Below, one piece after another: positions 1-64,000 of a DNA stretch of 64,000 bases. The stretch lies in contig JAOUBJ010000001.1 in NCBI GenBank assembly GCA_029860345.1, positions 259,089 to 323,088 on the forward strand, in the 5' to 3' direction. A program made the position numbers and the translations under genes. This DNA comes from Candidatus Zixiibacteriota bacterium. Its GTDB lineage: Bacteria; Zixibacteria; MSB-5A5; GN15; FEB-12. The notes under the pieces were generated by a model, which was not told where the DNA came from, searched no databases, and saw nothing but the letters and a program-made list of their open reading frames with translations. The first letter of the stretch is position 1; each line of letters starts with the position of its first letter.

Positions 1-163
1 ATCGCGATCCCAGGAACATCAGGACTCGAAGGTCCTGCCGCGTCCGCCTGTTCACAACCTGTGAATCGACAGACCCACCGTGGCTCTATAGCTATCCTTC
101 CACTTAAAGTATATCAATACAGCCATTTTGAGTCAAGCCTTTTTTGGGGCGCGATGTTTGACC
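1..163. other. Non-coding leader with two small hairpins
   Basis: No convincing gene is seen before the first CDS. Two short inverted repeats occur: AGGAC/GTCCT at 21-36 and TTCACA/TGTGAA at 51-65. They resemble the palindromic repeats in other gaps of this window. An overlapping open frame at 61-375 starts with GTG and runs into the next gene in another frame; it is treated as spurious. Confidence 0.4.
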
Positions 164-192
164 TTGACTTTCGCCTCGATAATCTCTATTAT
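164..192 (+). promoter_or_regulatory. Sigma-70-type promoter of the sugar dehydrogenase gene
   Basis: A TTGACT hexamer at 164-169 is followed after 17 bp by TATTAT at 187-192. This would start transcription near 199, about 34 bases before the ATG at 233. A GGAGG ribosome binding site lies at about 222-226. Confidence 0.6.
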
Positions 193-232
193 GGGCCAAC
201 AATATCCATGACTCCACACTCGGAGGTAGCCA

Positions 233-1645
233 ATGCTGTCCGCTGTGCGTACTTTGCTTGCCGTGCTATTGACTTTGTCCGTCGTCCCCGTTATTCACGC
301 CGACACACCGTTGACTACACAGCTGGTGGCGTTCGGTTTCAACCAGCCGGTTTTTCTGTGTGCTGCCCCCGGTGACACCACTCGTTTGTTCGTCGTCGAA
401 CAGCGGGGGAGGATTCGTATCATCAAGAACGGCTCGCTGCTCAGTACGCCCTTTCTGGATATCGATGCTTACGTTCGCTCCAGCGGTTCCGAACAAGGAT
501 TACTGGGTATGGCCTTCCATCCCGATTATGCAGTCAATGGGTATTTCTACGTCAACTACACCAGTGAACCAAACGGCGATACCCGTGTCGCGCGGTTTCA
601 GGTGAGCGCCGACCCTGATCTGGCTGACGACTCCAGCCAAAGCACTTTGCTCACACTGGATCAGCCCTACTCGAACCACAACGCCGGCATGTTGGCCTTC
701 AGTCCAATCGACGGTTACCTGTACATCGGTTTGGGCGACGGTGGCTCCGGAGGTGATCCGAGTAACCTCGCTCAGGACTCCACGTACCTGCTTGGGAAAA
801 TGCTGCGCATTGATGTTGACGGTGGTTCGCCTTACGCGATTCCGCCGTCCAATCCGTGGTATGGACACCCCACCGTTCGGAATGAGATCTGGGCATTTGG
901 CTTGCGAAATCCATGGCGGTATGGTTTTGACCGGCTGACAGGCGATCTTTACATCGCCGATGTCGGCCAGGGTGAATGGGAGGAAATTGATTTTCAATCA
1001 ATGTCAAGTAGCGGTGGCGAAAACTATGGGTGGCGACTCAAAGAGGGAACACACTGCTATCACCCGTCGGTAAACTGCGAGGACGGCGTGACGCTCGTAG
1101 AACCAGTTTATGAGTACTCCCACAGCGGCGGCAACTGCTCGATCACCGGCGGATATGTCTACCGCGGTTGTGCGATACCCGACTTGCAGGGTGCCTATTT
1201 CTTCGCCGATTATTGCAGCGGGCGGGTCTGGTCTTTTCGGTACGATGGCGCCACTGTATCTGATTTTACCGACCGGACGGCTGAGGTTGGTCAATCCCCA
1301 TGGACTATAGCATCGTTCGGCGAGGATGCCAGGGGCGAGTTGTACATCGTCAATCACTCGGGGGCGATTTACAAAATCGTTCCGGACGGCGTGGCCGATC
1401 AATGCGAGGCCATCGAGTGCTGCGTCGGTATCCGTGGCAATGTGGATGGCAGTTTTGACGACGGGATTGATATTTCCGATCTGGTCTACCTGGTGGACTT
1501 CATGTTCAACGGTGGACCTCAGCCGTCGTGTTTCGAAGAGGCGGATGTTGACGCCAGCGGATCGGCGCCAATCGACATAGCCGATTTGGTTTATCTGGTG
1601 GATTACATGTTCACGGGCGGTCCGGCGCCGTCGAGTTGTGTCTAA
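233..1645 (+). CDS. Secreted PQQ-dependent sugar dehydrogenase-like protein with dockerin repeats
   Basis: A predicted signal peptide (residues 1-23, ending VIHA) is followed by a six-bladed-propeller glucose/sorbosone dehydrogenase domain (about 30-385). Family landmarks seen are EQGLLGMAFHP, NHNAG, GDGGSGGDP, GLRNPWRYGFD and DVGQGEWEEID. These soluble enzymes oxidise sugars with PQQ in the periplasm or outside the cell; the substrate cannot be told from sequence. Residues about 395-470 hold two dockerin-like calcium-loop repeats (ISDLVYLVDFMFNGG and IADLVYLVDYMFTGG) and the protein ends in SSCV. The same tail style is found on the M28 peptidases at 29-35 kb. The start is supported by a GGAGG site and an upstream promoter. 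The gene converges on the NUDIX gene with only 14 bp between. Confidence 0.85.
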   Translation: MLSAVRTLLAVLLTLSVVPVIHADTPLTTQLVAFGFNQPVFLCAAPGDTTRLFVVEQRGRIRIIKNGSLLSTPFLDIDAYVRSSGSEQGLLGMAFHPDYAVNGYFYVNYTSEPNGDTRVARFQVSADPDLADDSSQSTLLTLDQPYSNHNAGMLAFSPIDGYLYIGLGDGGSGGDPSNLAQDSTYLLGKMLRIDVDGGSPYAIPPSNPWYGHPTVRNEIWAFGLRNPWRYGFDRLTGDLYIADVGQGEWEEIDFQSMSSSGGENYGWRLKEGTHCYHPSVNCEDGVTLVEPVYEYSHSGGNCSITGGYVYRGCAIPDLQGAYFFADYCSGRVWSFRYDGATVSDFTDRTAEVGQSPWTIASFGEDARGELYIVNHSGAIYKIVPDGVADQCEAIECCVGIRGNVDGSFDDGIDISDLVYLVDFMFNGGPQPSCFEEADVDASGSAPIDIADLVYLVDYMFTGGPAPSSCV

Positions 1646-1659
1646 CGCGGTCACGGATG

Positions 1660-2241
1660 TCAACGAGACTGGTCGAAAGATAGAAGTCCTTTGACCGTAT
1701 CGTGCAAGGCGGCTCGATAGTGCAAACCGCCGGTATCGGTGTCGCGCATAATTCGTGAGAACTCTTCAAACTCATCAAGCGTGGCCAGACGAACCTCGGT
1801 GATCTCGTCGTGATCGGTAAACTGAAAATCCCCCGACAGATACCGCGCCTGAAAGACCAATGACCGCCAGCGTATACTGTCATCCGGCGACACGTCGGCG
1901 CCAACGAAGGCTACATCGGTGCGAAGAAGAAAACGCTCCAGTTCAATCCGACAGCCGGTCTCCTCGGCCACTTCCCGATCGATTCCTGCGACGATGCTCT
2001 CCCCCGGTTTGATGCCACCCGAGGGCGCGCGATACATGCCGGGCGGATACATCGGTTTGGCGATAACTACTATCCGACCCTCTTTGTGGATGTAGAGCGT
2101 GACGTCGTGGTTGCGTCCGTCCTTTTGGGAGGACCTGATACGATCCAACTCTTCGCCGCTAACGTCGATCCGAAACTCTGCCGGTTCCGGTTGCCCGAAC
2201 CTCTCGGCCATCCGGGCGATCATAGGCTCGCTGACAAACAT
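1660..2241 (-). CDS. NUDIX hydrolase
   Basis: The Nudix box is clear: GGIKPGE, a gap, then REVAEETG, giving the GX5EX7REUXEEXGU pattern that binds magnesium and cleaves nucleoside diphosphate-linked substrates. The protein is 193 residues, with about 65 residues before the Nudix fold. The substrate is unknown. It starts 1 bp after the stop of the M24 peptidase gene on the same strand, so the two are almost certainly co-transcribed. No unusual residue is seen in the box. Confidence 0.85.
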   Translation of the reverse strand: MFVSEPMIARMAERFGQPEPAEFRIDVSGEELDRIRSSQKDGRNHDVTLYIHKEGRIVVIAKPMYPPGMYRAPSGGIKPGESIVAGIDREVAEETGCRIELERFLLRTDVAFVGADVSPDDSIRWRSLVFQARYLSGDFQFTDHDEITEVRLATLDEFEEFSRIMRDTDTGGLHYRAALHDTVKGLLSFDQSR

Positions 2242-2242
2242 T

Positions 2243-3418
2243 CTACAAGAGGGCGAGGATACCGGTCTGCTTGGGCAACGTCGTCACCTGACAACCGCCG
2301 TCGGTGATCAGACAATCGATCTCTGTGCGGAAGCCACAATCATCCATGTAGATACCGGGCTCTATCGAGAACAGATGCCCCGGCTGAAGGATGCGTCGAT
2401 CCTCTGTCTCCAGATTGTCGATGTTGGGACCGCTGCCGTGGCCGTGAGTGCCGATGGAGTGTCCGGTGCGATGCGTAAAGTAGTCTCCATAACCGGCCTC
2501 GGCCACCACCGCACGGCAGGCATCATCGACCTCACTGCCATAGATCGGACGTTCCTGCATGCTGTCCTCGATAAAAGAAATCGCGGCATCACGGGCGCGC
2601 ACGATCACATCGAACATTGAAACATACTTTTCAGGTATCTCGTCTCTGGTCCCGGCATAGGCCATCCAGGTAATGTCGCCGTAGATGCCGTCTTCTGTTT
2701 TCAGCTTGGCCCAAAGGTCGATAAGAATCAAATGCCCTTTTTGGATGGTCACAGACTTTTCCGCCGTCGGCTGGTAATGTGGATTCCCGGCGTTGCCGTC
2801 GACCGCGCAGATCGGATTAAACTCGCAGACCATGTTGTTCTTGTTAAACTGCTCAAGTATGTGCTGGCTGACATCGTACTCGCTGACCGGCTTGCCTTCT
2901 GTCAGTGATCGAGCGATCAGGGAAAAAGCGCCGTCCTTAATCTCCATTAGTTTTCCAGCCGCTTCGTGATGAGCTGCTATCTGCGGCTCTGTCAGCCGCG
3001 CCTGAAAAGCAGCCACCAGATCAGCCGAAGACACAATCTCGACACCCATACTGCGCACCATCTCAACAGTGCCGGCGTCGACCAGCCCGATATAGGGCAG
3101 CCGACCCATCCGGGAGTATTCCATGGCCACCCACTTGCGGCCTTCGAGAACGCGGGTCAGTTCCTGCTCCATAGCGCGATACCCGGCGAACGGTTTCAAC
3201 TCACCCGGCAGATGCCCGAATTTGCTCTTTTCAATCTCAGGTATCAATCCGACCGGTGAGCCTTCGACCGGGATGAAATAAAACGACCGGCGTGTCAACA
3301 CACCTTTGAGGTGTAGCATCTCGACTGCGACGTCGTTGCGGGCATGAAAGTCGGCCATCAGCCAACCGTCCAGTTCGTGTTCTTTCAGGTATCCTTGAAT
3401 CTTTTCAATGTCCATCAT
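2243..3418 (-). CDS. M24 family Xaa-Pro aminopeptidase-like metallopeptidase
   Basis: This 391-residue protein has the creatinase/prolidase layout: an N-terminal domain (1-about 140) and a pita-bread catalytic domain. The expected metal ligands are visible in order: D in ILIDLWA, D in DGIYGDITW, H in THRTGHSIG, E in SIEPGIY, and E in RTEIDCLI. Such enzymes remove N-terminal residues next to proline, usually in the cytoplasm. No signal peptide is present. The start ATG is preceded by a GAGGA site. It heads a two-gene unit with the NUDIX hydrolase. Confidence 0.8.
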   Translation of the reverse strand: MMDIEKIQGYLKEHELDGWLMADFHARNDVAVEMLHLKGVLTRRSFYFIPVEGSPVGLIPEIEKSKFGHLPGELKPFAGYRAMEQELTRVLEGRKWVAMEYSRMGRLPYIGLVDAGTVEMVRSMGVEIVSSADLVAAFQARLTEPQIAAHHEAAGKLMEIKDGAFSLIARSLTEGKPVSEYDVSQHILEQFNKNNMVCEFNPICAVDGNAGNPHYQPTAEKSVTIQKGHLILIDLWAKLKTEDGIYGDITWMAYAGTRDEIPEKYVSMFDVIVRARDAAISFIEDSMQERPIYGSEVDDACRAVVAEAGYGDYFTHRTGHSIGTHGHGSGPNIDNLETEDRRILQPGHLFSIEPGIYMDDCGFRTEIDCLITDGGCQVTTLPKQTGILALL

Positions 3419-3517
3419 ATAATCCTCGCTTTGGTTGGACTAAACATAAGTCAACAGGTCGCGCTTGTCACACAAAATCTCGCGGTGTCACGTTATGGAT
3501 TGATAGCATCGGCACAA

Positions 3518-4288
3518 TCAGAGTGCTACCTGAAATCCATCGTGCGCCAATACAAGATTGTCCAGACCGGCTTTGTCGGAAAGCTGCTGGAGATTAGCCG
3601 TTGCCTCGGCATCGCCAAGATGACTGATGACGAATCGTCCGACGTTCGATGTTTGGGCAAAGTCGAAGAACTGATCCAGGTCGACATGGGTTAGTTCGAG
3701 TACGGCGATGTCAACGCCGTCGAGATGCGGCTTGATGTCGTCGAAGCTTCCGATGTCGGCAGAATAGAACAACGTCGTACCGGGAAGATCGATTTTGAAA
3801 GAATGACACTGCATCCGGTTGGGCAGTTGCAGCTTTTCAATGAACTCGGCGTAGCCATGTAGATGCTTGTTGCCAATGGCCTGTAGTCGAAAACTGCCTT
3901 CAAACACGAAGCCGTCGGAGTATCCATGCAGGTTCAACTCGAACGGCAGTTTTTCACGGATAATATAGACCGCGGGCAAGTAATCAGTGAACGGTTTGAC
4001 AAACTCGTCCGGCAGATAGATATCCAACGGCTCTTTGCGTCCGGACAGGTAGATCATCTGAATGAACTGCGGCAGTTCGCAGCAGTGATCCGGATGGGTG
4101 TGACTGATAAAGACTCGATTGACATTCAGTGGATCGAATCCACAGCGCAGAAACGACGAAGTCGCCCCGCCGCCGCAGTCAATCAACGTGAGATCGTTGT
4201 CGACGTCCAGCAGATATCCTGTACAGGCGCGATCTGCTTGTGGCATCCCTGATGACGATCCGAGTATGGTGAAAGTGGTGGTGGTCAT
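3518..4288 (-). CDS. Metallo-beta-lactamase-fold hydrolase, RNase Z-like
   Basis: The protein begins MTTTTFTILGSSSGMPQ, typical of the RNase Z/ElaC-like branch of the metallo-beta-lactamase superfamily. It carries the metal motif HTHPDH, followed by SADIG and VISHLGD for the remaining ligands. It is 256 residues when started at the ATG at 4288. An in-frame upstream ATG at 4357 would add 23 residues that do not fit the fold. The family includes tRNA 3'-processing enzymes and small-molecule hydrolases. The short length and missing exosite arm argue against a true RNase Z, so the substrate is left open. Confidence 0.75.
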   Translation of the reverse strand: MTTTTFTILGSSSGMPQADRACTGYLLDVDNDLTLIDCGGGATSSFLRCGFDPLNVNRVFISHTHPDHCCELPQFIQMIYLSGRKEPLDIYLPDEFVKPFTDYLPAVYIIREKLPFELNLHGYSDGFVFEGSFRLQAIGNKHLHGYAEFIEKLQLPNRMQCHSFKIDLPGTTLFYSADIGSFDDIKPHLDGVDIAVLELTHVDLDQFFDFAQTSNVGRFVISHLGDAEATANLQQLSDKAGLDNLVLAHDGFQVAL

Positions 4289-4618
4289 GTATCGTCTTTT
4301 GGTATAGTGTTCAGCTGGATCCTTCGTCGCCAAGAGTGAGACCGCAACTGTGAACATTATAGCTTTTCTCTGAGCAGAATCAAGGCAACTATTGTTTCAC
4401 AGTCCCCTCTTGAGAGGGGATGAAGGGGTGTGTTTTTGTTTTTCACCGGCGAAGAACACACCCCGCCCTGCGGGCACCCCTCTCGAGAGGGGATGAAGAC
4501 AAATCTCGTGAGTGGTGTTGGTCGACCCCGCCCGACACCCGTCTTGCTACTCGCTGGTGTTCGGCGGACACAAGGCCCGGCGCAGCGCGATAGAAGAAAC
4601 ACCTTCCAAGATAGAGCG
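4289..4618. repeat. Intergenic block with composite inverted repeats
   Basis: The 330-bp gap contains a nested inverted structure at 4403-4493. Outer arms are TCCCCTCTTGAGAGGGGA and CCCCTCTCGAGAGGGG, and inner arms are GGGGTGTGTT and AACACACCCC. A second palindrome at 4514-4539 (GGTGTTGG...CCCGACACC) reappears in the opposite orientation at 44934-44959. Half of the first element recurs at 40550-40583. No gene is supported here. Confidence 0.7.
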
Positions 4619-5647
4619 TCATCCAACCAAACTCCCCACTCGCTCCAATGCCGCTTCGCAGTCGGCCCGGTGGACATCGAGATGCAAAACAAACCGAATC
4701 TGTTTGGGACCGAACGGCAAGGCTCTCACGCCGACACCGTCCATCTTGCTACAAACATCCAGCGGCTGGTTGTCGCCGGTAACATTTACGATGACCAGGT
4801 TAGTATCAACTCGCGACAAATCGACATCGAAGAGATCAAGCTGGTTGAGTCCCTCGGCAAAGAAGCGCGCATTGGCGTGGTCATCGGCTAACCGTTCGAT
4901 GTTGTTCTGTACGGCGTACAAGCCAGCCGCGGCGATAATCCCAACCTGACGCATCCCGCCACCGAACAGTTTACGTTCCCGCCTGCACTTCTCAATAAAC
5001 TCGCGCGTACCCAAGGCCACCGACCCTATCGGTGCGCCCAAACCTTTCGACAGGCAGACCGACACCGAGTCGAACGGCCGAGTCAACTCCGGCAGTGACA
5101 GGCCGGTTGCGACGTGGGCGTTCCAGATTCGGGCGCCGTCAAGGTGAAAGATCAACCCGAACTCGTCGCACACCTCGCGCACTTTCAGGATTTCGTCCTG
5201 CGGCAGGATGGTGCCGCCGTGGTGGTTGTGGGTGTTCTCAAGCGCCACCATCTTGGTCAACGGGCAGTGCAAACTGATCGGTCGGATACTGCCTCTAACC
5301 ATATCGGCTGTAATCATCCCGCGATCAGTGGTAATCAAATTGACCAGCAAGCCGGAGTGGACAACCGGTCCGGCTACCTCGTAGTTGACAACGTGACACT
5401 CTCTGTCGCACAAGAGCTCCCAGCCCGGTTCCGAGTGAACTTTAAGGCAAACCTGGTTGCCCATCGTCCCCGAGGGCACATACAACCCGGCTTCGCGCTC
5501 GAACAGGGCGGCCACATATTCTTCTAGTTTTTTTACAGTGGGGTCATCCCCGAGAACGTCGTCACCGACTTCGGCCGTGGCCATCGCCTGGCGCATATCA
5601 TCGGACGGTTTGGTGACGGTATCGCTTCGCATATCGATTGTCTTCAT
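4619..5647 (-). CDS. ltaE: Low-specificity L-threonine aldolase
   Basis: This is a PLP-dependent fold-type I enzyme that splits L-threonine or L-allo-threonine into glycine and acetaldehyde. The N-terminus IDMRSDTVTKP is diagnostic of the family, and the PLP lysine is the K of SVCLSKGLGAPIGS. FHLDGARIWNA supplies the aspartate near the cofactor nitrogen, and HNHHGG follows the family. The protein is 342 residues, a normal length. I chose the ATG at 5647 because the family N-terminus begins there; a longer frame to 5779 would read through the cold-shock terminator. Cytoplasmic. Confidence 0.9.
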   Translation of the reverse strand: MKTIDMRSDTVTKPSDDMRQAMATAEVGDDVLGDDPTVKKLEEYVAALFEREAGLYVPSGTMGNQVCLKVHSEPGWELLCDRECHVVNYEVAGPVVHSGLLVNLITTDRGMITADMVRGSIRPISLHCPLTKMVALENTHNHHGGTILPQDEILKVREVCDEFGLIFHLDGARIWNAHVATGLSLPELTRPFDSVSVCLSKGLGAPIGSVALGTREFIEKCRRERKLFGGGMRQVGIIAAAGLYAVQNNIERLADDHANARFFAEGLNQLDLFDVDLSRVDTNLVIVNVTGDNQPLDVCSKMDGVGVRALPFGPKQIRFVLHLDVHRADCEAALERVGSLVG

Positions 5648-5745
5648 AGGGAGGAATATAGCTGAAATCGGTTTTGTACACAACAGCAGCTGTGCCGCAG
5701 TCCCCGCCGGTGGGAGACAAGCCCCCACCCTACGCGTCATTCTGC

Positions 5746-5776
5746 AAAAAAAAGACCGCCCATTAAGGCGGCCTTT
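5746..5776 (-). terminator. Rho-independent terminator of the cold-shock gene
   Basis: Read on the minus strand, GGCCGCC and GGCGGTC form a 7-bp stem (one G-U pair) around a TTAATG loop, followed by eight T residues. It lies about 23 bp past the cold-shock stop codon. Confidence 0.85.
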
Positions 5777-5798
5777 CAAATCGGTTGTAGTGGTCGAA

Positions 5799-6005
5799 TC
5801 AGGAAGCCAGCGTGACGTTTTGCGCTTGCTGTCCTTTGTCGGTGTCAGTCACCTCAAACAATACGGTCTGGCCCGGCTTGAGCGTTTTGTAGCCATCCAT
5901 CTTGATCTCGGTGTAGTGAACGTAGATGTTTTCCGCTGAGTCCTCTGAGGAAATGAAACCCCACCCTTTTAAGTCGTTGAAGTACTTAACTTTTCCCGTG
6001 GACAT
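5799..6005 (-). CDS. Cold-shock domain protein (CspA family)
   Basis: This 68-residue single OB-fold protein has both RNA-binding motifs: KGWGFI (RNP1-like) and IYVHYTEI (RNP2-like). It begins MSTGKVKYFN, as in the family. CspA proteins bind single-stranded RNA or DNA and act as RNA chaperones. The start at 6005 has a strong GGAGG site; the frame remains open upstream but that is leader sequence. It is a single-gene unit with its own promoter and terminator and a leader of about 43 bases. Confidence 0.93.
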   Translation of the reverse strand: MSTGKVKYFNDLKGWGFISSEDSAENIYVHYTEIKMDGYKTLKPGQTVLFEVTDTDKGQQAQNVTLAS

Positions 6006-6054
6006 TAAGTTCCTCCATATTGAGGATTGAATACTGTCAAGGCATCCTATAATC

Positions 6055-6083
6055 ATTATACGTGGCAATGGGACCGCCAGCAA
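6055..6083 (-). promoter_or_regulatory. Sigma-70-type promoter of the cold-shock gene
   Basis: On the minus strand TTGCTG (6083-6078) is followed after 17 bp by a perfect TATAAT (6060-6055). The predicted start near 6048 gives a leader of about 43 bases before the ATG. Confidence 0.65.
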
Positions 6084-6101
6084 CAATAATTTTTGGTTAA
6101 A

Positions 6102-6734
6102 TCAGAATCCAAGCAGAATCTGCGTCACCAGAGTCATGGCCAGCCCCGACAGTATCGGCACCGTGACGTTATCGTCGATGCCAAATGGCAGAGCTTCGAC
6201 CACCGCCGCTACTACCGCCCCTGCTACGGCCACAGTCAGCGCCAAACCGGGCGTAAAGACAGCCACAATCAGCGTGCCAGCCAAACAAGCAGTCGATCCC
6301 TCCAGCGATTTACTGCCGAAAAACCTGCGCCGTCCAAATTTCCGCCCGACCAGAGCAGCCAGGGTATCGCCGACGATAATAAAGGCTATGGCCGCGATGG
6401 CAATTGGTTTATCAAAAAGCGCCACGGTGAAACAGACAGTCGACAGAATATAGGTGGCCCCGGAGAAATCACCCTGTTTCTCGTGAGGACGGATCATTCT
6501 GCCAAAGAATCTCTCAAGCCCGCCTGTCCACAGTGACCATCCCCGCAATCGTGAGATATCCCCCAAAATGAAGGCCAGCGTGATCGGAACCATGAGAGTG
6601 AGCATACCGACCCGGTCAAGTTGCAGAAAGTAGTACCCCCCCGGAATGACCAGCGCGAACATGTGGGTGCCTTTGCGCCACAACTCCTGCCCGAACGTGA
6701 TTTGCCGTGGGACAGAGTCGGGACTGTCGATCAT
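6102..6734 (-). CDS. SEC59/DGK1/VTE5-family lipid kinase
   Basis: The 210-residue protein has about six hydrophobic segments. It carries the family signature in the second half: IIVGDTLAALVGRKFGRRRF followed by GSKSLEGS. Members are CTP-dependent kinases of diacylglycerol, dolichol or phytol, acting in the membrane. In bacteria the substrate is usually unproven, and I cannot choose between polyprenol and diacylglycerol. The start codon overlaps the stop of the parvulin gene (ATGA), so the two are translationally coupled. Confidence 0.75.
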   Translation of the reverse strand: MIDSPDSVPRQITFGQELWRKGTHMFALVIPGGYYFLQLDRVGMLTLMVPITLAFILGDISRLRGWSLWTGGLERFFGRMIRPHEKQGDFSGATYILSTVCFTVALFDKPIAIAAIAFIIVGDTLAALVGRKFGRRRFFGSKSLEGSTACLAGTLIVAVFTPGLALTVAVAGAVVAAVVEALPFGIDDNVTVPILSGLAMTLVTQILLGF

Positions 6735-8482
6735 GACCCCGAGGACCGGTATTCCAGCGGCTTGAGATGAATCGGCCGCAGTTTGTTGGGGAACTTTACT
6801 GAAAACTGGCGGTACAGGCGGTCCCGGTACTCTTCAAACACTTCGCGGGCGTGCCGCTTTCTGAGAACAGGCACAATATCGATAGAGGCGCGGCCAAAAT
6901 CGATCAGATTCTTACGGTTGACCACCCTTACAATATGATATCCGAATTGGGTCTTAACCGGTGGCGATATACTGCCTATCGGTGTCAACAGAGCGGCCTG
7001 GTAAAGCTCATCCGGCACTTCACCCGGTCCGACATAGCCAAGGTTGGCCAGATCGACTCTTATCTGGGGTTCACCGGGATAATGCTCCTGTGCTAACTGC
7101 AAGAAGTCCACGCCGCTCAGGGCCTGATCGCGCAGAAACTCCGCGAAAGTGGAATCCTCGGCGATTATATGCTGAATCTCCACCGGTTTTTTAACAGTGA
7201 ACTCGTCGATATGTTTATCGTAGTAAGCCCGCACGGCGCTTTCTTCCGGCTGCCAGGTGTGATCAAATCGCTGCCGCTCAAAAATCTCCTTTGAAGATTC
7301 ATGGCGGTACCGAGACTCGATAGCCATCACCTCCGGGAGCGTGTCGATCCTCATATCGCGCGCTACCTGAACCATGACGACCCGTTTGGCCAACTCCTGT
7401 ATCATCTCATATTTGAGAGCCAGGGTCGTGTTATCCAGCCTGTTGTTGTTGCGGAACGTCTCCTCCAGCGCCCGAAGATGATTGAAGTCGAGGGTGTCGG
7501 TGCCATTGATAATCGCCGCCCAGGTGGCCGGCTCAACCTTGTAAACATTGGTGTCAAGAATGGCATCGTTGCGGACGATCTCAAGCGGCAGACTGCGCAC
7601 AGAATCCAGAATCCGGCCACCGATCTCGTTCGCCTTGGTGTTTTTCAAGTCCTGCGTTGCGACGATGTAGGCAGCCGAGTCGTAGGGGGGGATTCCCTCC
7701 GGCATGTGCCTCGGGGTCATGATGATATGCCATCCGTCACGGTCCTGGTATGGCTGCGAGGCCACCCCTTCTTCCATAGAGAAGGCCACCGAGTCAAACG
7801 GAGGTCGATAGATTCCGCGCTCTGTCCACCCAACCAGCCCGCCATCCTTACCCGAAAAGGTATCGTGGGAGTACTGTCGGGCAACCTCTACAAAGGGCAT
7901 GCCCATTTCAATGAGGCGACGTAACTGGTGAGCGTACTCTTCCAACTCGAATTCAAACTGCTCGGGAGAAAGCGACCTAAAATGAAGCGAGTCTTTGCCG
8001 GCTTTGATACTGACCGGTGAGATCAGGATATGGAACAGCATCACCTGTTCTTTGATAGAGAATAGATCCGGTCGGCTGTGGTAAAAGTCGACCACCTCCT
8101 GTGAATCTACGGTCACTTGGTTGTAAACGGCCTCATTCAGAAGGGCGCGGATCATGGCGTTTTGATAGCGATGCTTGTATATCCGGTACACGTCGTAGTA
8201 GTCATCCAACTTGACATCGGCCGAGGCCAGCCCGGCCAAGGTATCGCACAAAAGCGAATCCAGGATGAGCTCCACATCCGATGCCTTCAGCATCCCCCCC
8301 CGTGGGAGGATATCGCCGGCCGCAATCGTATCATAAAGTTGTGGCTGAGTGATTTCGAACAGCGTGTCAACTTTGGCGATCACGTAGTCGTGTTTATCAA
8401 GCTCTTTTTCGTACACAATGGGCGGACGGCAAGCCGCCATGGCCAGCAAACAGAACAAGACAATTATCAAAAACAATTTCAT
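6731..8482 (-). CDS. Parvulin-type peptidyl-prolyl isomerase lipoprotein
   Basis: This 583-residue protein begins with a lipoprotein-type signal (hydrophobic stretch, then MAAC with Cys18 as acylation site). Two parvulin-like rotamase regions are visible. One is near residues 140-265 (LFHILIS ... FSGKDGGLVGWTERG ... GWHIIM). A weaker one is near 430-535 (IQHIIAED ... NLGYVGPGEV ... FGYHIVRV). The layout resembles SurA/PrsA foldases that help outer-membrane or exported proteins fold. It is translationally coupled to the lipid kinase downstream. The exact client cannot be inferred. Confidence 0.8.
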   Translation of the reverse strand: MKLFLIIVLFCLLAMAACRPPIVYEKELDKHDYVIAKVDTLFEITQPQLYDTIAAGDILPRGGMLKASDVELILDSLLCDTLAGLASADVKLDDYYDVYRIYKHRYQNAMIRALLNEAVYNQVTVDSQEVVDFYHSRPDLFSIKEQVMLFHILISPVSIKAGKDSLHFRSLSPEQFEFELEEYAHQLRRLIEMGMPFVEVARQYSHDTFSGKDGGLVGWTERGIYRPPFDSVAFSMEEGVASQPYQDRDGWHIIMTPRHMPEGIPPYDSAAYIVATQDLKNTKANEIGGRILDSVRSLPLEIVRNDAILDTNVYKVEPATWAAIINGTDTLDFNHLRALEETFRNNNRLDNTTLALKYEMIQELAKRVVMVQVARDMRIDTLPEVMAIESRYRHESSKEIFERQRFDHTWQPEESAVRAYYDKHIDEFTVKKPVEIQHIIAEDSTFAEFLRDQALSGVDFLQLAQEHYPGEPQIRVDLANLGYVGPGEVPDELYQAALLTPIGSISPPVKTQFGYHIVRVVNRKNLIDFGRASIDIVPVLRKRHAREVFEEYRDRLYRQFSVKFPNKLRPIHLKPLEYRSSGS

Positions 8483-8858
8483 ACAATCACCGGAACTCCA
8501 TTGATCGGTTTGGAGCTGCCAAGATTATACAATTATCTCAGAAAAACAAGCCCAAATAGCTGAGTGGAAGTTGCGATGAGCAGTCTTCAGCAGGGCAAGT
8601 CTGTCCTCATATCTGCCGTGAGACCCACGGAACGGGTGGCACCCTCAAAACCGGTTTGGGGGGGGCTATTGTTTCTCGCCCCAGGCAACGTTTGAGGCGG
8701 CCACTCAGTCGCCCGAGGGTACTCGAAACATAACTGGCGAGGAAAAGAATCACGCCAAGGGCGTGATGTCGAAACCACAGGGGTTTCGACCTACTGTTGT
8801 TGCCTCAGCATGAGGTGGTGAGAGACATTGTCAAAGGACAATTCCACAGTAGTCGAGA
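8483..8858. repeat. Intergenic block with dispersed palindromic repeats
   Basis: No gene is supported in these 376 bp. It holds a copy of the CACCC...AAACCGGTTT...GGGTG repeat (8634-8667; related copies at 28888-28921 and 29106-29138). It also holds the two-hairpin REP-like unit at 8749-8790. Confidence 0.65.
8749..8790. repeat. Two-hairpin REP-like unit, copy 1
   Basis: Two adjacent perfect stems: ATCACGCC/GGCGTGAT around AAG (8749-8767), then GTCGAAACC/GGTTTCGAC around ACAGG (8768-8790), followed by CTAC. The same two hairpins occur in reverse order and orientation at 25190-25231. Confidence 0.75.
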
Positions 8859-10583
8859 TTACATCGGGGCAAGCTCAACCGGAGTCGGGTCGATGGGAGT
8901 AACCGCCTGATCTTTGCGCGCATTCCTGTACGTTTGGAACTCAAGGCGAAAGGTGGTTCCCTGACCAACCTGTGAGTCCAGGCTGATGTCGACTTTTAGA
9001 GCGCTGCAAATACGATGGACGATGGCCAGACCCAGCCCGCTGCCCTGTTTCTTGGTCGAGTAGAATGGCTGATAGACCCGGCGCAGGTTATCGGGCCTGA
9101 TTCCGGGACCATTATCCTGAATATACAACTCAACGATACCACCGACCGGATCAATGGCCAGGCGAAGCGTCAACTCATCCCCTTTTTCCTCAAGCGCCTC
9201 ACAGGCGTTCACGGTCAGGTTCAAAAGCAATTGCTTGATCAGGTCTTCATCACCGACAACGTAAATGATCGAGCTATCCGACTCGAAATTGAATTTCAGA
9301 TCGGCGCTGAACGAGGGCTGGTGGTGCAGAATCTGAATCACGTCGTTTATCAGGTGGCAAAGTTCGACTTTGTTGTAAGCCGGACGGTCAATGCGTGCGT
9401 ACTGAAGAAACTCAGAGAGGATTCTCGACAGCCGGTGTGACTCTTTGACGATCAGTTGCATCAACCTTTCGTTTTCACCCTGCAGTTTGAGTTCCTTGTC
9501 GAGGACTTCGACCGATCCTGAGATGGCGGCCAGCGGGTTTCGGATTTCGTGAGCAATCGAGGCCGACAATTCCCCCACCGCTGCCAGCCGATCGGCCGCT
9601 CGCACTTTGGACTCAAGTCGTTTGGCGTCCGTAAGGTCGGTAAAGATTGCGATCACGCCTCTCAGGGCGCCGGTTTCCTCCATTAAAATGGACGTCGAGA
9701 GACCGAGGGGAACAGTTTGACGTTCATGATTGAGAATGCTGATTTCCTGGCGGGGATGGCTGGCTACGCGCTCAAGTCCGTCCAGAAGGTCCCCGGCCAG
9801 GTCGGGCATCCGATCGGCAAACACTTCATCACAGCGCATCCCTTTGACTTCTTCCTCACGATATCCCAGGATCTTCTCGGCCGCCCGGTTGAAGAAAATG
9901 ATGTGTCCGAAGGCATCGACAGTCAACAGACCGCTGTTGAGATGCCTGAGAATGTCATCGGTTTCCAGCTTGGCCCGCTTGAGGGCCCGGGAGGTGTCTG
10001 CCAACTGGCGGTCGCGGGCTTCCAGCCGCTCAGCCAGGTAGCCTGAGATAAAGGCGATCAGGTAGAAAATCAGAATATGCAGAAATATCGAGTAGAAGAT
10101 AGCGTCCTGCGCCGACACAATCGATTTGAGAGCGTTCGGGAAATAAAGAGGCGCTCCCGTTTCGCCGGACCGCAGCCAGATGATAAACGTATAGGCCAAC
10201 GAGACCAGCGATGCCACCACCAAAGTCCCCACCAAACGATAAGCCAGGGCAGCCGACACAATGGTCAGCAGAAAGAGGGCTGAGAAGGGTGAGTTTATGT
10301 TGCCGGTGGCGTGTATGACACCTGACTCGATGACGATCTCAAGCAAGAACTGCAAACCGACAACGGTGGCTGAGGCCATCTGTAATCTGCCGAAGCGATC
10401 AAAGGCCAGCAACAGGGCTACGCCCAGGGTAAAGATAGAATAGAGAATCAACGGCAGATGCAAAAAGCTCGGATACTCAATCCAAAACACCACCACCGCA
10501 AACAGGATCACAAAAGTGATCAGTCGCAGCGGTAGAAACCAGCCTAATCGCTTGGGTCTTGCGTACCTGTCCTTTATGAGCAT
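8859..10583 (-). CDS. pilS: PilS-like sensor histidine kinase
   Basis: About six hydrophobic segments (residues 15-190) lead into a PAS domain (about 210-325) and a histidine kinase core. H box: ASIAHEIRNPLAAIS; N box: LLNLTVNACEA; G boxes: DNGPGI and GSGLGLAIVH. The membrane domain with the TGNINSPFSALFLL stretch resembles PilS, which controls pilin transcription through the sigma-54 regulator PilR. It is the last gene of pilB-pilT-pilC-pilS, but no pilR or pilA follows; the next gene is a foldase. I start it at the ATG at 10583, because the in-frame TTG at 10592 falls in an upstream hairpin. No strong ribosome binding site is visible. Confidence 0.75.
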   Translation of the reverse strand: MLIKDRYARPKRLGWFLPLRLITFVILFAVVVFWIEYPSFLHLPLILYSIFTLGVALLLAFDRFGRLQMASATVVGLQFLLEIVIESGVIHATGNINSPFSALFLLTIVSAALAYRLVGTLVVASLVSLAYTFIIWLRSGETGAPLYFPNALKSIVSAQDAIFYSIFLHILIFYLIAFISGYLAERLEARDRQLADTSRALKRAKLETDDILRHLNSGLLTVDAFGHIIFFNRAAEKILGYREEEVKGMRCDEVFADRMPDLAGDLLDGLERVASHPRQEISILNHERQTVPLGLSTSILMEETGALRGVIAIFTDLTDAKRLESKVRAADRLAAVGELSASIAHEIRNPLAAISGSVEVLDKELKLQGENERLMQLIVKESHRLSRILSEFLQYARIDRPAYNKVELCHLINDVIQILHHQPSFSADLKFNFESDSSIIYVVGDEDLIKQLLLNLTVNACEALEEKGDELTLRLAIDPVGGIVELYIQDNGPGIRPDNLRRVYQPFYSTKKQGSGLGLAIVHRICSALKVDISLDSQVGQGTTFRLEFQTYRNARKDQAVTPIDPTPVELAPM

Positions 10584-10591
10584 GGTATACA

Positions 10592-10617
10592 AACGGCGCC
10601 GCTGTGACGGCGCCGTT
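10592..10617 (-). terminator. Strong hairpin between pilC and pilS
   Basis: AACGGCGCC (10592-10600) and GGCGCCGTT (10609-10617) form a perfect 9-bp stem with an 8-base loop just 8 bp before the pilS start. On the minus strand only three T residues follow, so it is a weak terminator, an attenuator or an mRNA-stability stem. Confidence 0.45.
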
Positions 10618-10660
10618 TTCCGTGATATTCTGTTACCTTTTGTCTCGCTGTCGTCGACTG

Positions 10661-11857
10661 CTATATCTTACCGATAATGTCGAACATCGGCAGATACATC
10701 GCTATCAAGATACCACCGATCACAACACCCATAAACACGATTATGATCGGCTCGATAACCGAAGTCAACGCAGCCACGGCGTCATCGACTTCATCGTCAT
10801 AAAAGTCAGCGATTTTTGACAACATATCATCCAGGCCGCCGGTCTTCTCACCTACCGAGATCATCTGTGTGACCATGGGCGGGAAGACACCCGTTTCCTT
10901 GAGCGGCCCGGTGATGGTGTCGCCCTCGGCGATGGCCATGACCGAACGATTAATGGCCGCAGCAATGACCCGGTTGCCGGCCGTCTTGGCCGTGATTTCA
11001 AGCGCTTCCAGAATGGAAACACCCGAAGCCAAGAGGGTACTCAAAGTTCGCGTGAATCTCGCCACCGACGACTTGCGAACGAGGTTGCCGAACACCGGTG
11101 TCCTCAGCAGAATCTTGTCAAAGGTTAAGGCTCCGCTGTCGGTTCTCTTCCACCAGATGAACACCCCGGCAAAACCGAGAGAACCGAAGATCAGGTAGAG
11201 GAAATTCGATTTCAGGAAGTTCGAGATTTGGAGAACGACCAATGTTGGTCCCGGCAGGTCGGCCCCGAGTCCACCGAACATCTTGGCAAATACCGGCACA
11301 ATGAAGGCCAACATACCAATCGTCACAGCGGCCGCCACAAAGGCCACCACCGACGGATAGATCATGGCTCCCTTGACTTTTCTTACCAGTTTGTCCGCTT
11401 TCTCGCGGTAGACGGCCAGTCGGACCAGAATTGCGTCCAGGGCGCCGCCCATCTCACCGGCTTCCACCATGTTGGTATACAAGCCATCAAAGATTTTGGG
11501 ATGACGAGCCAGGGCTTCCGAGAGCGTCGCTCCACCCGCCACGCCGTCTTTGACCTGGGCGATAATCTTGGCCAGTTCTCTGCTCTCAGTCTGGGCGGCC
11601 AGGATGTCCAGACATTGCACCATGGGCAGACCGGCCCCGATCATGGTTGCAAACTGTCGTGTGAATCGGGAGATATCAATCTTCTTGATGCCGGTCCCGA
11701 TCTTGATCTGAAGTTCAGGCGCTTTCTTACTGATCGAATTGACCAGAATGCGATTCTGTCTAAGCACCCGTTCAAGGTCGCCCCGGCTCTTCGCTTTAAG
11801 TTCCCCCTGGACCGCCGCACCGGCCAGCGTTTTTCCCTTGTATACAAAAATCGGCAT
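10661..11857 (-). CDS. pilC: Type IV pilus inner-membrane platform protein PilC
   Basis: This 398-residue protein begins MPIFVYKGKTLAGAAVQGEL, the usual PilC/GspF start. It contains two repeated T2SSF domains (about 70-193 and 273-394), each ending in hydrophobic segments. Motifs include FTRQFATMIGAGLPMVQCLD and its second-half counterpart FTRTLSTLLASGVSILEALE. PilC couples the pilus ATPases to pilin assembly in the inner membrane. The ATG has an AAAGGG site. It lies 35 bp past pilT on the same strand. Confidence 0.93.
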   Translation of the reverse strand: MPIFVYKGKTLAGAAVQGELKAKSRGDLERVLRQNRILVNSISKKAPELQIKIGTGIKKIDISRFTRQFATMIGAGLPMVQCLDILAAQTESRELAKIIAQVKDGVAGGATLSEALARHPKIFDGLYTNMVEAGEMGGALDAILVRLAVYREKADKLVRKVKGAMIYPSVVAFVAAAVTIGMLAFIVPVFAKMFGGLGADLPGPTLVVLQISNFLKSNFLYLIFGSLGFAGVFIWWKRTDSGALTFDKILLRTPVFGNLVRKSSVARFTRTLSTLLASGVSILEALEITAKTAGNRVIAAAINRSVMAIAEGDTITGPLKETGVFPPMVTQMISVGEKTGGLDDMLSKIADFYDDEVDDAVAALTSVIEPIIIVFMGVVIGGILIAMYLPMFDIIGKI

Positions 11858-11892
11858 CAGCTTAACCCTTTCTCAAACCACTTCATCCGGCC

Positions 11893-12969
11893 TCAGGAAA
11901 ACGCCGGAGACTTATCTTTGGCCAGCATTTCGCTTAGTTCCTGCGGATTGGAACTGTACGCCATGGCGTCCTGGACGGAAATCTTGCGCGTATTGTAAAG
12001 CTCGGCTAACGACTGGTTCATCGTTTTCATTCCGTATTTCTGGCCGGATTGTATCATCGAATATATCTGGTGTACTTTGTCATCGCGAATCAAAGCCCGA
12101 ACGGCAGGCGTGGCGACGAGTATTTCCAAAGCCACAATCCGACCGCCGCCTATTTTCGGGATCAAGGCTTGCGAGATGATCGCCTGGATCGAGAACGACA
12201 AGGAGATGCGAATCTGCTCCTGCTGGTTGGTCGGGAACGAGTCCACGATACGATTGATCGACTCGGCGGCTGAGTTGGTGTGCAGAGTGCCGAAAGCCAG
12301 GTGGCCGGTCTCTGCAATCGACAAGGCCGACTCGATGGTTTCCAGATCACGCATCTCACCCACCAGAACTACGTCGGGGTCTTCACGGAGCGCATACTTC
12401 AAGGCTATGGCGAACGATGTCGTGTCGGCATACACCTCGCGCTGGTTCACCAAGGCCGTCTGATGACGATGCAGGTACTCGATAGGATCTTCGACGGTGA
12501 TAATATGCACCGGACGTTCTTTGTTGATCTTGTCGATAACGGCGGCCAGGGTGGTCGACTTGCCCGATCCGGTCGGACCGGTCACCAGCACCAGACCGCG
12601 CGGAAGCCTGGAGAAGTCGGCAATTACTTTGGGCAGACTGAGGGCTTCAAAGGTCATGATCTCATAGGGAATCTGACGGAGCGCCACAGCCACGTTGCCG
12701 CGCTGCATGAACATGTTGCAGCGAAAGCGGCTGAGGGATTCGATGCCGAACGAAAAATCCAGCTCTGAGTTCTGCTCGAATTTCAGTTTTTGCTTCTCAC
12801 TGACCATGGCGTAAGCCAGTTTTTTGATCTGGTCGGCGTTGAGCATGTCCTGCTTGAGCCGTACCAGCTTTCCATCGACACGTACCACCGGCGGCGATCC
12901 CACCGTAAGGTGAAGATCAGACGCGTTCATCTTGACCATTTCTTCCAACAACTCTCTAAGAGACGCCAT
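11893..12969 (-). CDS. pilT: Pilus retraction ATPase PilT
   Basis: The 358-residue protein has the PilT plan: an N-terminal PAS-like domain beginning LRELLEEMVKMNASDLHLT, Walker A GPTGSGKST, Asp box TVEDPIEYLH, Walker B VLVGEMRD, and His box TGHLAFGTLHTNSA. The VRALIRD stretch corresponds to the AIRNLIRE motif needed for retraction. The hexamer powers pilus retraction, used for twitching and DNA uptake. A GGAGT site precedes the ATG. It is separated from pilB by 137 bp, enough for a separate promoter, though none stands out. Confidence 0.93.
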   Translation of the reverse strand: MASLRELLEEMVKMNASDLHLTVGSPPVVRVDGKLVRLKQDMLNADQIKKLAYAMVSEKQKLKFEQNSELDFSFGIESLSRFRCNMFMQRGNVAVALRQIPYEIMTFEALSLPKVIADFSRLPRGLVLVTGPTGSGKSTTLAAVIDKINKERPVHIITVEDPIEYLHRHQTALVNQREVYADTTSFAIALKYALREDPDVVLVGEMRDLETIESALSIAETGHLAFGTLHTNSAAESINRIVDSFPTNQQEQIRISLSFSIQAIISQALIPKIGGGRIVALEILVATPAVRALIRDDKVHQIYSMIQSGQKYGMKTMNQSLAELYNTRKISVQDAMAYSSNPQELSEMLAKDKSPAFS

Positions 12970-13106
12970 TCAATACTCCAGACCTAAAACGTTAGTATTC
13001 GGACACACAGGTATCTTGTATGATTATCGGCTTTCTTGAGCGATTCTTGAGATTAACGACCGATTGGTCTCGTTAACTTATTGGAAGTCAAAGGCTAGCA
13101 GTCTGA

Positions 13107-14807
13107 TCAGATTGAGGAGGTGACAGCGAATACTTCGTCAATACTGACGATTCCGGCTTTCAGCTTCTCCACGGCGCACATACGCAGATTGTGCATTCCC
13201 TCGTCCATAGCCGTTTTGCGGATATCGGTGTCGGAAGCTTTGTTCAGAATCAGGCTTTCGATAGCGGGAGTTACCGGCATAACTTCATAAATACCGGTTC
13301 GGCCGGCCAGCCCGGTCTCGTTGCAATCTGCGCAACCGACACCCTTAAAGGCTCTGAGACCCTTGAGCAGATCGCTGGGTACGCCCAGACTGTCGACCTG
13401 TTCTTTGGTAAGATTGACTTCCTCTTTGCAGTTTTGACATATCTTGCGCATCATGCGCTGGGCCATAATCAGCTTGGTGGCCGAGGACACCAGATAGAAC
13501 GGCACACCCATGTCCAGAAGACGATTGATCGATGAAGGAGCGTCATTGGTATGCAGGGTACTGAAGACAAGGTGGCCGGTGAGCGCGGCGCGGATAGCTA
13601 TCTCCGCCGTTTCACCGTCACGAATCTCACCGACCATGACGATGTCCGGATCCTGCCTTAGGAATGATCTCAATGAGGCAGCAAAAGTGAGCCCGATCTG
13701 TGACCTGACAGCGACCTGGTTGATGCCGTCGAAATTGAACTCCACCGGGTCTTCGGCCGTCATGATGTTCACATCGACCTGATTGATCTGCTTGAGAGCC
13801 GAATACAAAGTAGTCGTCTTACCCGATCCGGTGGGTCCCGTTACCAGGACGATACCGAAAGGCAGGTGAATTGCTTTATCGAACTTATCGAGGTCGGCTT
13901 CGCGGAAGCCAAGTTTGGTCAGGTCAACTTTGAGCGCCTGGGGATCGAGAATTCGCATCACCACTTTTTCCCCGAAGATCGTAGGCAGTACCGAGACACG
14001 CAGATCGACCGTTCGTCCGCCGATCTTGATTTTGATACGGCCGTCCTGTGGCAAGCGTCGCTCGGAGATATCCAGTTCGGCCATGATCTTGACACGGGAT
14101 ACGATGGCCGAGCGATACTTGAACGGCAGCGGGGCCATCTCTTTCAGGTCACCATCTATACGGTACCTGACCCGGATACGCTTTTCATAGGTCTCTATAT
14201 GAATGTCCGAAGCGTTCATCCGAATCGCTTCGTAGAGAATGGAGTCGACCAGTTTGACCAGCGGCTTGTCCTGGATAGCCGACAAGAGATCAGATTCGGA
14301 TGCCTCCTCCTCAGAGACAACCACTTCCAGATCAGGGTCCTCCTCCAACCCTTTGATCATCTCAGACAGGCCGCCGGAATCGACGTAGTAGGTCTCAATC
14401 GCCTTTTCAATTGCCTTTTCCGGCGAGATTACCGGTTGCACCGTACAGCCGGTTATGAACTTTACGGCGTCGAGAACATAGATGTTATTGGGGTCACTGA
14501 TGGCCACCAGGAGCGTGCGGTTGAGCTTGCTTACTGCGATGACCTTGAACTTGCGGGCAATGTCAAGCGGGATGAGCTTGACAACCTCGGGATTTAGCTC
14601 AACATCGGTCAGACGCAAGGCGCCTATTTTGAGGTGCTTGCCGACGAAATCGGCTATCTCATCCTCGGAATCAACCGCCCCCACCTTGACCAGAGCTGAC
14701 TGGAAAGTTTCCAGGCTGTCCTTCTTGACGATTTCCAATGCTTCGTCTACCTGGTCCGGCGTGATCTTGCCGGCCTTGACGAGCATTGCTCCCAGTTCAG
14801 CAGACAT
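13107..14807 (-). CDS. pilB: Pilus extension ATPase PilB
   Basis: This is a 566-residue GspE/PilB ATPase. The N-terminal T2SSE domain (about 1-160) precedes the catalytic core with Walker A GPTGSGKTTTLYSAL, Asp box TAEDPVEFNF, Walker B MVGEIRDGETAEIA, and His box TGHLVFSTLHTNDA. A zinc-binding tetracysteine follows, with CQNC and CADC about 35 residues apart, as expected for PilB and absent from PilT. It energises pilus assembly. It is the first pil gene of the operon and follows the roadblock cluster on the same strand with a 76-bp gap. Confidence 0.93.
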   Translation of the reverse strand: MSAELGAMLVKAGKITPDQVDEALEIVKKDSLETFQSALVKVGAVDSEDEIADFVGKHLKIGALRLTDVELNPEVVKLIPLDIARKFKVIAVSKLNRTLLVAISDPNNIYVLDAVKFITGCTVQPVISPEKAIEKAIETYYVDSGGLSEMIKGLEEDPDLEVVVSEEEASESDLLSAIQDKPLVKLVDSILYEAIRMNASDIHIETYEKRIRVRYRIDGDLKEMAPLPFKYRSAIVSRVKIMAELDISERRLPQDGRIKIKIGGRTVDLRVSVLPTIFGEKVVMRILDPQALKVDLTKLGFREADLDKFDKAIHLPFGIVLVTGPTGSGKTTTLYSALKQINQVDVNIMTAEDPVEFNFDGINQVAVRSQIGLTFAASLRSFLRQDPDIVMVGEIRDGETAEIAIRAALTGHLVFSTLHTNDAPSSINRLLDMGVPFYLVSSATKLIMAQRMMRKICQNCKEEVNLTKEQVDSLGVPSDLLKGLRAFKGVGCADCNETGLAGRTGIYEVMPVTPAIESLILNKASDTDIRKTAMDEGMHNLRMCAVEKLKAGIVSIDEVFAVTSSI

Positions 14808-14883
14808 CTGAGCAGTCCATTGAGTTTATGCGGTTACCGTCTATCAACCTGTCTCGGGGCATACCCGGCCTTTCTGGGTCGGG

Positions 14884-15375
14884 TTAGTCGTGAAAAATAT
14901 CGTCCAGCTTGTCCTGCGCCAAATCGGCAAACTCAGTTGAGATACCTTGAGTGGCATTGGGGTTGGACTTGGCCATAACCTGCTCGAAAATGGAGGCCAA
15001 CTCGGCCGCCGTCTCCTTGGCATACAGGCGCACCATACCGATAGTCGTGCGGTCATCGAAGATTACAACCAGGATTGAACGCTCACCGACGAGCGACATG
15101 TGGATATGATCTTTCTTGCCCTGATGGAACAGCACCGAGAACTCCGGTTCACCCACCAGGCGCGCAATCTCTTTGGTCGAGGCAAAAGAGCCGGCCAACA
15201 AAGCGGCCAGGGCGGTGGTGTCCAGGGAATGGGTGAAACCCTGGCGTGTGATAAGATGTCCATCCTTGTCTACCAACAAAGCGCACTTGGCCTCGGCCCC
15301 CTTCAACATCTTGGACATGAGGGTCTCGATCTGGTTGATTTCTTCCTCGTAAATAATCAGCGTATCATCGGACAT
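14884..15375 (-). CDS. Roadblock/LC7 domain protein (MglB-like)
   Basis: This 163-residue protein has a roadblock/LC7 fold at about 15-125. Its core reads AKCALLVDKDGHLITRQGF, FASTKEIARLVGE, then VGERSILVVIFDDRTTIGMVRLYAKE. In well-studied systems roadblock proteins dimerise and regulate or scaffold Ras-like GTPases; MglB is the GAP of MglA. It follows the MglA-type GTPase gene by 17 bp and precedes pilB. The ATG has a perfect GGAGG site. Calling it the GAP of the neighbour is an inference from position. Confidence 0.8.
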   Translation of the reverse strand: MSDDTLIIYEEEINQIETLMSKMLKGAEAKCALLVDKDGHLITRQGFTHSLDTTALAALLAGSFASTKEIARLVGEPEFSVLFHQGKKDHIHMSLVGERSILVVIFDDRTTIGMVRLYAKETAAELASIFEQVMAKSNPNATQGISTEFADLAQDKLDDIFHD

Positions 15376-15392
15376 TATGGCCTCCTAAGTGC

Positions 15393-16595
15393 CTATTTAA
15401 TTCCAAACAGTCGCTTGAAGAAACCACGTTTCTTCTGTTGGGCTCGACGCCTGAGCGAAGGAGCCATGCCCGGTGTGGCAAGATCGGATGAACCGGTATT
15501 CATGCCACCGTCTGAGCTCTTCAAGACGTTCTTCTCGTATGTGGTTTCACCCTCAGATTCTTGTGGGGTGGGGGCAAATTCAGTGGGCGTGATTTTCCTT
15601 GGTGAGGACTCTTCCCGGCTGCCGGGGAACGGTCGAAAACCGGCCGGCTCGGACTCATCATCGTCTGCCGCCGGCGCCGCTTTGAAGTCGTGTTCCGCCT
15701 GGGTGCTTTCCGGCTCTTGAAATGTCCGGGAGGCAGGTTCACCTGATTCATCGACAGACGGCATGCCTGGCGCCTCGGTAACGCCGACCCCAGGTTGGGC
15801 TTCAGCGGCCGCCGATGTCGATGGCTGAGCGCTCGCTGCTATGGTCGTAGTCATGGCGCCCGGTACGCCAACGGAGGTGGTATCAGGTGTCGCCATGACG
15901 GCGGCAGCCTCAACCGGCTCGGTTGTCGGATAAGGTCGCACTGGAGCAATCGGCTCCCGGTCGACTTCGGATGCCTCAGCAGATTGGTTTACAGAAGGCA
16001 TCTCTGTGTTGCCGGCTGCCTTGGCCTTGTCCAACACCAATTTGATGATCATCTTCAGAGTGTCGAAGACGCCGTTACCAACCGTGGCGGAAGCGCCGAA
16101 ATCGGCTCGGCCTTTCGGATTCACCTTCGCACGCAACTCTTCCACCGGCATCACACCGGGGAGGTCTCGTTTGTTGTACTGAATGACCAGCGGCAGTTCG
16201 TCGATGTCGTAGCCGTACTCCTGCAGGTTTTCCTGAAGGTTCATGTACGACTCGATGTTTTCATCGAGCTTATCGGGCTGACTGTCGGCTACAAATACGA
16301 CACCATCGACACCGCGCAACACCAGTTTTCGGGTGGCGTTGTAGTACACCTGACCCGGTACCGTGTACAACTGGAACTTTGCCGCAAAACCGTTGATGGT
16401 TCCAATGTTGATGGGCAGAAAGTCGAAGTAGAGCGTCCGATCCGCTTCCGTAGCCAGCGAAATCAGATCGCCGCGGGTGTTGCCCGGAACCTTCGAATGC
16501 ACATACTGAAGGTTGGTAGTCTTACCCGAAAGACCGGGACCGTAGTAGACGATCTTGCAACAGACTTCCCTGGACGAATAATTTATCGATACCAT
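15393..16595 (-). CDS. MglA-type Ras-like GTPase with long C-terminal extension
   Basis: Residues 1-195 are an MglA-like GTPase: P-loop [10 protein letters not shown] (19-28), [18 protein letters not shown] in place of the usual DxxG, VVFVADSQ, and NKRD. MglA sets cell polarity and places type IV pili in Myxococcus and Thermus. Typical MglA is about 195 residues; here about 205 more follow, rich in Ala, Pro, Glu, Ser and Thr and probably disordered. They end in a basic segment [19 protein letters not shown] that could be an amphipathic membrane anchor. It is flanked by two roadblock genes and lies upstream of pilB, so control of pilus polarity is likely but unproven. Confidence 0.85.
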
Positions 16596-16612
16596 AGTTT
16601 AGATCCCAGCCG

Positions 16613-16966
16613 TTAACCTTCCAGGTTGACCGTCGTTTGCAGTTTACCAATCGCATTTTTCATTTCAAGCCGGATCAACCCGATGTTCACCTGTTTTTCA
16701 GTGGTGACAACAAGGATACCTTTGCCGGCGTCGGCAAAGAACAGCTTGCCGTTGTCGGCCTCGATAGTCACTTGCTTGAGCGGCTCGGTTTGGAGCCGAT
16801 CCAGCGACTTCTGGATATTGGAAGTGATTGAGGCGGCCAGGGCGCCGATGGTGTCACCGTCGAAACTGTCATCGAGATCGGCCGCGATAACGATGCCGTC
16901 TCCACCGACCATCATAGAACCGGTGATTCCCGAAGTCTTGTTGAGGTCGCTAAGCACTTGGTACAT
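16613..16966 (-). CDS. Small roadblock/LC7 domain protein
   Basis: This 117-residue protein is almost entirely one roadblock/LC7 fold. It begins MYQVLSDLNKTSGITGSMMV, with GGDGIVIAADLDD and KQVTIEADNGKLFFADAG later. I start at the ATG at 16966 because it has a GGAGAAG site and starts the fold. This start overlaps the end of the membrane-roadblock gene by 17 bp, which suggests coupled translation. A longer frame to 17017 would add residues of no family character. Confidence 0.82.
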   Translation of the reverse strand: MYQVLSDLNKTSGITGSMMVGGDGIVIAADLDDSFDGDTIGALAASITSNIQKSLDRLQTEPLKQVTIEADNGKLFFADAGKGILVVTTEKQVNIGLIRLEMKNAIGKLQTTVNLEG

Positions 16967-17936
16967 GTTTCTTCTCCGCGTTATCAGACTGCCTCTCGCC
17001 GTAGCGTTCGGCCACATATTTCTTTATAATCTCAAGCCCTTGGTTAATCCTGATATTCAGAAGGTCATCGGCTTGCCATTGAGCCATTACTATCACTGTG
17101 AACGACTGCCAGGCGGCAAGTATGAGCCTGTTATCAGCCATCTCGATTCTCAGTTTTTCAGGCTTTCCCCAGTGGCCTTTGCTCAGGACACGGCTGTTGA
17201 CCTCCAAAAGAGTGAGGGCGTGAGGCGCCCAGTCTTCACATTCGAGCTGGTTGCGACTGAACTGCCCAAGCAGTAAACCTTCATGATCGAGAACGGCCGC
17301 CATCTGAACCGAAGCATCTCCTCCGATGTAACGAACGGCACGTTCAAAGCCATTGCCGCCTGCATCCGGGATCTGGCTGAAAGTGTCATAACCGGCCGGC
17401 CTGGTTTTGGGCTCTGCAATGGTCTGAGGTTCGACCCCGGCCACACTTAGACCACGCGCCTTTGAGACTGCAATCGAGGTCAGACCGGATTCGCGTTCGA
17501 CCGGCGGCTCGGGCTGGGCCGGTTGTATCAGTTGCTTTTTTTCCTGCGGCAGCATCTGCCCCCAAAGAGGACGCAAAACAAACGGCGTTGATATTACATG
17601 CAGTAAGAGGGCGGGCAGGTATCCGGACGTACCCAGGGTCATGGATACCCTCACTTCCATCGAATATGCCACTGCGATGAACAAGCCGAAAACGGCGCCG
17701 ACGGCCAGGCGGTACACGAAACAGACACCGGCGGCCTGGACAAGCTGCATAAGCGACGCCTGATGATTGATCATCCAGATTACTAAACCGTAGAAAACCA
17801 ATTCATACATGGCGTATATCAGCGACGCTTTGAGCACCGAACTGCCTAATTGTTCCGGGAATATGACCATGGGAGCAATTAACAGCAGCAGAGTGAACAA
17901 AGCGGTCTGGCGTGCGATGCGTGCGCTAATTTCCAT
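16950..17936 (-). CDS. Membrane protein with C-terminal roadblock-like domain
   Basis: The 328-residue protein starts with about four hydrophobic segments (near 10-30, 37-57, 65-90, 100-122). A flexible proline- and glutamate-rich linker follows (130-195). The C-terminal domain (about 195-315) has roadblock character: FERAVRYIGGDASVQMAAVLDHEGLLLGQF, and later LRIEMADNRLILAAWQSFTVIVMAQ. A membrane-tethered roadblock is unusual and could anchor a GTPase complex at the inner membrane. Similarity of the last domain is judged by eye. The start ATG follows a GGGACATC stretch, with the TPR-roadblock gene ending 10 bp upstream. Confidence 0.6.
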   Translation of the reverse strand: MEISARIARQTALFTLLLLIAPMVIFPEQLGSSVLKASLIYAMYELVFYGLVIWMINHQASLMQLVQAAGVCFVYRLAVGAVFGLFIAVAYSMEVRVSMTLGTSGYLPALLLHVISTPFVLRPLWGQMLPQEKKQLIQPAQPEPPVERESGLTSIAVSKARGLSVAGVEPQTIAEPKTRPAGYDTFSQIPDAGGNGFERAVRYIGGDASVQMAAVLDHEGLLLGQFSRNQLECEDWAPHALTLLEVNSRVLSKGHWGKPEKLRIEMADNRLILAAWQSFTVIVMAQWQADDLLNIRINQGLEIIKKYVAERYGERQSDNAEKKHVPSA

Positions 17937-17946
17937 GATGTCCCTT

Positions 17947-18858
17947 CTAACAGCCGCCCTGCCCCAAAAGCAGTGCGTCTAATTTCATTCTGAGAGCACC
18001 CAGATTAGTCTTGCTATTGGCTACGAACATAAACATACCCTCGTGTGAACGCACAGTGTAAAAGGTGTGGCCACCGGTTTCCACCAGCACACTGTGCACC
18101 TTTCCGAAAAAGCCGGCGGTCAAGCTCTGATCCAGCCCGCGGCTGAACTCCAAAGCGATAGCACCGCAAACGGTCGAGTCCAGGCGCATAGTCCATTCCG
18201 ACTTGACCACCAACCCCTCGCGATTGATGAACAGAGTGCCGTCCACGCCCGGCAGTGAGATTACCTTTTCCAGAATCTGTTCAACGCTCAGTGGTGTACT
18301 TGGCTTGTCTTCAGGCGTCGCCATGGCGTCGGTAACAATAGTCGTTTTGTCTGCCAATTCACCGGTGCCTCCAGGCTCGGCCACAGGCGCCTTGTGAGCA
18401 CCAGAGACTGCTTTTTCTCCAATCAACGCCTGGTGCTGCTGGGGAATCTGGCGGGCGATTTCCAGAAGCTTGGTAATCTGGCTATTGGCGGGATCGCTCT
18501 CGTGCAGTTTGGTCAATAGCTTTATGGCCGGCTGGAATTCCCCTTTATAGATATGTATCTCGGCTATCAACAGCTCGGTAGCACGCGTCCAGCCGTCACA
18601 TTCGGCCGCCTTGCGCGCCTCGATCTCGGCCCAGTCAAAGAGCTGGCGGTCGAGATTGATTTTGGCCATGACAACATGCGCCGAACCGTAGGAAGGATGC
18701 ACTTTGAGGCCGTTCTGACAGACCCTGAAAGCCTTCTCCAAATCTCCTTTGCGACGCATCGCCTCGGCCAAAGCGGCGAAGATTTGCGAATTGGGATCCT
18801 GGGCCAGAATCTTCTGGCACTTTACAATTCGACTGTCTATTTCTGAAGCACTTGCCAC
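17947..18858 (-). CDS. TPR protein with C-terminal roadblock/LC7 domain
   Basis: This 303-residue protein has TPR-like helical pairs in residues 1-145 (for example LAEAMRRKGDLEKAFRVCQNGLKVHPSYGSAHVVMAKINL). A linker leads to a roadblock domain at about 190-300 (VEQILEKVISLPGVDGTLFINREGLVVKSEW ... TFYTVRSHEGMFMFVANSKTNLGALRMKLDALL). The TPR part would recruit a partner and the roadblock part would pair with another roadblock or the GTPase. It starts with GTG, preceded by a GGATTT stretch. It is cytoplasmic and in one dense unit with its neighbours. Confidence 0.75.
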   Translation of the reverse strand: MASASEIDSRIVKCQKILAQDPNSQIFAALAEAMRRKGDLEKAFRVCQNGLKVHPSYGSAHVVMAKINLDRQLFDWAEIEARKAAECDGWTRATELLIAEIHIYKGEFQPAIKLLTKLHESDPANSQITKLLEIARQIPQQHQALIGEKAVSGAHKAPVAEPGGTGELADKTTIVTDAMATPEDKPSTPLSVEQILEKVISLPGVDGTLFINREGLVVKSEWTMRLDSTVCGAIALEFSRGLDQSLTAGFFGKVHSVLVETGGHTFYTVRSHEGMFMFVANSKTNLGALRMKLDALLLGQGGC

Positions 18859-18962
18859 GTCAAATCCTGTAAACCATATTCATGTAAACTCTTATCAATA
18901 ATGCAAAGTTTCTCAATTAGTAAGTAATGCTCCGACATGCGATTATGTCAACCATTATCTCA

Positions 18963-19325
18963 TCAACCGAGCGTCCGCCTGGCTTCAAACACCCCGTAGG
19001 CAAACAAACCAACCATTACCGTCAACATCATCGGTACCACGAAGCTCGGGATAGCCAAGACTTCGAAGGCGTTCAGCAACGATGCGACCTGTGAAAGTAC
19101 CAGCACCACAAACCCAATGATAAACATCTGCCAGGATTTGCTCAGAAGGCCGCCACGAACCAGTTCGGCCACTTTGAAAGCGCCGACCAAACCGGCCACG
19201 GCCACGATCAGCACCAGCAAGCTGAATATAGTCGGCGGGTTGGTAATCACGGCCAGGTTGGCCGCCTTGGCAGCCGGACTCAGAAGAAGGATTAAACCTG
19301 CAATTGAAGCTATGTTCCGTTTCAT
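18963..19325 (-). CDS. Small membrane protein of the roadblock cluster
   Basis: I do not recognise a family. The 120-residue protein starts with a signal-like segment (ending AAKA) and then shows three hydrophobic spans (about 33-53, 67-87, 92-113). The ATG at 19325 is preferred over an in-frame GTG two codons upstream because a GAGGTG site sits five bases before it. It starts 7 bp after the stop of the PATAN gene, so the two are probably co-transcribed. Its position suggests a membrane partner for the soluble roadblock and PATAN proteins. Confidence 0.6.
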   Translation of the reverse strand: MKRNIASIAGLILLLSPAAKAANLAVITNPPTIFSLLVLIVAVAGLVGAFKVAELVRGGLLSKSWQMFIIGFVVLVLSQVASLLNAFEVLAIPSFVVPMMLTVMVGLFAYGVFEARRTLG

Positions 19326-19332
19326 ACGCACC

Positions 19333-20538
19333 TCATTGTTCTCTAATCATCTTGACTACTTTGTCAGCCCGCCTCATTGTCTGGTAGAGATTCTCATCCA
19401 GACCAAATCGCTTGACCAGTTCTCGTCGCGTGGCCAGCGGCTGCGAGATTTCTTTTTTGACGTTTCCCATTGCCCGGCGATAGGCTCCCGTGCCCAACAA
19501 GCGGAACACGTATTCCAATTGTTCGGTCAGCATGTTTTCCAGCGCGCCCATCAAGTGATGGTGACGGATAGCTGACGGCAATGCTTTGACAGCGTGAAGA
19601 AATTTGTCGAAGGAAGGAGCCAATTCGGACGACGGATCCAAGCCGGGGAAGAAATTCAACACTCCGCCGCGATACTGCGAGGAAAAAGCCGGCAGGCAGT
19701 TGTTGCCTTCCCCTACCAGCGCTTCCACGGTTGAGCGTATACGGAAGAAACATTGATTGTACAACTGGAAGACGATGGCCAGGAGAACCTCTTCCTCATC
19801 CTCCACCTCTGGTTCCTCGGCATCACGCTTTCCGATTGATTCGACCAGTTTCTGGTTTATCAGTTTATAGACGGACCGGCAAGTGACAAACTCGCCCATC
19901 GGCGACATGTTAATCAAGTCCGGCACGGTTCGATCTCCATTGATCAAGGCCAGGATTCGGAATTCGTCCAGCGAAATCGTTATCTCTTCGCGATTGATCT
20001 TGGGTGAAAGCACCACATCCAGAAGAGCGTCATCGGGCGGGATCACCTTCTGGATTTCCAGCCACTCATCGATCCGCCGGGTACCTTCCATGACGACGTT
20101 CATGGTGTTCATCTCGATGGTGAACGGCGCGTTCTTCGGTTTGGCGTCTTCATGGAAAACGAAGTCACCCTCGCCCCAACTGAACAGATTGTAGACAATC
20201 TCTTCAATCTGCAACTTGAGACATTCGCCGATCTCCTGTTTGTCGAAAAGACCCATGTCGATCAGCGTCGTGCCCAATTGGCGACCCGTCTGTTTGTGCA
20301 GGGTGATGGCTCGTTCGAGATCACCTTTGGAGATTTTGCCGCGTCTTAAGAGCATGTTGCCCAACAAGTCTTCAGACGAGTTGATCGACGACGCATAGAT
20401 TATATTGCCGCCTTTGAAGGCCACTTCTTTTTGGCGCGTAGCCGTCTTCGCTTCCAGCACACCGGTCTTTTTGCCGGTGGCCAACAGCTGCAGGATATCC
20501 GGGAAGGATACCGTTTTTAGATTACCGGACAGACTCAC
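19333..20538 (-). CDS. PATAN (DUF4388) domain protein
   Basis: The N-terminal PATAN/DUF4388 domain (about 1-150) is clear: MSLSGNLKTVSFPDILQLLATGKKTGVLEA, GGNIIYASS, and LYNLFSWGEGDFVF-like text at VYNLFSWGEGDFVFHED. Residues 160-240 look like a winged-helix repeat (EFRILALINGDRTVPDLI); the last 150 residues are helical and unassigned. PATAN proteins are adaptors that often accompany receiver domains, GTPases and pilus-based motility in bacteria and cyanobacteria. It starts with GTG behind GAGAGGG and leads the cluster running to pilB and beyond. Confidence 0.75.
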   Translation of the reverse strand: MSLSGNLKTVSFPDILQLLATGKKTGVLEAKTATRQKEVAFKGGNIIYASSINSSEDLLGNMLLRRGKISKGDLERAITLHKQTGRQLGTTLIDMGLFDKQEIGECLKLQIEEIVYNLFSWGEGDFVFHEDAKPKNAPFTIEMNTMNVVMEGTRRIDEWLEIQKVIPPDDALLDVVLSPKINREEITISLDEFRILALINGDRTVPDLINMSPMGEFVTCRSVYKLINQKLVESIGKRDAEEPEVEDEEEVLLAIVFQLYNQCFFRIRSTVEALVGEGNNCLPAFSSQYRGGVLNFFPGLDPSSELAPSFDKFLHAVKALPSAIRHHHLMGALENMLTEQLEYVFRLLGTGAYRRAMGNVKKEISQPLATRRELVKRFGLDENLYQTMRRADKVVKMIREQ

Positions 20539-20664
20539 CTAACTACCCTCTCAGAGTGATAAGTGTCCAACCAACCCGTATTCGGGTACTTCTTTTAGGT
20601 TATCGTCTGCCGGAGGAGATATCTTAAGGCGATTTTGGAATCAGGCTCTCAAAGGCAACCGCTT

Positions 20665-22938
20665 TTACGGGCTTTTAGGCAACGGGATGGTCACGCTGCC
20701 CAGCCAGGAGAGATCATCAACAAAGCCGTGGCCCGTCGCGGCCGTCGGAATCTGAGCACCGGGGCGGCTTTGAGCCTTAGGCGGACGGACTCCGGCCACC
20801 ACCAACCGACTTACTCCGGCTTGCTGCAAGCGGGTATTCTGCGCCCCCGACTCGTATATTGGCCGACCAACAATCAGGATATCGGGCGTCAGCGACCGGA
20901 CTCTCATTTCGGCTTGTCGATCCAGTTTGTCCACAAAATGGACTTTGGTCGAACCTGCTTTCAAACTTATACCGTCTTGACAAGTGTACCATCCATCGGC
21001 GGCCATCCCGGTCGTATCGACGCCTGAAAACGAAACGATCCGGGCCGAATCGTATGGATCACCGGTACTGTTGCGGACATCCTCGACAGCCGCCTTCAGA
21101 CCGGCGTGGACATAGAGGCTGTCAACCTCAAAGAGCGTGGCCAACCGTAACAGGTCGTCAATGGCCGAGTATTCCGCCGAAAACATCACCAGGCTGTTAA
21201 GTTTGTCAATGTCCATTGCGGTCAAGGCCGGCGCCAGCACCTTGGCATCGATGGGATAAGGTTTTCTCCTGAGCCCCGTGATAACCAGATCACCATTTTG
21301 GTTGCCGACCTGCCGGTACAGAGCAGCGACGCCACCTGGAACCGTGAACAGTTCAAGCGAGCCGCCCTTCGGTGTCGGGTCTATCTGTGCTACCAAACCG
21401 ACGTTGGCCAAAAGCAACAGTCCTATCAGCAGCCATCGACGAGCGGACCGTTTGGTCAGGGCCATAGCGCCGAGAACAAGCGCAAAATAGACCGCCACGG
21501 CCAAAAGCCATGACGGCTCGGACACCTCCCAAACCTGCGACTGTTCGCCACCGAAAACGGCCAACAGTTTGAGTATCAAGATCAACAAGAGGTTCAACAA
21601 AGAGCCGACAAAGGCTCCCAGTAGTGGCAGGATCAGGTCGGCCAGAAGCAGACAGAGAGAACCTACAACAGCCAGCGATACCAACGGCACGATGACCAGG
21701 TTGGCGATTGGTGAGATCAGTGGTACCCGATGAAAGTAAAAGGCTGTCAGCGGCGCCGCGCAAAGCTGCGCCGTCAAGGCAAGCAAAACCGGAAAGACCA
21801 GCCATCGATACCAACCTCGGCCATGGAAGCCGGTGAATCGTTCGTGCAGTCTCGGCATGATGAAGATCAGACCCCAGGCGACCACGAACGACAACTGGAA
21901 CCCGACATTGAAAAACTGGGCCGGATCGTACAGAAGTATAGCCATAGCCGCCACCGCGATCAGGTTGTTGAGATCGTAGCGTCTCTGCACCAGTGCGGCC
22001 GTGATCACCAGTGCAGCCATTATCGAGGCCCGTATCACCGACGGCTCTCCGTATGACAACGCTGCGAACATCAGAACGAATGCTAATAACACTATCGCTC
22101 GACGACGACGGGACAAACCGAATGGACGCAGGACCAGCATCATGAAAGCCACTACCAAAGCCACGTTCGAGCCGGAAACAGCCAGCAAATGAAGGGTGCC
22201 GCTGTCTCGAAAACGTTGATACACCTCCGGTGGGATGTTGCGCGTCTCCCCGATCAGAAAACCGGCCGCCAAAGCCGAGGGGGATGGCTCCAGATTGTCT
22301 TGAAAACTGGACAGGATTTCCAGCCGAAGCGCATCCACCCAGCTTAACAGCCACGGACGTCCTCTGGTATCAACTCGGACGTTGTTCAAGTTTGGCAGGT
22401 ATACCAGAGCGGACACGCCTCTGAGATTGAGATAGCGCCGGTAATCGAATCCGGTGGGGCTCTCCCCTCCTTTCAGGCTGTAGATGCGTCCCTGAAACTC
22501 TATCCTGTCCCCCCAGGCGAGACTGGTGCTTGAGTCTGAGACTTTCAACATCATGCTGCCATGCACCACCTGCATCCGGTCCTGCTCGATCGAGTCGACA
22601 GCTATTTTGATCTCGGTGCCAAAGCTCTTGAGGTCCGGCCAGTCGCTCACCTGGCCGTAGATTCGGTAACGATTTCCATCCTGAAAATGGTTAGCCAGGT
22701 GGGTGGGGCCGGTGTCATAGTAGCGGATACCGTAATGAAAGGCCGAAAAGCAGGTGAGCAGCAGCCCGAACAGAATTGTCGCTGCCGTCCGGTGTGATCG
22801 CATCACGGCCAGAGCAACCAGACAGAGCACCAGCGAAGCCAGCAGAAACCACTCACTGGGCCAGCGACACAAGTCCGCTCCGATAATCCCCACAATGATA
22901 AACGGTACCAGAAAAACAGCGGGATACTTGCGTATCAT
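20665..22938 (-). CDS. comEC: ComEC/Rec2-type DNA uptake channel
   Basis: The 757-residue protein has the N-terminal DUF4131 region, with an OB-like segment at YRIYGQVSDWP. The central competence domain carries LLAVSGSNVALVVAFMMLVLRPFGL and ALSYGEPSVIRASIMAALV. It is the inner-membrane channel that admits single-stranded DNA in natural transformation. The C-terminal metallo-beta-lactamase-like part (about 520-757) lacks the HxHxDH motif: where it belongs the text reads LVMFSAEYSAIDDLL. That half is therefore probably not a nuclease. The ATG overlaps the murJ stop as ATGA. Confidence 0.85.
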   Translation of the reverse strand: MIRKYPAVFLVPFIIVGIIGADLCRWPSEWFLLASLVLCLVALAVMRSHRTAATILFGLLLTCFSAFHYGIRYYDTGPTHLANHFQDGNRYRIYGQVSDWPDLKSFGTEIKIAVDSIEQDRMQVVHGSMMLKVSDSSTSLAWGDRIEFQGRIYSLKGGESPTGFDYRRYLNLRGVSALVYLPNLNNVRVDTRGRPWLLSWVDALRLEILSSFQDNLEPSPSALAAGFLIGETRNIPPEVYQRFRDSGTLHLLAVSGSNVALVVAFMMLVLRPFGLSRRRRAIVLLAFVLMFAALSYGEPSVIRASIMAALVITAALVQRRYDLNNLIAVAAMAILLYDPAQFFNVGFQLSFVVAWGLIFIMPRLHERFTGFHGRGWYRWLVFPVLLALTAQLCAAPLTAFYFHRVPLISPIANLVIVPLVSLAVVGSLCLLLADLILPLLGAFVGSLLNLLLILILKLLAVFGGEQSQVWEVSEPSWLLAVAVYFALVLGAMALTKRSARRWLLIGLLLLANVGLVAQIDPTPKGGSLELFTVPGGVAALYRQVGNQNGDLVITGLRRKPYPIDAKVLAPALTAMDIDKLNSLVMFSAEYSAIDDLLRLATLFEVDSLYVHAGLKAAVEDVRNSTGDPYDSARIVSFSGVDTTGMAADGWYTCQDGISLKAGSTKVHFVDKLDRQAEMRVRSLTPDILIVGRPIYESGAQNTRLQQAGVSRLVVAGVRPPKAQSRPGAQIPTAATGHGFVDDLSWLGSVTIPLPKSP

Positions 22939-24518
22939 CAGTCACCCGTCGACCGACGGTGTTTCAAAAGAGTCGTCAGCCTGGAAAGTTCGCGCACTCT
23001 CAACAGAAAGCAAAACAGCAAGTACAGAACAGCCGCCGTGGTCAACGGAACAAAAAGCTCCACCAGCCGAGTAACAACTTCTGACTCGAATGGACCGGGC
23101 CGCCACGGCATCAAGCCTGCAATGTAAAAGGCCAACACAGATGCCACCAGAATCTTGAGCAGGTTCAAACCCAACCGATCCCAGACGACACGCACACCCT
23201 TACTCGGCAGGAAATAGATCAACAACGCGCCATTGACCAATCCGGCCACCGACGTTGCCGCGGCCAGTCCGGCAAAGTTGAGCGCCTTTATCATGGGATA
23301 GTACAGCGCGATGTTCACGGCCACAGCAACAATCGAAATCTGCATGGGACGTTTGGAATCACCACCGGCGTAGAAGAAGGGCACGGTCACCCGCACCGCG
23401 GCGAATCCGATCAGCCCGTAGGCATAGTGCCTGAGCGCAAGGGCTGTGTTGGCAGCATGCAGCTCGGTGAAGGCACCCCAACTGTAGATCAGTTCGATAA
23501 TCGGTCGGCCCAACAGCGCCAGACAAACGGCCGAAGGCGCCACTACGAACATGTTCAGGTTGAACGTCTCGTGAAACGCTTTGTCCAATCCTTCGGTGTC
23601 CTCGCGGGCGAACAGTTCACTGACTCTGGGTAAGGCCACCGTGCCGAGCGCCACGGCGAAGACGCCCAGCGGGAAGTGCATCAGACGGTACGAGTAATTG
23701 AGATAGGAGATCGACCCTTCCACCAAGAACGACGCCAGCAGAGTGCTCAACAGAATATTGACCCGCCCGGCCGACATGCCTATTATCATCGGCGCAATCA
23801 GCCGCAGAACTTTCTTGAGGCCTTCATCGAAAAAGTTGAACCTCGGTCTATAACGGTAGCCCAGTTTGAACAAAGCCGGAAGTTGAATCCATACCTGACA
23901 AGCGCCGCCGAGCACGACCCCAAGGGCCAGCGTGTAGGCCGGTTGATCGAAATATCGATATCCGATTACGACTGTCAGCACGATACCGAGATTGAACATG
24001 GCCGGTGACAGGGCGGGCACGGCGAACCGCCCGAAAGAGTTCAGCATGCCCATGACCAAGGCCGAAAGCGACACAAACAGCAGATAGATCATCATGATCC
24101 GGGTGAGGTCGACGGTCAGCGCGAATTTGTCGGCGTACTCGGTGAAACCGTGGGCGGTCAAATAGATGATCACCGGTGCGGCCAGGATACCCAGGAGCAC
24201 GATCAGCCCGACCACCAGGAAGATCATGGTGAACACGATATCGGCCAGTTTGAACGCTTCGGAATCTGATTCCTTGACCAGTTTCTCCTTGAAGACCGGC
24301 ACAAAAGCCGACGACAGAGCACCTTCGGCGAACATATCACGGAGCAGGTTGGGGATTCGAAAGGCTGTCACGAAAGCATCGGTGGCCAGCCCGGCGCCGA
24401 AAAAATAGGCCATCACCTGTTCGCGCAACAGCCCTAAAACCCGTGAAAAAGCGGTCGCCCCCGATACTGTCGAGGCCGATCCGACCAGGGAACCTTTTTT
24501 TACGCGACTGGTTGACAA
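22938..24518 (-). CDS. murJ: Lipid II flippase MurJ
   Basis: This 526-residue, 13-14-helix MVF-family protein has the typical N-terminus KGSLVGSASTVSGATAFSRVLGLLREQVMAYFFGAG and DAFVTAFRIPNLLRDMFAEGALSSAFVPVF. MurJ flips lipid II across the inner membrane for peptidoglycan synthesis. The best start is a TTG at 24518; no ATG lies close to the family N-terminus and no clear ribosome binding site is seen. The start overlaps the -35 box of the divergent rpsT promoter. It is translationally coupled to comEC. Confidence 0.92.
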   Translation of the reverse strand: MSTSRVKKGSLVGSASTVSGATAFSRVLGLLREQVMAYFFGAGLATDAFVTAFRIPNLLRDMFAEGALSSAFVPVFKEKLVKESDSEAFKLADIVFTMIFLVVGLIVLLGILAAPVIIYLTAHGFTEYADKFALTVDLTRIMMIYLLFVSLSALVMGMLNSFGRFAVPALSPAMFNLGIVLTVVIGYRYFDQPAYTLALGVVLGGACQVWIQLPALFKLGYRYRPRFNFFDEGLKKVLRLIAPMIIGMSAGRVNILLSTLLASFLVEGSISYLNYSYRLMHFPLGVFAVALGTVALPRVSELFAREDTEGLDKAFHETFNLNMFVVAPSAVCLALLGRPIIELIYSWGAFTELHAANTALALRHYAYGLIGFAAVRVTVPFFYAGGDSKRPMQISIVAVAVNIALYYPMIKALNFAGLAAATSVAGLVNGALLIYFLPSKGVRVVWDRLGLNLLKILVASVLAFYIAGLMPWRPGPFESEVVTRLVELFVPLTTAAVLYLLFCFLLRVRELSRLTTLLKHRRSTGD

Positions 24519-24540
24519 ATCGATACTGCCGATATATACT
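24512..24540 (+). promoter_or_regulatory. Sigma-70-type promoter of rpsT
   Basis: A consensus TTGACA (24512-24517) is followed after 17 bp by TATACT (24535-24540). The start would be near 24547. The -35 box overlaps the TTG start codon of murJ on the other strand. Confidence 0.75.
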
Positions 24541-24582
24541 TACAAGCTGTTTTGGAGATTATAATAAAGAAAGGGTTTGAGT

Positions 24583-24837
24583 TTGCCAAACCATAAATCT
24601 TGCGAAAAACGAGTCAAAACTTCAGAAAAGCAGCGCCTGCGCAATCGTGGCCTGCGTTCCAATCTGCGCGCCTCAATCCGTGAACTGCGCCTGATGACCA
24701 ACAAGGAAGAAGCCACCGCCAAGTACAAAGAAGTTGAAGTTTTGTTGGACCAGGCCGCCGGCACGAACATTCTTCACAAGAACAACGCCGACCGCAACAA
24801 GTCTCGCCTTTCTCGTTTCGTCGCCAAGCTCTCGTAG
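24583..24837 (+). CDS. rpsT: 30S ribosomal protein S20
   Basis: An 84-residue basic protein matching S20: PNHKSCEKRVKTSEKQRLRN at the start and the GTNILHKNNADRNKSRLSRFVAKL tail. It binds 16S rRNA early in 30S assembly. I chose the TTG at 24583, which gives MPNHKS, because an AAGGG site lies seven bases before it. An in-frame TTG at 24577 is only one base from that site. A TTG start for S20 is known in other bacteria and may be regulatory. A promoter and terminator flank it, making a single-gene unit. Confidence 0.93.
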   Translation: MPNHKSCEKRVKTSEKQRLRNRGLRSNLRASIRELRLMTNKEEATAKYKEVEVLLDQAAGTNILHKNNADRNKSRLSRFVAKLS

Positions 24838-24865
24838 CGTTTTTCGCAAATATCACGAATTCTCC

Positions 24866-24895
24866 AACCCCGTGGGTACCCACCCTCGGGGTTTT
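24866..24895 (+). terminator. Hairpin terminator after rpsT
   Basis: AACCCCG and CGGGGTT (24866-24872 and 24887-24893) form a stem that encloses a smaller GGGTACCC palindrome and is followed by TT. The T tract is short, so efficiency is uncertain. Confidence 0.5.
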
Positions 24896-24933
24896 GGTGT
24901 GTTGGGGGGGGCTCGTCCACCCCGGAACCCAGG

Positions 24934-24998
24934 ATGGTCGAGTCTTCAGACTCGACCTCACGAAACCCACGCGATCTGAAGATCACACGGGCACAAGT
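24934..24998. repeat. GAGTCTTCAGACTC repeat, copy 1
   Basis: Two palindromes in tandem, GGTCGAGTCTTCAGACTCGACC and GATCTGAAGATC, end in GGGCACAAGT. Close copies lie at 27396-27459 and 36391-36452. Shorter copies with only the first palindrome are at 40712-40742 and 44853-44882. Confidence 0.75.
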
Positions 24999-25322
24999 GT
25001 GTTGTAGGGTAGGTCTGCCATCAGACCTGCAGTTTTTTGCCGGGTGGCCGTCTCAAACCATGTTTGGCGTGGGAGTAAACAGTCATGCCCTTCTGAGTCA
25101 TTCTGGCGAAGGCCAGAATCCAGGTTTCGAATCTCAAGATGGATGCCGGATCAAGGTCCGGCATGACAGATCTGTTAAGTTAACAGTAGGTCGAAACCCC
25201 TGCGGTTTCGACATCACGCGCTTCGCGTGATACTTTGAGTTTGTCTTGTCGGCCGAAGATGTCGAAACCTCGCTTCGCGGCCATAAATGGCTTTCACTCC
25301 CTTCGGGGCAGGGGGTGTCGAC
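24999..25322. repeat. Intergenic block with REP-like units
   Basis: No gene is supported. The stretch contains an AGGTCTGCCATCAGACCT palindrome at about 25014-25032. The two-hairpin unit (copy 2, 25190-25231) reads GTCGAAACC/GGTTTCGAC then ATCACGCG/CGCGTGAT. The long repeat at 25261-25326 follows; its tail runs into the next gene. Confidence 0.65.
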
Positions 25323-25326
25323 CTAC
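25261..25326. repeat. Long GTCGAAACC...GTCGAC repeat, copy 1
   Basis: A 66-bp imperfect palindrome begins GTCGAAACCTCGCTTCGCGG and ends GGGGGTGTCGACCTAC. Near-identical copies are at 28698-28764 and 36204-36265, and a diverged copy with inserted material at 40435-40537. The CTA in its tail is the TAG stop codon of the minus-strand gene ending at 25323. Confidence 0.75.
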
Positions 25327-27056
25327 AAAGACCTGGTAGCGGCCAGCTTTTCGATAGCCAATTTGAGACGGGCGTGCGTTGCGCACAGAAGTACGAAGCT
25401 CCGTTCATGAGGACCAGGTTTGGCACGAATGATCCGAACCAGATCGGCTTTATCCTGAGCGTTCCAGCTTTCCAACTTCGGTATACTAGCCAGCAACGGC
25501 GCCAACCGTTTGAAACCGTCCAACTCTCGCAACGACCATTCGGAAAGGCCGGTGAGATCAAGAGCCTTAGACACGGTGTCTTTAGCCCGACCGGCGCCTC
25601 GTTGCCGATCGCCCCGATGTTTGCGTGCAAAGTAGTCGGTAACGACGTAAGCGAGATTCTCTGTAGACATGTCGCGCCAGTTGTCCATCTGAGCCGGATC
25701 GGCATGAAAGAGAACATCACTCACAGAGAGCTTGTGCATGATGCTCAGCGGTGTACGATAGCCATGCCTGCGCCTTTGTTTGTCATGCTCTTTTTCTGCG
25801 AGGCTGCGGACGGTATGATCGAGAGCGCGGAAACCGAGTTTGTAGTAGAACCAGAAAGCGCCGGAGTGCAACGCTTCGTCCTCGCCATAACCCATCTGCC
25901 TTTTGCGAACGACAAAAGCGCGCGAACCGAAGTGATGATAAAACAGACGAAAGAACTGTTCAAAGATATATGAGGATTCGCCCGATCTCTGTTCAGGGAA
26001 AACGTTGATGGCTATCTCCACCCGATCAAACAGGGTAGCGGCCACGCCGTAGCCTATCGGCATTCCATTGCGAACCAGCAGAGCGCCGAAATTGGATTCC
26101 AGCGGCAGCCGACTGTCCGGGTGCATGCCAAAGAGTGCAATCATGAGACCTCGCCCCGGTCGGTACAAGTAGACTTCATCCGGATTGGCCGAAGTGATCG
26201 GAAGCAATTCACGATTGCGCACGGCCATAGCTTCGTTGATTACCTGTACGAGTTTCGTACCCTCTGGTCGACCTGCCAGCTTCAATGGAGCAGCGGTATC
26301 GACCAACTCCGCACGCAGGTCATTGGTGCGGACTCTCAGCACGGTACGCTGGTAGAACTTTCGACCCGCAGGCCAACGGGCCAGCGTTCGACTGGCCTGC
26401 GAACGACCAAGACGCCAGGTGATTTCCATCTGCAGGTTTTCGAACAAATGTTCCTGCACCGGATGGGGCAAACCGGAACTCTCAAGTAACCTAACGAACG
26501 TCAGCAGTGGTCCTTCGCGGTTGCCGTCGGCTCGCTTGAGCCAATCGGCAGCCTGCACATCGCAGTCCAGCCCCAGAGCGTCGTTCTCCTGCCAGGCCAC
26601 TAACAGCGGCAGGGTGTCGAGCAGGCGGTCGTTCAGCGTTTCGTTGTTGGCGCTCCAATCAAGCTCCATCGACTGCGGATACCGTTTCAACAGCAGACAG
26701 GTGAGGTCGTAGCCGAACGGATGCACGGTTGTACTGTTGACGAGTCCTGAGTTCATCAGTTGTGCTGCCCCGGCATCGTCCTTTCGCTGGGTGAACCTGA
26801 GCACCCGTTGCCCGAACGCTCTCAGTTCGCTCTCAACCAGCCGCGCCAACTGTGGACCATCGGGATAGGCTCGCATAAAGCAGAGAGTATCGTGGTAGTT
26901 TATCAGATGGCTGAGTTGATCGATATCCGCACTGCTCAGCTTTTTGATAGCCTCCACTTTTTCATCGTTGGCAGTCGTGTGAAACTGTAGTCTGAGCTTG
27001 GCTAGCTTGCGTAATTGTGATGTCACCGTGCGACCTGAGCGGTTGAGTTTAGTCAC
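25323..27056 (-). CDS. Unrecognised protein with a GNAT-like central segment
   Basis: I do not recognise the full-length family. From the GTG at 27056 (AAAGGG site eight bases upstream) the protein has 577 residues, with no signal or membrane segment. The open frame extends 92 codons further into repeat sequence, which I exclude. Residues about 305-435 look like a divergent GNAT acyltransferase core: NFGALLVRNGMPIGYGVAATLF, a paired strand VEIAINVFPEQ, and HSGAFWFYYKLGFRAL. The flanks are helical and basic (RKHRGDRQRGAGRAK near the end). It precedes another unfamiliar gene on the same strand. The stop codon is supplied by a dispersed repeat. Confidence 0.6.
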   Translation of the reverse strand: MTKLNRSGRTVTSQLRKLAKLRLQFHTTANDEKVEAIKKLSSADIDQLSHLINYHDTLCFMRAYPDGPQLARLVESELRAFGQRVLRFTQRKDDAGAAQLMNSGLVNSTTVHPFGYDLTCLLLKRYPQSMELDWSANNETLNDRLLDTLPLLVAWQENDALGLDCDVQAADWLKRADGNREGPLLTFVRLLESSGLPHPVQEHLFENLQMEITWRLGRSQASRTLARWPAGRKFYQRTVLRVRTNDLRAELVDTAAPLKLAGRPEGTKLVQVINEAMAVRNRELLPITSANPDEVYLYRPGRGLMIALFGMHPDSRLPLESNFGALLVRNGMPIGYGVAATLFDRVEIAINVFPEQRSGESSYIFEQFFRLFYHHFGSRAFVVRKRQMGYGEDEALHSGAFWFYYKLGFRALDHTVRSLAEKEHDKQRRRHGYRTPLSIMHKLSVSDVLFHADPAQMDNWRDMSTENLAYVVTDYFARKHRGDRQRGAGRAKDTVSKALDLTGLSEWSLRELDGFKRLAPLLASIPKLESWNAQDKADLVRIIRAKPGPHERSFVLLCATHARLKLAIEKLAATRSL

Positions 27057-27620
27057 TTGGTACCCTTTCACTCGACCAGTGTTACCGCACAAGATACCGA
27101 TTGTACGCCCATGCCGCAAGCCGCGGGCAAGCCAACAAGTTGGTTCCTCGCGCTGCGCGCATCTTGTATCGATGGATTCTTGGAGCACGCGGGCGGATTT
27201 CATAGCCGGGTGGCCGGCGCAGACCTTATCTGGGGGTGCCACCCGGAATCGTGCGAAGCGCGAAGAAGGCGCTTGCCACTCGCAGTGACGAAATGTCGGG
27301 TTGGACACATCGCGGCGCACGAGGACGTACACCGCGCACGAAGATGGATTCCCGCCTTCGCTGGGAATGACACAGATTGACCTGTTTGCGTTGTGGTGGT
27401 CGAGTCTTCAGACTCGGTCACGTTTTCCCGCGCGATCTGAAGATCACACGGGCACAAGTAGAGACTCATCGCTCGACTGCGCTCGGGATGACGAATGTAA
27501 AGCGATTCGGGTGGTTGGCTCAAACCTCGTTTGGGACCGAAAGCAACAAAGTAGATTCACCCTTCGACTACGCTCAGCGTTAAACGGTGGCGCGCAGAGC
27601 GCGAAGAAGTGGCTTGCCAC
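27057..27620. repeat. Intergenic block with several repeat families
   Basis: This 564-bp gap contains no supported gene. It holds the second GAGTCTTCAGACTC repeat (27396-27459) and a GATGGATTCCCGCC-type hairpin at about 27344-27372. TTCGACTACGCTCAG-type elements lie at 27470-27492 and 27560-27580. A GCGCGAAGAAG...CTTGCCACT element appears twice, at 27257-27283 and 27598-27622; the second copy abuts the stop codon of the next gene. Confidence 0.6.
27396..27459. repeat. GAGTCTTCAGACTC repeat, copy 2
   Basis: Same double palindrome and CACAAGT end as the copy at 24934-24998, with a slightly different spacer (TCACGTTTTCCCGC). Confidence 0.75.
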
Positions 27621-28448
27621 TTATCTATTCAGCAGATACACGCGGCCGCGGTAAGACGAGGTGCGGCGGGTGCGGCGGCGAAGTAAGATCAACTCGCGCA
27701 GGAAGCGTTGTTTTTCTTCGATTGGAATTGGCGAGGTCAAGACCGACATCGGGAAATCGATATTCAAGGCCCGCCAGGTCGATTCGACACCGGCGATACC
27801 GGGTGGGAATAATCGTTCGGCTGAAGCTGCCGTCTTGAGGTCATCCAAACTGAAGGCAGGAACGGTGACGATTGCGCTGTACTCGGTCAGGCGGGTTACG
27901 GTATCGCCATTGTCCGATGTCTCCACCACCGGCGCCCAGCCACCGCGGGCCATGATTGAGTGGAAGAGCGTCTCCAACGAAGCCGGGCAACCAGCACGAC
28001 TGGCATGTCTCAGGAGCACGTCGAACTTTCCTTGCCGGGGGAAGTCAAAACAGAGTCTCACTCCCGTCACCGATGGATCGTTACCAGAGCCTGAGTCCAG
28101 GATTCGTATAAGCTCCGGGTGACGAGCCGAGGTACGGAAAAGATCGGCATGATCAAAATTGGTCAAGCCAACTCGAGAAGAGGCCGTGGCCAGGCTCTCG
28201 GTCGGGCATACCTGCACCGGTATATGAGCCAGCCCGGCGTCGGTAAGGGCAGAAAAATGTTCGGTCTGTTCCAGTAGTAGATAATCGTCGCCATCCATCG
28301 CTGTGACCAGGAAGGGATGGCGCAAGAAACTGATTTCGTCCAGATCGACCGTCATCCGGTTTTCAAGCAGGCGAACCGACTCAAAGGGGCATAGCTGATC
28401 GGTGTCGAGCAGACGCAATTGGGTGTAGATATCCGGTTCCATGACCAT
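27621..28448 (-). CDS. Hypothetical protein with a ParB/SbnI-like N-terminal segment
   Basis: A 275-residue soluble protein. Residues 5-80 (LRLLDTDQLCPFESVRLLENRMTVDL, HPFLVTAMDGDDYLLLEQTEHFSALTDAGLAHIPVQV) resemble the N-terminal ParB-like nuclease/kinase fold of SbnI and related proteins. The usual DGHHR motif is replaced by LEQTEHF, so any catalytic activity is doubtful. The rest is unassigned and ends in an arginine-rich stretch RRRTRRTSSYRGR. It is separated from the GNAT-like gene by 564 bp of repeats, and no evidence ties the two beyond strand and order. Start is one of two closely spaced ATGs (28448 or 28442). Confidence 0.55.
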   Translation of the reverse strand: MVMEPDIYTQLRLLDTDQLCPFESVRLLENRMTVDLDEISFLRHPFLVTAMDGDDYLLLEQTEHFSALTDAGLAHIPVQVCPTESLATASSRVGLTNFDHADLFRTSARHPELIRILDSGSGNDPSVTGVRLCFDFPRQGKFDVLLRHASRAGCPASLETLFHSIMARGGWAPVVETSDNGDTVTRLTEYSAIVTVPAFSLDDLKTAASAERLFPPGIAGVESTWRALNIDFPMSVLTSPIPIEEKQRFLRELILLRRRTRRTSSYRGRVYLLNR

Positions 28449-29216
28449 TGGTTGAGCAAGCGATGTGCCGGAAGCCGAGTGTCTGGGTTATGTTTTCTAT
28501 CAGTAGCTAAAGGGTCTGTTTGTCCTGTTGGGCCGGCAGTTTATGCGTATCAGTACAAACATACCGGTCTTTTATCAGCGGCCCTGGTTCACAAATTGTG
28601 CAATCAGTGAGTCCGTCTTCGGACTCGTCTTTGTCGGCAGTGTAATAGGTCAGGACCCATAAATGGGTCATGGCCACTTCTTCGGGCTTAGCGCGTTGTC
28701 GAAACCTCGCTTCGCGGCCATAAATGGCTTTCACTCCCTTAGGGCAGGGGGTCTCGACCTACAAGAGAAGATGGATTCCCGCCTGCGCGGGAAAGACATT
28801 GTGGCAGGTTCAAAGACGGACCTGCCCTACTAAGAACTGGTTCACAAATTGTGCAACGAGGGTCAAGCAGGAGTGGAGTTGGAAGAACCACCCCCAAACC
28901 GGGTTTGAAGGTGCCACCCGGAACCCTATCGAGGCCAGGTGGCCGTCTCAAACCGTGTTTGGAACGGTGGGCAATCCGGCAAATTCACCCTTCGACTCCG
29001 CTCAGGGTGACACCATCAAGCCGTGTTTTTTGCGCTTTGTGCGCACTGATCTGGGCATTGCTTGATAATGTGAAGAGCCGCGAAGCGCAAGAAAGCGATT
29101 TATCGCCACCCCCAAACCGGGTTTGAAGGTGCCACCGGGGGAAAGACATTGTGGCAGGTTCGAAGACGGACCTGCCCTACTAAGCGCTATGGAAGACAGA
29201 CCTGCCCTTCTATGAA
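28449..29216. repeat. Repeat-rich intergenic block
   Basis: No gene is supported in 768 bp. In order it holds: a GTTCACAAATTGTGCAA element (28578-28600 and again at about 28840-28857); the long GTCGAAACC repeat copy 2 (28698-28764); and a GGATTCCCGCC hairpin with a GGCAGGTTC...GGACCTGCC unit (28771-28834, repeated at 29139-29184, fragment at 29190-29214). A CACCCCCAAACCGGGTTTGAAGGTG unit appears twice (28888-28921 and 29106-29138). A CCCTTCGACTCCGCTCAGGG element is at 28987-29010. Confidence 0.65.
28698..28764. repeat. Long GTCGAAACC...GTCGAC repeat, copy 2
   Basis: Nearly identical to 25261-25326 over its whole length, with CTCGACCTAC in place of GTCGACCTAC at the end. Confidence 0.75.
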
Positions 29217-31955
29217 CTACTCCACGCAGCCGGGCAGGGGCAGAGGGCCGCCATCGAAAAAGTAAACTACCACATATATCAAGTCGGCGATATCAATCTG
29301 GCAGGAGGCATCGACATCGGCCGAATTCATAACCGGCGGTGGTGGGCCGCCCAAGAACATGTAATCTACCAAATAGACGAGATCGCCTATGTCGATCTGA
29401 CCGTTGTTGTCGATATCACCATGTTCGCCTAAAACGACCGATTCACCGAATAGGTTTTTGGCATAGGACATCAGAGCGATGGCCGATTCGTCGGTTATGT
29501 ACATCAGAGGAAAGGCCAGCACTACCCGTTTGCCGTTGGGACCGTCGTAGTAGACTCCACAGACGTTGCCCTCCGATGCCGGATCATCGGTCTTGGAGTC
29601 GTACAGGTAAATAGGCTGCCCTCCGGTGGCGAGACCCAGGGTTGGGATAAACGGCAGGAAGCCGAGCAGTTCGGTTGTGTCGACCTCGATATCCGGCCAA
29701 CCACCTACACCGGTCGCACCGGCAAAGTCATATTCAGCATGTACCGAGTGGCTCGCAATCCGGCATTGGTCATACAAGAAATCTCCATTGGACAAAGGCG
29801 AACCGGTCCAGAACTCGATCGTCCGGAACCCGGCAAAAAACAGGTTTCCGGTGTAGCCGGCGTACCAGAAAAGGCTGTCTTCACTCTCGCTGGCCAACTT
29901 CGGCGAAAAGTCATCGTCGATCCAGAAGAGCGACGAATACTGACCGGCAGTGTTACGGGTGACAGGCAGACCGACTGTCTCGATCTGCACCAGGTTGTAT
30001 GGCGTCGGAGCGAAATAGGAGGCGTAGCGCGCCTCCTGAGTTGGCTGGTCGGGCATACCGCCGCCCTGCCGGGTCTCATCGACCAACAGGATGCCGCCGT
30101 CAAAGGTGGCAGCATAAGCGGAGACTTCGGATGAGTAGTCGGACTCATAACCATCAAAATCGACCGCTGTGATTTTGTATGAGTACTCGGTTTGACCAAG
30201 CACCTCCGTATCGGTGTAGCTTGACGAGACGATGTTATCCTTGAATAGCGAATGGGGCAGCCCTTCAATTGCGCGATAGAGCCGGTAGTGACTGAAATCG
30301 GCTTCGGCGTTGTCGCCCCATTCCAGAAGTACCGAGTTCAACTCCGGCCCCGCCTCCGCTGCAGTCGGCGGCCTCGGTATCAAGTACGGGGTGGCGCTGG
30401 TTTCAGTACTGTAGACGGCGGGATACCCACCCTCGATCTGACTCAGGACATAGAAGAACCGTTCCTGACCGTCGATTAGGCCATCAACTATCCACGTGCA
30501 GGTGCCCGATGGAATATCGATACTGTCGGTGTAGAATCCCGATGAAGGGCCGTGGTAAAGCCGGTAGGTGTATTCCGGGGCGCAGGAAGTCAGATGTATC
30601 TCAAGAGCCTGTCCATCACCCTGATCGATGATCTGTTCGATTGAAATCGGGCTGGCGGAGTTACCAACTATGCCGAGGGTAGCTACGGTCATACGGGCGA
30701 CCTGGTAAAGATAGTCAAAGTCCATGCGTGAAGTCAGATCGAGGTCGGTGTGCCAGCCGCCGTAGTTAAAGTCCTCTTCGATATTGTTGCAAATGTTGTA
30801 GCCGAAGTTCCAGAAAGACATGTGATCGGACGAGCCGGGACTGGAGGTACCGGAGAGTGCGACCAGATCGGGATTGACTCGACTGCAACTGGCAGCCTGC
30901 AATTCGGCATAGGCTGAGTTTTCTCCGGAGCCAACCTCGAACAACCACAGCCCGTTGCCGTTGTATCCGACCATGTCAAAGTTGAACATTACTTCCAGAG
31001 GTGTGCCGTCATGAAAGAAATCGGAGGCCGCATAGTATGACCCGACCAAGCCGACCTCCTCGGCGGAAAAGAGCATGAAGATGATAGTTTTGCGCATCGG
31101 AATGTCGGCAAGTATGCGTGCCATCTCAAGCGTGATTGTTGAGCCGGAGCCGTTGTCGTCGGCACCGGGAGCAAAAGTGTATGAGGACCCCCCGTTGTAG
31201 CTGTCGTAGTGGCCACCAATAACGATCACGTTGTCGGGTTCGGCATATCCAGGTTTTACAGCTTTAACGTTGTAACAAGGGGTACCGTTATGGTAGAACA
31301 GCGGCGTGGTGATATCTGTGTAGCCCCAATCGGCCAACTTCTGCACCGCCCAATCACGGGCAGCAAGAATCGAGTCCGTATCATAATAGCGGGTGCGAAA
31401 AAGCTCGAACCGAAGATTCATGGCGTAAATCGAGTCCTGATTTACCAGGTCTACCAGCGAATCGGTAGGGTAGTCGGTGATCTCCGACATGAGAGTGGTG
31501 ATAGCAGGGCCGGTGAAAGTAATGGGTATCGGTCGTTCCGATAGCGCCACCGCAGCCAACGATGTATTCCTGGTCATTGACTCAGCTACCGATGGACTCA
31601 TTCGGACCGCGTAGATATCGTTACCGAGATCAATGCTCTCCCCCAGCGTCGGTATGTCAACTGCTGCCAGTGGTCGAGTGTCCGGATAGAAAACAGCAAA
31701 GACCCGAGCTGGATCCACTTTTGCCATTATGATTTCGACCTTGATCCCGGCTGCCTGGAGATTTCTGCCTTGCTCATCTGAAACCTTCACCAGGAACCGG
31801 TTGCCGTTTCGTGAGTATGCAGTTCCCAGGACATTTTGAGCATGGTTCGCTTGATGCCGGTCGGTGATAGTAATGAAGGCAAGATCGTCCTGGTCGGCTC
31901 CGGCGCCGGGCAGAGCCAGACTAAACACAAGCAACAGAGTCCAGAAGTATCTCAT
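29217..31955 (-). CDS. Secreted M28 zinc peptidase with dockerin tail (paralogue 2)
   Basis: This 912-residue protein has a signal peptide (about 1-20) and an N-terminal propeptide-like region. The M28 catalytic domain (about 200-430) has predicted zinc ligands H249 (GGHYD), the aspartate of ADDNGSG (266-267), E299-E300 (SAEEVG), D327 (NFDMVG) and H402. A fibronectin-III-like segment (about 530-620) and a further beta-rich domain follow. It ends with two dockerin-like repeats (GDIDNNGQIDIGDLVYLVDYMF and DASCQIDIADL) and LPGCVE. It probably acts on peptides outside the cell. It is a tandem paralogue of the gene at 32157-34910, with its own promoter and AGGAG site. Confidence 0.88.
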   Translation of the reverse strand: MRYFWTLLLVFSLALPGAGADQDDLAFITITDRHQANHAQNVLGTAYSRNGNRFLVKVSDEQGRNLQAAGIKVEIIMAKVDPARVFAVFYPDTRPLAAVDIPTLGESIDLGNDIYAVRMSPSVAESMTRNTSLAAVALSERPIPITFTGPAITTLMSEITDYPTDSLVDLVNQDSIYAMNLRFELFRTRYYDTDSILAARDWAVQKLADWGYTDITTPLFYHNGTPCYNVKAVKPGYAEPDNVIVIGGHYDSYNGGSSYTFAPGADDNGSGSTITLEMARILADIPMRKTIIFMLFSAEEVGLVGSYYAASDFFHDGTPLEVMFNFDMVGYNGNGLWLFEVGSGENSAYAELQAASCSRVNPDLVALSGTSSPGSSDHMSFWNFGYNICNNIEEDFNYGGWHTDLDLTSRMDFDYLYQVARMTVATLGIVGNSASPISIEQIIDQGDGQALEIHLTSCAPEYTYRLYHGPSSGFYTDSIDIPSGTCTWIVDGLIDGQERFFYVLSQIEGGYPAVYSTETSATPYLIPRPPTAAEAGPELNSVLLEWGDNAEADFSHYRLYRAIEGLPHSLFKDNIVSSSYTDTEVLGQTEYSYKITAVDFDGYESDYSSEVSAYAATFDGGILLVDETRQGGGMPDQPTQEARYASYFAPTPYNLVQIETVGLPVTRNTAGQYSSLFWIDDDFSPKLASESEDSLFWYAGYTGNLFFAGFRTIEFWTGSPLSNGDFLYDQCRIASHSVHAEYDFAGATGVGGWPDIEVDTTELLGFLPFIPTLGLATGGQPIYLYDSKTDDPASEGNVCGVYYDGPNGKRVVLAFPLMYITDESAIALMSYAKNLFGESVVLGEHGDIDNNGQIDIGDLVYLVDYMFLGGPPPPVMNSADVDASCQIDIADLIYVVVYFFDGGPLPLPGCVE

Positions 31956-32012
31956 CCGTTTCTCCTAAAGGATGCACCTCATCGGACTTACAGAACGACA
32001 GGTTATGGTGCT

Positions 32013-32040
32013 AAGATAGCCTATGTTGCCAATCTGTCAA
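32013..32040 (-). promoter_or_regulatory. Sigma-70-type promoter of M28 paralogue 2
   Basis: On the minus strand TTGACA (32040-32035) is followed after 16 bp by TATCTT (32018-32013), about 55-60 bases before the ATG at 31955. Confidence 0.6.
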
Positions 32041-32156
32041 GGTGCGGTTGTATCCGCGAATAAAGCAGCGGATAACTTGGTCGCAACCTGTCTTTCCTTT
32101 GCGCACCGGGTCGTGGTGGTGATGGGATCACCAGGCGCCTGGGACAGGCCGGCCCG

Positions 32157-34910
32157 TTACTCCACACAACCGGCCAGAGGAGCCGGGCCACCGAGGAAGA
32201 TATACTCGGCCAGGTAAACCAGATCGGCAATGTCGATCCTGCAGGAGGCGTCGACATCGGCGGCGTTCATCGACCATGGAGCCGCGCCGGCGATGAACAT
32301 GTAATCGACCACATAGACCAGATCACCGATATCCACCTTGCCGTTGTTGTCAACATCCCCTTCCACTTCGGTCACGGCCGACTCACCAAACAGATTCTTG
32401 GCGTAGTTTACTAAGGCAATTGCCGATTCGTCGGTCAGGAAATAAAGTGGGAAAGCCAGTACCACCCGTTTGCCGCCACTGGGACTATCATAGTAAATCG
32501 CACAGGTGGTGCCTTCGGCTGAGGGGTCATCGGTTTTGGAATCGTACAGGTAGATCGGCTCGCCTCCGGCGGCGATACCCAGCGATGGCACATACGGCAG
32601 GAAGCCCAGCACCGAAGTGCTGTCGACTTCGATATCCGGCCATCCACCCACGCCGGTGGCGCCTGCAAAGTCGGAAGCTGTGTGAACATTGTATGTAGCC
32701 ACGCGCATCCGATCATAGAGAAAACCGCTCGGCGATAACGGCGATGATTCCCAGTACTCGATGGTGCGAAAGCCGCTGATGAACAGGTTTCCATCATACC
32801 CGGCGTACCAGTCCAGGCTGTCCTCGGACTCACTGATCAGTTTGGGCGAGAAGTCATCATCAAACCAGAAGACCGATGAATACTGTCCGGCCACACTGCG
32901 AGTGAGCAACAGCCCACTGGTTTCAATGCGATTCAGATCATAGGGCGTCGGGTCAAGCAGGCTGGTAAAGAAGGCCTCCTGTGTAGCCTGGTTGGGCATT
33001 CCGGCGCCCTGACGGGTTTCATCTATTACAAGAATGCCGCCATCGAAAGTACCGGCATATCCGGAAACCTGAGAGGACGGAACCGACTCGTAGCCATCAG
33101 AATCTACAGCGGTGAATTTGTATGTGTACTCGGCCTGGCCGATTACATCAACGTCGATATAATTCGAGTTGGCTACGTTGTCTTGATAGAGCGAGAAAGG
33201 CAGTCCACTTATGGACCGGTATATGCGGTAGTGATCAAAATCCGCTTCCGGACTGTCGGACCAGTCGAGCAGAATCTGATGATCGTCCGGGTCCAACACC
33301 GGCGAGACCGGTGCGCGTGGTATGATGTATGGTGTCTCGGTAGCTTCGACTGCATAGACGGCCGGATAGCCGCCACCGATAACACCGATAGCCAGGAAGT
33401 AATACGGCTGCCCCTCGGTCAAACCGGTTACCATATACGAACAGACGCCGGTGCCGATATCGACTGTATCGGTGTAAAGGCCGGGCGAAGTGCCATAGAT
33501 CAAAGTATACTCATAGGAGGCGTTGCATGGTCCAAAAAACACTTCCAATGACTGCCCGTCCCCCTGATCAACTATTTGATCGATATTAGTCGGCTGGGCG
33601 GAGTTGCCGACAATGGCCAGCGATGCAACTGTCATCCGACCGACCTCATACATGTAATCGAAATCCATGCGCGAGGTCAGATCAAGATTGGTGTGCCAGC
33701 CGTCGTAGTTGAAGTCTTCCTCGATGTTGTTCACAACGTCAAAGCCGTAATTCATGAAGGCTGCATGATCGGAACTTCCACCGGGCGGGGAGGCGATTGG
33801 AATGAGTTGGGAGTTGACACGGTTACAGGTAGCCACCTGCATGTCTCGATATGCCGTGTTCGGCCCGGAGGAGATTTCAAACTGCCACAGCCCGTTGCCG
33901 TTATATCCAACCATGTCGTAGTTGAACATCACTTCAAGATCGGTACCGGCATTGTAAAAATCACCGGCAGCGTCGTATGAACCGTACAACCCAACCTCTT
34001 CGGCCGAGAAGGGCATGAAAATAATCGTCTTGCGCATTGGGACGTTTGCCAGAATACGCGCCATCTCCAAAGTAATAGTAGTACCGGAAGCGTTGTCGTC
34101 GGAACCGGGCGCATAGTCCATCGGATCGGTCGGCTGTCCGTAGGTGATGGCGTCGTAGTGACCGCCGATCACGATCACTTTGTCCGGTTCGGCATAGCCT
34201 GGCTTGACCACCTTGACGTTGTAGCACGGCAGGCTGCCATAGTAGAACTGCGGCGTGGTTATATCGGTGTATCCCCAGTCGATAAACTTTTGGACCATCC
34301 AGTCACGGGCGGCATGAATCGAATCGGTGAAAATATACCGTGTCTCGAAATCTTCAAGCCGGGTGTTGAATGCATAGATCGAATCCTGACTGACCAGTGC
34401 CGTCAGTGAATCGGTCGGGAAGTCGGTCACCATGGACAGAGTGTTGCCGATGACCGGATCGATGTAGCCAATCGGAATGGTTCTTTCCTCAAGCGAGGTC
34501 AAGGTAAGTTCGGTCGTTCTGGTCAACGATAAAGCAATCGACGGACTCATTCTGACGATATGCACGTCGGATTCCAGCTGAACCGTTTCACCAAGTTGAG
34601 GTACATCCACGCCGACCCCACGTCGTCCGTCCGAGTGGCGCGCGATAAAGGTCCTGGCCGGATCTATCGCTTCCATAATGACTTCAAACTCTATCCCCGC
34701 CCTGCTCAAAGCTGTTGCTTGCTCTTCATTGACAGCAACCACGAACTGGTTGCCAACCCGGCTGTAAGCCGAGGTAACAATACCAGCCACGACGTCGGCC
34801 TGATAACGACTGGCCAGATTCACTTTGGCCAAATCATCGGCCGCTACAGAACCTCCCCCAAGAACCACTAAACAGCAACAGATACACAGACATTTAGAGA
34901 GCTTCATCAA
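32157..34910 (-). CDS. Secreted M28 zinc peptidase with dockerin tail (paralogue 1)
   Basis: The 917-residue protein parallels its neighbour along its whole length: signal peptide, propeptide-like region, M28 domain, fibronectin-III-like segment, beta-rich domain and two dockerin-like repeats. Zinc-site motifs are GGHYD, GSDDNASG, SAEEVG, NYDMVG and WHTNLDL. It ends LAGCVE. The catalytic residues are all retained, so both copies should be active. The two genes are about 200 bp apart and each has a TTGACA-N16 promoter. The pair looks like a tandem duplication followed by divergence, mostly at the N-terminus and in loops. Confidence 0.88.
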   Translation of the reverse strand: MMKLSKCLCICCCLVVLGGGSVAADDLAKVNLASRYQADVVAGIVTSAYSRVGNQFVVAVNEEQATALSRAGIEFEVIMEAIDPARTFIARHSDGRRGVGVDVPQLGETVQLESDVHIVRMSPSIALSLTRTTELTLTSLEERTIPIGYIDPVIGNTLSMVTDFPTDSLTALVSQDSIYAFNTRLEDFETRYIFTDSIHAARDWMVQKFIDWGYTDITTPQFYYGSLPCYNVKVVKPGYAEPDKVIVIGGHYDAITYGQPTDPMDYAPGSDDNASGTTITLEMARILANVPMRKTIIFMPFSAEEVGLYGSYDAAGDFYNAGTDLEVMFNYDMVGYNGNGLWQFEISSGPNTAYRDMQVATCNRVNSQLIPIASPPGGSSDHAAFMNYGFDVVNNIEEDFNYDGWHTNLDLTSRMDFDYMYEVGRMTVASLAIVGNSAQPTNIDQIVDQGDGQSLEVFFGPCNASYEYTLIYGTSPGLYTDTVDIGTGVCSYMVTGLTEGQPYYFLAIGVIGGGYPAVYAVEATETPYIIPRAPVSPVLDPDDHQILLDWSDSPEADFDHYRIYRSISGLPFSLYQDNVANSNYIDVDVIGQAEYTYKFTAVDSDGYESVPSSQVSGYAGTFDGGILVIDETRQGAGMPNQATQEAFFTSLLDPTPYDLNRIETSGLLLTRSVAGQYSSVFWFDDDFSPKLISESEDSLDWYAGYDGNLFISGFRTIEYWESSPLSPSGFLYDRMRVATYNVHTASDFAGATGVGGWPDIEVDSTSVLGFLPYVPSLGIAAGGEPIYLYDSKTDDPSAEGTTCAIYYDSPSGGKRVVLAFPLYFLTDESAIALVNYAKNLFGESAVTEVEGDVDNNGKVDIGDLVYVVDYMFIAGAAPWSMNAADVDASCRIDIADLVYLAEYIFLGGPAPLAGCVE

Positions 34911-35008
34911 TACCTCCGAAAGAAGCGAAAGTCAGCATGTACATTCCAAGGTGGGGACTTTAAGCATTGGCGGTATAAGGGCTTGTGTCCCGGCCGGTTT
35001 TCAGGAGT

Positions 35009-35036
35009 AACTTACGCGGATTGGGGCAATTGTCAA
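35009..35036 (-). promoter_or_regulatory. Sigma-70-type promoter of M28 paralogue 1
   Basis: On the minus strand TTGACA (35036-35031) is followed after 16 bp by TAAGTT (35014-35009). The transcript would have a leader of about 90 bases. Confidence 0.55.
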
Positions 35037-35069
35037 GGCAAAAAGGGTGGGGGGCAGGCCTGATGGCCC

Positions 35070-35579
35070 CTATAATTTAATACCCTTGCGGAGGGGCTCG
35101 AAACGCGGCTGAGAACTCTCAGGTTGGTCGGGCTTCAAGCCAAGTGAACTGGATTTGGGCATTGATGGATAGTCGGCCGGTGAGACCAGAGCCTGATTCT
35201 TGATGGCGTCGACAAAACTGACAGCCATCTGAAACTCACGGTTGAATCCGGCCAGTAGTTTCATGCGTTCCGATTCCGGCTTGAGGTGCCGGGAGTTACC
35301 TGTGAACGAGAAGACAAACTCCGGATTGGATGAGAAAATATGCAGATGCTTGATCTTGCGATCGGCCAGCTTGGTCTTGATGAACTTCAACAATGCAAAG
35401 AGAGCGCCAAACTCAAGGTCGATAGGATCACCCTCGGCCCTACAGCGAAAGAGAATACCCAATTCGGGGATGGAAAACACCACCAAGCCGCCGACCACGC
35501 CGTGAGCCGTCAGGACCGGGTCGATACTCTTCGGTTTTAGTCCGACTATAAAGCACTTTACACCATCGGTTGCCTTCAT
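35070..35579 (-). CDS. Hypothetical protein, possibly RNase H-fold
   Basis: I do not recognise a named family. The 169-residue protein has no signal or membrane segment. Strand-rich text at both ends of residues 5-100 (KCFIVGLKPKSIDP, GGLVVFSIPELGILFRC, then an acidic DPIDLEFGALFALLKFI helix and HLHIFSSNPEFVFSF) loosely resembles an RNase H-like beta-alpha order. This is a weak reading by eye. The last 30 residues are low-complexity. No strong promoter or partner gene is evident. Confidence 0.5.
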   Translation of the reverse strand: MKATDGVKCFIVGLKPKSIDPVLTAHGVVGGLVVFSIPELGILFRCRAEGDPIDLEFGALFALLKFIKTKLADRKIKHLHIFSSNPEFVFSFTGNSRHLKPESERMKLLAGFNREFQMAVSFVDAIKNQALVSPADYPSMPKSSSLGLKPDQPESSQPRFEPLRKGIKL

Positions 35580-35738
35580 ACCGACTGAGATAGCAACGTC
35601 GATGCCGCCGTCCGTTAACTAACAGATAGATGGGCTAAAACAGGTCGATGCATTCAGTTAGGACTCTGCCGGAATTCACGAGCCGAAGCCTGAGACGGCA
35701 AACAGTTTCACCGAAAGGTCAAAGTAATGAAAGAGCTT

Positions 35739-36170
35739 TCACTCTATCGATGATTCGAGAGTTTTTTTCAGATCGCTGCTTGCTTCAATGTACTTCCCGA
35801 GGGCGGTCGCACGTAACGTGTTGTCATTGCCTCGCACCTCCCCTTCGGTCAAATACAGTCTGCCCTTCGAGCCGGTGATTCGACCGGTGAACATGAGCCG
35901 ATCACCGATGTTTACCGGGGCCAGATAGCGCACCGTAAGTTCGACTGTGACGGCAACCACCGGCTGGGCCAGAACCGCCTTGATCATCACTTCGTCCAAA
36001 AGCGTGGCAATGATACCGCCGTGGTAGATGCCGCGATAGCCTTCGAACGATTGGTCGGCTGTTAGTTCAGTGTATGCTTTCTCGCCGTCATAGAAAAACT
36101 TGGCCTTGAGGCCGTGAACGTTTAGATCACCGCAGACAAAACAGTGGGGGTATTTGACAACTTCTTTCAT
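35739..36170 (-). CDS. Hotdog-fold thioesterase, PaaI/4HBT family
   Basis: A 143-residue hotdog-fold protein. The N-terminal helix region contains CFVCGDLNVHGL, common in this subfamily, followed by GIYHGGIIATLLDEVM, where the HGG loop and the Asp-Glu pair form the acyl-CoA thioesterase site. VTVELTVRYLAPVNIGD is the central strand pair. Such enzymes hydrolyse acyl-CoA thioesters in the cytoplasm; the acyl group is unknown. The gene stands alone between repeat-containing gaps. Confidence 0.85.
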   Translation of the reverse strand: MKEVVKYPHCFVCGDLNVHGLKAKFFYDGEKAYTELTADQSFEGYRGIYHGGIIATLLDEVMIKAVLAQPVVAVTVELTVRYLAPVNIGDRLMFTGRITGSKGRLYLTEGEVRGNDNTLRATALGKYIEASSDLKKTLESSIE

Positions 36171-36482
36171 ACTCAGACATAGTCCTTTCGCACAAGTCGT
36201 CGTGTCGAAACCTCACTTCGTGACCATAAATGGCATTCATGCCCATCGGGGCAGGGGTGTCGACAAACCTGGATCGCGTAGAGGGCGGCCTTGTGTCGCC
36301 CCAGAAATATGTCGCCCCTCGAGTGCCCTCGGGGTGACGGAGATCGGCGGAGACAAGCCCCGCCGCTACGCGGGAACCACCTTCCTTGTGATGGTCGAGT
36401 CTTCAGACTCGGCCATGCCCTCGGCGAATCTGAAGATTCACCGAGCACAAGTACTCTAACCAGGCGAACCTATCGGGCCAAC
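36171..36482. repeat. Intergenic block with two long repeats
   Basis: No gene is supported. It contains the long GTCGAAACC repeat copy 3 (36204-36265), GC-rich hairpins around CCCTCGAGTGCCCTCGGGGTGAC, and the third GAGTCTTCAGACTC repeat (36391-36452). Confidence 0.65.
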
Positions 36483-36510
36483 AAAAAAAGCCCGGCCAAA
36501 AGACCGGGCT
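36483..36510 (-). terminator. Rho-independent terminator of the lipoprotein gene
   Basis: On the minus strand AGCCCGGTC and GGCCGGGCT form a 9-bp stem (one G-U pair) with a TTTT loop, followed by seven T residues. It ends the argF-lipoprotein transcript. Confidence 0.85.
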
Positions 36511-36533
36511 CGCAGAATAAAGTTGGGAATATT

Positions 36534-37403
36534 CTACTGAGGAACATCACACATATCGGAGTGGTATCCCCATACCGTGTTGCCTTTGCTGACCGAAGCA
36601 GTCATGGTGCCGTTGTTGAACGTAAAGGTGGCATTCCAGGTAGTGGTGACCGGATCGCCGTCGTCCTTGGTGTAGACCATCTCAATCGTCGTCGAAACCG
36701 AACCGCCGACGGGACAGTTGCTCCAGCCGGTGAAAGCCGAGTTCTTCAGCGTGACGTTGTTGACGTCGGCGGTGAAGGTAAAGTCACGCCAGACCGTTGA
36801 GTCGAGGTGGACAATCTTGTTGCTGGCGTTAAAGTCGCGGCTTCCGGTAACAGTGGCCAGACCTGTGGTCAGATCGGCGAAAGTGAAGTCGGCATTGCCT
36901 TCAAAGTTGGTGTGGTTGACCGTGGTGTCAAATACATCCCAGGTCCAGTGATGCTTGTACACCAACTGGTCATGATCTACCCAACTCTCCTGAGCGACAC
37001 CGTTCTTCTTGTACTGAATGGAGTCGGCCAATGACATCTGCCAGACACCATCCTCGAATTGGTCCTTCTCGGTGTAGGCGATCTGGATGACATGCCAGCC
37101 GTTTGTGTACGAAGTGTCCCAGCTGTCCTGCTGTTCCGGATTCACTGCATACTGCGGCGGGATGATGTCTTCACCGTCTGAGATCCCCTGGAAAGTGTTG
37201 ATACCATTCTCAAAGAAGGCGATGGTGGAATCGACGAAGTCATCCATCTGGGTCTTCACCGCCAAGAATTCGTGATCGGCCATCGATCCGGTGATTGTGG
37301 TGGGGGTGTTGGTCTCATCGTCGCCACAGCCGGCGACCAGGAGAAGCATGACACCGATCAGAATTGTCATTCCTGATACGAGAACGCGGTTTTCAAGACG
37401 CAT
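36534..37403 (-). CDS. Hypothetical lipoprotein
   Basis: The 289-residue protein has a lipobox LVAGC with Cys26 as the acylation site, then a low-complexity linker (GDDETNTPTT). The mature part is rich in strands with repeated Trp, Thr and Asn (WTWDVFDTTVNHTNFEGNADFTF, LDSTVWRDFTFTADVNNVTLKN), suggesting a beta-barrel or beta-sandwich outer-leaflet protein. No known family is recognised. It lies 49 bp after argF with an AGGAG site and is followed by a clear terminator, so the two may share a transcript although their roles look unrelated. Confidence 0.7.
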   Translation of the reverse strand: MRLENRVLVSGMTILIGVMLLLVAGCGDDETNTPTTITGSMADHEFLAVKTQMDDFVDSTIAFFENGINTFQGISDGEDIIPPQYAVNPEQQDSWDTSYTNGWHVIQIAYTEKDQFEDGVWQMSLADSIQYKKNGVAQESWVDHDQLVYKHHWTWDVFDTTVNHTNFEGNADFTFADLTTGLATVTGSRDFNASNKIVHLDSTVWRDFTFTADVNNVTLKNSAFTGWSNCPVGGSVSTTIEMVYTKDDGDPVTTTWNATFTFNNGTMTASVSKGNTVWGYHSDMCDVPQ

Positions 37404-37452
37404 GGGCCGTCTCCTTTCTGTTGTTCCCGTACAGGTGTCGGCGAGAGTCTGC

Positions 37453-38355
37453 TTATTTCAGGAGAAAGGCCATGATAGCCTTTTGAACATGAAGCCTGTT
37501 TTCCGCCTGATCAAAAACAACCGACTGCGGTCCGTCCATCACTTCGTCTGTGATTTCCTTGTTTCTTTCAGCCGGTAAACAGTGCAACACAATCGCTCCT
37601 GGGTCGGCAATCGCCAACAGGGAACCGTTTAACTGATACTTCCTTAGCTTATCTTCTTTCTCTTCAACCAGATGTTTCTGCCCCATTGAGGCCCAAACAT
37701 CGGTATAGACTACATCGGCACCAGAAACGGCTTCTTTAGGATCATCGGTAATCAGTATTTTGCTATCTGAGGCGGCTTGGGCCTTTTTCAGGAGTTCCGG
37801 GTCGGGATGGCAATCATCGGCGGTCCCGACCCGCAGGTCGATGGGCAAGCGACAAGCCAGGTTAAGCCAGCTATTGACAATATTGTTGCCGTCGCCGACA
37901 TAAGCGATTTTGTAGCGACCCCGTTTGCCGAGATGCTCCAGCATGGTGAAATAGTCGCCCAGAATCTGACAGGGGTGGACCAGATCGGTCAGGCCGTTGA
38001 CAATCGGCACGGAGGCATGTTTGGCCAACTCCTCGACATCCGATTGTTTGAACGTCCGGATCATGATAGTCGCAACATATCGTGACAAGACGCGAGCGGC
38101 GTCGGCGACCGACTCGCGCTGACCGAGTTTGATCTCGTTGTCGGTGATGTAAAGGGCGTGACCGCCGAGTTCGTTGATGCCGACTTCGAACGATACTCTG
38201 GTTCTCAACGACGCCTTGGTGAAGATGCAGGCGACTGATTTGCCTTCGAACGGTTTGGGGGCGATTTTTTTGTTTTTCATCTGTGCGCAGAGATCGAACA
38301 ATTCGTGCAGTTCGTCGGTGGTGAGGTCTGTTATTTGGCAAAGTGAGCGGGCCAT
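37453..38355 (-). CDS. argF: Ornithine carbamoyltransferase
   Basis: This 300-residue protein has the carbamoyl-phosphate loop FTKASLRTRVSFE (Leu instead of the common Thr in STRTR), and HPCQILGD. DGNNIVNSWL binds ornithine, and HCLPAERNKEI is the C-terminal active-site loop. It makes citrulline from ornithine and carbamoyl phosphate in arginine biosynthesis. The LRTR variant is found in other OTCases and should not abolish activity. No other arg gene is nearby, so the pathway is scattered. GGAGAT precedes the ATG. Confidence 0.92.
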   Translation of the reverse strand: MARSLCQITDLTTDELHELFDLCAQMKNKKIAPKPFEGKSVACIFTKASLRTRVSFEVGINELGGHALYITDNEIKLGQRESVADAARVLSRYVATIMIRTFKQSDVEELAKHASVPIVNGLTDLVHPCQILGDYFTMLEHLGKRGRYKIAYVGDGNNIVNSWLNLACRLPIDLRVGTADDCHPDPELLKKAQAASDSKILITDDPKEAVSGADVVYTDVWASMGQKHLVEEKEDKLRKYQLNGSLLAIADPGAIVLHCLPAERNKEITDEVMDGPQSVVFDQAENRLHVQKAIMAFLLK

Positions 38356-38400
38356 GTTTATCTCCTTTGGACTGATGTTCTGTGTCTCACAATTCGGCTG

Positions 38401-38429
38401 AATAAATCAGAAAGGGTGGTGGATGTCAA
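38401..38429 (-). promoter_or_regulatory. Sigma-70-type promoter of argF
   Basis: On the minus strand TTGACA (38429-38424) is followed after 17 bp by TTTATT (38406-38401), about 45 bases before the ATG at 38355. No ARG-box-like palindrome was noticed. Confidence 0.5.
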
Positions 38430-39202
38430 GGCTAGTGAATTGGTGATAAATCACTCTTTTGCGCTTCGCGCGTTACTCATGTCATCCTGTTTGTGCGTAG
38501 TGTACATCCTCGTGCGCCACGGTATCAGTAGGTCAGGAGCCCGGTGCTCCTGACAAAGTTCTTAGCCGTTCAGCAGGGTCCCGGCTTTGCCGTAGGTGAA
38601 GGTGTGACCCTGCTGGTCGTTAGCGCGCTGGGTCTCACCCGCCTTCGGCGAGAAGGACCCAGCGCAACGTTGTGGGGCAATGCGACATGCAAATGGGTTC
38701 GTTTCCCGGAAAAAGTGTTTTCTGTGGGCGGCAGACGTCCTCGTCTGCACCAAGTCCGCTCTCAGTCAAGGTTTGCTCCATCCACCCAAACACCGCACAA
38801 ATGGCTTTGCCTTGCTTGTGTCTGCATTATTGATACGGGATCGATGGTGATTATCGAGTGGCCCATAAACGGGTCCATTGATTCGTGCGCAGGTAACCAC
38901 ATCCTGAGCGGAGTCGAAGGATGCTGCGCGGCGGTGTGTATTGTGCAGGTGTTCATAGGATAGTCCTTTATGAGAGAACGTGCCACCGCGTTTTGGATGG
39001 AGTTGGTAGGGTTCTTGACAACGTGGATCGGTGGGGGTATACTTATGGTTGGAAGGCGCAGGAGACGATCACTGCAAACCAAGAACGGAGCGTGGCCCCA
39101 GGTCAATCTGGACCACCTAAAGGTCGGCAGACAGTCATCTACTGGAGTGAGTATTGTCATTAAACGTCAACGAGTGTTGAGCGAAGGCCCTGAGGTGCAT
39201 GG
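38430..39202. repeat. Long non-coding gap with large hairpins
   Basis: No convincing gene is present in 773 bp. It holds GTCAGGAGC/GCTCCTGAC at 38532-38554 and a double large hairpin at 38571-38665 (separate entry). A GGGCGGCAGACGTCCTCGTCTGC element lies at 38724-38748; it is the reverse of copies at 40594-40619 and 40763-40787. The open frames here carry repeat-derived text and have no ribosome binding site. Confidence 0.55.
38571..38665. repeat. Paired large hairpins
   Basis: The first stem is CAGCAGGGTC (38571-38580) with GACCCTGCTG (38606-38615). The second is GCGCTGGGTC (38625-38634) with GACCCAGCGC (38656-38665), with a smaller CGCC/GGCG stem inside at 38640-38650. Both stems are perfect and share the GGGTC core, so alternative pairings are possible. 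Confidence 0.7.
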
Positions 39203-39616
39203 GTGAACAAGCTGGTCAAGTGGCTGATTTTTAGTGTGATCGCCGCACTGGCGCCTCTGGTATTTCACTACATGAGTGCATTGACGACCGGTAAAGAAGT
39301 ATCGTTTCTTGGACCTATTAGCGGAGGGGAGCTGCTCCTACTTTCCGTAGCATTAGCTGCCGTAGCAATCGGAGAGAACTACATGCTTGGTAATAACCAT
39401 CTGACGAGGAAACTGATTCTCGGCGGTCTTTCGCTGCTGTCTCTTCTTCTTGCATCCTACTGGTACGCTTATATTTCGACTTTCGTAGGTGCGTCTGAAG
39501 CTGTCGACAGGGGATTCGTTGGTTGGGGTTCCATCATCATTTACGCAGTAACGTTGGTATTGGCAGGACTAACCATTGGTTTGCCAACCAAGACAGAGCG
39601 ACAGGAGAGAGGTTAA
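39203..39616 (+). CDS. Small hypothetical membrane protein
   Basis: I do not recognise a family. The 137-residue protein has about four hydrophobic spans (near 8-27, 42-60, 70-93, 107-125) and a charged C-terminus (TKTERQERG). It starts with GTG behind a GAGGTG site; an ATG four bases earlier is out of frame. The next gene starts directly after its TAA, so they form an operon. The pair is flanked by repeat-rich gaps and is on the strand opposite to argF. Confidence 0.6.
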   Translation: MNKLVKWLIFSVIAALAPLVFHYMSALTTGKEVSFLGPISGGELLLLSVALAAVAIGENYMLGNNHLTRKLILGGLSLLSLLLASYWYAYISTFVGASEAVDRGFVGWGSIIIYAVTLVLAGLTIGLPTKTERQERG

Positions 39617-40330
39617 ATGAGCTCGGTTCTTGAGCCCGGTATACTTGGTAAGCTGATTAAACGTCTGCGAGCATTGGTACCTGACGTGCTAATTGCAACG
39701 GCACTGATGTTCCTCCTAAGTAGCGCACCAGCCATACTTGGTTGGCTAGGTCTGAACCAGGATAGTCGAGGCTTGCTTGTAAGATCAGAATGGATGCACT
39801 ATTCACTGAATGAATTTGGCGTTCGTGACCAGGGCGTACTCATCCTACAATTGCTCAACAACACGGATCAGCCGATTAGTCTCGGTGACGGCGAGGTTCC
39901 TTTTCGAATTGAACTAAGCAATGTCGAAAGTATTCTTCGCAGCGCCACAATCCCGCAACGAGACACGGGGATGACGTCTGCGAGAATGCTGTCAGAGATG
40001 GGTGCGATCGAGATATTAAACTGGCTGATAGAACCGTCTGATTCCCTCGAGATTATGTTGATGGTTGCACCCACGATTGAGGGATTAGTCGAAGTCTCAG
40101 CTGCAGGTCCGGGATCGCCGACTGATGATTGGGAGGTTGTGGTTCTTGGATCGGAAGATAGATTCGGCAACGGCTTTGGGCTTGTCCCGTCCATATGGCT
40201 TGCACTCTCCATGTCCACGTTCATACTTCTAATCGCCATCGCTCTCCTTTACAGGAGGGTTGCAGTACGTTTTAGCCTAGATACCGTTGACTCGTCGTCC
40301 TCCCCTCGCGATGGAGAGGGAAAAGTTTAG
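39617..40330 (+). CDS. Hypothetical protein with two terminal membrane helices
   Basis: A 237-residue protein with a hydrophobic span near residues 24-46 and another near 193-215. Between them is a soluble domain of about 145 residues, strand-rich (GVLILQLLNNTDQPISL, VPFRIELSN), which may be extracytoplasmic. No family is recognised. AGGAGAGG precedes the ATG, which follows the previous stop immediately (TAAATG). The C-terminal tail is serine-rich. Function unknown; the two products probably act together in the membrane. Confidence 0.6.
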   Translation: MSSVLEPGILGKLIKRLRALVPDVLIATALMFLLSSAPAILGWLGLNQDSRGLLVRSEWMHYSLNEFGVRDQGVLILQLLNNTDQPISLGDGEVPFRIELSNVESILRSATIPQRDTGMTSARMLSEMGAIEILNWLIEPSDSLEIMLMVAPTIEGLVEVSAAGPGSPTDDWEVVVLGSEDRFGNGFGLVPSIWLALSMSTFILLIAIALLYRRVAVRFSLDTVDSSSSPRDGEGKV

Positions 40331-40943
40331 AAGCCTAGACAGTAAGCGACAGTACCTGCTCCACTCCCCAAGAGATCTGCAGACATTAATCCAACAGTTC
40401 GATGTGATAGAGCCTTCAAATACAAGCGACGGATGTCGAAACCTCGTCCTTCGACTGCGCTCAGAACGACACGGTCAAGCCGTGGGTGACACGGTCAAGC
40501 CGTGACTCTCGCCCTTCGGCGCAGGGGTCTCGACCTCCCACTTTCTTCGTCCCCTCTCGAGAGGGGATTCAGGGGTGTGTTATTCTCTTTGGGGCAGACG
40601 AGGGCGTCTGCCGCCCACGGATTCGGCGGGTTCACGCCGCGGCGCGCAGGCGAAGACGGACCCGCCCTACTTCTAATCCCACAGCAAGCTGTGGGCCACC
40701 TGCCCACAAACGGTCGAGTCTGAAGACTCAACCGTCACAAGTATAAAACGATGTCGCAGGGGAAGACGAGGGCGTCTGCCGCCCACGAACAGTGGAAAAT
40801 ATTCGCTTTTTTAGCTTGCGGCGGTTTTGGCCAAAGCGTATCATCGGGGCTGATTTGACGGGCGGTTGTGCTGTCTTGTAGTCGTATAGCTGCCTGTAAG
40901 GTATGTCATTAGGAATAAAACGCCAGAATAAGGAGAAGTACAG
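40331..40943. repeat. Repeat-rich intergenic block before the porin gene
   Basis: No gene is supported. The gap holds a diverged long GTCGAAACC repeat interrupted by ACGGTCAAGCCGTG copies (40435-40537). A CCCCTCTCGAGAGGGG plus GGGGTGTGTT unit follows (40550-40583), then two GCAGACGAGGGCGTCTGCCGCCCAC elements (40594-40619 and 40763-40787, the second starting AAGACG). A short GAGTCTGAAGACTC repeat lies at 40712-40742. The porin promoter must lie in the last 100 bp but no clear hexamers were found. Confidence 0.6.
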
Positions 40944-42275
40944 GTGAAGAGCATTTTTAAGGGATTGATTTTGTTTGCCGTCTTATTTGCGGTAGCCGTT
41001 CCCGTGAGCGCCGACACCGAACTTAAGTTCTCTGGGCAAATCAGACTTCGCGAAGAAGCCGACTTGAGAGATTTTGACACCGCCAAAACATGGCTCACGT
41101 TTGCCAACCTGCGCACCCGCGTCGCAGTCGAAGCAACCGTGGATGCCAATGCCCATGTCTTCGTCCAATTCCAGGACAGCCGGCAGATGGGTGGAAACAC
41201 ACAGTTCGGCACCAGAGCGTCTGGGCAGTTGAACGACGGCAAGAATGTCGACGTGCATCAAGCTTACTTCCAGGTCGACCGGTTATTGGTCGATGGCTTG
41301 GGTTTCAAAGCAGGCCGGTTTGAAATGAACTTCGGCAACCAGCGTGTATTCGGCGCCGTCGGCTGGAGCAACGTGGGCCGGGCATGGGAAGGCGGCATGG
41401 GCTGGTACGATCATGAAAAATACCGGATCACCGGCTTCGGCTTGAAAGCTACCGAAAAGAACAACGAGTACTACCACGCCGATTTCGATATCGGTGGTCT
41501 GTATGCAACCTGCAAAGAAGCGAATGTCGATCTGTTCTGGTTCTATGAGTACGATGCCGACACCACCGGTTACTGGTACAGCATCAACCGTCTGGACCGC
41601 CTCAATGCCGGTACCTACTTCAAACGGGAATATCCGGACTTGAAGCTCGACTTCGAGGGCAATTTCGTCTACCAGTGGGGTCAGCAACCGCGCGGTCTCT
41701 ACAATCCGTTCGGTGTGGGACTTGCCCGGAACAGGGACAAAATCGATATCGCTGCTTATATGTTCGCCTTTGAGGCTGGTTATAAAATCGACGCTCCGTG
41801 GCCGGGCAGGCTGGCTGTAGGCATCGACTATACATCAGGCGACGATGATGCTGCCGACGACAAGTTCAAAGCATACAACAATCTCTACGCGACCGCGCAC
41901 AAGTTTAACGGCTTCATGGACTACTTCACCGACGGAGCCAAGAGTGGTAGACCGTATGCCAACTCAGGTCTGGTCGACATCGTGGTGCGCGCGGCGGCTG
42001 AGCCGTATGCAGGCTGGAAAGCCAAGCTGGATGCACACTTTTACTCGACCAATAAGGACTACATGTACACAGCGAGCGACGGCTCCACTGTTGTTTCCAA
42101 CAAGGCCGGGATCGAACTGGATGCTACCCTGGCCACAACCGTGATTGACGGACTTAACATTCAGGGCGGCGCTTCATTCTTCTTTGCCGAGGATGATTTC
42201 ACCATGGCCGCCTCCGGTGTGGCCGACGCCGACCCGGGTATGTGGTTCTACGCTATGACCACGGTCAATTTCTGA
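40944..42275 (+). CDS. Outer-membrane porin, alginate-export-like beta-barrel
   Basis: The 443-residue protein has a signal peptide (about 1-23, ending VSA). It shows many alternating amphipathic strands ending in an aromatic C-terminus (YAMTTVNF), as expected for an outer-membrane barrel inserted by BAM. The opening ELKFSGQIRLREEADLRDF, the LRTRVAVEATVD strand and the GLGFKAGRFEMNFGNQRVFG motif are typical of the alginate-export/OprE-type porin family. The transported solute is unknown. It starts with GTG behind AGGAGAAG and is followed by a terminator, so it is transcribed separately from the cytochrome gene. Confidence 0.75.
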   Translation: MKSIFKGLILFAVLFAVAVPVSADTELKFSGQIRLREEADLRDFDTAKTWLTFANLRTRVAVEATVDANAHVFVQFQDSRQMGGNTQFGTRASGQLNDGKNVDVHQAYFQVDRLLVDGLGFKAGRFEMNFGNQRVFGAVGWSNVGRAWEGGMGWYDHEKYRITGFGLKATEKNNEYYHADFDIGGLYATCKEANVDLFWFYEYDADTTGYWYSINRLDRLNAGTYFKREYPDLKLDFEGNFVYQWGQQPRGLYNPFGVGLARNRDKIDIAAYMFAFEAGYKIDAPWPGRLAVGIDYTSGDDDAADDKFKAYNNLYATAHKFNGFMDYFTDGAKSGRPYANSGLVDIVVRAAAEPYAGWKAKLDAHFYSTNKDYMYTASDGSTVVSNKAGIELDATLATTVIDGLNIQGGASFFFAEDDFTMAASGVADADPGMWFYAMTTVNF

Positions 42276-42295
42276 TCGTTTGAAACTGAACAACT

Positions 42296-42328
42296 AAGGT
42301 CGCCTTATTCGTGGGCGGCCTTTTTTTT
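42296..42328 (+). terminator. Rho-independent terminator of the porin gene
   Basis: AAGGTCGCC pairs with GGGCGGCCTT around a short loop and is followed by eight T residues. Confidence 0.88.
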
Positions 42329-42366
42329 GCGTTTTTTTCTTTCTTTAATCTATGAGTCGGGTTGAT

Positions 42367-42408
42367 TTGACTTAAGTCAAACCGGATCGATGTCGGTCTG
42401 TCGTTAAT
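42367..42408 (+). promoter_or_regulatory. CRP/FNR-type operator and -10 of the octaheme cytochrome gene
   Basis: A perfect dyad TTGACTTAAGTCAA (42367-42380) has half-sites TTGAC/GTCAA four bases apart, centred at 42373.5. A GTTAAT hexamer follows at 42403-42408. If GTTAAT is the -10 box, transcription starts near 42415 and the dyad centre is at -41.5, the class II activator position of CRP/FNR regulators. The same layout recurs at 44006-44047. No -35 box is seen, as expected for an activated promoter. Confidence 0.65.
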
Positions 42409-42505
42409 GAGATCAGACAAAGCAATCGTGTTCGGCACGATGGAAAAAGGAAGACAGTCAAGACAGGGAACGACCAAATTACACAGCAGAGGAAAGGGTT
42501 ACCAA

Positions 42506-43909
42506 ATGAAACGCATCAGTATCGTTGTTATACTCGGCTTATTGGCAGCAGCAGCCGTGTGGTCCCAGGGCGGTCGCTCGGTACCGGCATCGTTGTCGGA
42601 GGAATCGGCTTCGTGTATCGAGTGCCATGAGTCCGACATGCCGGGACTGACCAAAGAGTGGCGCCATAGCCGCCACTATGCCGCCGACGTAGGTTGTTAT
42701 GAATGCCACGCCGCGGCCGAAGGTGACGCCGACGCTATCGAGCACAACGGCTACAGCATCGCCGTGATCGTCTCGCCGCTTGATTGCTCCAAGTGTCACA
42801 AGCAGGAGTTCGACGAGTTTCAGAAGTCGCACCATGCCGACGCCGGGAAGATTCTCGGATCGCTTGATAACGTGCTCGGTGAAGTGGTCGAAGGCCCGAT
42901 GGCGGCCGTCAACGGATGCAAGCAGTGTCACGGTTCGATTGTCAAAGTGAACGAAGACGGCAGCCTTGACGCAGCCACCTGGCCGAACACCGGGATGGGT
43001 CGTATCAACCCGGACGGTTCCAAAGGTTCTTGCGCCGCCTGCCATTCACGGCATTCGTTCGATGCGGCGCTGGCCCGCCAACCGGAAAATTGCGGCAAGT
43101 GTCACCTTGGACCGGATCATCCGCAGAAGGAGATTTACGAGGAGTCCAAGCACGGTATCGCGTACTATGCCAACAAAGATCGGATGAATCTTCACAGTGC
43201 ATCGTGGGTGGTTGGAATCGATTACTCCGCTGCGCCGACCTGCGCCACCTGCCATATGTCGGCCACCAGCGAGTTGCCGCTTACACATGATGTCGGCGAT
43301 CGGATTAGCTGGACCCTCCGCCCGCTGGTATCGCAGAAAATTGATGCCGCCGCCAAGGCCAAAGGAAAGCCAACCAAGTCGTGGGAAGATCGTCGCAGTG
43401 ACATGAAGAAGGTCTGCGCCAACTGTCACACATCGAATTACATCGATAATTTCTATGTCCAGTACGATGGTGCGGTAAACCTGTATAACGACAAGTTCGC
43501 TATCCCGGTGTCCAGAATTGCCAAGAAAATCCGCGAGGCTGGTTTCCTCACCAACGACATTCCCTTTGATGACGAACTGGAGTGGATCGTCTTCTACTTG
43601 TGGCACCATGAAGGACGTCGCGCACGGATGGGAGCCGCTATGTTCGCACCGGACTACACCCAGTGGCACGGTTTTTACGAAGTGGCCGACCGGTTCTATA
43701 TGGAGTTCTTACCAGAAGTGGCAAAACTCGTTGAGCACGCCAAAGCCGAAGGTGGCGATAAGGCTAAAGCTGCCGAGGAAGTTGAAGCGATCGTCGCCGA
43801 AGTGCTCGAAATGGACGAACACAAATGGTTCACCGGCAACGAGCCGGCCGAGGTCAAGGCGGCGCGCATGAAAGCGGCCGAAGAGTTCAAGATGCGTTAC
43901 GTTGAATAG
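42506..43909 (+). CDS. Octaheme cytochrome c of the hydroxylamine oxidoreductase family
   Basis: From the ATG at 42506 (AGGAAAGGG site) the protein has 467 residues, with a signal peptide (about 1-21). Eight CxxCH heme motifs start at residues 37, 64, 94, 138, 176, 196, 246 and 304. A helical C-terminal domain follows, with NIDNFY-like text at YIDNFYVQYD and APDYTQWHGFYEVADRFY. Spacing and C-terminal domain match the HAO/octaheme family. These work in the periplasm and either oxidise hydroxylamine or hydrazine or reduce nitrite or hydroxylamine to ammonium. Y384 could be the heme-crosslinking tyrosine of oxidative HAO, but only alignment can tell. No NrfH-like or cytochrome partner gene is nearby. 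Confidence 0.85.
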   Translation: MKRISIVVILGLLAAAAVWSQGGRSVPASLSEESASCIECHESDMPGLTKEWRHSRHYAADVGCYECHAAAEGDADAIEHNGYSIAVIVSPLDCSKCHKQEFDEFQKSHHADAGKILGSLDNVLGEVVEGPMAAVNGCKQCHGSIVKVNEDGSLDAATWPNTGMGRINPDGSKGSCAACHSRHSFDAALARQPENCGKCHLGPDHPQKEIYEESKHGIAYYANKDRMNLHSASWVVGIDYSAAPTCATCHMSATSELPLTHDVGDRISWTLRPLVSQKIDAAAKAKGKPTKSWEDRRSDMKKVCANCHTSNYIDNFYVQYDGAVNLYNDKFAIPVSRIAKKIREAGFLTNDIPFDDELEWIVFYLWHHEGRRARMGAAMFAPDYTQWHGFYEVADRFYMEFLPEVAKLVEHAKAEGGDKAKAAEEVEAIVAEVLEMDEHKWFTGNEPAEVKAARMKAAEEFKMRYVE

Positions 43910-43936
43910 TTTCCGATGGTAGTGTGGGTTTACAGC

Positions 43937-43965
43937 AAAGGCCGCCTGAGAAGGCGGCCTTTTTC
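43937..43965 (+). terminator. Rho-independent terminator of the cytochrome gene
   Basis: AAGGCCGCC and GGCGGCCTT form a perfect 9-bp stem around TGAGAA, followed by a T tract. Confidence 0.9.
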
Positions 43966-44005
43966 TTGTGCTTCCTAGTTCCTACAAGTCCCGAGACTGA
44001 TCGAT

Positions 44006-44047
44006 GTGACATAAGTCAAACCGGAGCACCACCGATCTGTCGTTAAT
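44006..44047 (+). promoter_or_regulatory. Second copy of the CRP/FNR-type operator and -10
   Basis: GTGACATAAGTCAA (44006-44019) is the same dyad with one imperfect half-site, and GTTAAT lies at 44042-44047. The centre-to-hexamer distance is 29.5 bp, identical to the copy before the cytochrome gene. Common flanking text includes AAGTCAAACCGGA and TCTGTCGTTAAT. Confidence 0.65.
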
Positions 44048-44160
44048 AGATTTAGAAAGAGTAAGCATGTTCGTCGCAATATTTCAATTGCATGAATTGG
44101 TTCTTTGCAATATTCTATCTTGTCTTGAGATCTTAGGGATCGTAAAGGAAAGGCTTTGTT

Positions 44161-44751
44161 ATGATGCAAGAGATATCCCTGTGGTGGGAAAACTCAAACA
44201 CATTCACGTTCATCGCTACCGGGATTTATGTAGTGGGCCTGGTGATTTGGTTATTCGTGTGGCGATTACTGGTCGGATATGCCTGGTTTAAGAAAGAGCG
44301 CATGCTGTATTTTCCGTTTTGCGGAGGGATAGTTGTTTTCTTTATTAATATTGTTTTGGCCCTGTTAGCCGAAATCCCTGAATATGGAATAGAAGTAGGC
44401 ATATATGGTTTTGTTGAGAAGAACGCAGCAACTGTGGCATTGTTAACTCTGGGTATTGCGGTTTTTGTTGTAGTGACATTCAAAAAGCATGCAAAAATCC
44501 TTGCTCACGATAATTCTCGTAAGTTCCTGCAATTGGTATTCACTTCATTTCTTCTGTCAGTTCTAGGTGTACTACCTTTGTATTGGGTCCCTCAGGTTTT
44601 TGGATGGTTGACGACCCTCCGACATTTGAAAACGGTTCCATTTCTTTACTCCTTGTTCATATTGGGTGCTGCAATGATTGTCTACTTGCATGAAATCAAG
44701 AAGAACGACAGCCCCCTATTACCATCAGGTGACGAAGAGGACGAAGACTAA
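44161..44751 (+). CDS. Five-helix hypothetical membrane protein co-regulated with the cytochrome
   Basis: No family is recognised. The 196-residue protein has five hydrophobic spans (near 17-40, 50-70, 88-106, 122-143, 158-178) and an acidic tail ending DEEDED. There is no heme motif or signal cleavage site. The gene is visibly richer in A and T than its neighbours, which may point to a separate origin. Its promoter region copies that of the octaheme cytochrome, so it probably belongs to the same regulon, perhaps as a membrane or quinone-side partner; that role is an inference. AAGGAAAGG lies before the ATG. Confidence 0.65.
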   Translation: MMQEISLWWENSNTFTFIATGIYVVGLVIWLFVWRLLVGYAWFKKERMLYFPFCGGIVVFFINIVLALLAEIPEYGIEVGIYGFVEKNAATVALLTLGIAVFVVVTFKKHAKILAHDNSRKFLQLVFTSFLLSVLGVLPLYWVPQVFGWLTTLRHLKTVPFLYSLFILGAAMIVYLHEIKKNDSPLLPSGDEEDED

Positions 44752-45042
44752 ACGACTGCACGGTACCCCACCTATAGCGAAGCGACAGGTGGGATACTAC
44801 TCGGTGCCTAGAGACCCCACCCGGCGCTACGCTTTGGGTGGGGTACCCTGTAGCCGAGTCTGAAGACTCGGCCACCACGAGTTTAGATTCATGGTTCGAC
44901 TCCGCTCACCATGAGGTGATAAACCACAAGCATGGTGTCGGGCGGGGTCGCCCAACACCACCTGTATGAGATTACCGCGCTCCTCCGCCCCGCCTGCGGC
45001 GGGGATCGCTCGCAAGGACTTCACAAAATCAAAAGACCGGAC
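44752..45042. repeat. Intergenic repeat block
   Basis: No gene is supported in 291 bp. It holds CCCCACCT/AGGTGGG and ACCCCACCC/GGGTGGGGT hairpins (44762-44848) and a short GAGTCTGAAGACTC repeat (44853-44882). ATGGTTCGACTCCGCTCACCATGAG is a hairpin form of the TTCGACTNCGCTCA element (44892-44916). The GGTGTCGGGCGGGGTCG palindrome (44934-44959) is the reverse of 4514-4539. A TATGAGATTACCGCGCTC element at about 44966 resembles 62811-62850. Confidence 0.6.
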
Positions 45043-45807
45043 TCAAACGGCATGGTAGGCGCCGTCGATCAGTTGCGGGACGGCAGTACAGGCGTTCAGT
45101 TGAGCTGCCACGCGAACGTCTTCTGCAAATCCCATTTCCACCAATTCGCACCCGGAAGCGCATGAGATCAGATTATCCAGCAGCGATGTTCGCATGCCGC
45201 GGAACACGGCCACGGCCGCCGACGCCTCGGGTGATAATGACGCATCGGTCATCGAATCGAGAATCGCCCCGGCGCCAATGAGATCCTCCAGAGCAGGACG
45301 CAGCAATCGTTGGGACTCGATGGATCGACCTTTTGAGTCGGTTGGCCAAAGCTCCCCCGCGGCAATCAGAGCCACCGACCGTCCCAGTTGTTGGGCGTGA
45401 GAAGCCACAGCCTGAGCGTTGCGCAAACATCCGCACAGGACATGGGAACATAGCTCCGCGGCGCTTAAGGACAATGTGGCGCCGTTGGGTGAGGGCAGAA
45501 CAATGCTCTCACCCGACCTGATTTGCTGAAGCGACCTGGGTGAGAGCGAAAAGGGGTGCCTCCGGTCCATCCGGCTTCGCGAAACGGCCAGGCGCGCACC
45601 TTGCTTCCCGGCGAAAGTCGACACGGAGTCGTCCCGCATCGTGAACGGGTACACTTTTGCCCCATGCGCGACAGCCACACTGACGGCTGTCGAAAACGAC
45701 AACACGTCGACGATTACCACAACATCGACCAACGGGCCTACCTGCAACAAGCCCTCAAGCCCCCACTCGAATCTCAAATCGTATTGCTTTTGCCAGAGTG
45801 TGCTCAT
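45043..45807 (-). CDS. ComB-family 2-phosphosulfolactate phosphatase-like protein
   Basis: This 254-residue protein matches the ComB fold: VVVIVDVLSFSTAVSVAVAHGA, SGESIVLPSPNGATLSL, and IAAGELWPTDSKGRSIESQRLLRPALEDLIGAGAIL. The family is named for 2-phosphosulfolactate phosphatase of coenzyme M synthesis. It is widespread in bacteria that make no coenzyme M, so the real substrate here is open. I start at the ATG at 45807, where the family N-terminus begins; an upstream ATG at 45831 is possible and neither has a good ribosome binding site. Confidence 0.75.
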   Translation of the reverse strand: MSTLWQKQYDLRFEWGLEGLLQVGPLVDVVVIVDVLSFSTAVSVAVAHGAKVYPFTMRDDSVSTFAGKQGARLAVSRSRMDRRHPFSLSPRSLQQIRSGESIVLPSPNGATLSLSAAELCSHVLCGCLRNAQAVASHAQQLGRSVALIAAGELWPTDSKGRSIESQRLLRPALEDLIGAGAILDSMTDASLSPEASAAVAVFRGMRTSLLDNLISCASGCELVEMGFAEDVRVAAQLNACTAVPQLIDGAYHAV

Positions 45808-46010
45808 CAGTTGCGCTGACCGCCATGACATGAATTAACTATCGACTTAGGAGTAAGAGGATACAGCAGTGGACGCCATCCGGCAAGCAGCTCTTTTGCC
45901 CGGCGTAAAAAAACACCCAGCGGTGCCAGCACTCGCACCACCAGGCATCATTCGTCAGCCCTTCCCCTGGGCTGACCAGCACGTTCCCCCGGCGTAATAT
46001 TGCGGTCTCG
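45808..46010. other. Intergenic stretch with hairpins
   Basis: A GTCAGCCC/GGGCTGAC hairpin lies at 45954-45976. An open frame on the minus strand (45839-46057) has no ribosome binding site or family character. No gene is called here. Confidence 0.4.
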
Positions 46011-46292
46011 CTAGCGACCGCAGGTCCTCCTCGCCACTTCCAAGCGGGAGGCATCATCAGCGACGAAACACTTCCACACCAGTTTCGACATAGAGGCTGG
46101 TCGGTTGGGATCGTTCCTCAGCAGCACCTCTGCCTCTACCCAGTGGGTAACAAGAACCATGCCCGTTATTGGAGTAAGGCCGACATTCTTATCTTGTTGA
46201 TATACAGAGAGATAGGGTTGGTGTTGGTCTTTGCCAAGAGCGCTATGGGTAATAGTCACCAGAAACAGGCTTCGCGGGCTGGGTGAATTCAA
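46011..46292 (-). CDS. Possible small protein coupled to the response regulator gene
   Basis: This 93-residue frame starts with TTG, overlapping the TGA of the upstream regulator gene (TTGA), an arrangement seen in translational coupling. The sequence is of mixed composition, without repeats, signal or membrane segment, and includes VLVTHWVEAEVLLRNDPNRP. No family is recognised and no independent ribosome binding site exists. It may be real or chance. Confidence 0.25.
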   Translation of the reverse strand: MNSPSPRSLFLVTITHSALGKDQHQPYLSVYQQDKNVGLTPITGMVLVTHWVEAEVLLRNDPNRPASMSKLVWKCFVADDASRLEVARRTCGR

Positions 46293-47647
46293 CCAGTTTC
46301 GATATCAAGATCTCGCAGCGTCTTGTGCAGATTCGATGGATCAACATCCAATTCGCGTGCCGCGGCGCTCACATTTCCACCGTGGCGAGCCAGGCTTTGG
46401 ATAAGGACGAGACGTTTGAACTCTCTCATTCGCGTGGCAAGACCGCCTGCACCGTTGGGTCCGGCGCCGGCATAGACGAGGTAGTCCTGAACTTCTGTTC
46501 GTGTGATGAGATGTGACAACGAAAGGTCAATCAGAGACTGCACCGTGTCCTGAAGTTGACGAACGTTTCCCGGCCATTCGTACTCGATCATCAAGTCGCG
46601 TGCGCTCGGCTCGAATACTTTGATTCCACCATCTTTCTTTCGGCAGTAGTTCTCCGTGAAGAAATCAATCAGATCAGGAATGTCCTCGCGACGGTCGGCC
46701 AGAGCCGGCAGACCAATTCGGATTCCCTTGAGACGGTAGTACAGATCCTGACGGAAAGCTTTTTCCTTGACCATCTGTTCAAGGTCACAATTGGTGGCGC
46801 AAATCAAGCGTACATCGACACGAACCGTCTCCGGTGTACCAATCGGCTGCAATTCGCCGGTTTCAAGAACACGCAGCAGCTTGCCCTGGGTAGTGATGTC
46901 GAGATTTCCGATTTCATCGAGAAAAACGGTGCCACCGTCGGCATGTTGGAATAATCCCACTCGATCGGCGACCGCACTGGTGAAAGAACCGCGTAGATGA
47001 CCGAACAGTTCGCTTTCCACCAGATCGGGCGCTTTGTGATCGCAGTTAAAGACAGCCAGCGTCATTTCCGAACGTTGACTGCGGCGGTGGATAGCACGCG
47101 CGACCAACTCCTTGCCGGTTCCGGTGGGACCCAGGACCATCACCTTGTTGTCGGTGGGGCCGATTTTTTCAATCATCTGGTAGACGTCGCGCATCAGGCG
47201 CGACCGTCCCACCATGCCATAATGTCGCCGCGCCAGTTCCACCAAGTCGGAACTGTTGGATTTCAGTCGGTGCATAGACACTGCGTTACGCACCGATCTC
47301 TGCAATCGAGCGGGACGCTCGTTCTTGCCGACATAGTCGAACGGCTGGTGATCGGAATCGATGTCACGTTCTGAGTAGTCGCCGGGATAACCGGTGTGAA
47401 AGATTACCGGCAATTCGGGATTGATATCACGAATTCGACAGGCCGTGTCCAGACCATCCATCCGGGCCATTTTGATATCAAGCACCACTGTGTCCAGATC
47501 GCCGTGATTGTCCAGTGCCTGCAGTGCTTCCATACCCGAGGCGGCCAGGACAATCTCGTAGTCATCCATGAATGTCTGGTGAAGGGCCTCAAGCACCAAT
47601 GGATCATCGTCCACGATCAGTATTTTACCTGTCTTGGCCATTGACAT
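46289..47647 (-). CDS. NtrC-type response regulator with variant GAFTGA loop
   Basis: The 452-residue protein has a receiver domain (about 8-120; phospho-acceptor in VVLDIKMARMDG). A AAA+ domain follows (about 150-385) with Walker A GPTGTGKE, Walker B GGTVFLDEIG and arginine finger FRQDLYYRL. The C-terminus has a Fis-type helix-turn-helix (GNVSAAARELDVDPSNLHKTLRDL). The loop that contacts sigma-54, normally GAFTGA, reads GSFTSA, so the activation of sigma-54 may be altered. It lies 6 bp downstream of the large sensor kinase gene and is surely its partner. GGTGAC precedes the ATG. Targets are unknown. Confidence 0.85.
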   Translation of the reverse strand: MSMAKTGKILIVDDDPLVLEALHQTFMDDYEIVLAASGMEALQALDNHGDLDTVVLDIKMARMDGLDTACRIRDINPELPVIFHTGYPGDYSERDIDSDHQPFDYVGKNERPARLQRSVRNAVSMHRLKSNSSDLVELARRHYGMVGRSRLMRDVYQMIEKIGPTDNKVMVLGPTGTGKELVARAIHRRSQRSEMTLAVFNCDHKAPDLVESELFGHLRGSFTSAVADRVGLFQHADGGTVFLDEIGNLDITTQGKLLRVLETGELQPIGTPETVRVDVRLICATNCDLEQMVKEKAFRQDLYYRLKGIRIGLPALADRREDIPDLIDFFTENYCRKKDGGIKVFEPSARDLMIEYEWPGNVRQLQDTVQSLIDLSLSHLITRTEVQDYLVYAGAGPNGAGGLATRMREFKRLVLIQSLARHGGNVSAAARELDVDPSNLHKTLRDLDIETG

Positions 47648-47653
47648 GTCACC

Positions 47654-50600
47654 TTATGAAGGGTCTATCCGGGCTGACTTCAGAAATATAACGAATATGG
47701 ACCCCTTGTCAACCATCGGCTCCAGGTCTATCCGCCCGCCGTACAACTCTACAATTCTTTTGACGATGGCCAGGCCCAGCCCGGTACCCCGTGTGGGTTT
47801 GGTGCTGAAGAAAGGATCGAATATGCGCGGTCGGTGCTCGGACGGTATTCCCGGTCCGGTGTCGATGAATCTGATTCGGACGACGCCCTTCTCCTCGGAC
47901 GCCACCACCCTGATTTGCCGAGCCGTCACTTCTTCGAGCGCATCCAGTGCGTTGACCAGCAAGTTGGAGAACAAACTGTGCAGATGATCGGTTCGGCAAC
48001 TGATGATTACATCTTCGGCAACGGCCAGATGGACGTCGATGTCCAGGTCGTTGATACGGTCGGCGTTGGTTTCGAGAATCTCATCCAGAAGCGACCGCAG
48101 GGCGACCGGTTCGGTCTTCTGCTCACTGTCCAGCCGGGAATACCTGGTGACCAGATCGGTCATCTCGATAGCTCGCCCGACGGCGCTTTCGGTCAACTGA
48201 AGCAATCGCCGATTTCGTTGCATGTCATCGGTCGATCCGTCCGGCAACCGATCGCTCAGTTTGGCCAGACAGCTGGTAGCCGGAAAGAGCGCATTGTAAA
48301 TCTCGTGTGCGACGCCTCCTGCTATCTGCTTGACCTGGTTGTAACGTGCTTCTTCGGCCTCTCTGAGCCGTTGCTCAGCCTCGCGACGCTCAGTGATGTC
48401 TACCAGCGACCCGAAGAAGGCCGGTTCACTGTGAAAGGTAATAGGACTCAGTGAGAGTAGACCCCACAAGTAACTTCCATCCGCTCGGATGACCCTCGTT
48501 TCGAAGTTCCTGACCAGGCCGGTTTCACGGAGGATATCCAACGCCTGTGCGCGATCCGCCGGTGTCAGGTAGAGGTCAACAGCTTTCATACCGATGAGGT
48601 CTGACTGTTTGTAACCAAGACTCTCCGCAACAGCCAGGTTGGCATAGAGGATAGTGCCGTTGGCGGCGTTGGTGACGACCATCGAGATGGGCGTCGCCTC
48701 AGCCAGTGTACGAAACCGCTCTTCACTTTCCCTGAGCGCTTCTTCGGCTTGCTTGCGCTCGGTAATATCCTCTGTTAAAACGACCACCCGGTCAACCTGG
48801 CCAGTAACATCTTTGAGCGCATAGAAGTGTTGCGACAACCAAAGGTGTTTGTGCTTTGATGAGCCTTCAGCCTCGATTTCCGGGATATGCAGGTAGCCGC
48901 CTTCACCGTAAACCCGGCTGACCTGGTCTTTCCACTCGCCCAGATAGTTGTCACGTTTATCGAAGACGAGCTCCGGGCGTTCTCGGGTCGTGTAGTCATG
49001 CAGGTCTTGATCGGTGACTTGCCATATCCGACGCCATGCTTCGTTGTAGGTCAGTAGCCTGCCCGCCCGGTTGCGCACCGTCACGCCAACCGGTGATCGT
49101 TCGATAACGGCACGATTAAAATCCTCACTCTCCCTGAGCGCCTGCTGTCCCTGACGGCGTTCGGTGACATCCCTGAAATATCCGATCACGGCGTTTCGCC
49201 CATCAAAATCATGGATGACGCCGGTGACATCGAAATAGCGCAGGCTGCCGTCTTTGTGCAGAAACGGAAGCTCGGCAAAGATGTTGATCCTGCCTGATAC
49301 GATCCCCTCAAAAGCCCTGAAAGCGTCCTCCACCGCACCGGGCGGGTGCATTGTCTCAATGCTCTTTTTAAGAATCTCCTCCTGGCTGAACCCGAGATGA
49401 CGACACATACCGCTATTGACAAACAGAAACTCACGGGTCTGAGTGTCGACAACCCCGATCCCTATATCAGTCGATTCGACGAGCGACGCATAGCGTAACT
49501 CGCTCTCCTTGAGCGCCTCCTGGGCCTGTTTCTTATCTGTTATGTCCTGACCCACGGCGATGGCTACAAATTCGTCGGCCGCACCATTGAACATCGCTGA
49601 GTTTGACCACAGGATGGTTCTGATCTCGCCGGACTTGGTCCTAAGCGGCCCTTCGTAGGTATCCTGAGGATGCTCCTTGACCCAATTCACGAAATCGTCC
49701 AAGCCATCATGGTGAGATTCATCCGGCAGGAACGTCTCAGGCCACCTGAGGCCGAGAACCTCAGCACGCGAATAACCAGTGACCTCCTCGCAGCCTTTGT
49801 TGAACACGGTGATCCTTGCCTCGTTGTCCAGGCAAACGATCAGGCTGTTGGCGGTATCAAGAAGGGAACGCACGAAATCTTTTTCTGTTTCCAACTGCCG
49901 CCGGGTAAGGGCCAACTCTGAAATGTCTCGTGCAAATGCCGTCGCGGCCACCACCCGACCGGTAGTGTCCTTGACCGGTTCGATACCGGTGATGTAGCGG
50001 TGCAGTTTCCCGAGCAATTGTACCTCGGTCTCCTTGACAAGACCTTCACCAGTGTCAAGCACTTCGAGAATACTGGCCATTTGTGAATCCGCCTGCTCCT
50101 TCGGAAACAGATCCCACATTTTTTTTCCGATGAAGTCCGACGGCATACCCCCCAACCGTTCCGCGGCGATACTGTTCATGAACAGAAACTCCCCCTGTCG
50201 GTCCAGGCTGAAAATAGCCTCACTTGCACTTTCTACCAGACTTCGATATCTCTCTTCGCTCTCGACCAGGGCCTTGTCGGCGGCTCTTCGTTCAGTGACA
50301 TCACGAATGACTCCCTCCACTCCTGCTATCCTGCCCCGACTGTCCCGATGGAAACTCGAACTGGTGCTGATAACCACGATGGAACCGTCTTTCTTGCGAA
50401 GCTTCACCTCATAATCGGATACGTGGCCGTCTTTTTTGATTCGTTCAATCAGTAGCTGCCGCTTGGCTGGGTCGACATAGTAATCAACTATCCGTGTACC
50501 TTTCACTTCTTCGACGCTGTCATAGCCCAGAATTTTGAGCGCCGCCGGTGATCCCCAGATGAATCGTCCTTCATTGTCCGATCGGTAAAAGCCGTCCTGG

Positions 50601-52171
50601 CTGGTTTGGAAGAAATCGTGCAACCGTCTTTCACTGAGGGCGAGGCGACGCACCGCCCGCTGGCGGAACATATTCACGGTGAACAGGGCCAGGGCCAGGA
50701 GTGTTAGCGCGATCAGGAATTGGCTCTGGTATTGCCAGAAGAGAAGTCTAACAAAATCAGAAAACCCCAGCCGCCTGACGGAGTAGATACGATTGACATT
50801 CGAATCGGTAGCGACCAGGTGTGTCACACTACCGCGGTCGTCCTTTACCAGAGACTGTACCCGACTGAAACTGGCCTCGATGGTCCCCAGGTGTTCGAAC
50901 TGTCGGGAGTGGAATTGCAGCCCGCTGCCGGTGCGGAATAGATACGCCGGTTCGTCCATGCCTGCCAATCGAAAAGTGTCGACAAAGCTTCTCAAGAGCG
51001 TCTCATCGGACTCAGCCTGCAGGTTGAGTGAACCGTCGAAGATGCGCACGAACCCGTCTGAGGAAAGAGTGTAGTAGCGGCGCTCCTTGGCCTGGTCAAA
51101 AGGGTCCCACCAGGTGCTGACAATTCGATCATCCAAATCGACAGACGCCAACACGCGAAAGTCGGAATCAATTGTGGACAGTTGATATTTCTGGGGTGGT
51201 AGATGGCCGCTGTCGCCGGGCGCCACCATCGGCAGGGCATGGAACACCTGGAACAACCCATCGCTCTCGCCTGGCCATAAGCCCTTGCCGCCGTGCTCCT
51301 CGGAGATTATGCGTCGATGAAGAATCTCACCACGATTGTTAACTTTGGCCAGCCAGCAAAAGTTGTCGTCGAAGTTATCATCGACAACACCATTTTTGAA
51401 ATTATAGGTGGCGAAGATGACGGCCGGGTTTGTAGAATCACGGCAGCTATAGAGATTCGAAGACGAGATTGCACCGGCCACCGGCAACGACCACTCAATG
51501 CTTCGAGTGTCCGGTTCGAGACAGACCAAAACCCTCGGCCTGAGATCGCGCCCCGGACCGACCCAGAGAAACACTTCGTCGTGCCCATCGAAATCGTAGT
51601 CCTCACTAAGCAGCGGGGCAACGTTGCCCTCCCATCGATCATTACCGGAATGATCCTCCCCGGTGGCCAGGAACACAAAGTCGTACTGATCCGAGCCGAG
51701 CAAGGTAATGGCCGCAAAAGAAGAATCGTTGCGGTGGCCCACAGCAACGACACCATCCTGACCCGATCGGCCATCGCGGTACAATGCAAAACTGGATAGG
51801 GTCAGGTAGAGAGGATTCCAGTCCACGACCTGACCGCGCGCATACATTTCCAGGCTCAGAACGGCCGGGTTGTCGCGATTAATGTCGCTGTTGAAGGCGT
51901 GGATGTACCAGGCCGTGTCGGACGAACCCATCTGGGGATGAAGGACCTGAATCTGATTGCCGACAGGTATCTTGCGCACGCTCCAGTCGTTAGACTGTTC
52001 GACAACAAACTGATAGGGCAAACGATTCTGGTCGCTTCGACTTTCGATCTCCAATCGATCGACACACTTGGCTGCTTCGAATGGAACAAGAGACAGAGTG
52101 ATCCCGACCACCAGGCCCATCGAAATGGTGCGCAACTTAGGCATTGACTCAAGATACTCAAATGTCACCAT
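47654..52171 (-). CDS. Giant multi-PAS hybrid-less sensor histidine kinase with periplasmic propeller-like domain
   Basis: At 1505 residues this is a very large membrane sensor. A signal or anchor (about 10-30) precedes a periplasmic region of about 450 residues with FG-GAP-like text (EDYDFDGHDEVFLWVGPG), probably a beta-propeller. One membrane helix follows (about 487-505). Six PAS domains lie in tandem, each introduced by SEERY- or SERRL-like text, with the RDVTERR-type end linker. The kinase core has H box GGVAHEIYNALFP, N box LLVNALDALEE, and G boxes DTGPGIP and GTGLGLAIVK. It lacks a receiver domain, which the adjacent regulator supplies. The ATG at 52144 is an alternative start. Confidence 0.85.
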   Translation of the reverse strand: MVTFEYLESMPKLRTISMGLVVGITLSLVPFEAAKCVDRLEIESRSDQNRLPYQFVVEQSNDWSVRKIPVGNQIQVLHPQMGSSDTAWYIHAFNSDINRDNPAVLSLEMYARGQVVDWNPLYLTLSSFALYRDGRSGQDGVVAVGHRNDSSFAAITLLGSDQYDFVFLATGEDHSGNDRWEGNVAPLLSEDYDFDGHDEVFLWVGPGRDLRPRVLVCLEPDTRSIEWSLPVAGAISSSNLYSCRDSTNPAVIFATYNFKNGVVDDNFDDNFCWLAKVNNRGEILHRRIISEEHGGKGLWPGESDGLFQVFHALPMVAPGDSGHLPPQKYQLSTIDSDFRVLASVDLDDRIVSTWWDPFDQAKERRYYTLSSDGFVRIFDGSLNLQAESDETLLRSFVDTFRLAGMDEPAYLFRTGSGLQFHSRQFEHLGTIEASFSRVQSLVKDDRGSVTHLVATDSNVNRIYSVRRLGFSDFVRLLFWQYQSQFLIALTLLALALFTVNMFRQRAVRRLALSERRLHDFFQTSQDGFYRSDNEGRFIWGSPAALKILGYDSVEEVKGTRIVDYYVDPAKRQLLIERIKKDGHVSDYEVKLRKKDGSIVVISTSSSFHRDSRGRIAGVEGVIRDVTERRAADKALVESEERYRSLVESASEAIFSLDRQGEFLFMNSIAAERLGGMPSDFIGKKMWDLFPKEQADSQMASILEVLDTGEGLVKETEVQLLGKLHRYITGIEPVKDTTGRVVAATAFARDISELALTRRQLETEKDFVRSLLDTANSLIVCLDNEARITVFNKGCEEVTGYSRAEVLGLRWPETFLPDESHHDGLDDFVNWVKEHPQDTYEGPLRTKSGEIRTILWSNSAMFNGAADEFVAIAVGQDITDKKQAQEALKESELRYASLVESTDIGIGVVDTQTREFLFVNSGMCRHLGFSQEEILKKSIETMHPPGAVEDAFRAFEGIVSGRINIFAELPFLHKDGSLRYFDVTGVIHDFDGRNAVIGYFRDVTERRQGQQALRESEDFNRAVIERSPVGVTVRNRAGRLLTYNEAWRRIWQVTDQDLHDYTTRERPELVFDKRDNYLGEWKDQVSRVYGEGGYLHIPEIEAEGSSKHKHLWLSQHFYALKDVTGQVDRVVVLTEDITERKQAEEALRESEERFRTLAEATPISMVVTNAANGTILYANLAVAESLGYKQSDLIGMKAVDLYLTPADRAQALDILRETGLVRNFETRVIRADGSYLWGLLSLSPITFHSEPAFFGSLVDITERREAEQRLREAEEARYNQVKQIAGGVAHEIYNALFPATSCLAKLSDRLPDGSTDDMQRNRRLLQLTESAVGRAIEMTDLVTRYSRLDSEQKTEPVALRSLLDEILETNADRINDLDIDVHLAVAEDVIISCRTDHLHSLFSNLLVNALDALEEVTARQIRVVASEEKGVVRIRFIDTGPGIPSEHRPRIFDPFFSTKPTRGTGLGLAIVKRIVELYGGRIDLEPMVDKGSIFVIFLKSARIDPS

Positions 52172-52275
52172 GTTTGCAACGACCGAGGATGGAACCCGAA
52201 GTTGGGACGACCTGAAGGGGCCGCGTTTTATCGGGAGATCAGGGATGGCCGACCGCTGAGAACGTTACGAGCCTT

Positions 52276-55200
52276 CTAAGACGACTGCCGCTTGACCCGA
52301 AACTCGGCCATCGTGCAGTACAAGACCGGCACCAGGAAAACCGTGACCAGCACAACAGTCATACCGCCGAACGACGGGATGGCCATGGGCACCATGATAT
52401 CGGCCCCCTTGCCGGTCGAGGTAAGCACCGGGATAAGGGCCAGTATGGTCGTGCCGGCCGTCATCAGAGCGGGACGGATACGTCGCTTGCCGGCTATGAT
52501 GGTCGCTTCTCGAATGTCATGTACATTGTCCGGACGACGCTTGTCGAACACCTGCTCCAGGTAGGTCGATATTATCACGCCGTCGTCGGTAGCAATTCCA
52601 AACAAGGCCAGGAAGCCCACCCAAACTGCGACTGACAGGTTGTATGAACGCACCTGGAAGACCTCGCGGAGATCCACTCCGAACAGCGAGATGTCCATGA
52701 ACCAACCCTGACCATAGAGCCACAACATCAGGAATCCACCCGACCAGGCCACGAAGATACCTGAAAACACCAAAAGTGTGGTGGGTACTTTCTTGAACTG
52801 AAAATACAGAATCAGAAAGATCAGCATCAGGGCCAGCGGCAGCACCACCATGAGCTTCTTCTCCGAACGAATCTGGTTTTCATAGCTGCCGGCAAAAACG
52901 AAACTGACTCCGGCCGGGATTTCCAATTCACCGGAAGTGATCTTGCCGTCAAGATACTCACGAGCCGCTTCGACCACATCTACTTCGCCATAACCCGGCT
53001 TTTTGTCGAAGATGACATAGCCGACGAGAAATGTATCTTCGGACTTGATGACCATCGGTCCGCGCCGGAAAGTGATTTGCGCCAATTCTCTCAGTGGGAT
53101 TTGTGTGCCGTCCGGCGCACCTATCAGGATCTGTTCGAGCGATTCAATACTGTTTCGCAACTCACGCTGATATCGCACGCGCACCGCGTAGCGTTCGCGA
53201 CCCTCGACCGTCGTCGTCAGACGTTTGCCGCCGACCGCCACTTCGATAATGTTCTGCACCCGCTGAATGTGAATCCCGTAGCGTGCGATAGCCTCGCGGT
53301 CGATCTCAATCTCAAGGTACGGCTTACCCACGATACGATCGGCAACAACGGCGTCAGGTTCGACCGACGGCACCTCTTTGAGCAATCGCTCGATGTCGTA
53401 GCCGACCTTTTCGATTGTTTCCAAATCGGGTCCTTTGACCTTGACACCCATGGGCGCCCGCATGCCGGATTGCAGCATCACGATTCTCGCTGCGATAGGT
53501 TGCAGCTTGGGTGCATTGGTGGTCCCCGGTAGCCGGGCCGCTCTGGTCAGCTCTTTCCAGATGTCATCCGGCGAAGTGATATGGTCGCGCCATTGACGGT
53601 ATGGGCGTCCTTCCGGGTCCGGGATCGGTTCACCGAGATCATCAAGAACAAAGGCCTCGGTCTGGTGGTCGTACTTGAAGGTGATCACTCGCCCATCCTG
53701 ATCAAGGCGATACTCCGGTTTGTAGTTGATAACCGTTTCGACCATCGAGATCGGCGCCGGGTCCAAAGGAGATTCGACCCGTCCAATCTTGCCCACCACC
53801 GATTCGACCTCGGGAATATTGGCGAACGCCTTGTCCTGATGTTGCAGGACATCCATCGCTTCCCCAATCGAGGCGTGGGGCATGGTGGTCGGCATGAAGA
53901 GGAAGGAACCTTCGTCAAGGTCCGGCATGAACTCCTTGCCCAGCCCGGGGAACATGTGGTTGACACTGGTATAAACCGACGTTGAGCGGACAAAGTCCGG
54001 CATGAATCCGAACAAACGGTCAAATCCAAGCCAGATCGACAAACCCAGGAACACAAGCAGCGTTGGCAGGGCCAAAAACAACAGCTTGTTATCAAGACAC
54101 CATCTCAGGATCGGTTCATAGAAGTGTTGCAGCAGCCACAACAGAAAGAGAATACCGCCAAGCAATACGACTACGAACAGATAGTTGGTCACGCTGCCGG
54201 CTTCCAGGCCCAGCGGCATCCAATGACCGGCCAGTACACCGGCTACGATGAGGACGATCACGTAGTTGATCCAATGGGGTAGTCGTTCACGAAGCCGCTC
54301 TGGGATTTTCGTTCTGAATTGAAAGTAGGCGGTTGCTACCAACAGAGCCAAAGCCGACAGATACATCGACCAGACCAATGCCGTAACACCCGCGATCAAG
54401 AGAATCAATGGTAACAACCTGGTCAGCCATCCCCACCGACGGCGTTTGAACAACAGGTGCGCCAGAGGTGGAATAATCGTCAAGGCAACCACAACCGAAG
54501 CCAACAAAGCAAACGTCTTTGTGTAAGCCAGCGGTTTGAACAGTTTACCTTCGGCAGCTTCCATGGTGAAGACCGGCAAGAAGGATACCACCGTGGTGGC
54601 GATAGCCGTAAGCACGGCGCCGCCGACTTCCGACGCACCCTGGAAGATAACATCCCGCGAGCGAGCACCCGGTGGGGCGGCGTCGAGATGCTTGAGGACA
54701 TTCTCGGTCACAACTACCCCCATGTCGACAATCGTCCCAATGGCAATGGCTATCCCCGACAGCGCTACGATGTTGGCGTCGATCTTGAACAGTTTCATGG
54801 CGATGAAGACCATCAGCACGGTCAGCGGCAGCATGCCTGAAATCAAGAGCGAGCTGCGCAGGTGCATGACCATTATTATGACGACTATGATAGTCACCAG
54901 AATCTCGTCCACCAGGGCGGTGTTGAGTGTCCCCAGGGTCTCGTAGATCAAGCCGGAGCGATCATAGAACGGCACGATCTTAATCTGCGAGACGGTGCCG
55001 TCCTCAAGAGTCTTCTTGGGCAGTCCCGGGGATATTTCCAGAATCTTCTTTTTTACATTCTTGATCGCAGCCAGCGGGTTCTCACCATAGCGCACGACCA
55101 CCACACCGCCGACCGCCTCGGCGCCGCCTTTGTCCAGGGCGCCGCGTCGCATGGCCGGACCCAGTGACACGTTGGCTACATCTTTGATGCGTACCGGCCT

Positions 55201-56055
55201 TGATGATACTTGTTTGATGACCGAGTTTTCGATGTCGTCCAGGTCCTCAATGAAGCCTATCCCGCGCACCACGTATTCGACCGCGTTGATCTCAATCGTC
55301 CGGGCGCCGACATCGACGTTGGACATCTTGACGGCGCTGAACAGTTCGGTCAGGGTCACGCCGTGCGCTCGCAAAGCATCGGGATTGACGTCGATCTGGT
55401 ATTCCTGCACGAAACCGCCGACCGATGCAACCTCGGCCACCCCATCGGCCGCCTGCAAAGCGTACCGCACCGTCCAGTCCTGAATGGACCGAAGTTCGTG
55501 CAGGTCCCAGCCGCCGGTGGGACGGCCCTTTTGGTCGCGACCTTCGAGGGTGTACCAAAAGACTTGCCCCAGCGCCGTAGCATCGGGACCAATGGTGGCC
55601 TGTACACCGGGTGGCAGGGTACCGGGCGGGAGTGAGTTCAGTTTTTCCAACAGACGCGACCGCGACCAATAGAACTCGACATCCTCTTTGAAAATCACAT
55701 AGACAGACGAGAAGCCGAAGAAGGAATAGCTGCGGATTGTTTTGACACCGGGGATACCAAGCAACGAAACGGTCAGTGGATAAGTGATCTGGTCTTCGAT
55801 GTCCTGCGGCGAACGACCCATCCAAGGTGTAAAGACAATCTGCTGGTTTTCGCCGATGTCGGGGATGGCATCGACCGGCACCGGGTTGCGGGGCAAGCCG
55901 CCAATCTCCCAGTCGAACGGCGCCGAAAGGAGGCCCCATCCGATGAAGGCCAGGGCCACCATGATAACAACCAGCTTGTTGTCCAGACAATAGGCAATGA
56001 CTTTGTCAAGGACGGATCGCGCGGGTAGCGTGGGTTGCTGGGAGGACTGGTTCAT
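52276..56055 (-). CDS. Heavy-metal RND efflux pump (CusA/CzcA family, long form)
   Basis: This 1259-residue inner-membrane pump contains the HME-RND signatures: an N-terminal helix, NQQIVFTPWMGRSPQDIEDQITYPL, GIAIAIGTIVDMGVVVTENVLKHL (helix 4 with the proton-relay Asp) and GIATDDGVIISTYLEQVF. It is about 200 residues longer than E. coli CusA because of an extra multi-helix insert (about residues 535-665) after helix 6. Of the methionines proposed to bind Cu(I) in CusA, only RIVMLQSGM matches the first; the other two positions read differently (YGIHIQ and LIGAPDG). The metal may therefore not be copper. It is co-transcribed with the adaptor 6 bp upstream. Confidence 0.88.
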   Translation of the reverse strand: MNQSSQQPTLPARSVLDKVIAYCLDNKLVVIMVALAFIGWGLLSAPFDWEIGGLPRNPVPVDAIPDIGENQQIVFTPWMGRSPQDIEDQITYPLTVSLLGIPGVKTIRSYSFFGFSSVYVIFKEDVEFYWSRSRLLEKLNSLPPGTLPPGVQATIGPDATALGQVFWYTLEGRDQKGRPTGGWDLHELRSIQDWTVRYALQAADGVAEVASVGGFVQEYQIDVNPDALRAHGVTLTELFSAVKMSNVDVGARTIEINAVEYVVRGIGFIEDLDDIENSVIKQVSSRPVRIKDVANVSLGPAMRRGALDKGGAEAVGGVVVVRYGENPLAAIKNVKKKILEISPGLPKKTLEDGTVSQIKIVPFYDRSGLIYETLGTLNTALVDEILVTIIVVIIMVMHLRSSLLISGMLPLTVLMVFIAMKLFKIDANIVALSGIAIAIGTIVDMGVVVTENVLKHLDAAPPGARSRDVIFQGASEVGGAVLTAIATTVVSFLPVFTMEAAEGKLFKPLAYTKTFALLASVVVALTIIPPLAHLLFKRRRWGWLTRLLPLILLIAGVTALVWSMYLSALALLVATAYFQFRTKIPERLRERLPHWINYVIVLIVAGVLAGHWMPLGLEAGSVTNYLFVVVLLGGILFLLWLLQHFYEPILRWCLDNKLLFLALPTLLVFLGLSIWLGFDRLFGFMPDFVRSTSVYTSVNHMFPGLGKEFMPDLDEGSFLFMPTTMPHASIGEAMDVLQHQDKAFANIPEVESVVGKIGRVESPLDPAPISMVETVINYKPEYRLDQDGRVITFKYDHQTEAFVLDDLGEPIPDPEGRPYRQWRDHITSPDDIWKELTRAARLPGTTNAPKLQPIAARIVMLQSGMRAPMGVKVKGPDLETIEKVGYDIERLLKEVPSVEPDAVVADRIVGKPYLEIEIDREAIARYGIHIQRVQNIIEVAVGGKRLTTTVEGRERYAVRVRYQRELRNSIESLEQILIGAPDGTQIPLRELAQITFRRGPMVIKSEDTFLVGYVIFDKKPGYGEVDVVEAAREYLDGKITSGELEIPAGVSFVFAGSYENQIRSEKKLMVVLPLALMLIFLILYFQFKKVPTTLLVFSGIFVAWSGGFLMLWLYGQGWFMDISLFGVDLREVFQVRSYNLSVAVWVGFLALFGIATDDGVIISTYLEQVFDKRRPDNVHDIREATIIAGKRRIRPALMTAGTTILALIPVLTSTGKGADIMVPMAIPSFGGMTVVLVTVFLVPVLYCTMAEFRVKRQSS

Positions 56056-56061
56056 GTCGAC

Positions 56062-57975
56062 TTAGTTTCCTGCGTCGGTCGAAGCCATGCGGTCCTGGAT
56101 TTCACCACAACGAAGCATCATGTCGCCGAAGTATGGGTTGTTGATGATGCTGTCGGTTTGCAGCCAGTGCGCCCCTTTGTTGTCGAAGGCCATGGGGCAG
56201 AAAGCCAGATAGTATGTTCTGTCACCGGCATGACCAAAACGTTTATGCAGATCGATCATGCCATAAGACACTTTTTCAAACGATGTTCGCAGGGTTTCGA
56301 TGTCCTGCCCACCGGCGGCGGCCATGGCCGGACGAAAGACATTGGACGAATGTTCCGCCCACGGCATTCCGGCCGCCCCTTTGAACAGTGTTGCATCGAC
56401 TGCGTCCAGGGCATCGATAAGTCCTGACACGGCCGTCACTGCGGCCTCCAAATCATCGGCGGCCAAGGCCTCCTGGAAACGGAAGTAGGCATCGTAGGAG
56501 GGTGTGAGAGCGCTGACCGCCTCGTGCGAGAGATCAAGCGGCTCGTCGTCGGCTTCGTCTGCGACTGCCGCCAGGCGGCTGCCGACATCGGAAGGATCGG
56601 GTTCATTGGTGCTATCATCAGGCGACATCATGCTCGGTTTGGCACGTATCTGTAGTTCTGCATCGATCTTAAAAGCACCGTTGACCACCACTCGTTCACC
56701 CTCAGAGAGTCCATCTTTGACGATGTAATAGTCACCGGCTCGCGGTCCCAATAGGACGATGCGACCTTCGAACAAGCGGTCGTCATCCTGCGGCAATTCG
56801 ACGTAAACAACGGCCCGCTTACCGGTAACCAGCGGCGCCGTGGCCGGGATCAACAACGGCGCTGTGGCTGAGGCAACCCCGTCGGCAGTGGTCACTCGGC
56901 CGGCTGAGTCAAGCATGGACCGGACGACAGACTGGGTAAACATGTCCGGTTTGAGCCGTCCGCGACTGTTGTCGACTTCGGCCCGGATGCGCGCTGTGCG
57001 CGCCTTGCTGTCGATAATGGGGTCGATAAAAGTAATGACGGCTTCAAACTGCTCACCCGGGAACGAGCGCGCGGTAAACGTAACAGTTTGACCGACGGTC
57101 AGCCATTGTAGATCGGTCTCGTAGGCGTCGAGAATCAGCCAGAGTTTTGACAGGTCGACAATTGTGAAAAGCTGCGTCCCCGGCTTGACGTACATTCCCT
57201 CCAGCGCATCTTTCCTGATCACGATTCCTGAGGCCGGTGAGTAGACCGTAATGTGATCCACAGGCACATCGGACGATTCGATTTGTTCGATCTGATCGGC
57301 CCCCAGTCCATATAACCTGAGTTTCTCGCGGGCCGCTTTCAACGTCGCCTTGGCTGTGGACCGCGTGAGTTCGCCGGTCGACTCTTTTGCCACCACTCGG
57401 GCGGCCTGGATCAACTCCTCCTGGGCCGAGAGCAGCGCCGGTGAGTACAGTGACACCATGGGCTCACCCTGTTTGACTTCGGCGCCGGTATAATCGATGT
57501 GTAACTTGTCCAGACGTCCGGCCACCCAAGCGGTGATGTATGACATGCGTGTTTCGTCATAGGCCAGCCGCCCGTACATGCGGACCTCTGTTTCGGCAAA
57601 GGCGCGCTTGACCGGTTCCGTTCGTATCCGCGCCAGTAGGGCGGCGTTGTCGGTCAGGCGCAACTGATTAGGCTCCACCGTGCCCTGGTCGCCGGTCTCG
57701 ACGGGAATCAGATCCATGAAACAGATAGGGCACTTACCCTGCTTGGGCAGTTGTATCTGCGGATGCATGGAACAAGTCCAAACAGACGGCTGCTCTTCGG
57801 CATGATCGTGGGAAGCTTGGCCCGAGGCGCCGGTGGTGGCGGAATCATCGCTTGAGGATATCATCCACCCGACCACGAAGGCGGCTGCAATTATGGCAAG
57901 AAAAGCCACCAGCCCCGGTCCGCCGCGCGGGATGAACCCGAACCATCGGTTGCTCTGACTTTGCGAGTCGGTCAT
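56062..57975 (-). CDS. RND periplasmic adaptor (CusB family) with metal-binding and DUF3347 domains
   Basis: A membrane anchor (about 20-41 from this ATG) is followed by a heavy-metal-binding domain (WTCSMHPQIQLPKQGKCPIC). Next comes the CusB-type hairpin, lipoyl and barrel region (about 100-430) and a C-terminal DUF3347 domain (about 480-635; ALTPSYDAYFRFQEALAADD). The adaptor links the RND pump to the TolC-like channel and can deliver metal to it. An in-frame TTG at 57999 is the alternative start; neither start has a strong ribosome binding site. It lies 6 bp before the pump gene. Confidence 0.88.
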   Translation of the reverse strand: MTDSQSQSNRWFGFIPRGGPGLVAFLAIIAAAFVVGWMISSSDDSATTGASGQASHDHAEEQPSVWTCSMHPQIQLPKQGKCPICFMDLIPVETGDQGTVEPNQLRLTDNAALLARIRTEPVKRAFAETEVRMYGRLAYDETRMSYITAWVAGRLDKLHIDYTGAEVKQGEPMVSLYSPALLSAQEELIQAARVVAKESTGELTRSTAKATLKAAREKLRLYGLGADQIEQIESSDVPVDHITVYSPASGIVIRKDALEGMYVKPGTQLFTIVDLSKLWLILDAYETDLQWLTVGQTVTFTARSFPGEQFEAVITFIDPIIDSKARTARIRAEVDNSRGRLKPDMFTQSVVRSMLDSAGRVTTADGVASATAPLLIPATAPLVTGKRAVVYVELPQDDDRLFEGRIVLLGPRAGDYYIVKDGLSEGERVVVNGAFKIDAELQIRAKPSMMSPDDSTNEPDPSDVGSRLAAVADEADDEPLDLSHEAVSALTPSYDAYFRFQEALAADDLEAAVTAVSGLIDALDAVDATLFKGAAGMPWAEHSSNVFRPAMAAAGGQDIETLRTSFEKVSYGMIDLHKRFGHAGDRTYYLAFCPMAFDNKGAHWLQTDSIINNPYFGDMMLRCGEIQDRMASTDAGN

Positions 57976-58002
57976 AGATTCACCAACTTCGTCACTCAAC
58001 TC

Positions 58003-58530
58003 TTAGTGTCCACCGCCGTGACCGTGGCCGGAGTGATCGTGGTCCTTGTCGTGGTCGTGATCGTGTTTCCCTTCTTCGGCTTCGGACTTCTCGGCCGGTT
58101 TGTCCAGAGCAGCCAGGAATTTCTTGGGGTCCTTTTCAAACATCGGAATGCAACCCTCGCAGCAAAGATACACGCGGCGACCTTCATAATCTGTGTACGC
58201 TTTGCCTTTTTTCAACTCTTCGCCGGAGACCGGGCATTTGGTCTGGATGTTCTCAAAGAGAACGCCTTCGGCCGCCGCCTTCTTGAAATACTTGTCGGGG
58301 TCCTTCTTTAGGGGCGAACCACATCCGGCACAGCAATGGTAGACTCGCTGTCCCTGGATGTCGGTATAGACGGTGGAATCGATCTTGCCGCCCATCACAG
58401 GACAATGGGTTTGGTTTTTCAGCGTGACTTCTTTCGCTTTTTCGACAGGCGTAGCTTCTTCGCCGGCCATCGCTACCGATACCATCAGCAGCAGGGCCAT
58501 CATGGTTGCAAAAAAGATGCGTGTGAACAT
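58003..58530 (-). CDS. Secreted YHS-type metal protein with two cysteine motifs and His-rich tail
   Basis: From the ATG at 58530 (GGAGA site) the protein has 175 residues with a signal peptide (about 1-22). Two YHS/TRASH-like repeats each carry Cys pairs: CPVMGG...CCAGC and CPVSGEE...CCEGC, spaced as in metal-binding YHS domains. The last 20 residues are dense in His and Asp (HDHDHDKDHDHS). It is likely a periplasmic metal chaperone or sponge serving the efflux pump, by analogy with CusF, though unrelated to it. It sits between the channel and adaptor genes. Confidence 0.8.
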   Translation of the reverse strand: MFTRIFFATMMALLLMVSVAMAGEEATPVEKAKEVTLKNQTHCPVMGGKIDSTVYTDIQGQRVYHCCAGCGSPLKKDPDKYFKKAAAEGVLFENIQTKCPVSGEELKKGKAYTDYEGRRVYLCCEGCIPMFEKDPKKFLAALDKPAEKSEAEEGKHDHDHDKDHDHSGHGHGGGH

Positions 58531-58561
58531 TTTGGTTCTCCTTCGTTGCGGGTACTTATAG

Positions 58562-59953
58562 TTAATCATTTGATTCGTATCCCATTAGCATCATCAGTTG
58601 GGCCTCCTTGACGGCCGCTGTTACCAATGCTTTGTCTTTGGCAAGTTGGAATCTAAGCAACTGGCGCTGCGCCTGCAAGAGAGTAAGAAAATCACTCTCC
58701 CCTGCCTGGTAGGCGGTGAAGGTGGCTTTGAGCAGTTGTTCGGTCCGCGGAATTAGTTGGTCGGAGTATAGCGCCAGTTGCCTGCGGCCGTCGCGGTACT
58801 CATGCATGATCCTACTGACCAACACGGCCAGGCGGTCGGCAGCGTCCTCTCGATGGTACTGGGCCGCACGGTAGCGAGCCTGCGCCTCTTTCTTTTTTGA
58901 TTCGTTCTGCCCAAACCAGAGCGGAAGGTTGACTGATGCGCTGAGCATCCAGGGGTCCTTACCGCTTTCTTCCATCATCGGATTATCGGCCTCGCCGGTC
59001 ACAAGGTAGGTCAGGCCGAGGTTGAAATCGGGGTAGCTTGTTTTAGAGGCCAGGCGTTTTCCGGCTTGTTCTTTTTCGATCAAGTGTTGCAGCGCCTTCA
59101 GGTCGGGATTGTTGGCCAGCATCTGTGCAGTCACGCTGTCTTCATCGAACGATCTTAACGAAAGCAACGGTCGACCGGGCCAGGGAAGTTCGACATATTC
59201 AGACAAGTTCAGTTCGGCCATGAGGACGGCGGCGGTTGTTCTTTTTTTGTCCGACAGTCCGGCCAGGCGATCCTCAAGGAGTCCCAATTCGACCTGCGCC
59301 TTGATCAGATCGGGATGCTTTTGTAGGCCCACAGTATAGCGAGCTCGCACGACCGACTCCCAAAACCTGAGCAGTTCCACGTTTTCCCGGGTTAACTCAG
59401 TCTGGCGACCGAGAAGGTAGAATTGATGGTATGCTTTCTTCACCCGGTAGATCACGCTTAACCGCTCAGCCTGAAAACGGCTGTAAGCCGAGTGAGCAGC
59501 CTGGAGGGCCATATCGTTTTTGGCGTCAAGTTTGCCCGGCCATTTAAGACCCTGCGACAGGCTGAGCCGCTGCTCTTGTGGTCCTACGCGAGTTTCGACA
59601 TTCTCGACAAAGTAAGCCCACGAGAACTTCGGGTCGGCCCAGGCACCGGCGTAACCCAACTTTTCGACGGCGGCCTTGAACTTGTAAAAGGCGGCTCGCA
59701 GACTGTTGTTGTTCAGTTGGGCGATCAGTAGGTATTTGTCGAGGTCAGCCGGGGCACCCGGTTCGAGAGTCGCCCCGTCTTTTCCCTGATAGCCCAGCTC
59801 CAGTTGGCGGACCATGGCATTCAGGTCATCCCGCTGGGAGGCATCCACGCTGGTGAGTCCTGTGGCCCCAAGAGTCATCAAAAGGGTCAGCAGACCGGCC
59901 ATGCTCAGTTGGCGGCGTCTAGAACTCGTAATATGTCGAATGGCAGTTTTCAT
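58562..59953 (-). CDS. TolC-family outer-membrane efflux channel
   Basis: A 463-residue outer-membrane factor with a signal peptide (ending about residue 37, TSVDAS) and two OEP repeats of long helices. Text such as VKKAYHQFYLLGRQTELTRENVELLRFWESVVRARYTVGLQKHPDLIKAQVELG is typical. It forms the exit duct of a tripartite RND pump with the next three genes. It leads the operon. I start at the ATG at 59953; the in-frame GTG at 59962 is less likely. The leader from the predicted sigma-54 start is about 19 bases. Confidence 0.85.
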   Translation of the reverse strand: MKTAIRHITSSRRRQLSMAGLLTLLMTLGATGLTSVDASQRDDLNAMVRQLELGYQGKDGATLEPGAPADLDKYLLIAQLNNNSLRAAFYKFKAAVEKLGYAGAWADPKFSWAYFVENVETRVGPQEQRLSLSQGLKWPGKLDAKNDMALQAAHSAYSRFQAERLSVIYRVKKAYHQFYLLGRQTELTRENVELLRFWESVVRARYTVGLQKHPDLIKAQVELGLLEDRLAGLSDKKRTTAAVLMAELNLSEYVELPWPGRPLLSLRSFDEDSVTAQMLANNPDLKALQHLIEKEQAGKRLASKTSYPDFNLGLTYLVTGEADNPMMEESGKDPWMLSASVNLPLWFGQNESKKKEAQARYRAAQYHREDAADRLAVLVSRIMHEYRDGRRQLALYSDQLIPRTEQLLKATFTAYQAGESDFLTLLQAQRQLLRFQLAKDKALVTAAVKEAQLMMLMGYESND

Positions 59954-59967
59954 GTTCTTCACTATCT

Positions 59968-59980
59968 TACACCTGGTGTA
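59968..59980. promoter_or_regulatory. Palindrome at the efflux promoter
   Basis: TACACCTGGTGTA is an inverted repeat with 6-bp arms, overlapping the predicted transcription start. It may be an operator for a repressor or part of the 5' leader. Confidence 0.4.
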
Positions 59981-59982
59981 TA

Positions 59983-59998
59983 GTCAAGTTTCGTGCCA
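59983..59998 (-). promoter_or_regulatory. Sigma-54-type -24/-12 promoter of the metal efflux operon
   Basis: On the minus strand TGGCAC (59998-59993), GAAAC and TTGAC (59987-59983) fit TGGCAC-N5-TTGCA except that the -12 GC is GA. The start would be near 59972. A sigma-54 activator gene pair is divergent, which supports this reading. The same TTGACT could be a -35 box with TAGTGA 17 bp on, but that would start transcription at the start codon itself. Confidence 0.55.
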
Positions 59999-60077
59999 GG
60001 TCGATCTTATCTCAATAAGTGTTAATTGGACAACATGTTAGTCAGACGGGGGCAAATCCGCAAATAAAATAACCAAT

Positions 60078-60126
60078 AATATTGTTGAATTATTGAGAAT
60101 ATTGTTTGATTCAAGTTGAGAATATT
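60078..60126. promoter_or_regulatory. Candidate activator sites upstream of the efflux promoter
   Basis: Three AATATT cores at 60078-60083, 60098-60103 and 60121-60126 are 20 and 23 bp apart, close to two helical turns. The second and third lie in exact TTGAGAATATT direct repeats. They fall about 105-155 bases upstream of the predicted sigma-54 start, a usual place for NtrC-type activators, and between the two divergent operons. Confidence 0.5.
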
Positions 60127-60226
60127 ATTGATTAGTGGAGAATTAGAACGTATAAGGTAAGCATGACTGGTGATAAGCTACGGCACCACAAGCGTTAAGC
60201 TTCTCCATCGGGGAGCTTGCAGAAAA

Positions 60227-60242
60227 GGGCACGGTTCCTGCT
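60227..60242 (+). promoter_or_regulatory. Weaker sigma-54-like element before the sensor gene
   Basis: GGGCAC-GGTTC-CTGCT keeps the GG and GC dinucleotides ten bases apart, as in -24/-12 promoters. The start near 60253 would leave only six bases before the ATG, so the element may be fortuitous or the real start codon may lie downstream. Confidence 0.3.
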
Positions 60243-60258
60243 ATGGGGTTAGGTCGGT

Positions 60259-61323
60259 ATGAGCATGACAGTGACAACTGATAACAAGGTCAAGATTGTG
60301 TCGGTGGCCGGGCTGATCGGCCTGACCGTCGGCATTCACTACGGATGGCTGCTGGAGCCTCTGTTTGGCGAGTCGCATTGGATACATGCCATCCACGGCC
60401 GATTCTGCTACATCCCAATCGTGGTCGCGGCTACTTTTTTTGGAATGCGCGGTGGGCTTTGGGCGGCGGCGGCCATTAGCGCACTGGTAATGCCGTTTGT
60501 TCTTTCCGGTGAACATACCGACCACAACTTAGCCGGCGAGATTGTAGAAATCCTGTTCTATTTCGCCATCGCCATCCTTACCGGCGCCTTGACCGACCGT
60601 GAACGGATTTCACGTCGCCGCCACGAGCAGGCACAACTGCAACTGGAGAGGTCACACAAACTCTCCATGGTGGGACGAATGGCCGCCGGTGTGGCCCACG
60701 AAATCAAAAACCCGCTGGCTTCGATAAAGGGGGGCGTGGAGATTATTTGCTCGGACAGCACCGGCAACGATGAACGTCAGGAATTCCGAGATATCGTGGG
60801 CAGCGAAATCAAGCGAATCGACGGCACCGTCCAGGAGTTTTTGGATTTTGCCCGACCGCGAGAAAGCCAGCCGGAGGAAATTGATTTGTCGGAGGTGGTT
60901 GCCGCCGGTGTCAGACAGATTGAGAGTCAGGCATCGAGCGCTGGTGTCACTGTCGCACATATATCGGGCAGTGGAGTCGTCGTTTCTGCCGACCGTGAGA
61001 AGATCCATCAGGTGCTGCTCAACCTTTTGCTCAACGCCATTGATGCTTCCGTCAAAGGTGGAAAGATCAATGTTAACGTATCCGCCGTCAACGACAGCGC
61101 GGCCACCATGACCGTGCGGGATTTTGGACAAGGGGTAAACTCAGCCGACTCAGAACGGATTTTCGAACCGTTCTACACCAGCAAAACCAAAGGCTCGGGG
61201 CTCGGGCTGGCTATCGTGAAGTCGATCGTTGAGAGTCATCAGGGCACGGTCGAGTTGGGAACGGTTTCGGGACCGGGTGCGCTTTTTCGAGTTACCCTGC
61301 CGCTGAGCAAGGTGAACCGATGA
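60259..61323 (+). CDS. Membrane sensor histidine kinase of an NtrB/ZraS type
   Basis: The 354-residue protein has hydrophobic segments in the first 115 residues (VKIVSVAGLIGLTVGIHYGW, IPIVVAATFFGM, ILFYFAIAILTGAL). The kinase core follows: H box AAGVAHEIKNPLASI, N box LLNLLLNAIDAS, G boxes DFGQGV and GSGLGLAIVKSI. It has no PAS or large periplasmic domain, so the signal may be sensed within the membrane or by contact. Its stop overlaps the ATG of the regulator (ATGA). Divergence from the metal efflux operon suggests metal or envelope stress as the signal, by analogy with ZraSR. Confidence 0.85.
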   Translation: MSMTVTTDNKVKIVSVAGLIGLTVGIHYGWLLEPLFGESHWIHAIHGRFCYIPIVVAATFFGMRGGLWAAAAISALVMPFVLSGEHTDHNLAGEIVEILFYFAIAILTGALTDRERISRRRHEQAQLQLERSHKLSMVGRMAAGVAHEIKNPLASIKGGVEIICSDSTGNDERQEFRDIVGSEIKRIDGTVQEFLDFARPRESQPEEIDLSEVVAAGVRQIESQASSAGVTVAHISGSGVVVSADREKIHQVLLNLLLNAIDASVKGGKINVNVSAVNDSAATMTVRDFGQGVNSADSERIFEPFYTSKTKGSGLGLAIVKSIVESHQGTVELGTVSGPGALFRVTLPLSKVNR

Positions 61324-62717
61324 GTATACGGATTCTGTTGGCCGATGACGACGCGGCTTTGTTGCGGGTAATCCAATACAAACTGAAGCAGCGGCAATTC
61401 GATGTCACCGCTGTGGCCGATGGTGCCTTGGCCCTGAAAGCGCTGAACGGTGGGCGCTACGACCTGTTGTTGTCCGACATGCGTATGCCCAAACTGAGCG
61501 GGATCGAATTGCTTGAACGGGCGAAACAGATTCAGCCCGACCTGGAAGTCATTCTGATCACGGCCTTCGCGACTATATCGCAGGCTGTCGAGGCGGTCAA
61601 GCTGGGCGCCTTTGACTATCTGACCAAACCGTTTGAGGACGAACAGTTGTTCGTGGCCATCGACAAGGCGCTGAAATTTCGTGATCTGCAAGATGAAAAC
61701 AGGTATCTCAAAGGTCAGCTATCCGGTCGCGACTATCTGGACGGCATCGTGGGCGTATCACCGCAGTATCGCAAGATGATGTCCCTTGTTGAGAAGATTG
61801 CGCCAACCGATGCAACGGTGTTGCTGACCGGTCCTTCCGGCACCGGCAAAGAAGTGATTGCGCGGGCTATTCATCACCGCAGCCGCCGCGGTCAGAACGA
61901 TTTTATCGCCGTCAACTGCGCCGCCATTCCCAGGGAGTTGATCGAATCGGAACTGTTCGGTCATGTCAAAGGTGCTTTCACCGGCGCTATCAAAGACAAG
62001 CGCGGGAAGTTCGAGCTGGCTGAGGGCGGAAGCCTGTTACTGGATGAAATCGGCGACCTCTCTACCGATCTGCAAGCCAAGTTGCTCCGAGTTATACAAG
62101 AGCGGGTAGTCGAGCCGTTGGGGTCTGAGTCCAGGCGAGAAATCGATGTGCGTCTGATGGCGGCCACCAATGTCGACATGAGGAAACAAGTGGCTTCGGG
62201 GAAGTTTCGCGAGGATCTGTTCTACCGCCTCAATGTCATACCGATCCATGTCCCGCCGCTGACCGAACGGCGTGAAGACATTCCCATCCTGGTCCGGGAG
62301 TTTCTTAGCCGTTTTGCCGCCGGAAGTGAGATTCGGGTGGCCGATGATCTCATGAGAACTCTCGTAGAACATTCCTGGCCGGGAAATATCCGCGAACTTG
62401 AAAACCTGACGGAACGAATGGTAATCCTGCGCCGGTCAGATGAACTAACGTTGGCTGATCTACCGGCCGAGTTCGATAAACTGCTCACCGCGGAATCCCC
62501 GGCGACCGATCCATCGACCAGTGAGAGTCTTACCTTTCATGAGGCTGAGAAAAAACTGATTCTGGGGGCTCTGGCAAAATCGGCCGGTAACAAGTCTCTG
62601 GCGGCCAAAAACCTCAACATTCCACGGCATGTACTTGTTTATCGAATGAAGAAGTACGGTCTGTTCTACGACAGCGATCAGCAGTCGTCTCGCTCTTCCG
62701 GCGCATCTGAATCGTAG
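61320..62717 (+). CDS. Sigma-54-dependent response regulator (NtrC/ZraR type)
   Basis: The 465-residue protein has a receiver domain (about 3-120; LLSDMRMPKLSG with the phospho-acceptor). The AAA+ domain (about 140-380) has Walker A GPSGTGKE, an intact GAFTGA loop, Walker B GGSLLLDEIG and REDLFYRL. A Fis-type helix-turn-helix is near the end (GNKSLAAKNLNIPRHVLVYRM). It is complete for sigma-54 activation, unlike the regulator at 46289. It is coupled to the sensor gene. Likely targets are the divergent efflux operon and perhaps its own operon. Confidence 0.9.
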   Translation: MSIRILLADDDAALLRVIQYKLKQRQFDVTAVADGALALKALNGGRYDLLLSDMRMPKLSGIELLERAKQIQPDLEVILITAFATISQAVEAVKLGAFDYLTKPFEDEQLFVAIDKALKFRDLQDENRYLKGQLSGRDYLDGIVGVSPQYRKMMSLVEKIAPTDATVLLTGPSGTGKEVIARAIHHRSRRGQNDFIAVNCAAIPRELIESELFGHVKGAFTGAIKDKRGKFELAEGGSLLLDEIGDLSTDLQAKLLRVIQERVVEPLGSESRREIDVRLMAATNVDMRKQVASGKFREDLFYRLNVIPIHVPPLTERREDIPILVREFLSRFAAGSEIRVADDLMRTLVEHSWPGNIRELENLTERMVILRRSDELTLADLPAEFDKLLTAESPATDPSTSESLTFHEAEKKLILGALAKSAGNKSLAAKNLNIPRHVLVYRMKKYGLFYDSDQQSSRSSGASES

Positions 62718-62922
62718 GTCAGGACCACAGCGGTGCTGACTTGTCGTGCGATGTTAGGTCCGTAAAGGACCTGACCTGCAAAATTGCTCAATTCGTCGTG
62801 TGGCATGTGGTATGAGATTGCCGCGCTCCCTCCGGTCGCTCGCAATGACGTAAAACCGGACATTTCTATCTTGCTAAAAACCGGACATTTCTATTTTGCC
62901 TTGACCCCCACTAGTGGGTGGC
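62718..62922. repeat. Intergenic repeats with a tandem 25-bp repeat
   Basis: GTCAGGACCACAGCGGTGCTGAC at 62718-62740 and GGTCCGTAAAGGACC at 62758-62772 are hairpins of a family also at 38532-38554. A TATGAGATTGCCGCGCTC...CGCTCGCAATGAC element is at 62811-62850. AAACCGGACATTTCTAT(C/T)TTGC occurs twice in tandem, at 62853-62874 and 62878-62899. A CCCACTAGTGGG palindrome follows at 62907-62918. Confidence 0.65.
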
Positions 62923-62950
62923 TTGACAGTGAACACCATTGTCCTATATT
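62923..62950 (+). promoter_or_regulatory. Sigma-70-type promoter of the TonB receptor gene
   Basis: TTGACA (62923-62928) and TATATT (62945-62950) are 16 bp apart, giving a start near 62957. A GGAGAG site lies at 62983-62988. Confidence 0.7.
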
Positions 62951-62995
62951 ACCTGACACCAAACGTGCAGACGAACTCAAACGGAGAGCCTCAAG

Positions 62996-64000
62996 ATGCA
63001 ACACCGCCCGGGCGCCAAAGTACTCCTAACTGTCATTCTAACTATATCGCTCGTCAAAATCTCTGCCTCGACAAACGGAGCGCCTGTCGAACCGGTCGAC
63101 TCTTTAAGCCTCTTCGCTCAGCCCATCGAGGTGGAGGGGATGGTGATACGAGCCAATCGCATCCCGCTAACGGAACTGAGAATCCCGGCCGCTGCGACAG
63201 TTGTTCATCTTGATGATTCTCAACCGACGGCTATGGGCACTACCGGTGACCTCATGGCCCGACTGCCCGGTCTTAGAGCCTACCCAAGCGGCAATCGTTG
63301 GGGCCGGGCCAATGTCGATGTCCGCGGCTTTGCCGGCGGTGGCCAGGCGCAGTACCTGAAAGTTACCTACGACGGCATTCCGATCAATCGGGTCGCCTCC
63401 GGGCTGGTGAACTGGGCGGCGCTCGATCCGGCCGACCTGGATCGTGTCGAGGCAATCAACGGACCGGTTTCGGCGCAGTACGGCGATTTCGGTTTCGGCG
63501 GTCTGCTGGCGCTGACGAGTAGTTGGTTGCCGGATGATCGACGGGCAAAGGTGACGGCGAGCTATGGTTCATTCGATGCGGTCGCTATTCATGGGCAAGC
63601 GACTCATAGGTTTGAAGAAGGCCGGGCGCATCTGACTCTGTCGCAGAAACAAAGTGACGGTTGGCGTCGACACAGTCGGATTCGCGCCGAGAAAGTGGGT
63701 GTCAAGGTGCAACACAGTCTCGGCCACCGTGGCCGACTCAGCGCGCTGTTCAACTGGGCGCACACCGACGAAAAAGTGCCGGGCGCTGTTACTCAGGAAC
63801 AACTCGACACAGACCGCACCGATGCCGCTCGGGACTGGGCGGGGACGATCCTGCCGGACCAATCAGACTCAAAAGATATACTGGCCGGACTGGCCGCCGA
63901 CTTCTCGCTCGGTACTGATCATGAACTGAAGTCCCAGGTGTACTTGACTTCGTCAAGCGGCGATAGAACTGTTACCATAATCCGATCGGTTGACTCCGAA
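62996..64000 (+). CDS. TonB-dependent outer-membrane receptor (partial, cut by window end)
   Basis: The frame is open from the ATG at 62996 to the window end (335 codons, no stop). It has a signal peptide (hydrophobic VLLTVILTISLVKISA) and then a plug domain. Plug landmarks are TTGDLMARLPGLRAYPSGN, VDVRGFAGGGQAQYLKVTYDGIPIN and DLDRVEAINGPVSAQYGDFGFGGLLALTS. The first barrel strands follow. Such receptors import siderophores, vitamins or sugars using TonB energy; the ligand is unknown. No TonB box can be identified with certainty. Typical receptors have 600-800 residues, so roughly half is missing. Confidence 0.85.
   Translation, partial: MQHRPGAKVLLTVILTISLVKISASTNGAPVEPVDSLSLFAQPIEVEGMVIRANRIPLTELRIPAAATVVHLDDSQPTAMGTTGDLMARLPGLRAYPSGNRWGRANVDVRGFAGGGQAQYLKVTYDGIPINRVASGLVNWAALDPADLDRVEAINGPVSAQYGDFGFGGLLALTSSWLPDDRRAKVTASYGSFDAVAIHGQATHRFEEGRAHLTLSQKQSDGWRRHSRIRAEKVGVKVQHSLGHRGRLSALFNWAHTDEKVPGAVTQEQLDTDRTDAARDWAGTILPDQSDSKDILAGLAADFSLGTDHELKSQVYLTSSSGDRTVTIIRSVDSE

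Follow-up and report, generated by a model that had tools for sequence, protein, structure and literature searches.

A predicted HcpR1/DNR-type nitrogen-oxide regulon in an uncultured phylum, with a probably copied promoter before an octaheme cytochrome gene and an orphan gene

Introduction

The HcpR motif wyTTGACnnnnGTCAArw, together with a Ser/Pro rule for position 180 of the regulator, was described for Geobacter, Desulfuromonas and Desulfotalea (Rodionov et al. 2004, PMC545781; 2005, PMC1274295). The HcpR targets across these genera include hcp, frdX, nrfHA, nar and dnrN (Rodionov et al., PMC545781, PMC1274295). HcpR1 and DNR group together, and both are devoid of the FNR cysteines (Rodionov et al.).

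The window analysed here, a stretch of 64,000 nucleotides from a Candidatus Zixiibacteriota bacterium, contains two promoter regions with dyads of this kind, located before an octaheme cytochrome gene and before an orphan membrane-protein-like gene. The type of regulon is already known; here it is found in an uncultured phylum.

Results

The features of the locus are collected in Table 1. The same dyad at equal spacing, as described in the initial annotation, was verified in the sequence: in both promoters the distance from the dyad centre to the first base of GTTAAT is 29.5 bp, and the mismatch of dyad 2 is a T-to-G exchange at the first base of the dyad. The class II activator position proposed there agrees with the sequence of these predicted promoters, which have an operator near −41.5 adjoining the −10 element, as well as with the phylogenetic footprint in relatives.

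Table 1. Features of the promoter regions and adjoining genes (positions in the window).
Feature	Position	Strand	Remarks
Porin-like gene (Alginate_exp, PF13372)	40944..42275	+	5' of octaheme gene
Terminator-like hairpin with T run, gap between porin gene and promoter 1	42296..42328	+	Read from sequence; aligns with counterpart at 43937-43964
Dyad 1, TTGACTTAAGTCAA	42367..42380	+	Predicted HcpR/DNR-type operator, centre −41.5
Promoter 1, −10 element GTTAAT	42403..42408	+	Predicted start near 42415
HAO-superfamily octaheme cytochrome c, 467 aa	42506..43909	+	Sequence, family and fold model (pLDDT 71, moderate)
Terminator-like hairpin, 3' of octaheme gene	43937..43964	+	Read from sequence; resembles 42296-42328
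Dyad 2, GTGACATAAGTCAA	44006..44019	+	Predicted operator, one mismatch, centre −41.5
Promoter 2, −10 element GTTAAT	44042..44047	+	Predicted start near 44054
Orphan membrane-protein-like gene, 196 aa	44161..44751	+	GC ~40%, relatives not found

With at most one mismatch the dyad matches five times in the window against 2.45 expected. In the genome searched (4.76 Mb, nearest named relatives mostly Candidatus Zixiibacteriota) the exact TTGACN4GTCAA was found at seven places versus five for the reversed control; the bare dyad is therefore unremarkable alone, and its enrichment was dropped as proof. The genome scan that had been suggested for this motif thus left the bare dyad near control level, and singled out the dyad combined with a CGWTANT −10 element, which occurs genome-wide solely at the two window promoters (control 0).

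Promoter regions 1 and 2 align over ~180 bp with a score of 54.5 (1000 shuffles: mean 11.3, maximum 23.5). Since the aligned part takes in the terminator, the spacer (ACCGGA...TCTGTC) and the leader, both promoters probably derive from a single terminator-promoter-leader segment by duplication, as far as can be judged from sequence. Piecewise support outside the sites is moderate, with p ~0.001 for the upstream segment containing the terminator and ~0.03 each for spacer and leader. The ribosome-binding sites of both genes are similar as well (AGGAAAGGGTT and AGGAAAGGCTT). If one promoter was copied, the equal spacing does not represent two independent observations; the use of the two promoters as independent evidence was accordingly rejected once both regions had been aligned. 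Promoter 2 probably arose as a lineage-specific duplicate of the octaheme promoter.

Octaheme homologues were gathered from related genomes by protein search and not by motif. Of the 28 homologues, 11 have the dyad upstream with no more than one mismatch (shuffles: mean 0.34, maximum 2) and eight have the exact dyad there (shuffles: 0); it is absent before many more distant octaheme homologues. Nine relatives carry, at the exact 29.5-bp offset, a hexamer resembling TATAAT (GATATT, GATACT, GATAGT, GATTAT or a weaker form); the −10 score at this offset, 30 of 54, is the best of 45 offsets and was equalled by 12 of 20,000 shuffles. The consensus from relatives is TTGACTWAAGTCAA-N22-GATAnT, usually with C preceding the hexamer. 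We regard both predicted operators as real activator sites. Control of the octaheme gene is not universal, since in a same-genus genome (G002, C82:12000-22000) the dyad is lost before this gene and the −10 element TTGTCGTTAAT is kept. The earlier assignment of the octaheme and membrane-protein genes to one regulon is supported by the footprint for the former; the latter is a candidate member through its copied promoter.

Some further features of these regions were observed. In 41 aligned sites the −10 element mostly starts with G after C (CGATAnT), unlike TATAAT, and this type of element may reflect the sigma factor of the phylum. Upstream of the G002 octaheme gene there is a CRP-like palindrome, TGTGCCAGGCCGAGCACA, and at C25 of the same genome a weak profile match (E 0.18) is located before another multihaem gene.

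Profile R1 was built from sequence only, using the two window promoters and the octaheme promoters of nine relatives, and was run on 80 genomes; matches worse than ~E 0.1 were used solely if a regulator or octaheme gene nearby backed them. In relatives R1 sites precede genes for Hcp and NapA, each over the cut-off of its family (TIGR01703 and TIGR01706), for NapD, for other eight-haem (HAO-like) cytochromes and for a protein containing a hybrid-cluster-associated domain. They also precede genes for 4Fe-4S ferredoxins and ferredoxin/NapH-like proteins, and the members of these two groups in relatives were recognised by eye from sequence. In some relatives (L195, L200, L219) the site stands before the porin gene instead of the octaheme gene.

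In the window genome an exact dyad precedes the RIC/YtfE gene (TIGR03652 over cut-off), with TAGTTT at 22 nt. Another exact dyad, with TTTACT at 22 nt, is followed by an operon of ferredoxin, ferredoxin/NapH-like, DUF438/hemerythrin/PAS and DUF1858 genes (L271:4190-8027, G000:C7), which is an uncharacterised candidate NO-response operon; the NapH-likeness, scored on the window-genome member L271:5035-6198, is below the cut-off of that family. Exact dyads are also located 212 nt before a cytochrome c7/QrcA-like multihaem gene (L001 / L272, G000:C1:60480-60493) and 265 nt before an ArsC-like gene (L007), both intergenic and with uncertain targets, and two more (L003, L004) fall in or at coding sequence. 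The dyad at L001 also precedes a large respiratory-type operon, and has a weak hexamer where the −10 element is expected. Neither Hcp nor NapA was found over cut-off in the window genome: of the HcpR1-type core targets it has the ferredoxin operon, and in a relative a site precedes Hcp. Profile R2 gave no strong new sites in the window genome and missed the ferredoxin site, which had been found by the exact-dyad scan.

The search for a CRP/FNR-family regulator, advised in the initial annotation, yielded one clear DNR-like protein, the sole one over the Crp HTH family cut-off in the window genome (229 aa, G000:C4:292350-293036, minus strand). Its closest solved structure by sequence is DNR (3dkw) with 125 bits, the next having 94. 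The protein contains one cysteine and its orthologues contain 0-3, the near ones 0-2, hence no FNR-type cluster is expected. Matches at E <= 1e-25 were obtained in 44 of the 61 genomes searched, its own genome counted. In 17 relatives (16 of the 61-genome set and G043) the orthologous regulator gene has a motif site beginning <60 bp downstream of it, and among the loci inspected such sites mostly precede a ferredoxin gene. This linkage is an independent pointer, because the promoters on which R1 was trained have, as far as seen, no adjacent regulator gene. In the window genome the regulator gene adjoins no site.

The recognition helix of this protein family is GTIPETLSR or GTISETLSR (PETLSR / SETLSR in P0001 and orthologues), which puts Pro or Ser at position 180 in CRP numbering, followed by Glu 181, these positions being assigned by comparison with the published rule and not by structure-based alignment. 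The replacement of R180 by Pro with E181 kept, as in the window-genome regulator, is the change published for TTGACnnnnGTCAA. The predicted dyad-binding factor is most likely this single clear Crp/FNR protein of the window genome.

The likely start codon of the octaheme gene is at 42506 (ATGAAACGC). With its eight CxxCH motifs, and by sequence and fold, the protein belongs to the HAO superfamily. It is nearest to the Ignicoccus multihaem protein 4qo5, both by sequence and by the model (pLDDT 71), and the second by fold is the reducing HAO-like protein 6h5l. These structures and the company of the gene in the regulon suggest a reductive role: the cytochrome is probably a nitrite, NO or hydroxylamine reductase.

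The GC content of the orphan gene is near 40% versus ~55% around, and the gene stands between terminators and promoters of normal GC. Its protein belongs to no family, and searches of 111 other genomes, of plasmids and of viral contigs gave no homologue; the single-sequence model (pLDDT 62) was too poor for a fold search. Probably the gene was acquired or is young, and it probably captured the octaheme promoter. The intergenic region 3' of it (44760-44960) contains several segments that resemble inverted repeats (ccacctatagcgaagcgacaggtggg, ccccacccggcgctacgctttgggtgggg).

Discussion

The best explanation of these data, to which as a whole we would give a probability of about 0.87, is an HcpR1/DNR-type nitrogen-oxide regulon and not an oxygen FNR regulon. 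Conservation of the site, functions of the targets, linkage with the regulator and the recognition helix all argue for it. One dimeric activator of the Crp/FNR family, from the HcpR1/DNR clade, would serve both operators, sensing NO or a related nitrogen oxide. It would bind TTGAC-N4-GTCAA centred at −41.5 and switch on a promoter with a GATAnT/GTTAAT-like −10 element, in the manner of class II activators of the FNR type. The targets would handle nitrogen oxides by means of the octaheme cytochrome, RIC/YtfE and the products of the ferredoxin - ferredoxin/NapH-like - DUF438 operon, and the copied octaheme promoter would recruit the AT-rich orphan membrane gene into the regulon.

That two palindromes should show this equal spacing by chance is hardly credible: the exact dyad is indeed about as frequent as its reversed control, but the site is conserved among relatives at fixed spacing, which contradicts coincidence, and is linked there to the regulator gene. 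An oxygen-sensing (Fe-S) FNR regulon, with the dyad as a variant FNR box activating anaerobic respiration genes without oxygen, would be compatible with the FNR-like half-site, the position −41.5 and the anaerobic redox proteins among many targets. We consider it improbable and rejected it on the cysteines of the regulator, since the only clear Crp/FNR protein, with its single cysteine, should carry no FNR-type cluster, and RIC, Hcp and Nap among the targets point to nitrogen oxides. Thus, of the two signals named in the initial annotation, target functions and regulator linkage favour nitrogen oxides and the missing FNR cysteine set speaks against oxygen; NO or a related nitrogen oxide is the more likely effector of the predicted HcpR1/DNR-type regulon.

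The role of promoter 2 leaves more room for doubt. It might be a decayed functionless duplicate, the octaheme promoter alone being a true target: dyad 2 deviates at one base, the gene that follows it is an orphan of unusual GC content, and the copied spacer and leader have diverged. This is rather unlikely, however, as the dyad core and the −10 element are intact while the remainder of the copy diverged, the profile E-value of promoter 2 is 9e-5, and the orphan gene has an uninterrupted reading frame as well as a plausible ribosome-binding site. It is possible, and we put it forward tentatively, that the captured promoter, with terminator, operator, −10 element and, it appears, ribosome-binding site, recruited the orphan gene into the regulon, and that the orphan protein serves to handle NO/nitrite or to protect the membrane.

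For an uncultured phylum this predicted regulon supplies a nitrogen-oxide operator, the layout of its promoters and a probable regulator, and an orphan membrane protein joins the NO-response candidates. The catalytic direction of octaheme HAO proteins is hard to read from sequence, and the association with NO and nitrite response genes points to reduction or detoxification. No publication describing octaheme cytochromes of the HAO type under HcpR control was found in a search that covered mostly literature outside subscription.

The predicted regulon shares with that of HcpR1 the operator wyTTGACnnnnGTCAArw, exact in dyad 1, with one mismatch in dyad 2 and conserved in relatives; the half-site, which the initial annotation had set apart from the FNR consensus, is thus not a new one but that of the published HcpR motif. 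Both have a regulator with Pro/Ser 180 and Glu 181 and no FNR cysteine motif, and targets such as hcp, ferredoxin, dnrN/RIC, cytochromes and hemerythrins. The differences are the phylum, the presence of HAO-type octaheme cytochromes and a porin among the targets, and a window genome without hcp. The regulator is labelled HcpR1/DNR-type jointly, having been placed by solved-structure comparison and recognition helix. DNR of Pseudomonas aeruginosa (3dkw) resembles it as the closest solved structure, in the PET.SR recognition helix and in nitrogen-oxide gene targets; the published DNR box is TTGATnnnnATCAA, whereas the half-site here is TTGAC. Sites of some relatives have one ATCAA half. In comparison with the octaheme HAO superfamily (Ignicoccus 4qo5; reducing Kustc0457/0458, 6h5l), the present cytochrome is distinguished by its zixibacterial branch, known here from sequence, and by the porin gene and HcpR-type site that precede its gene, and is alike in its eight CxxCH haems, sequence and modelled fold.
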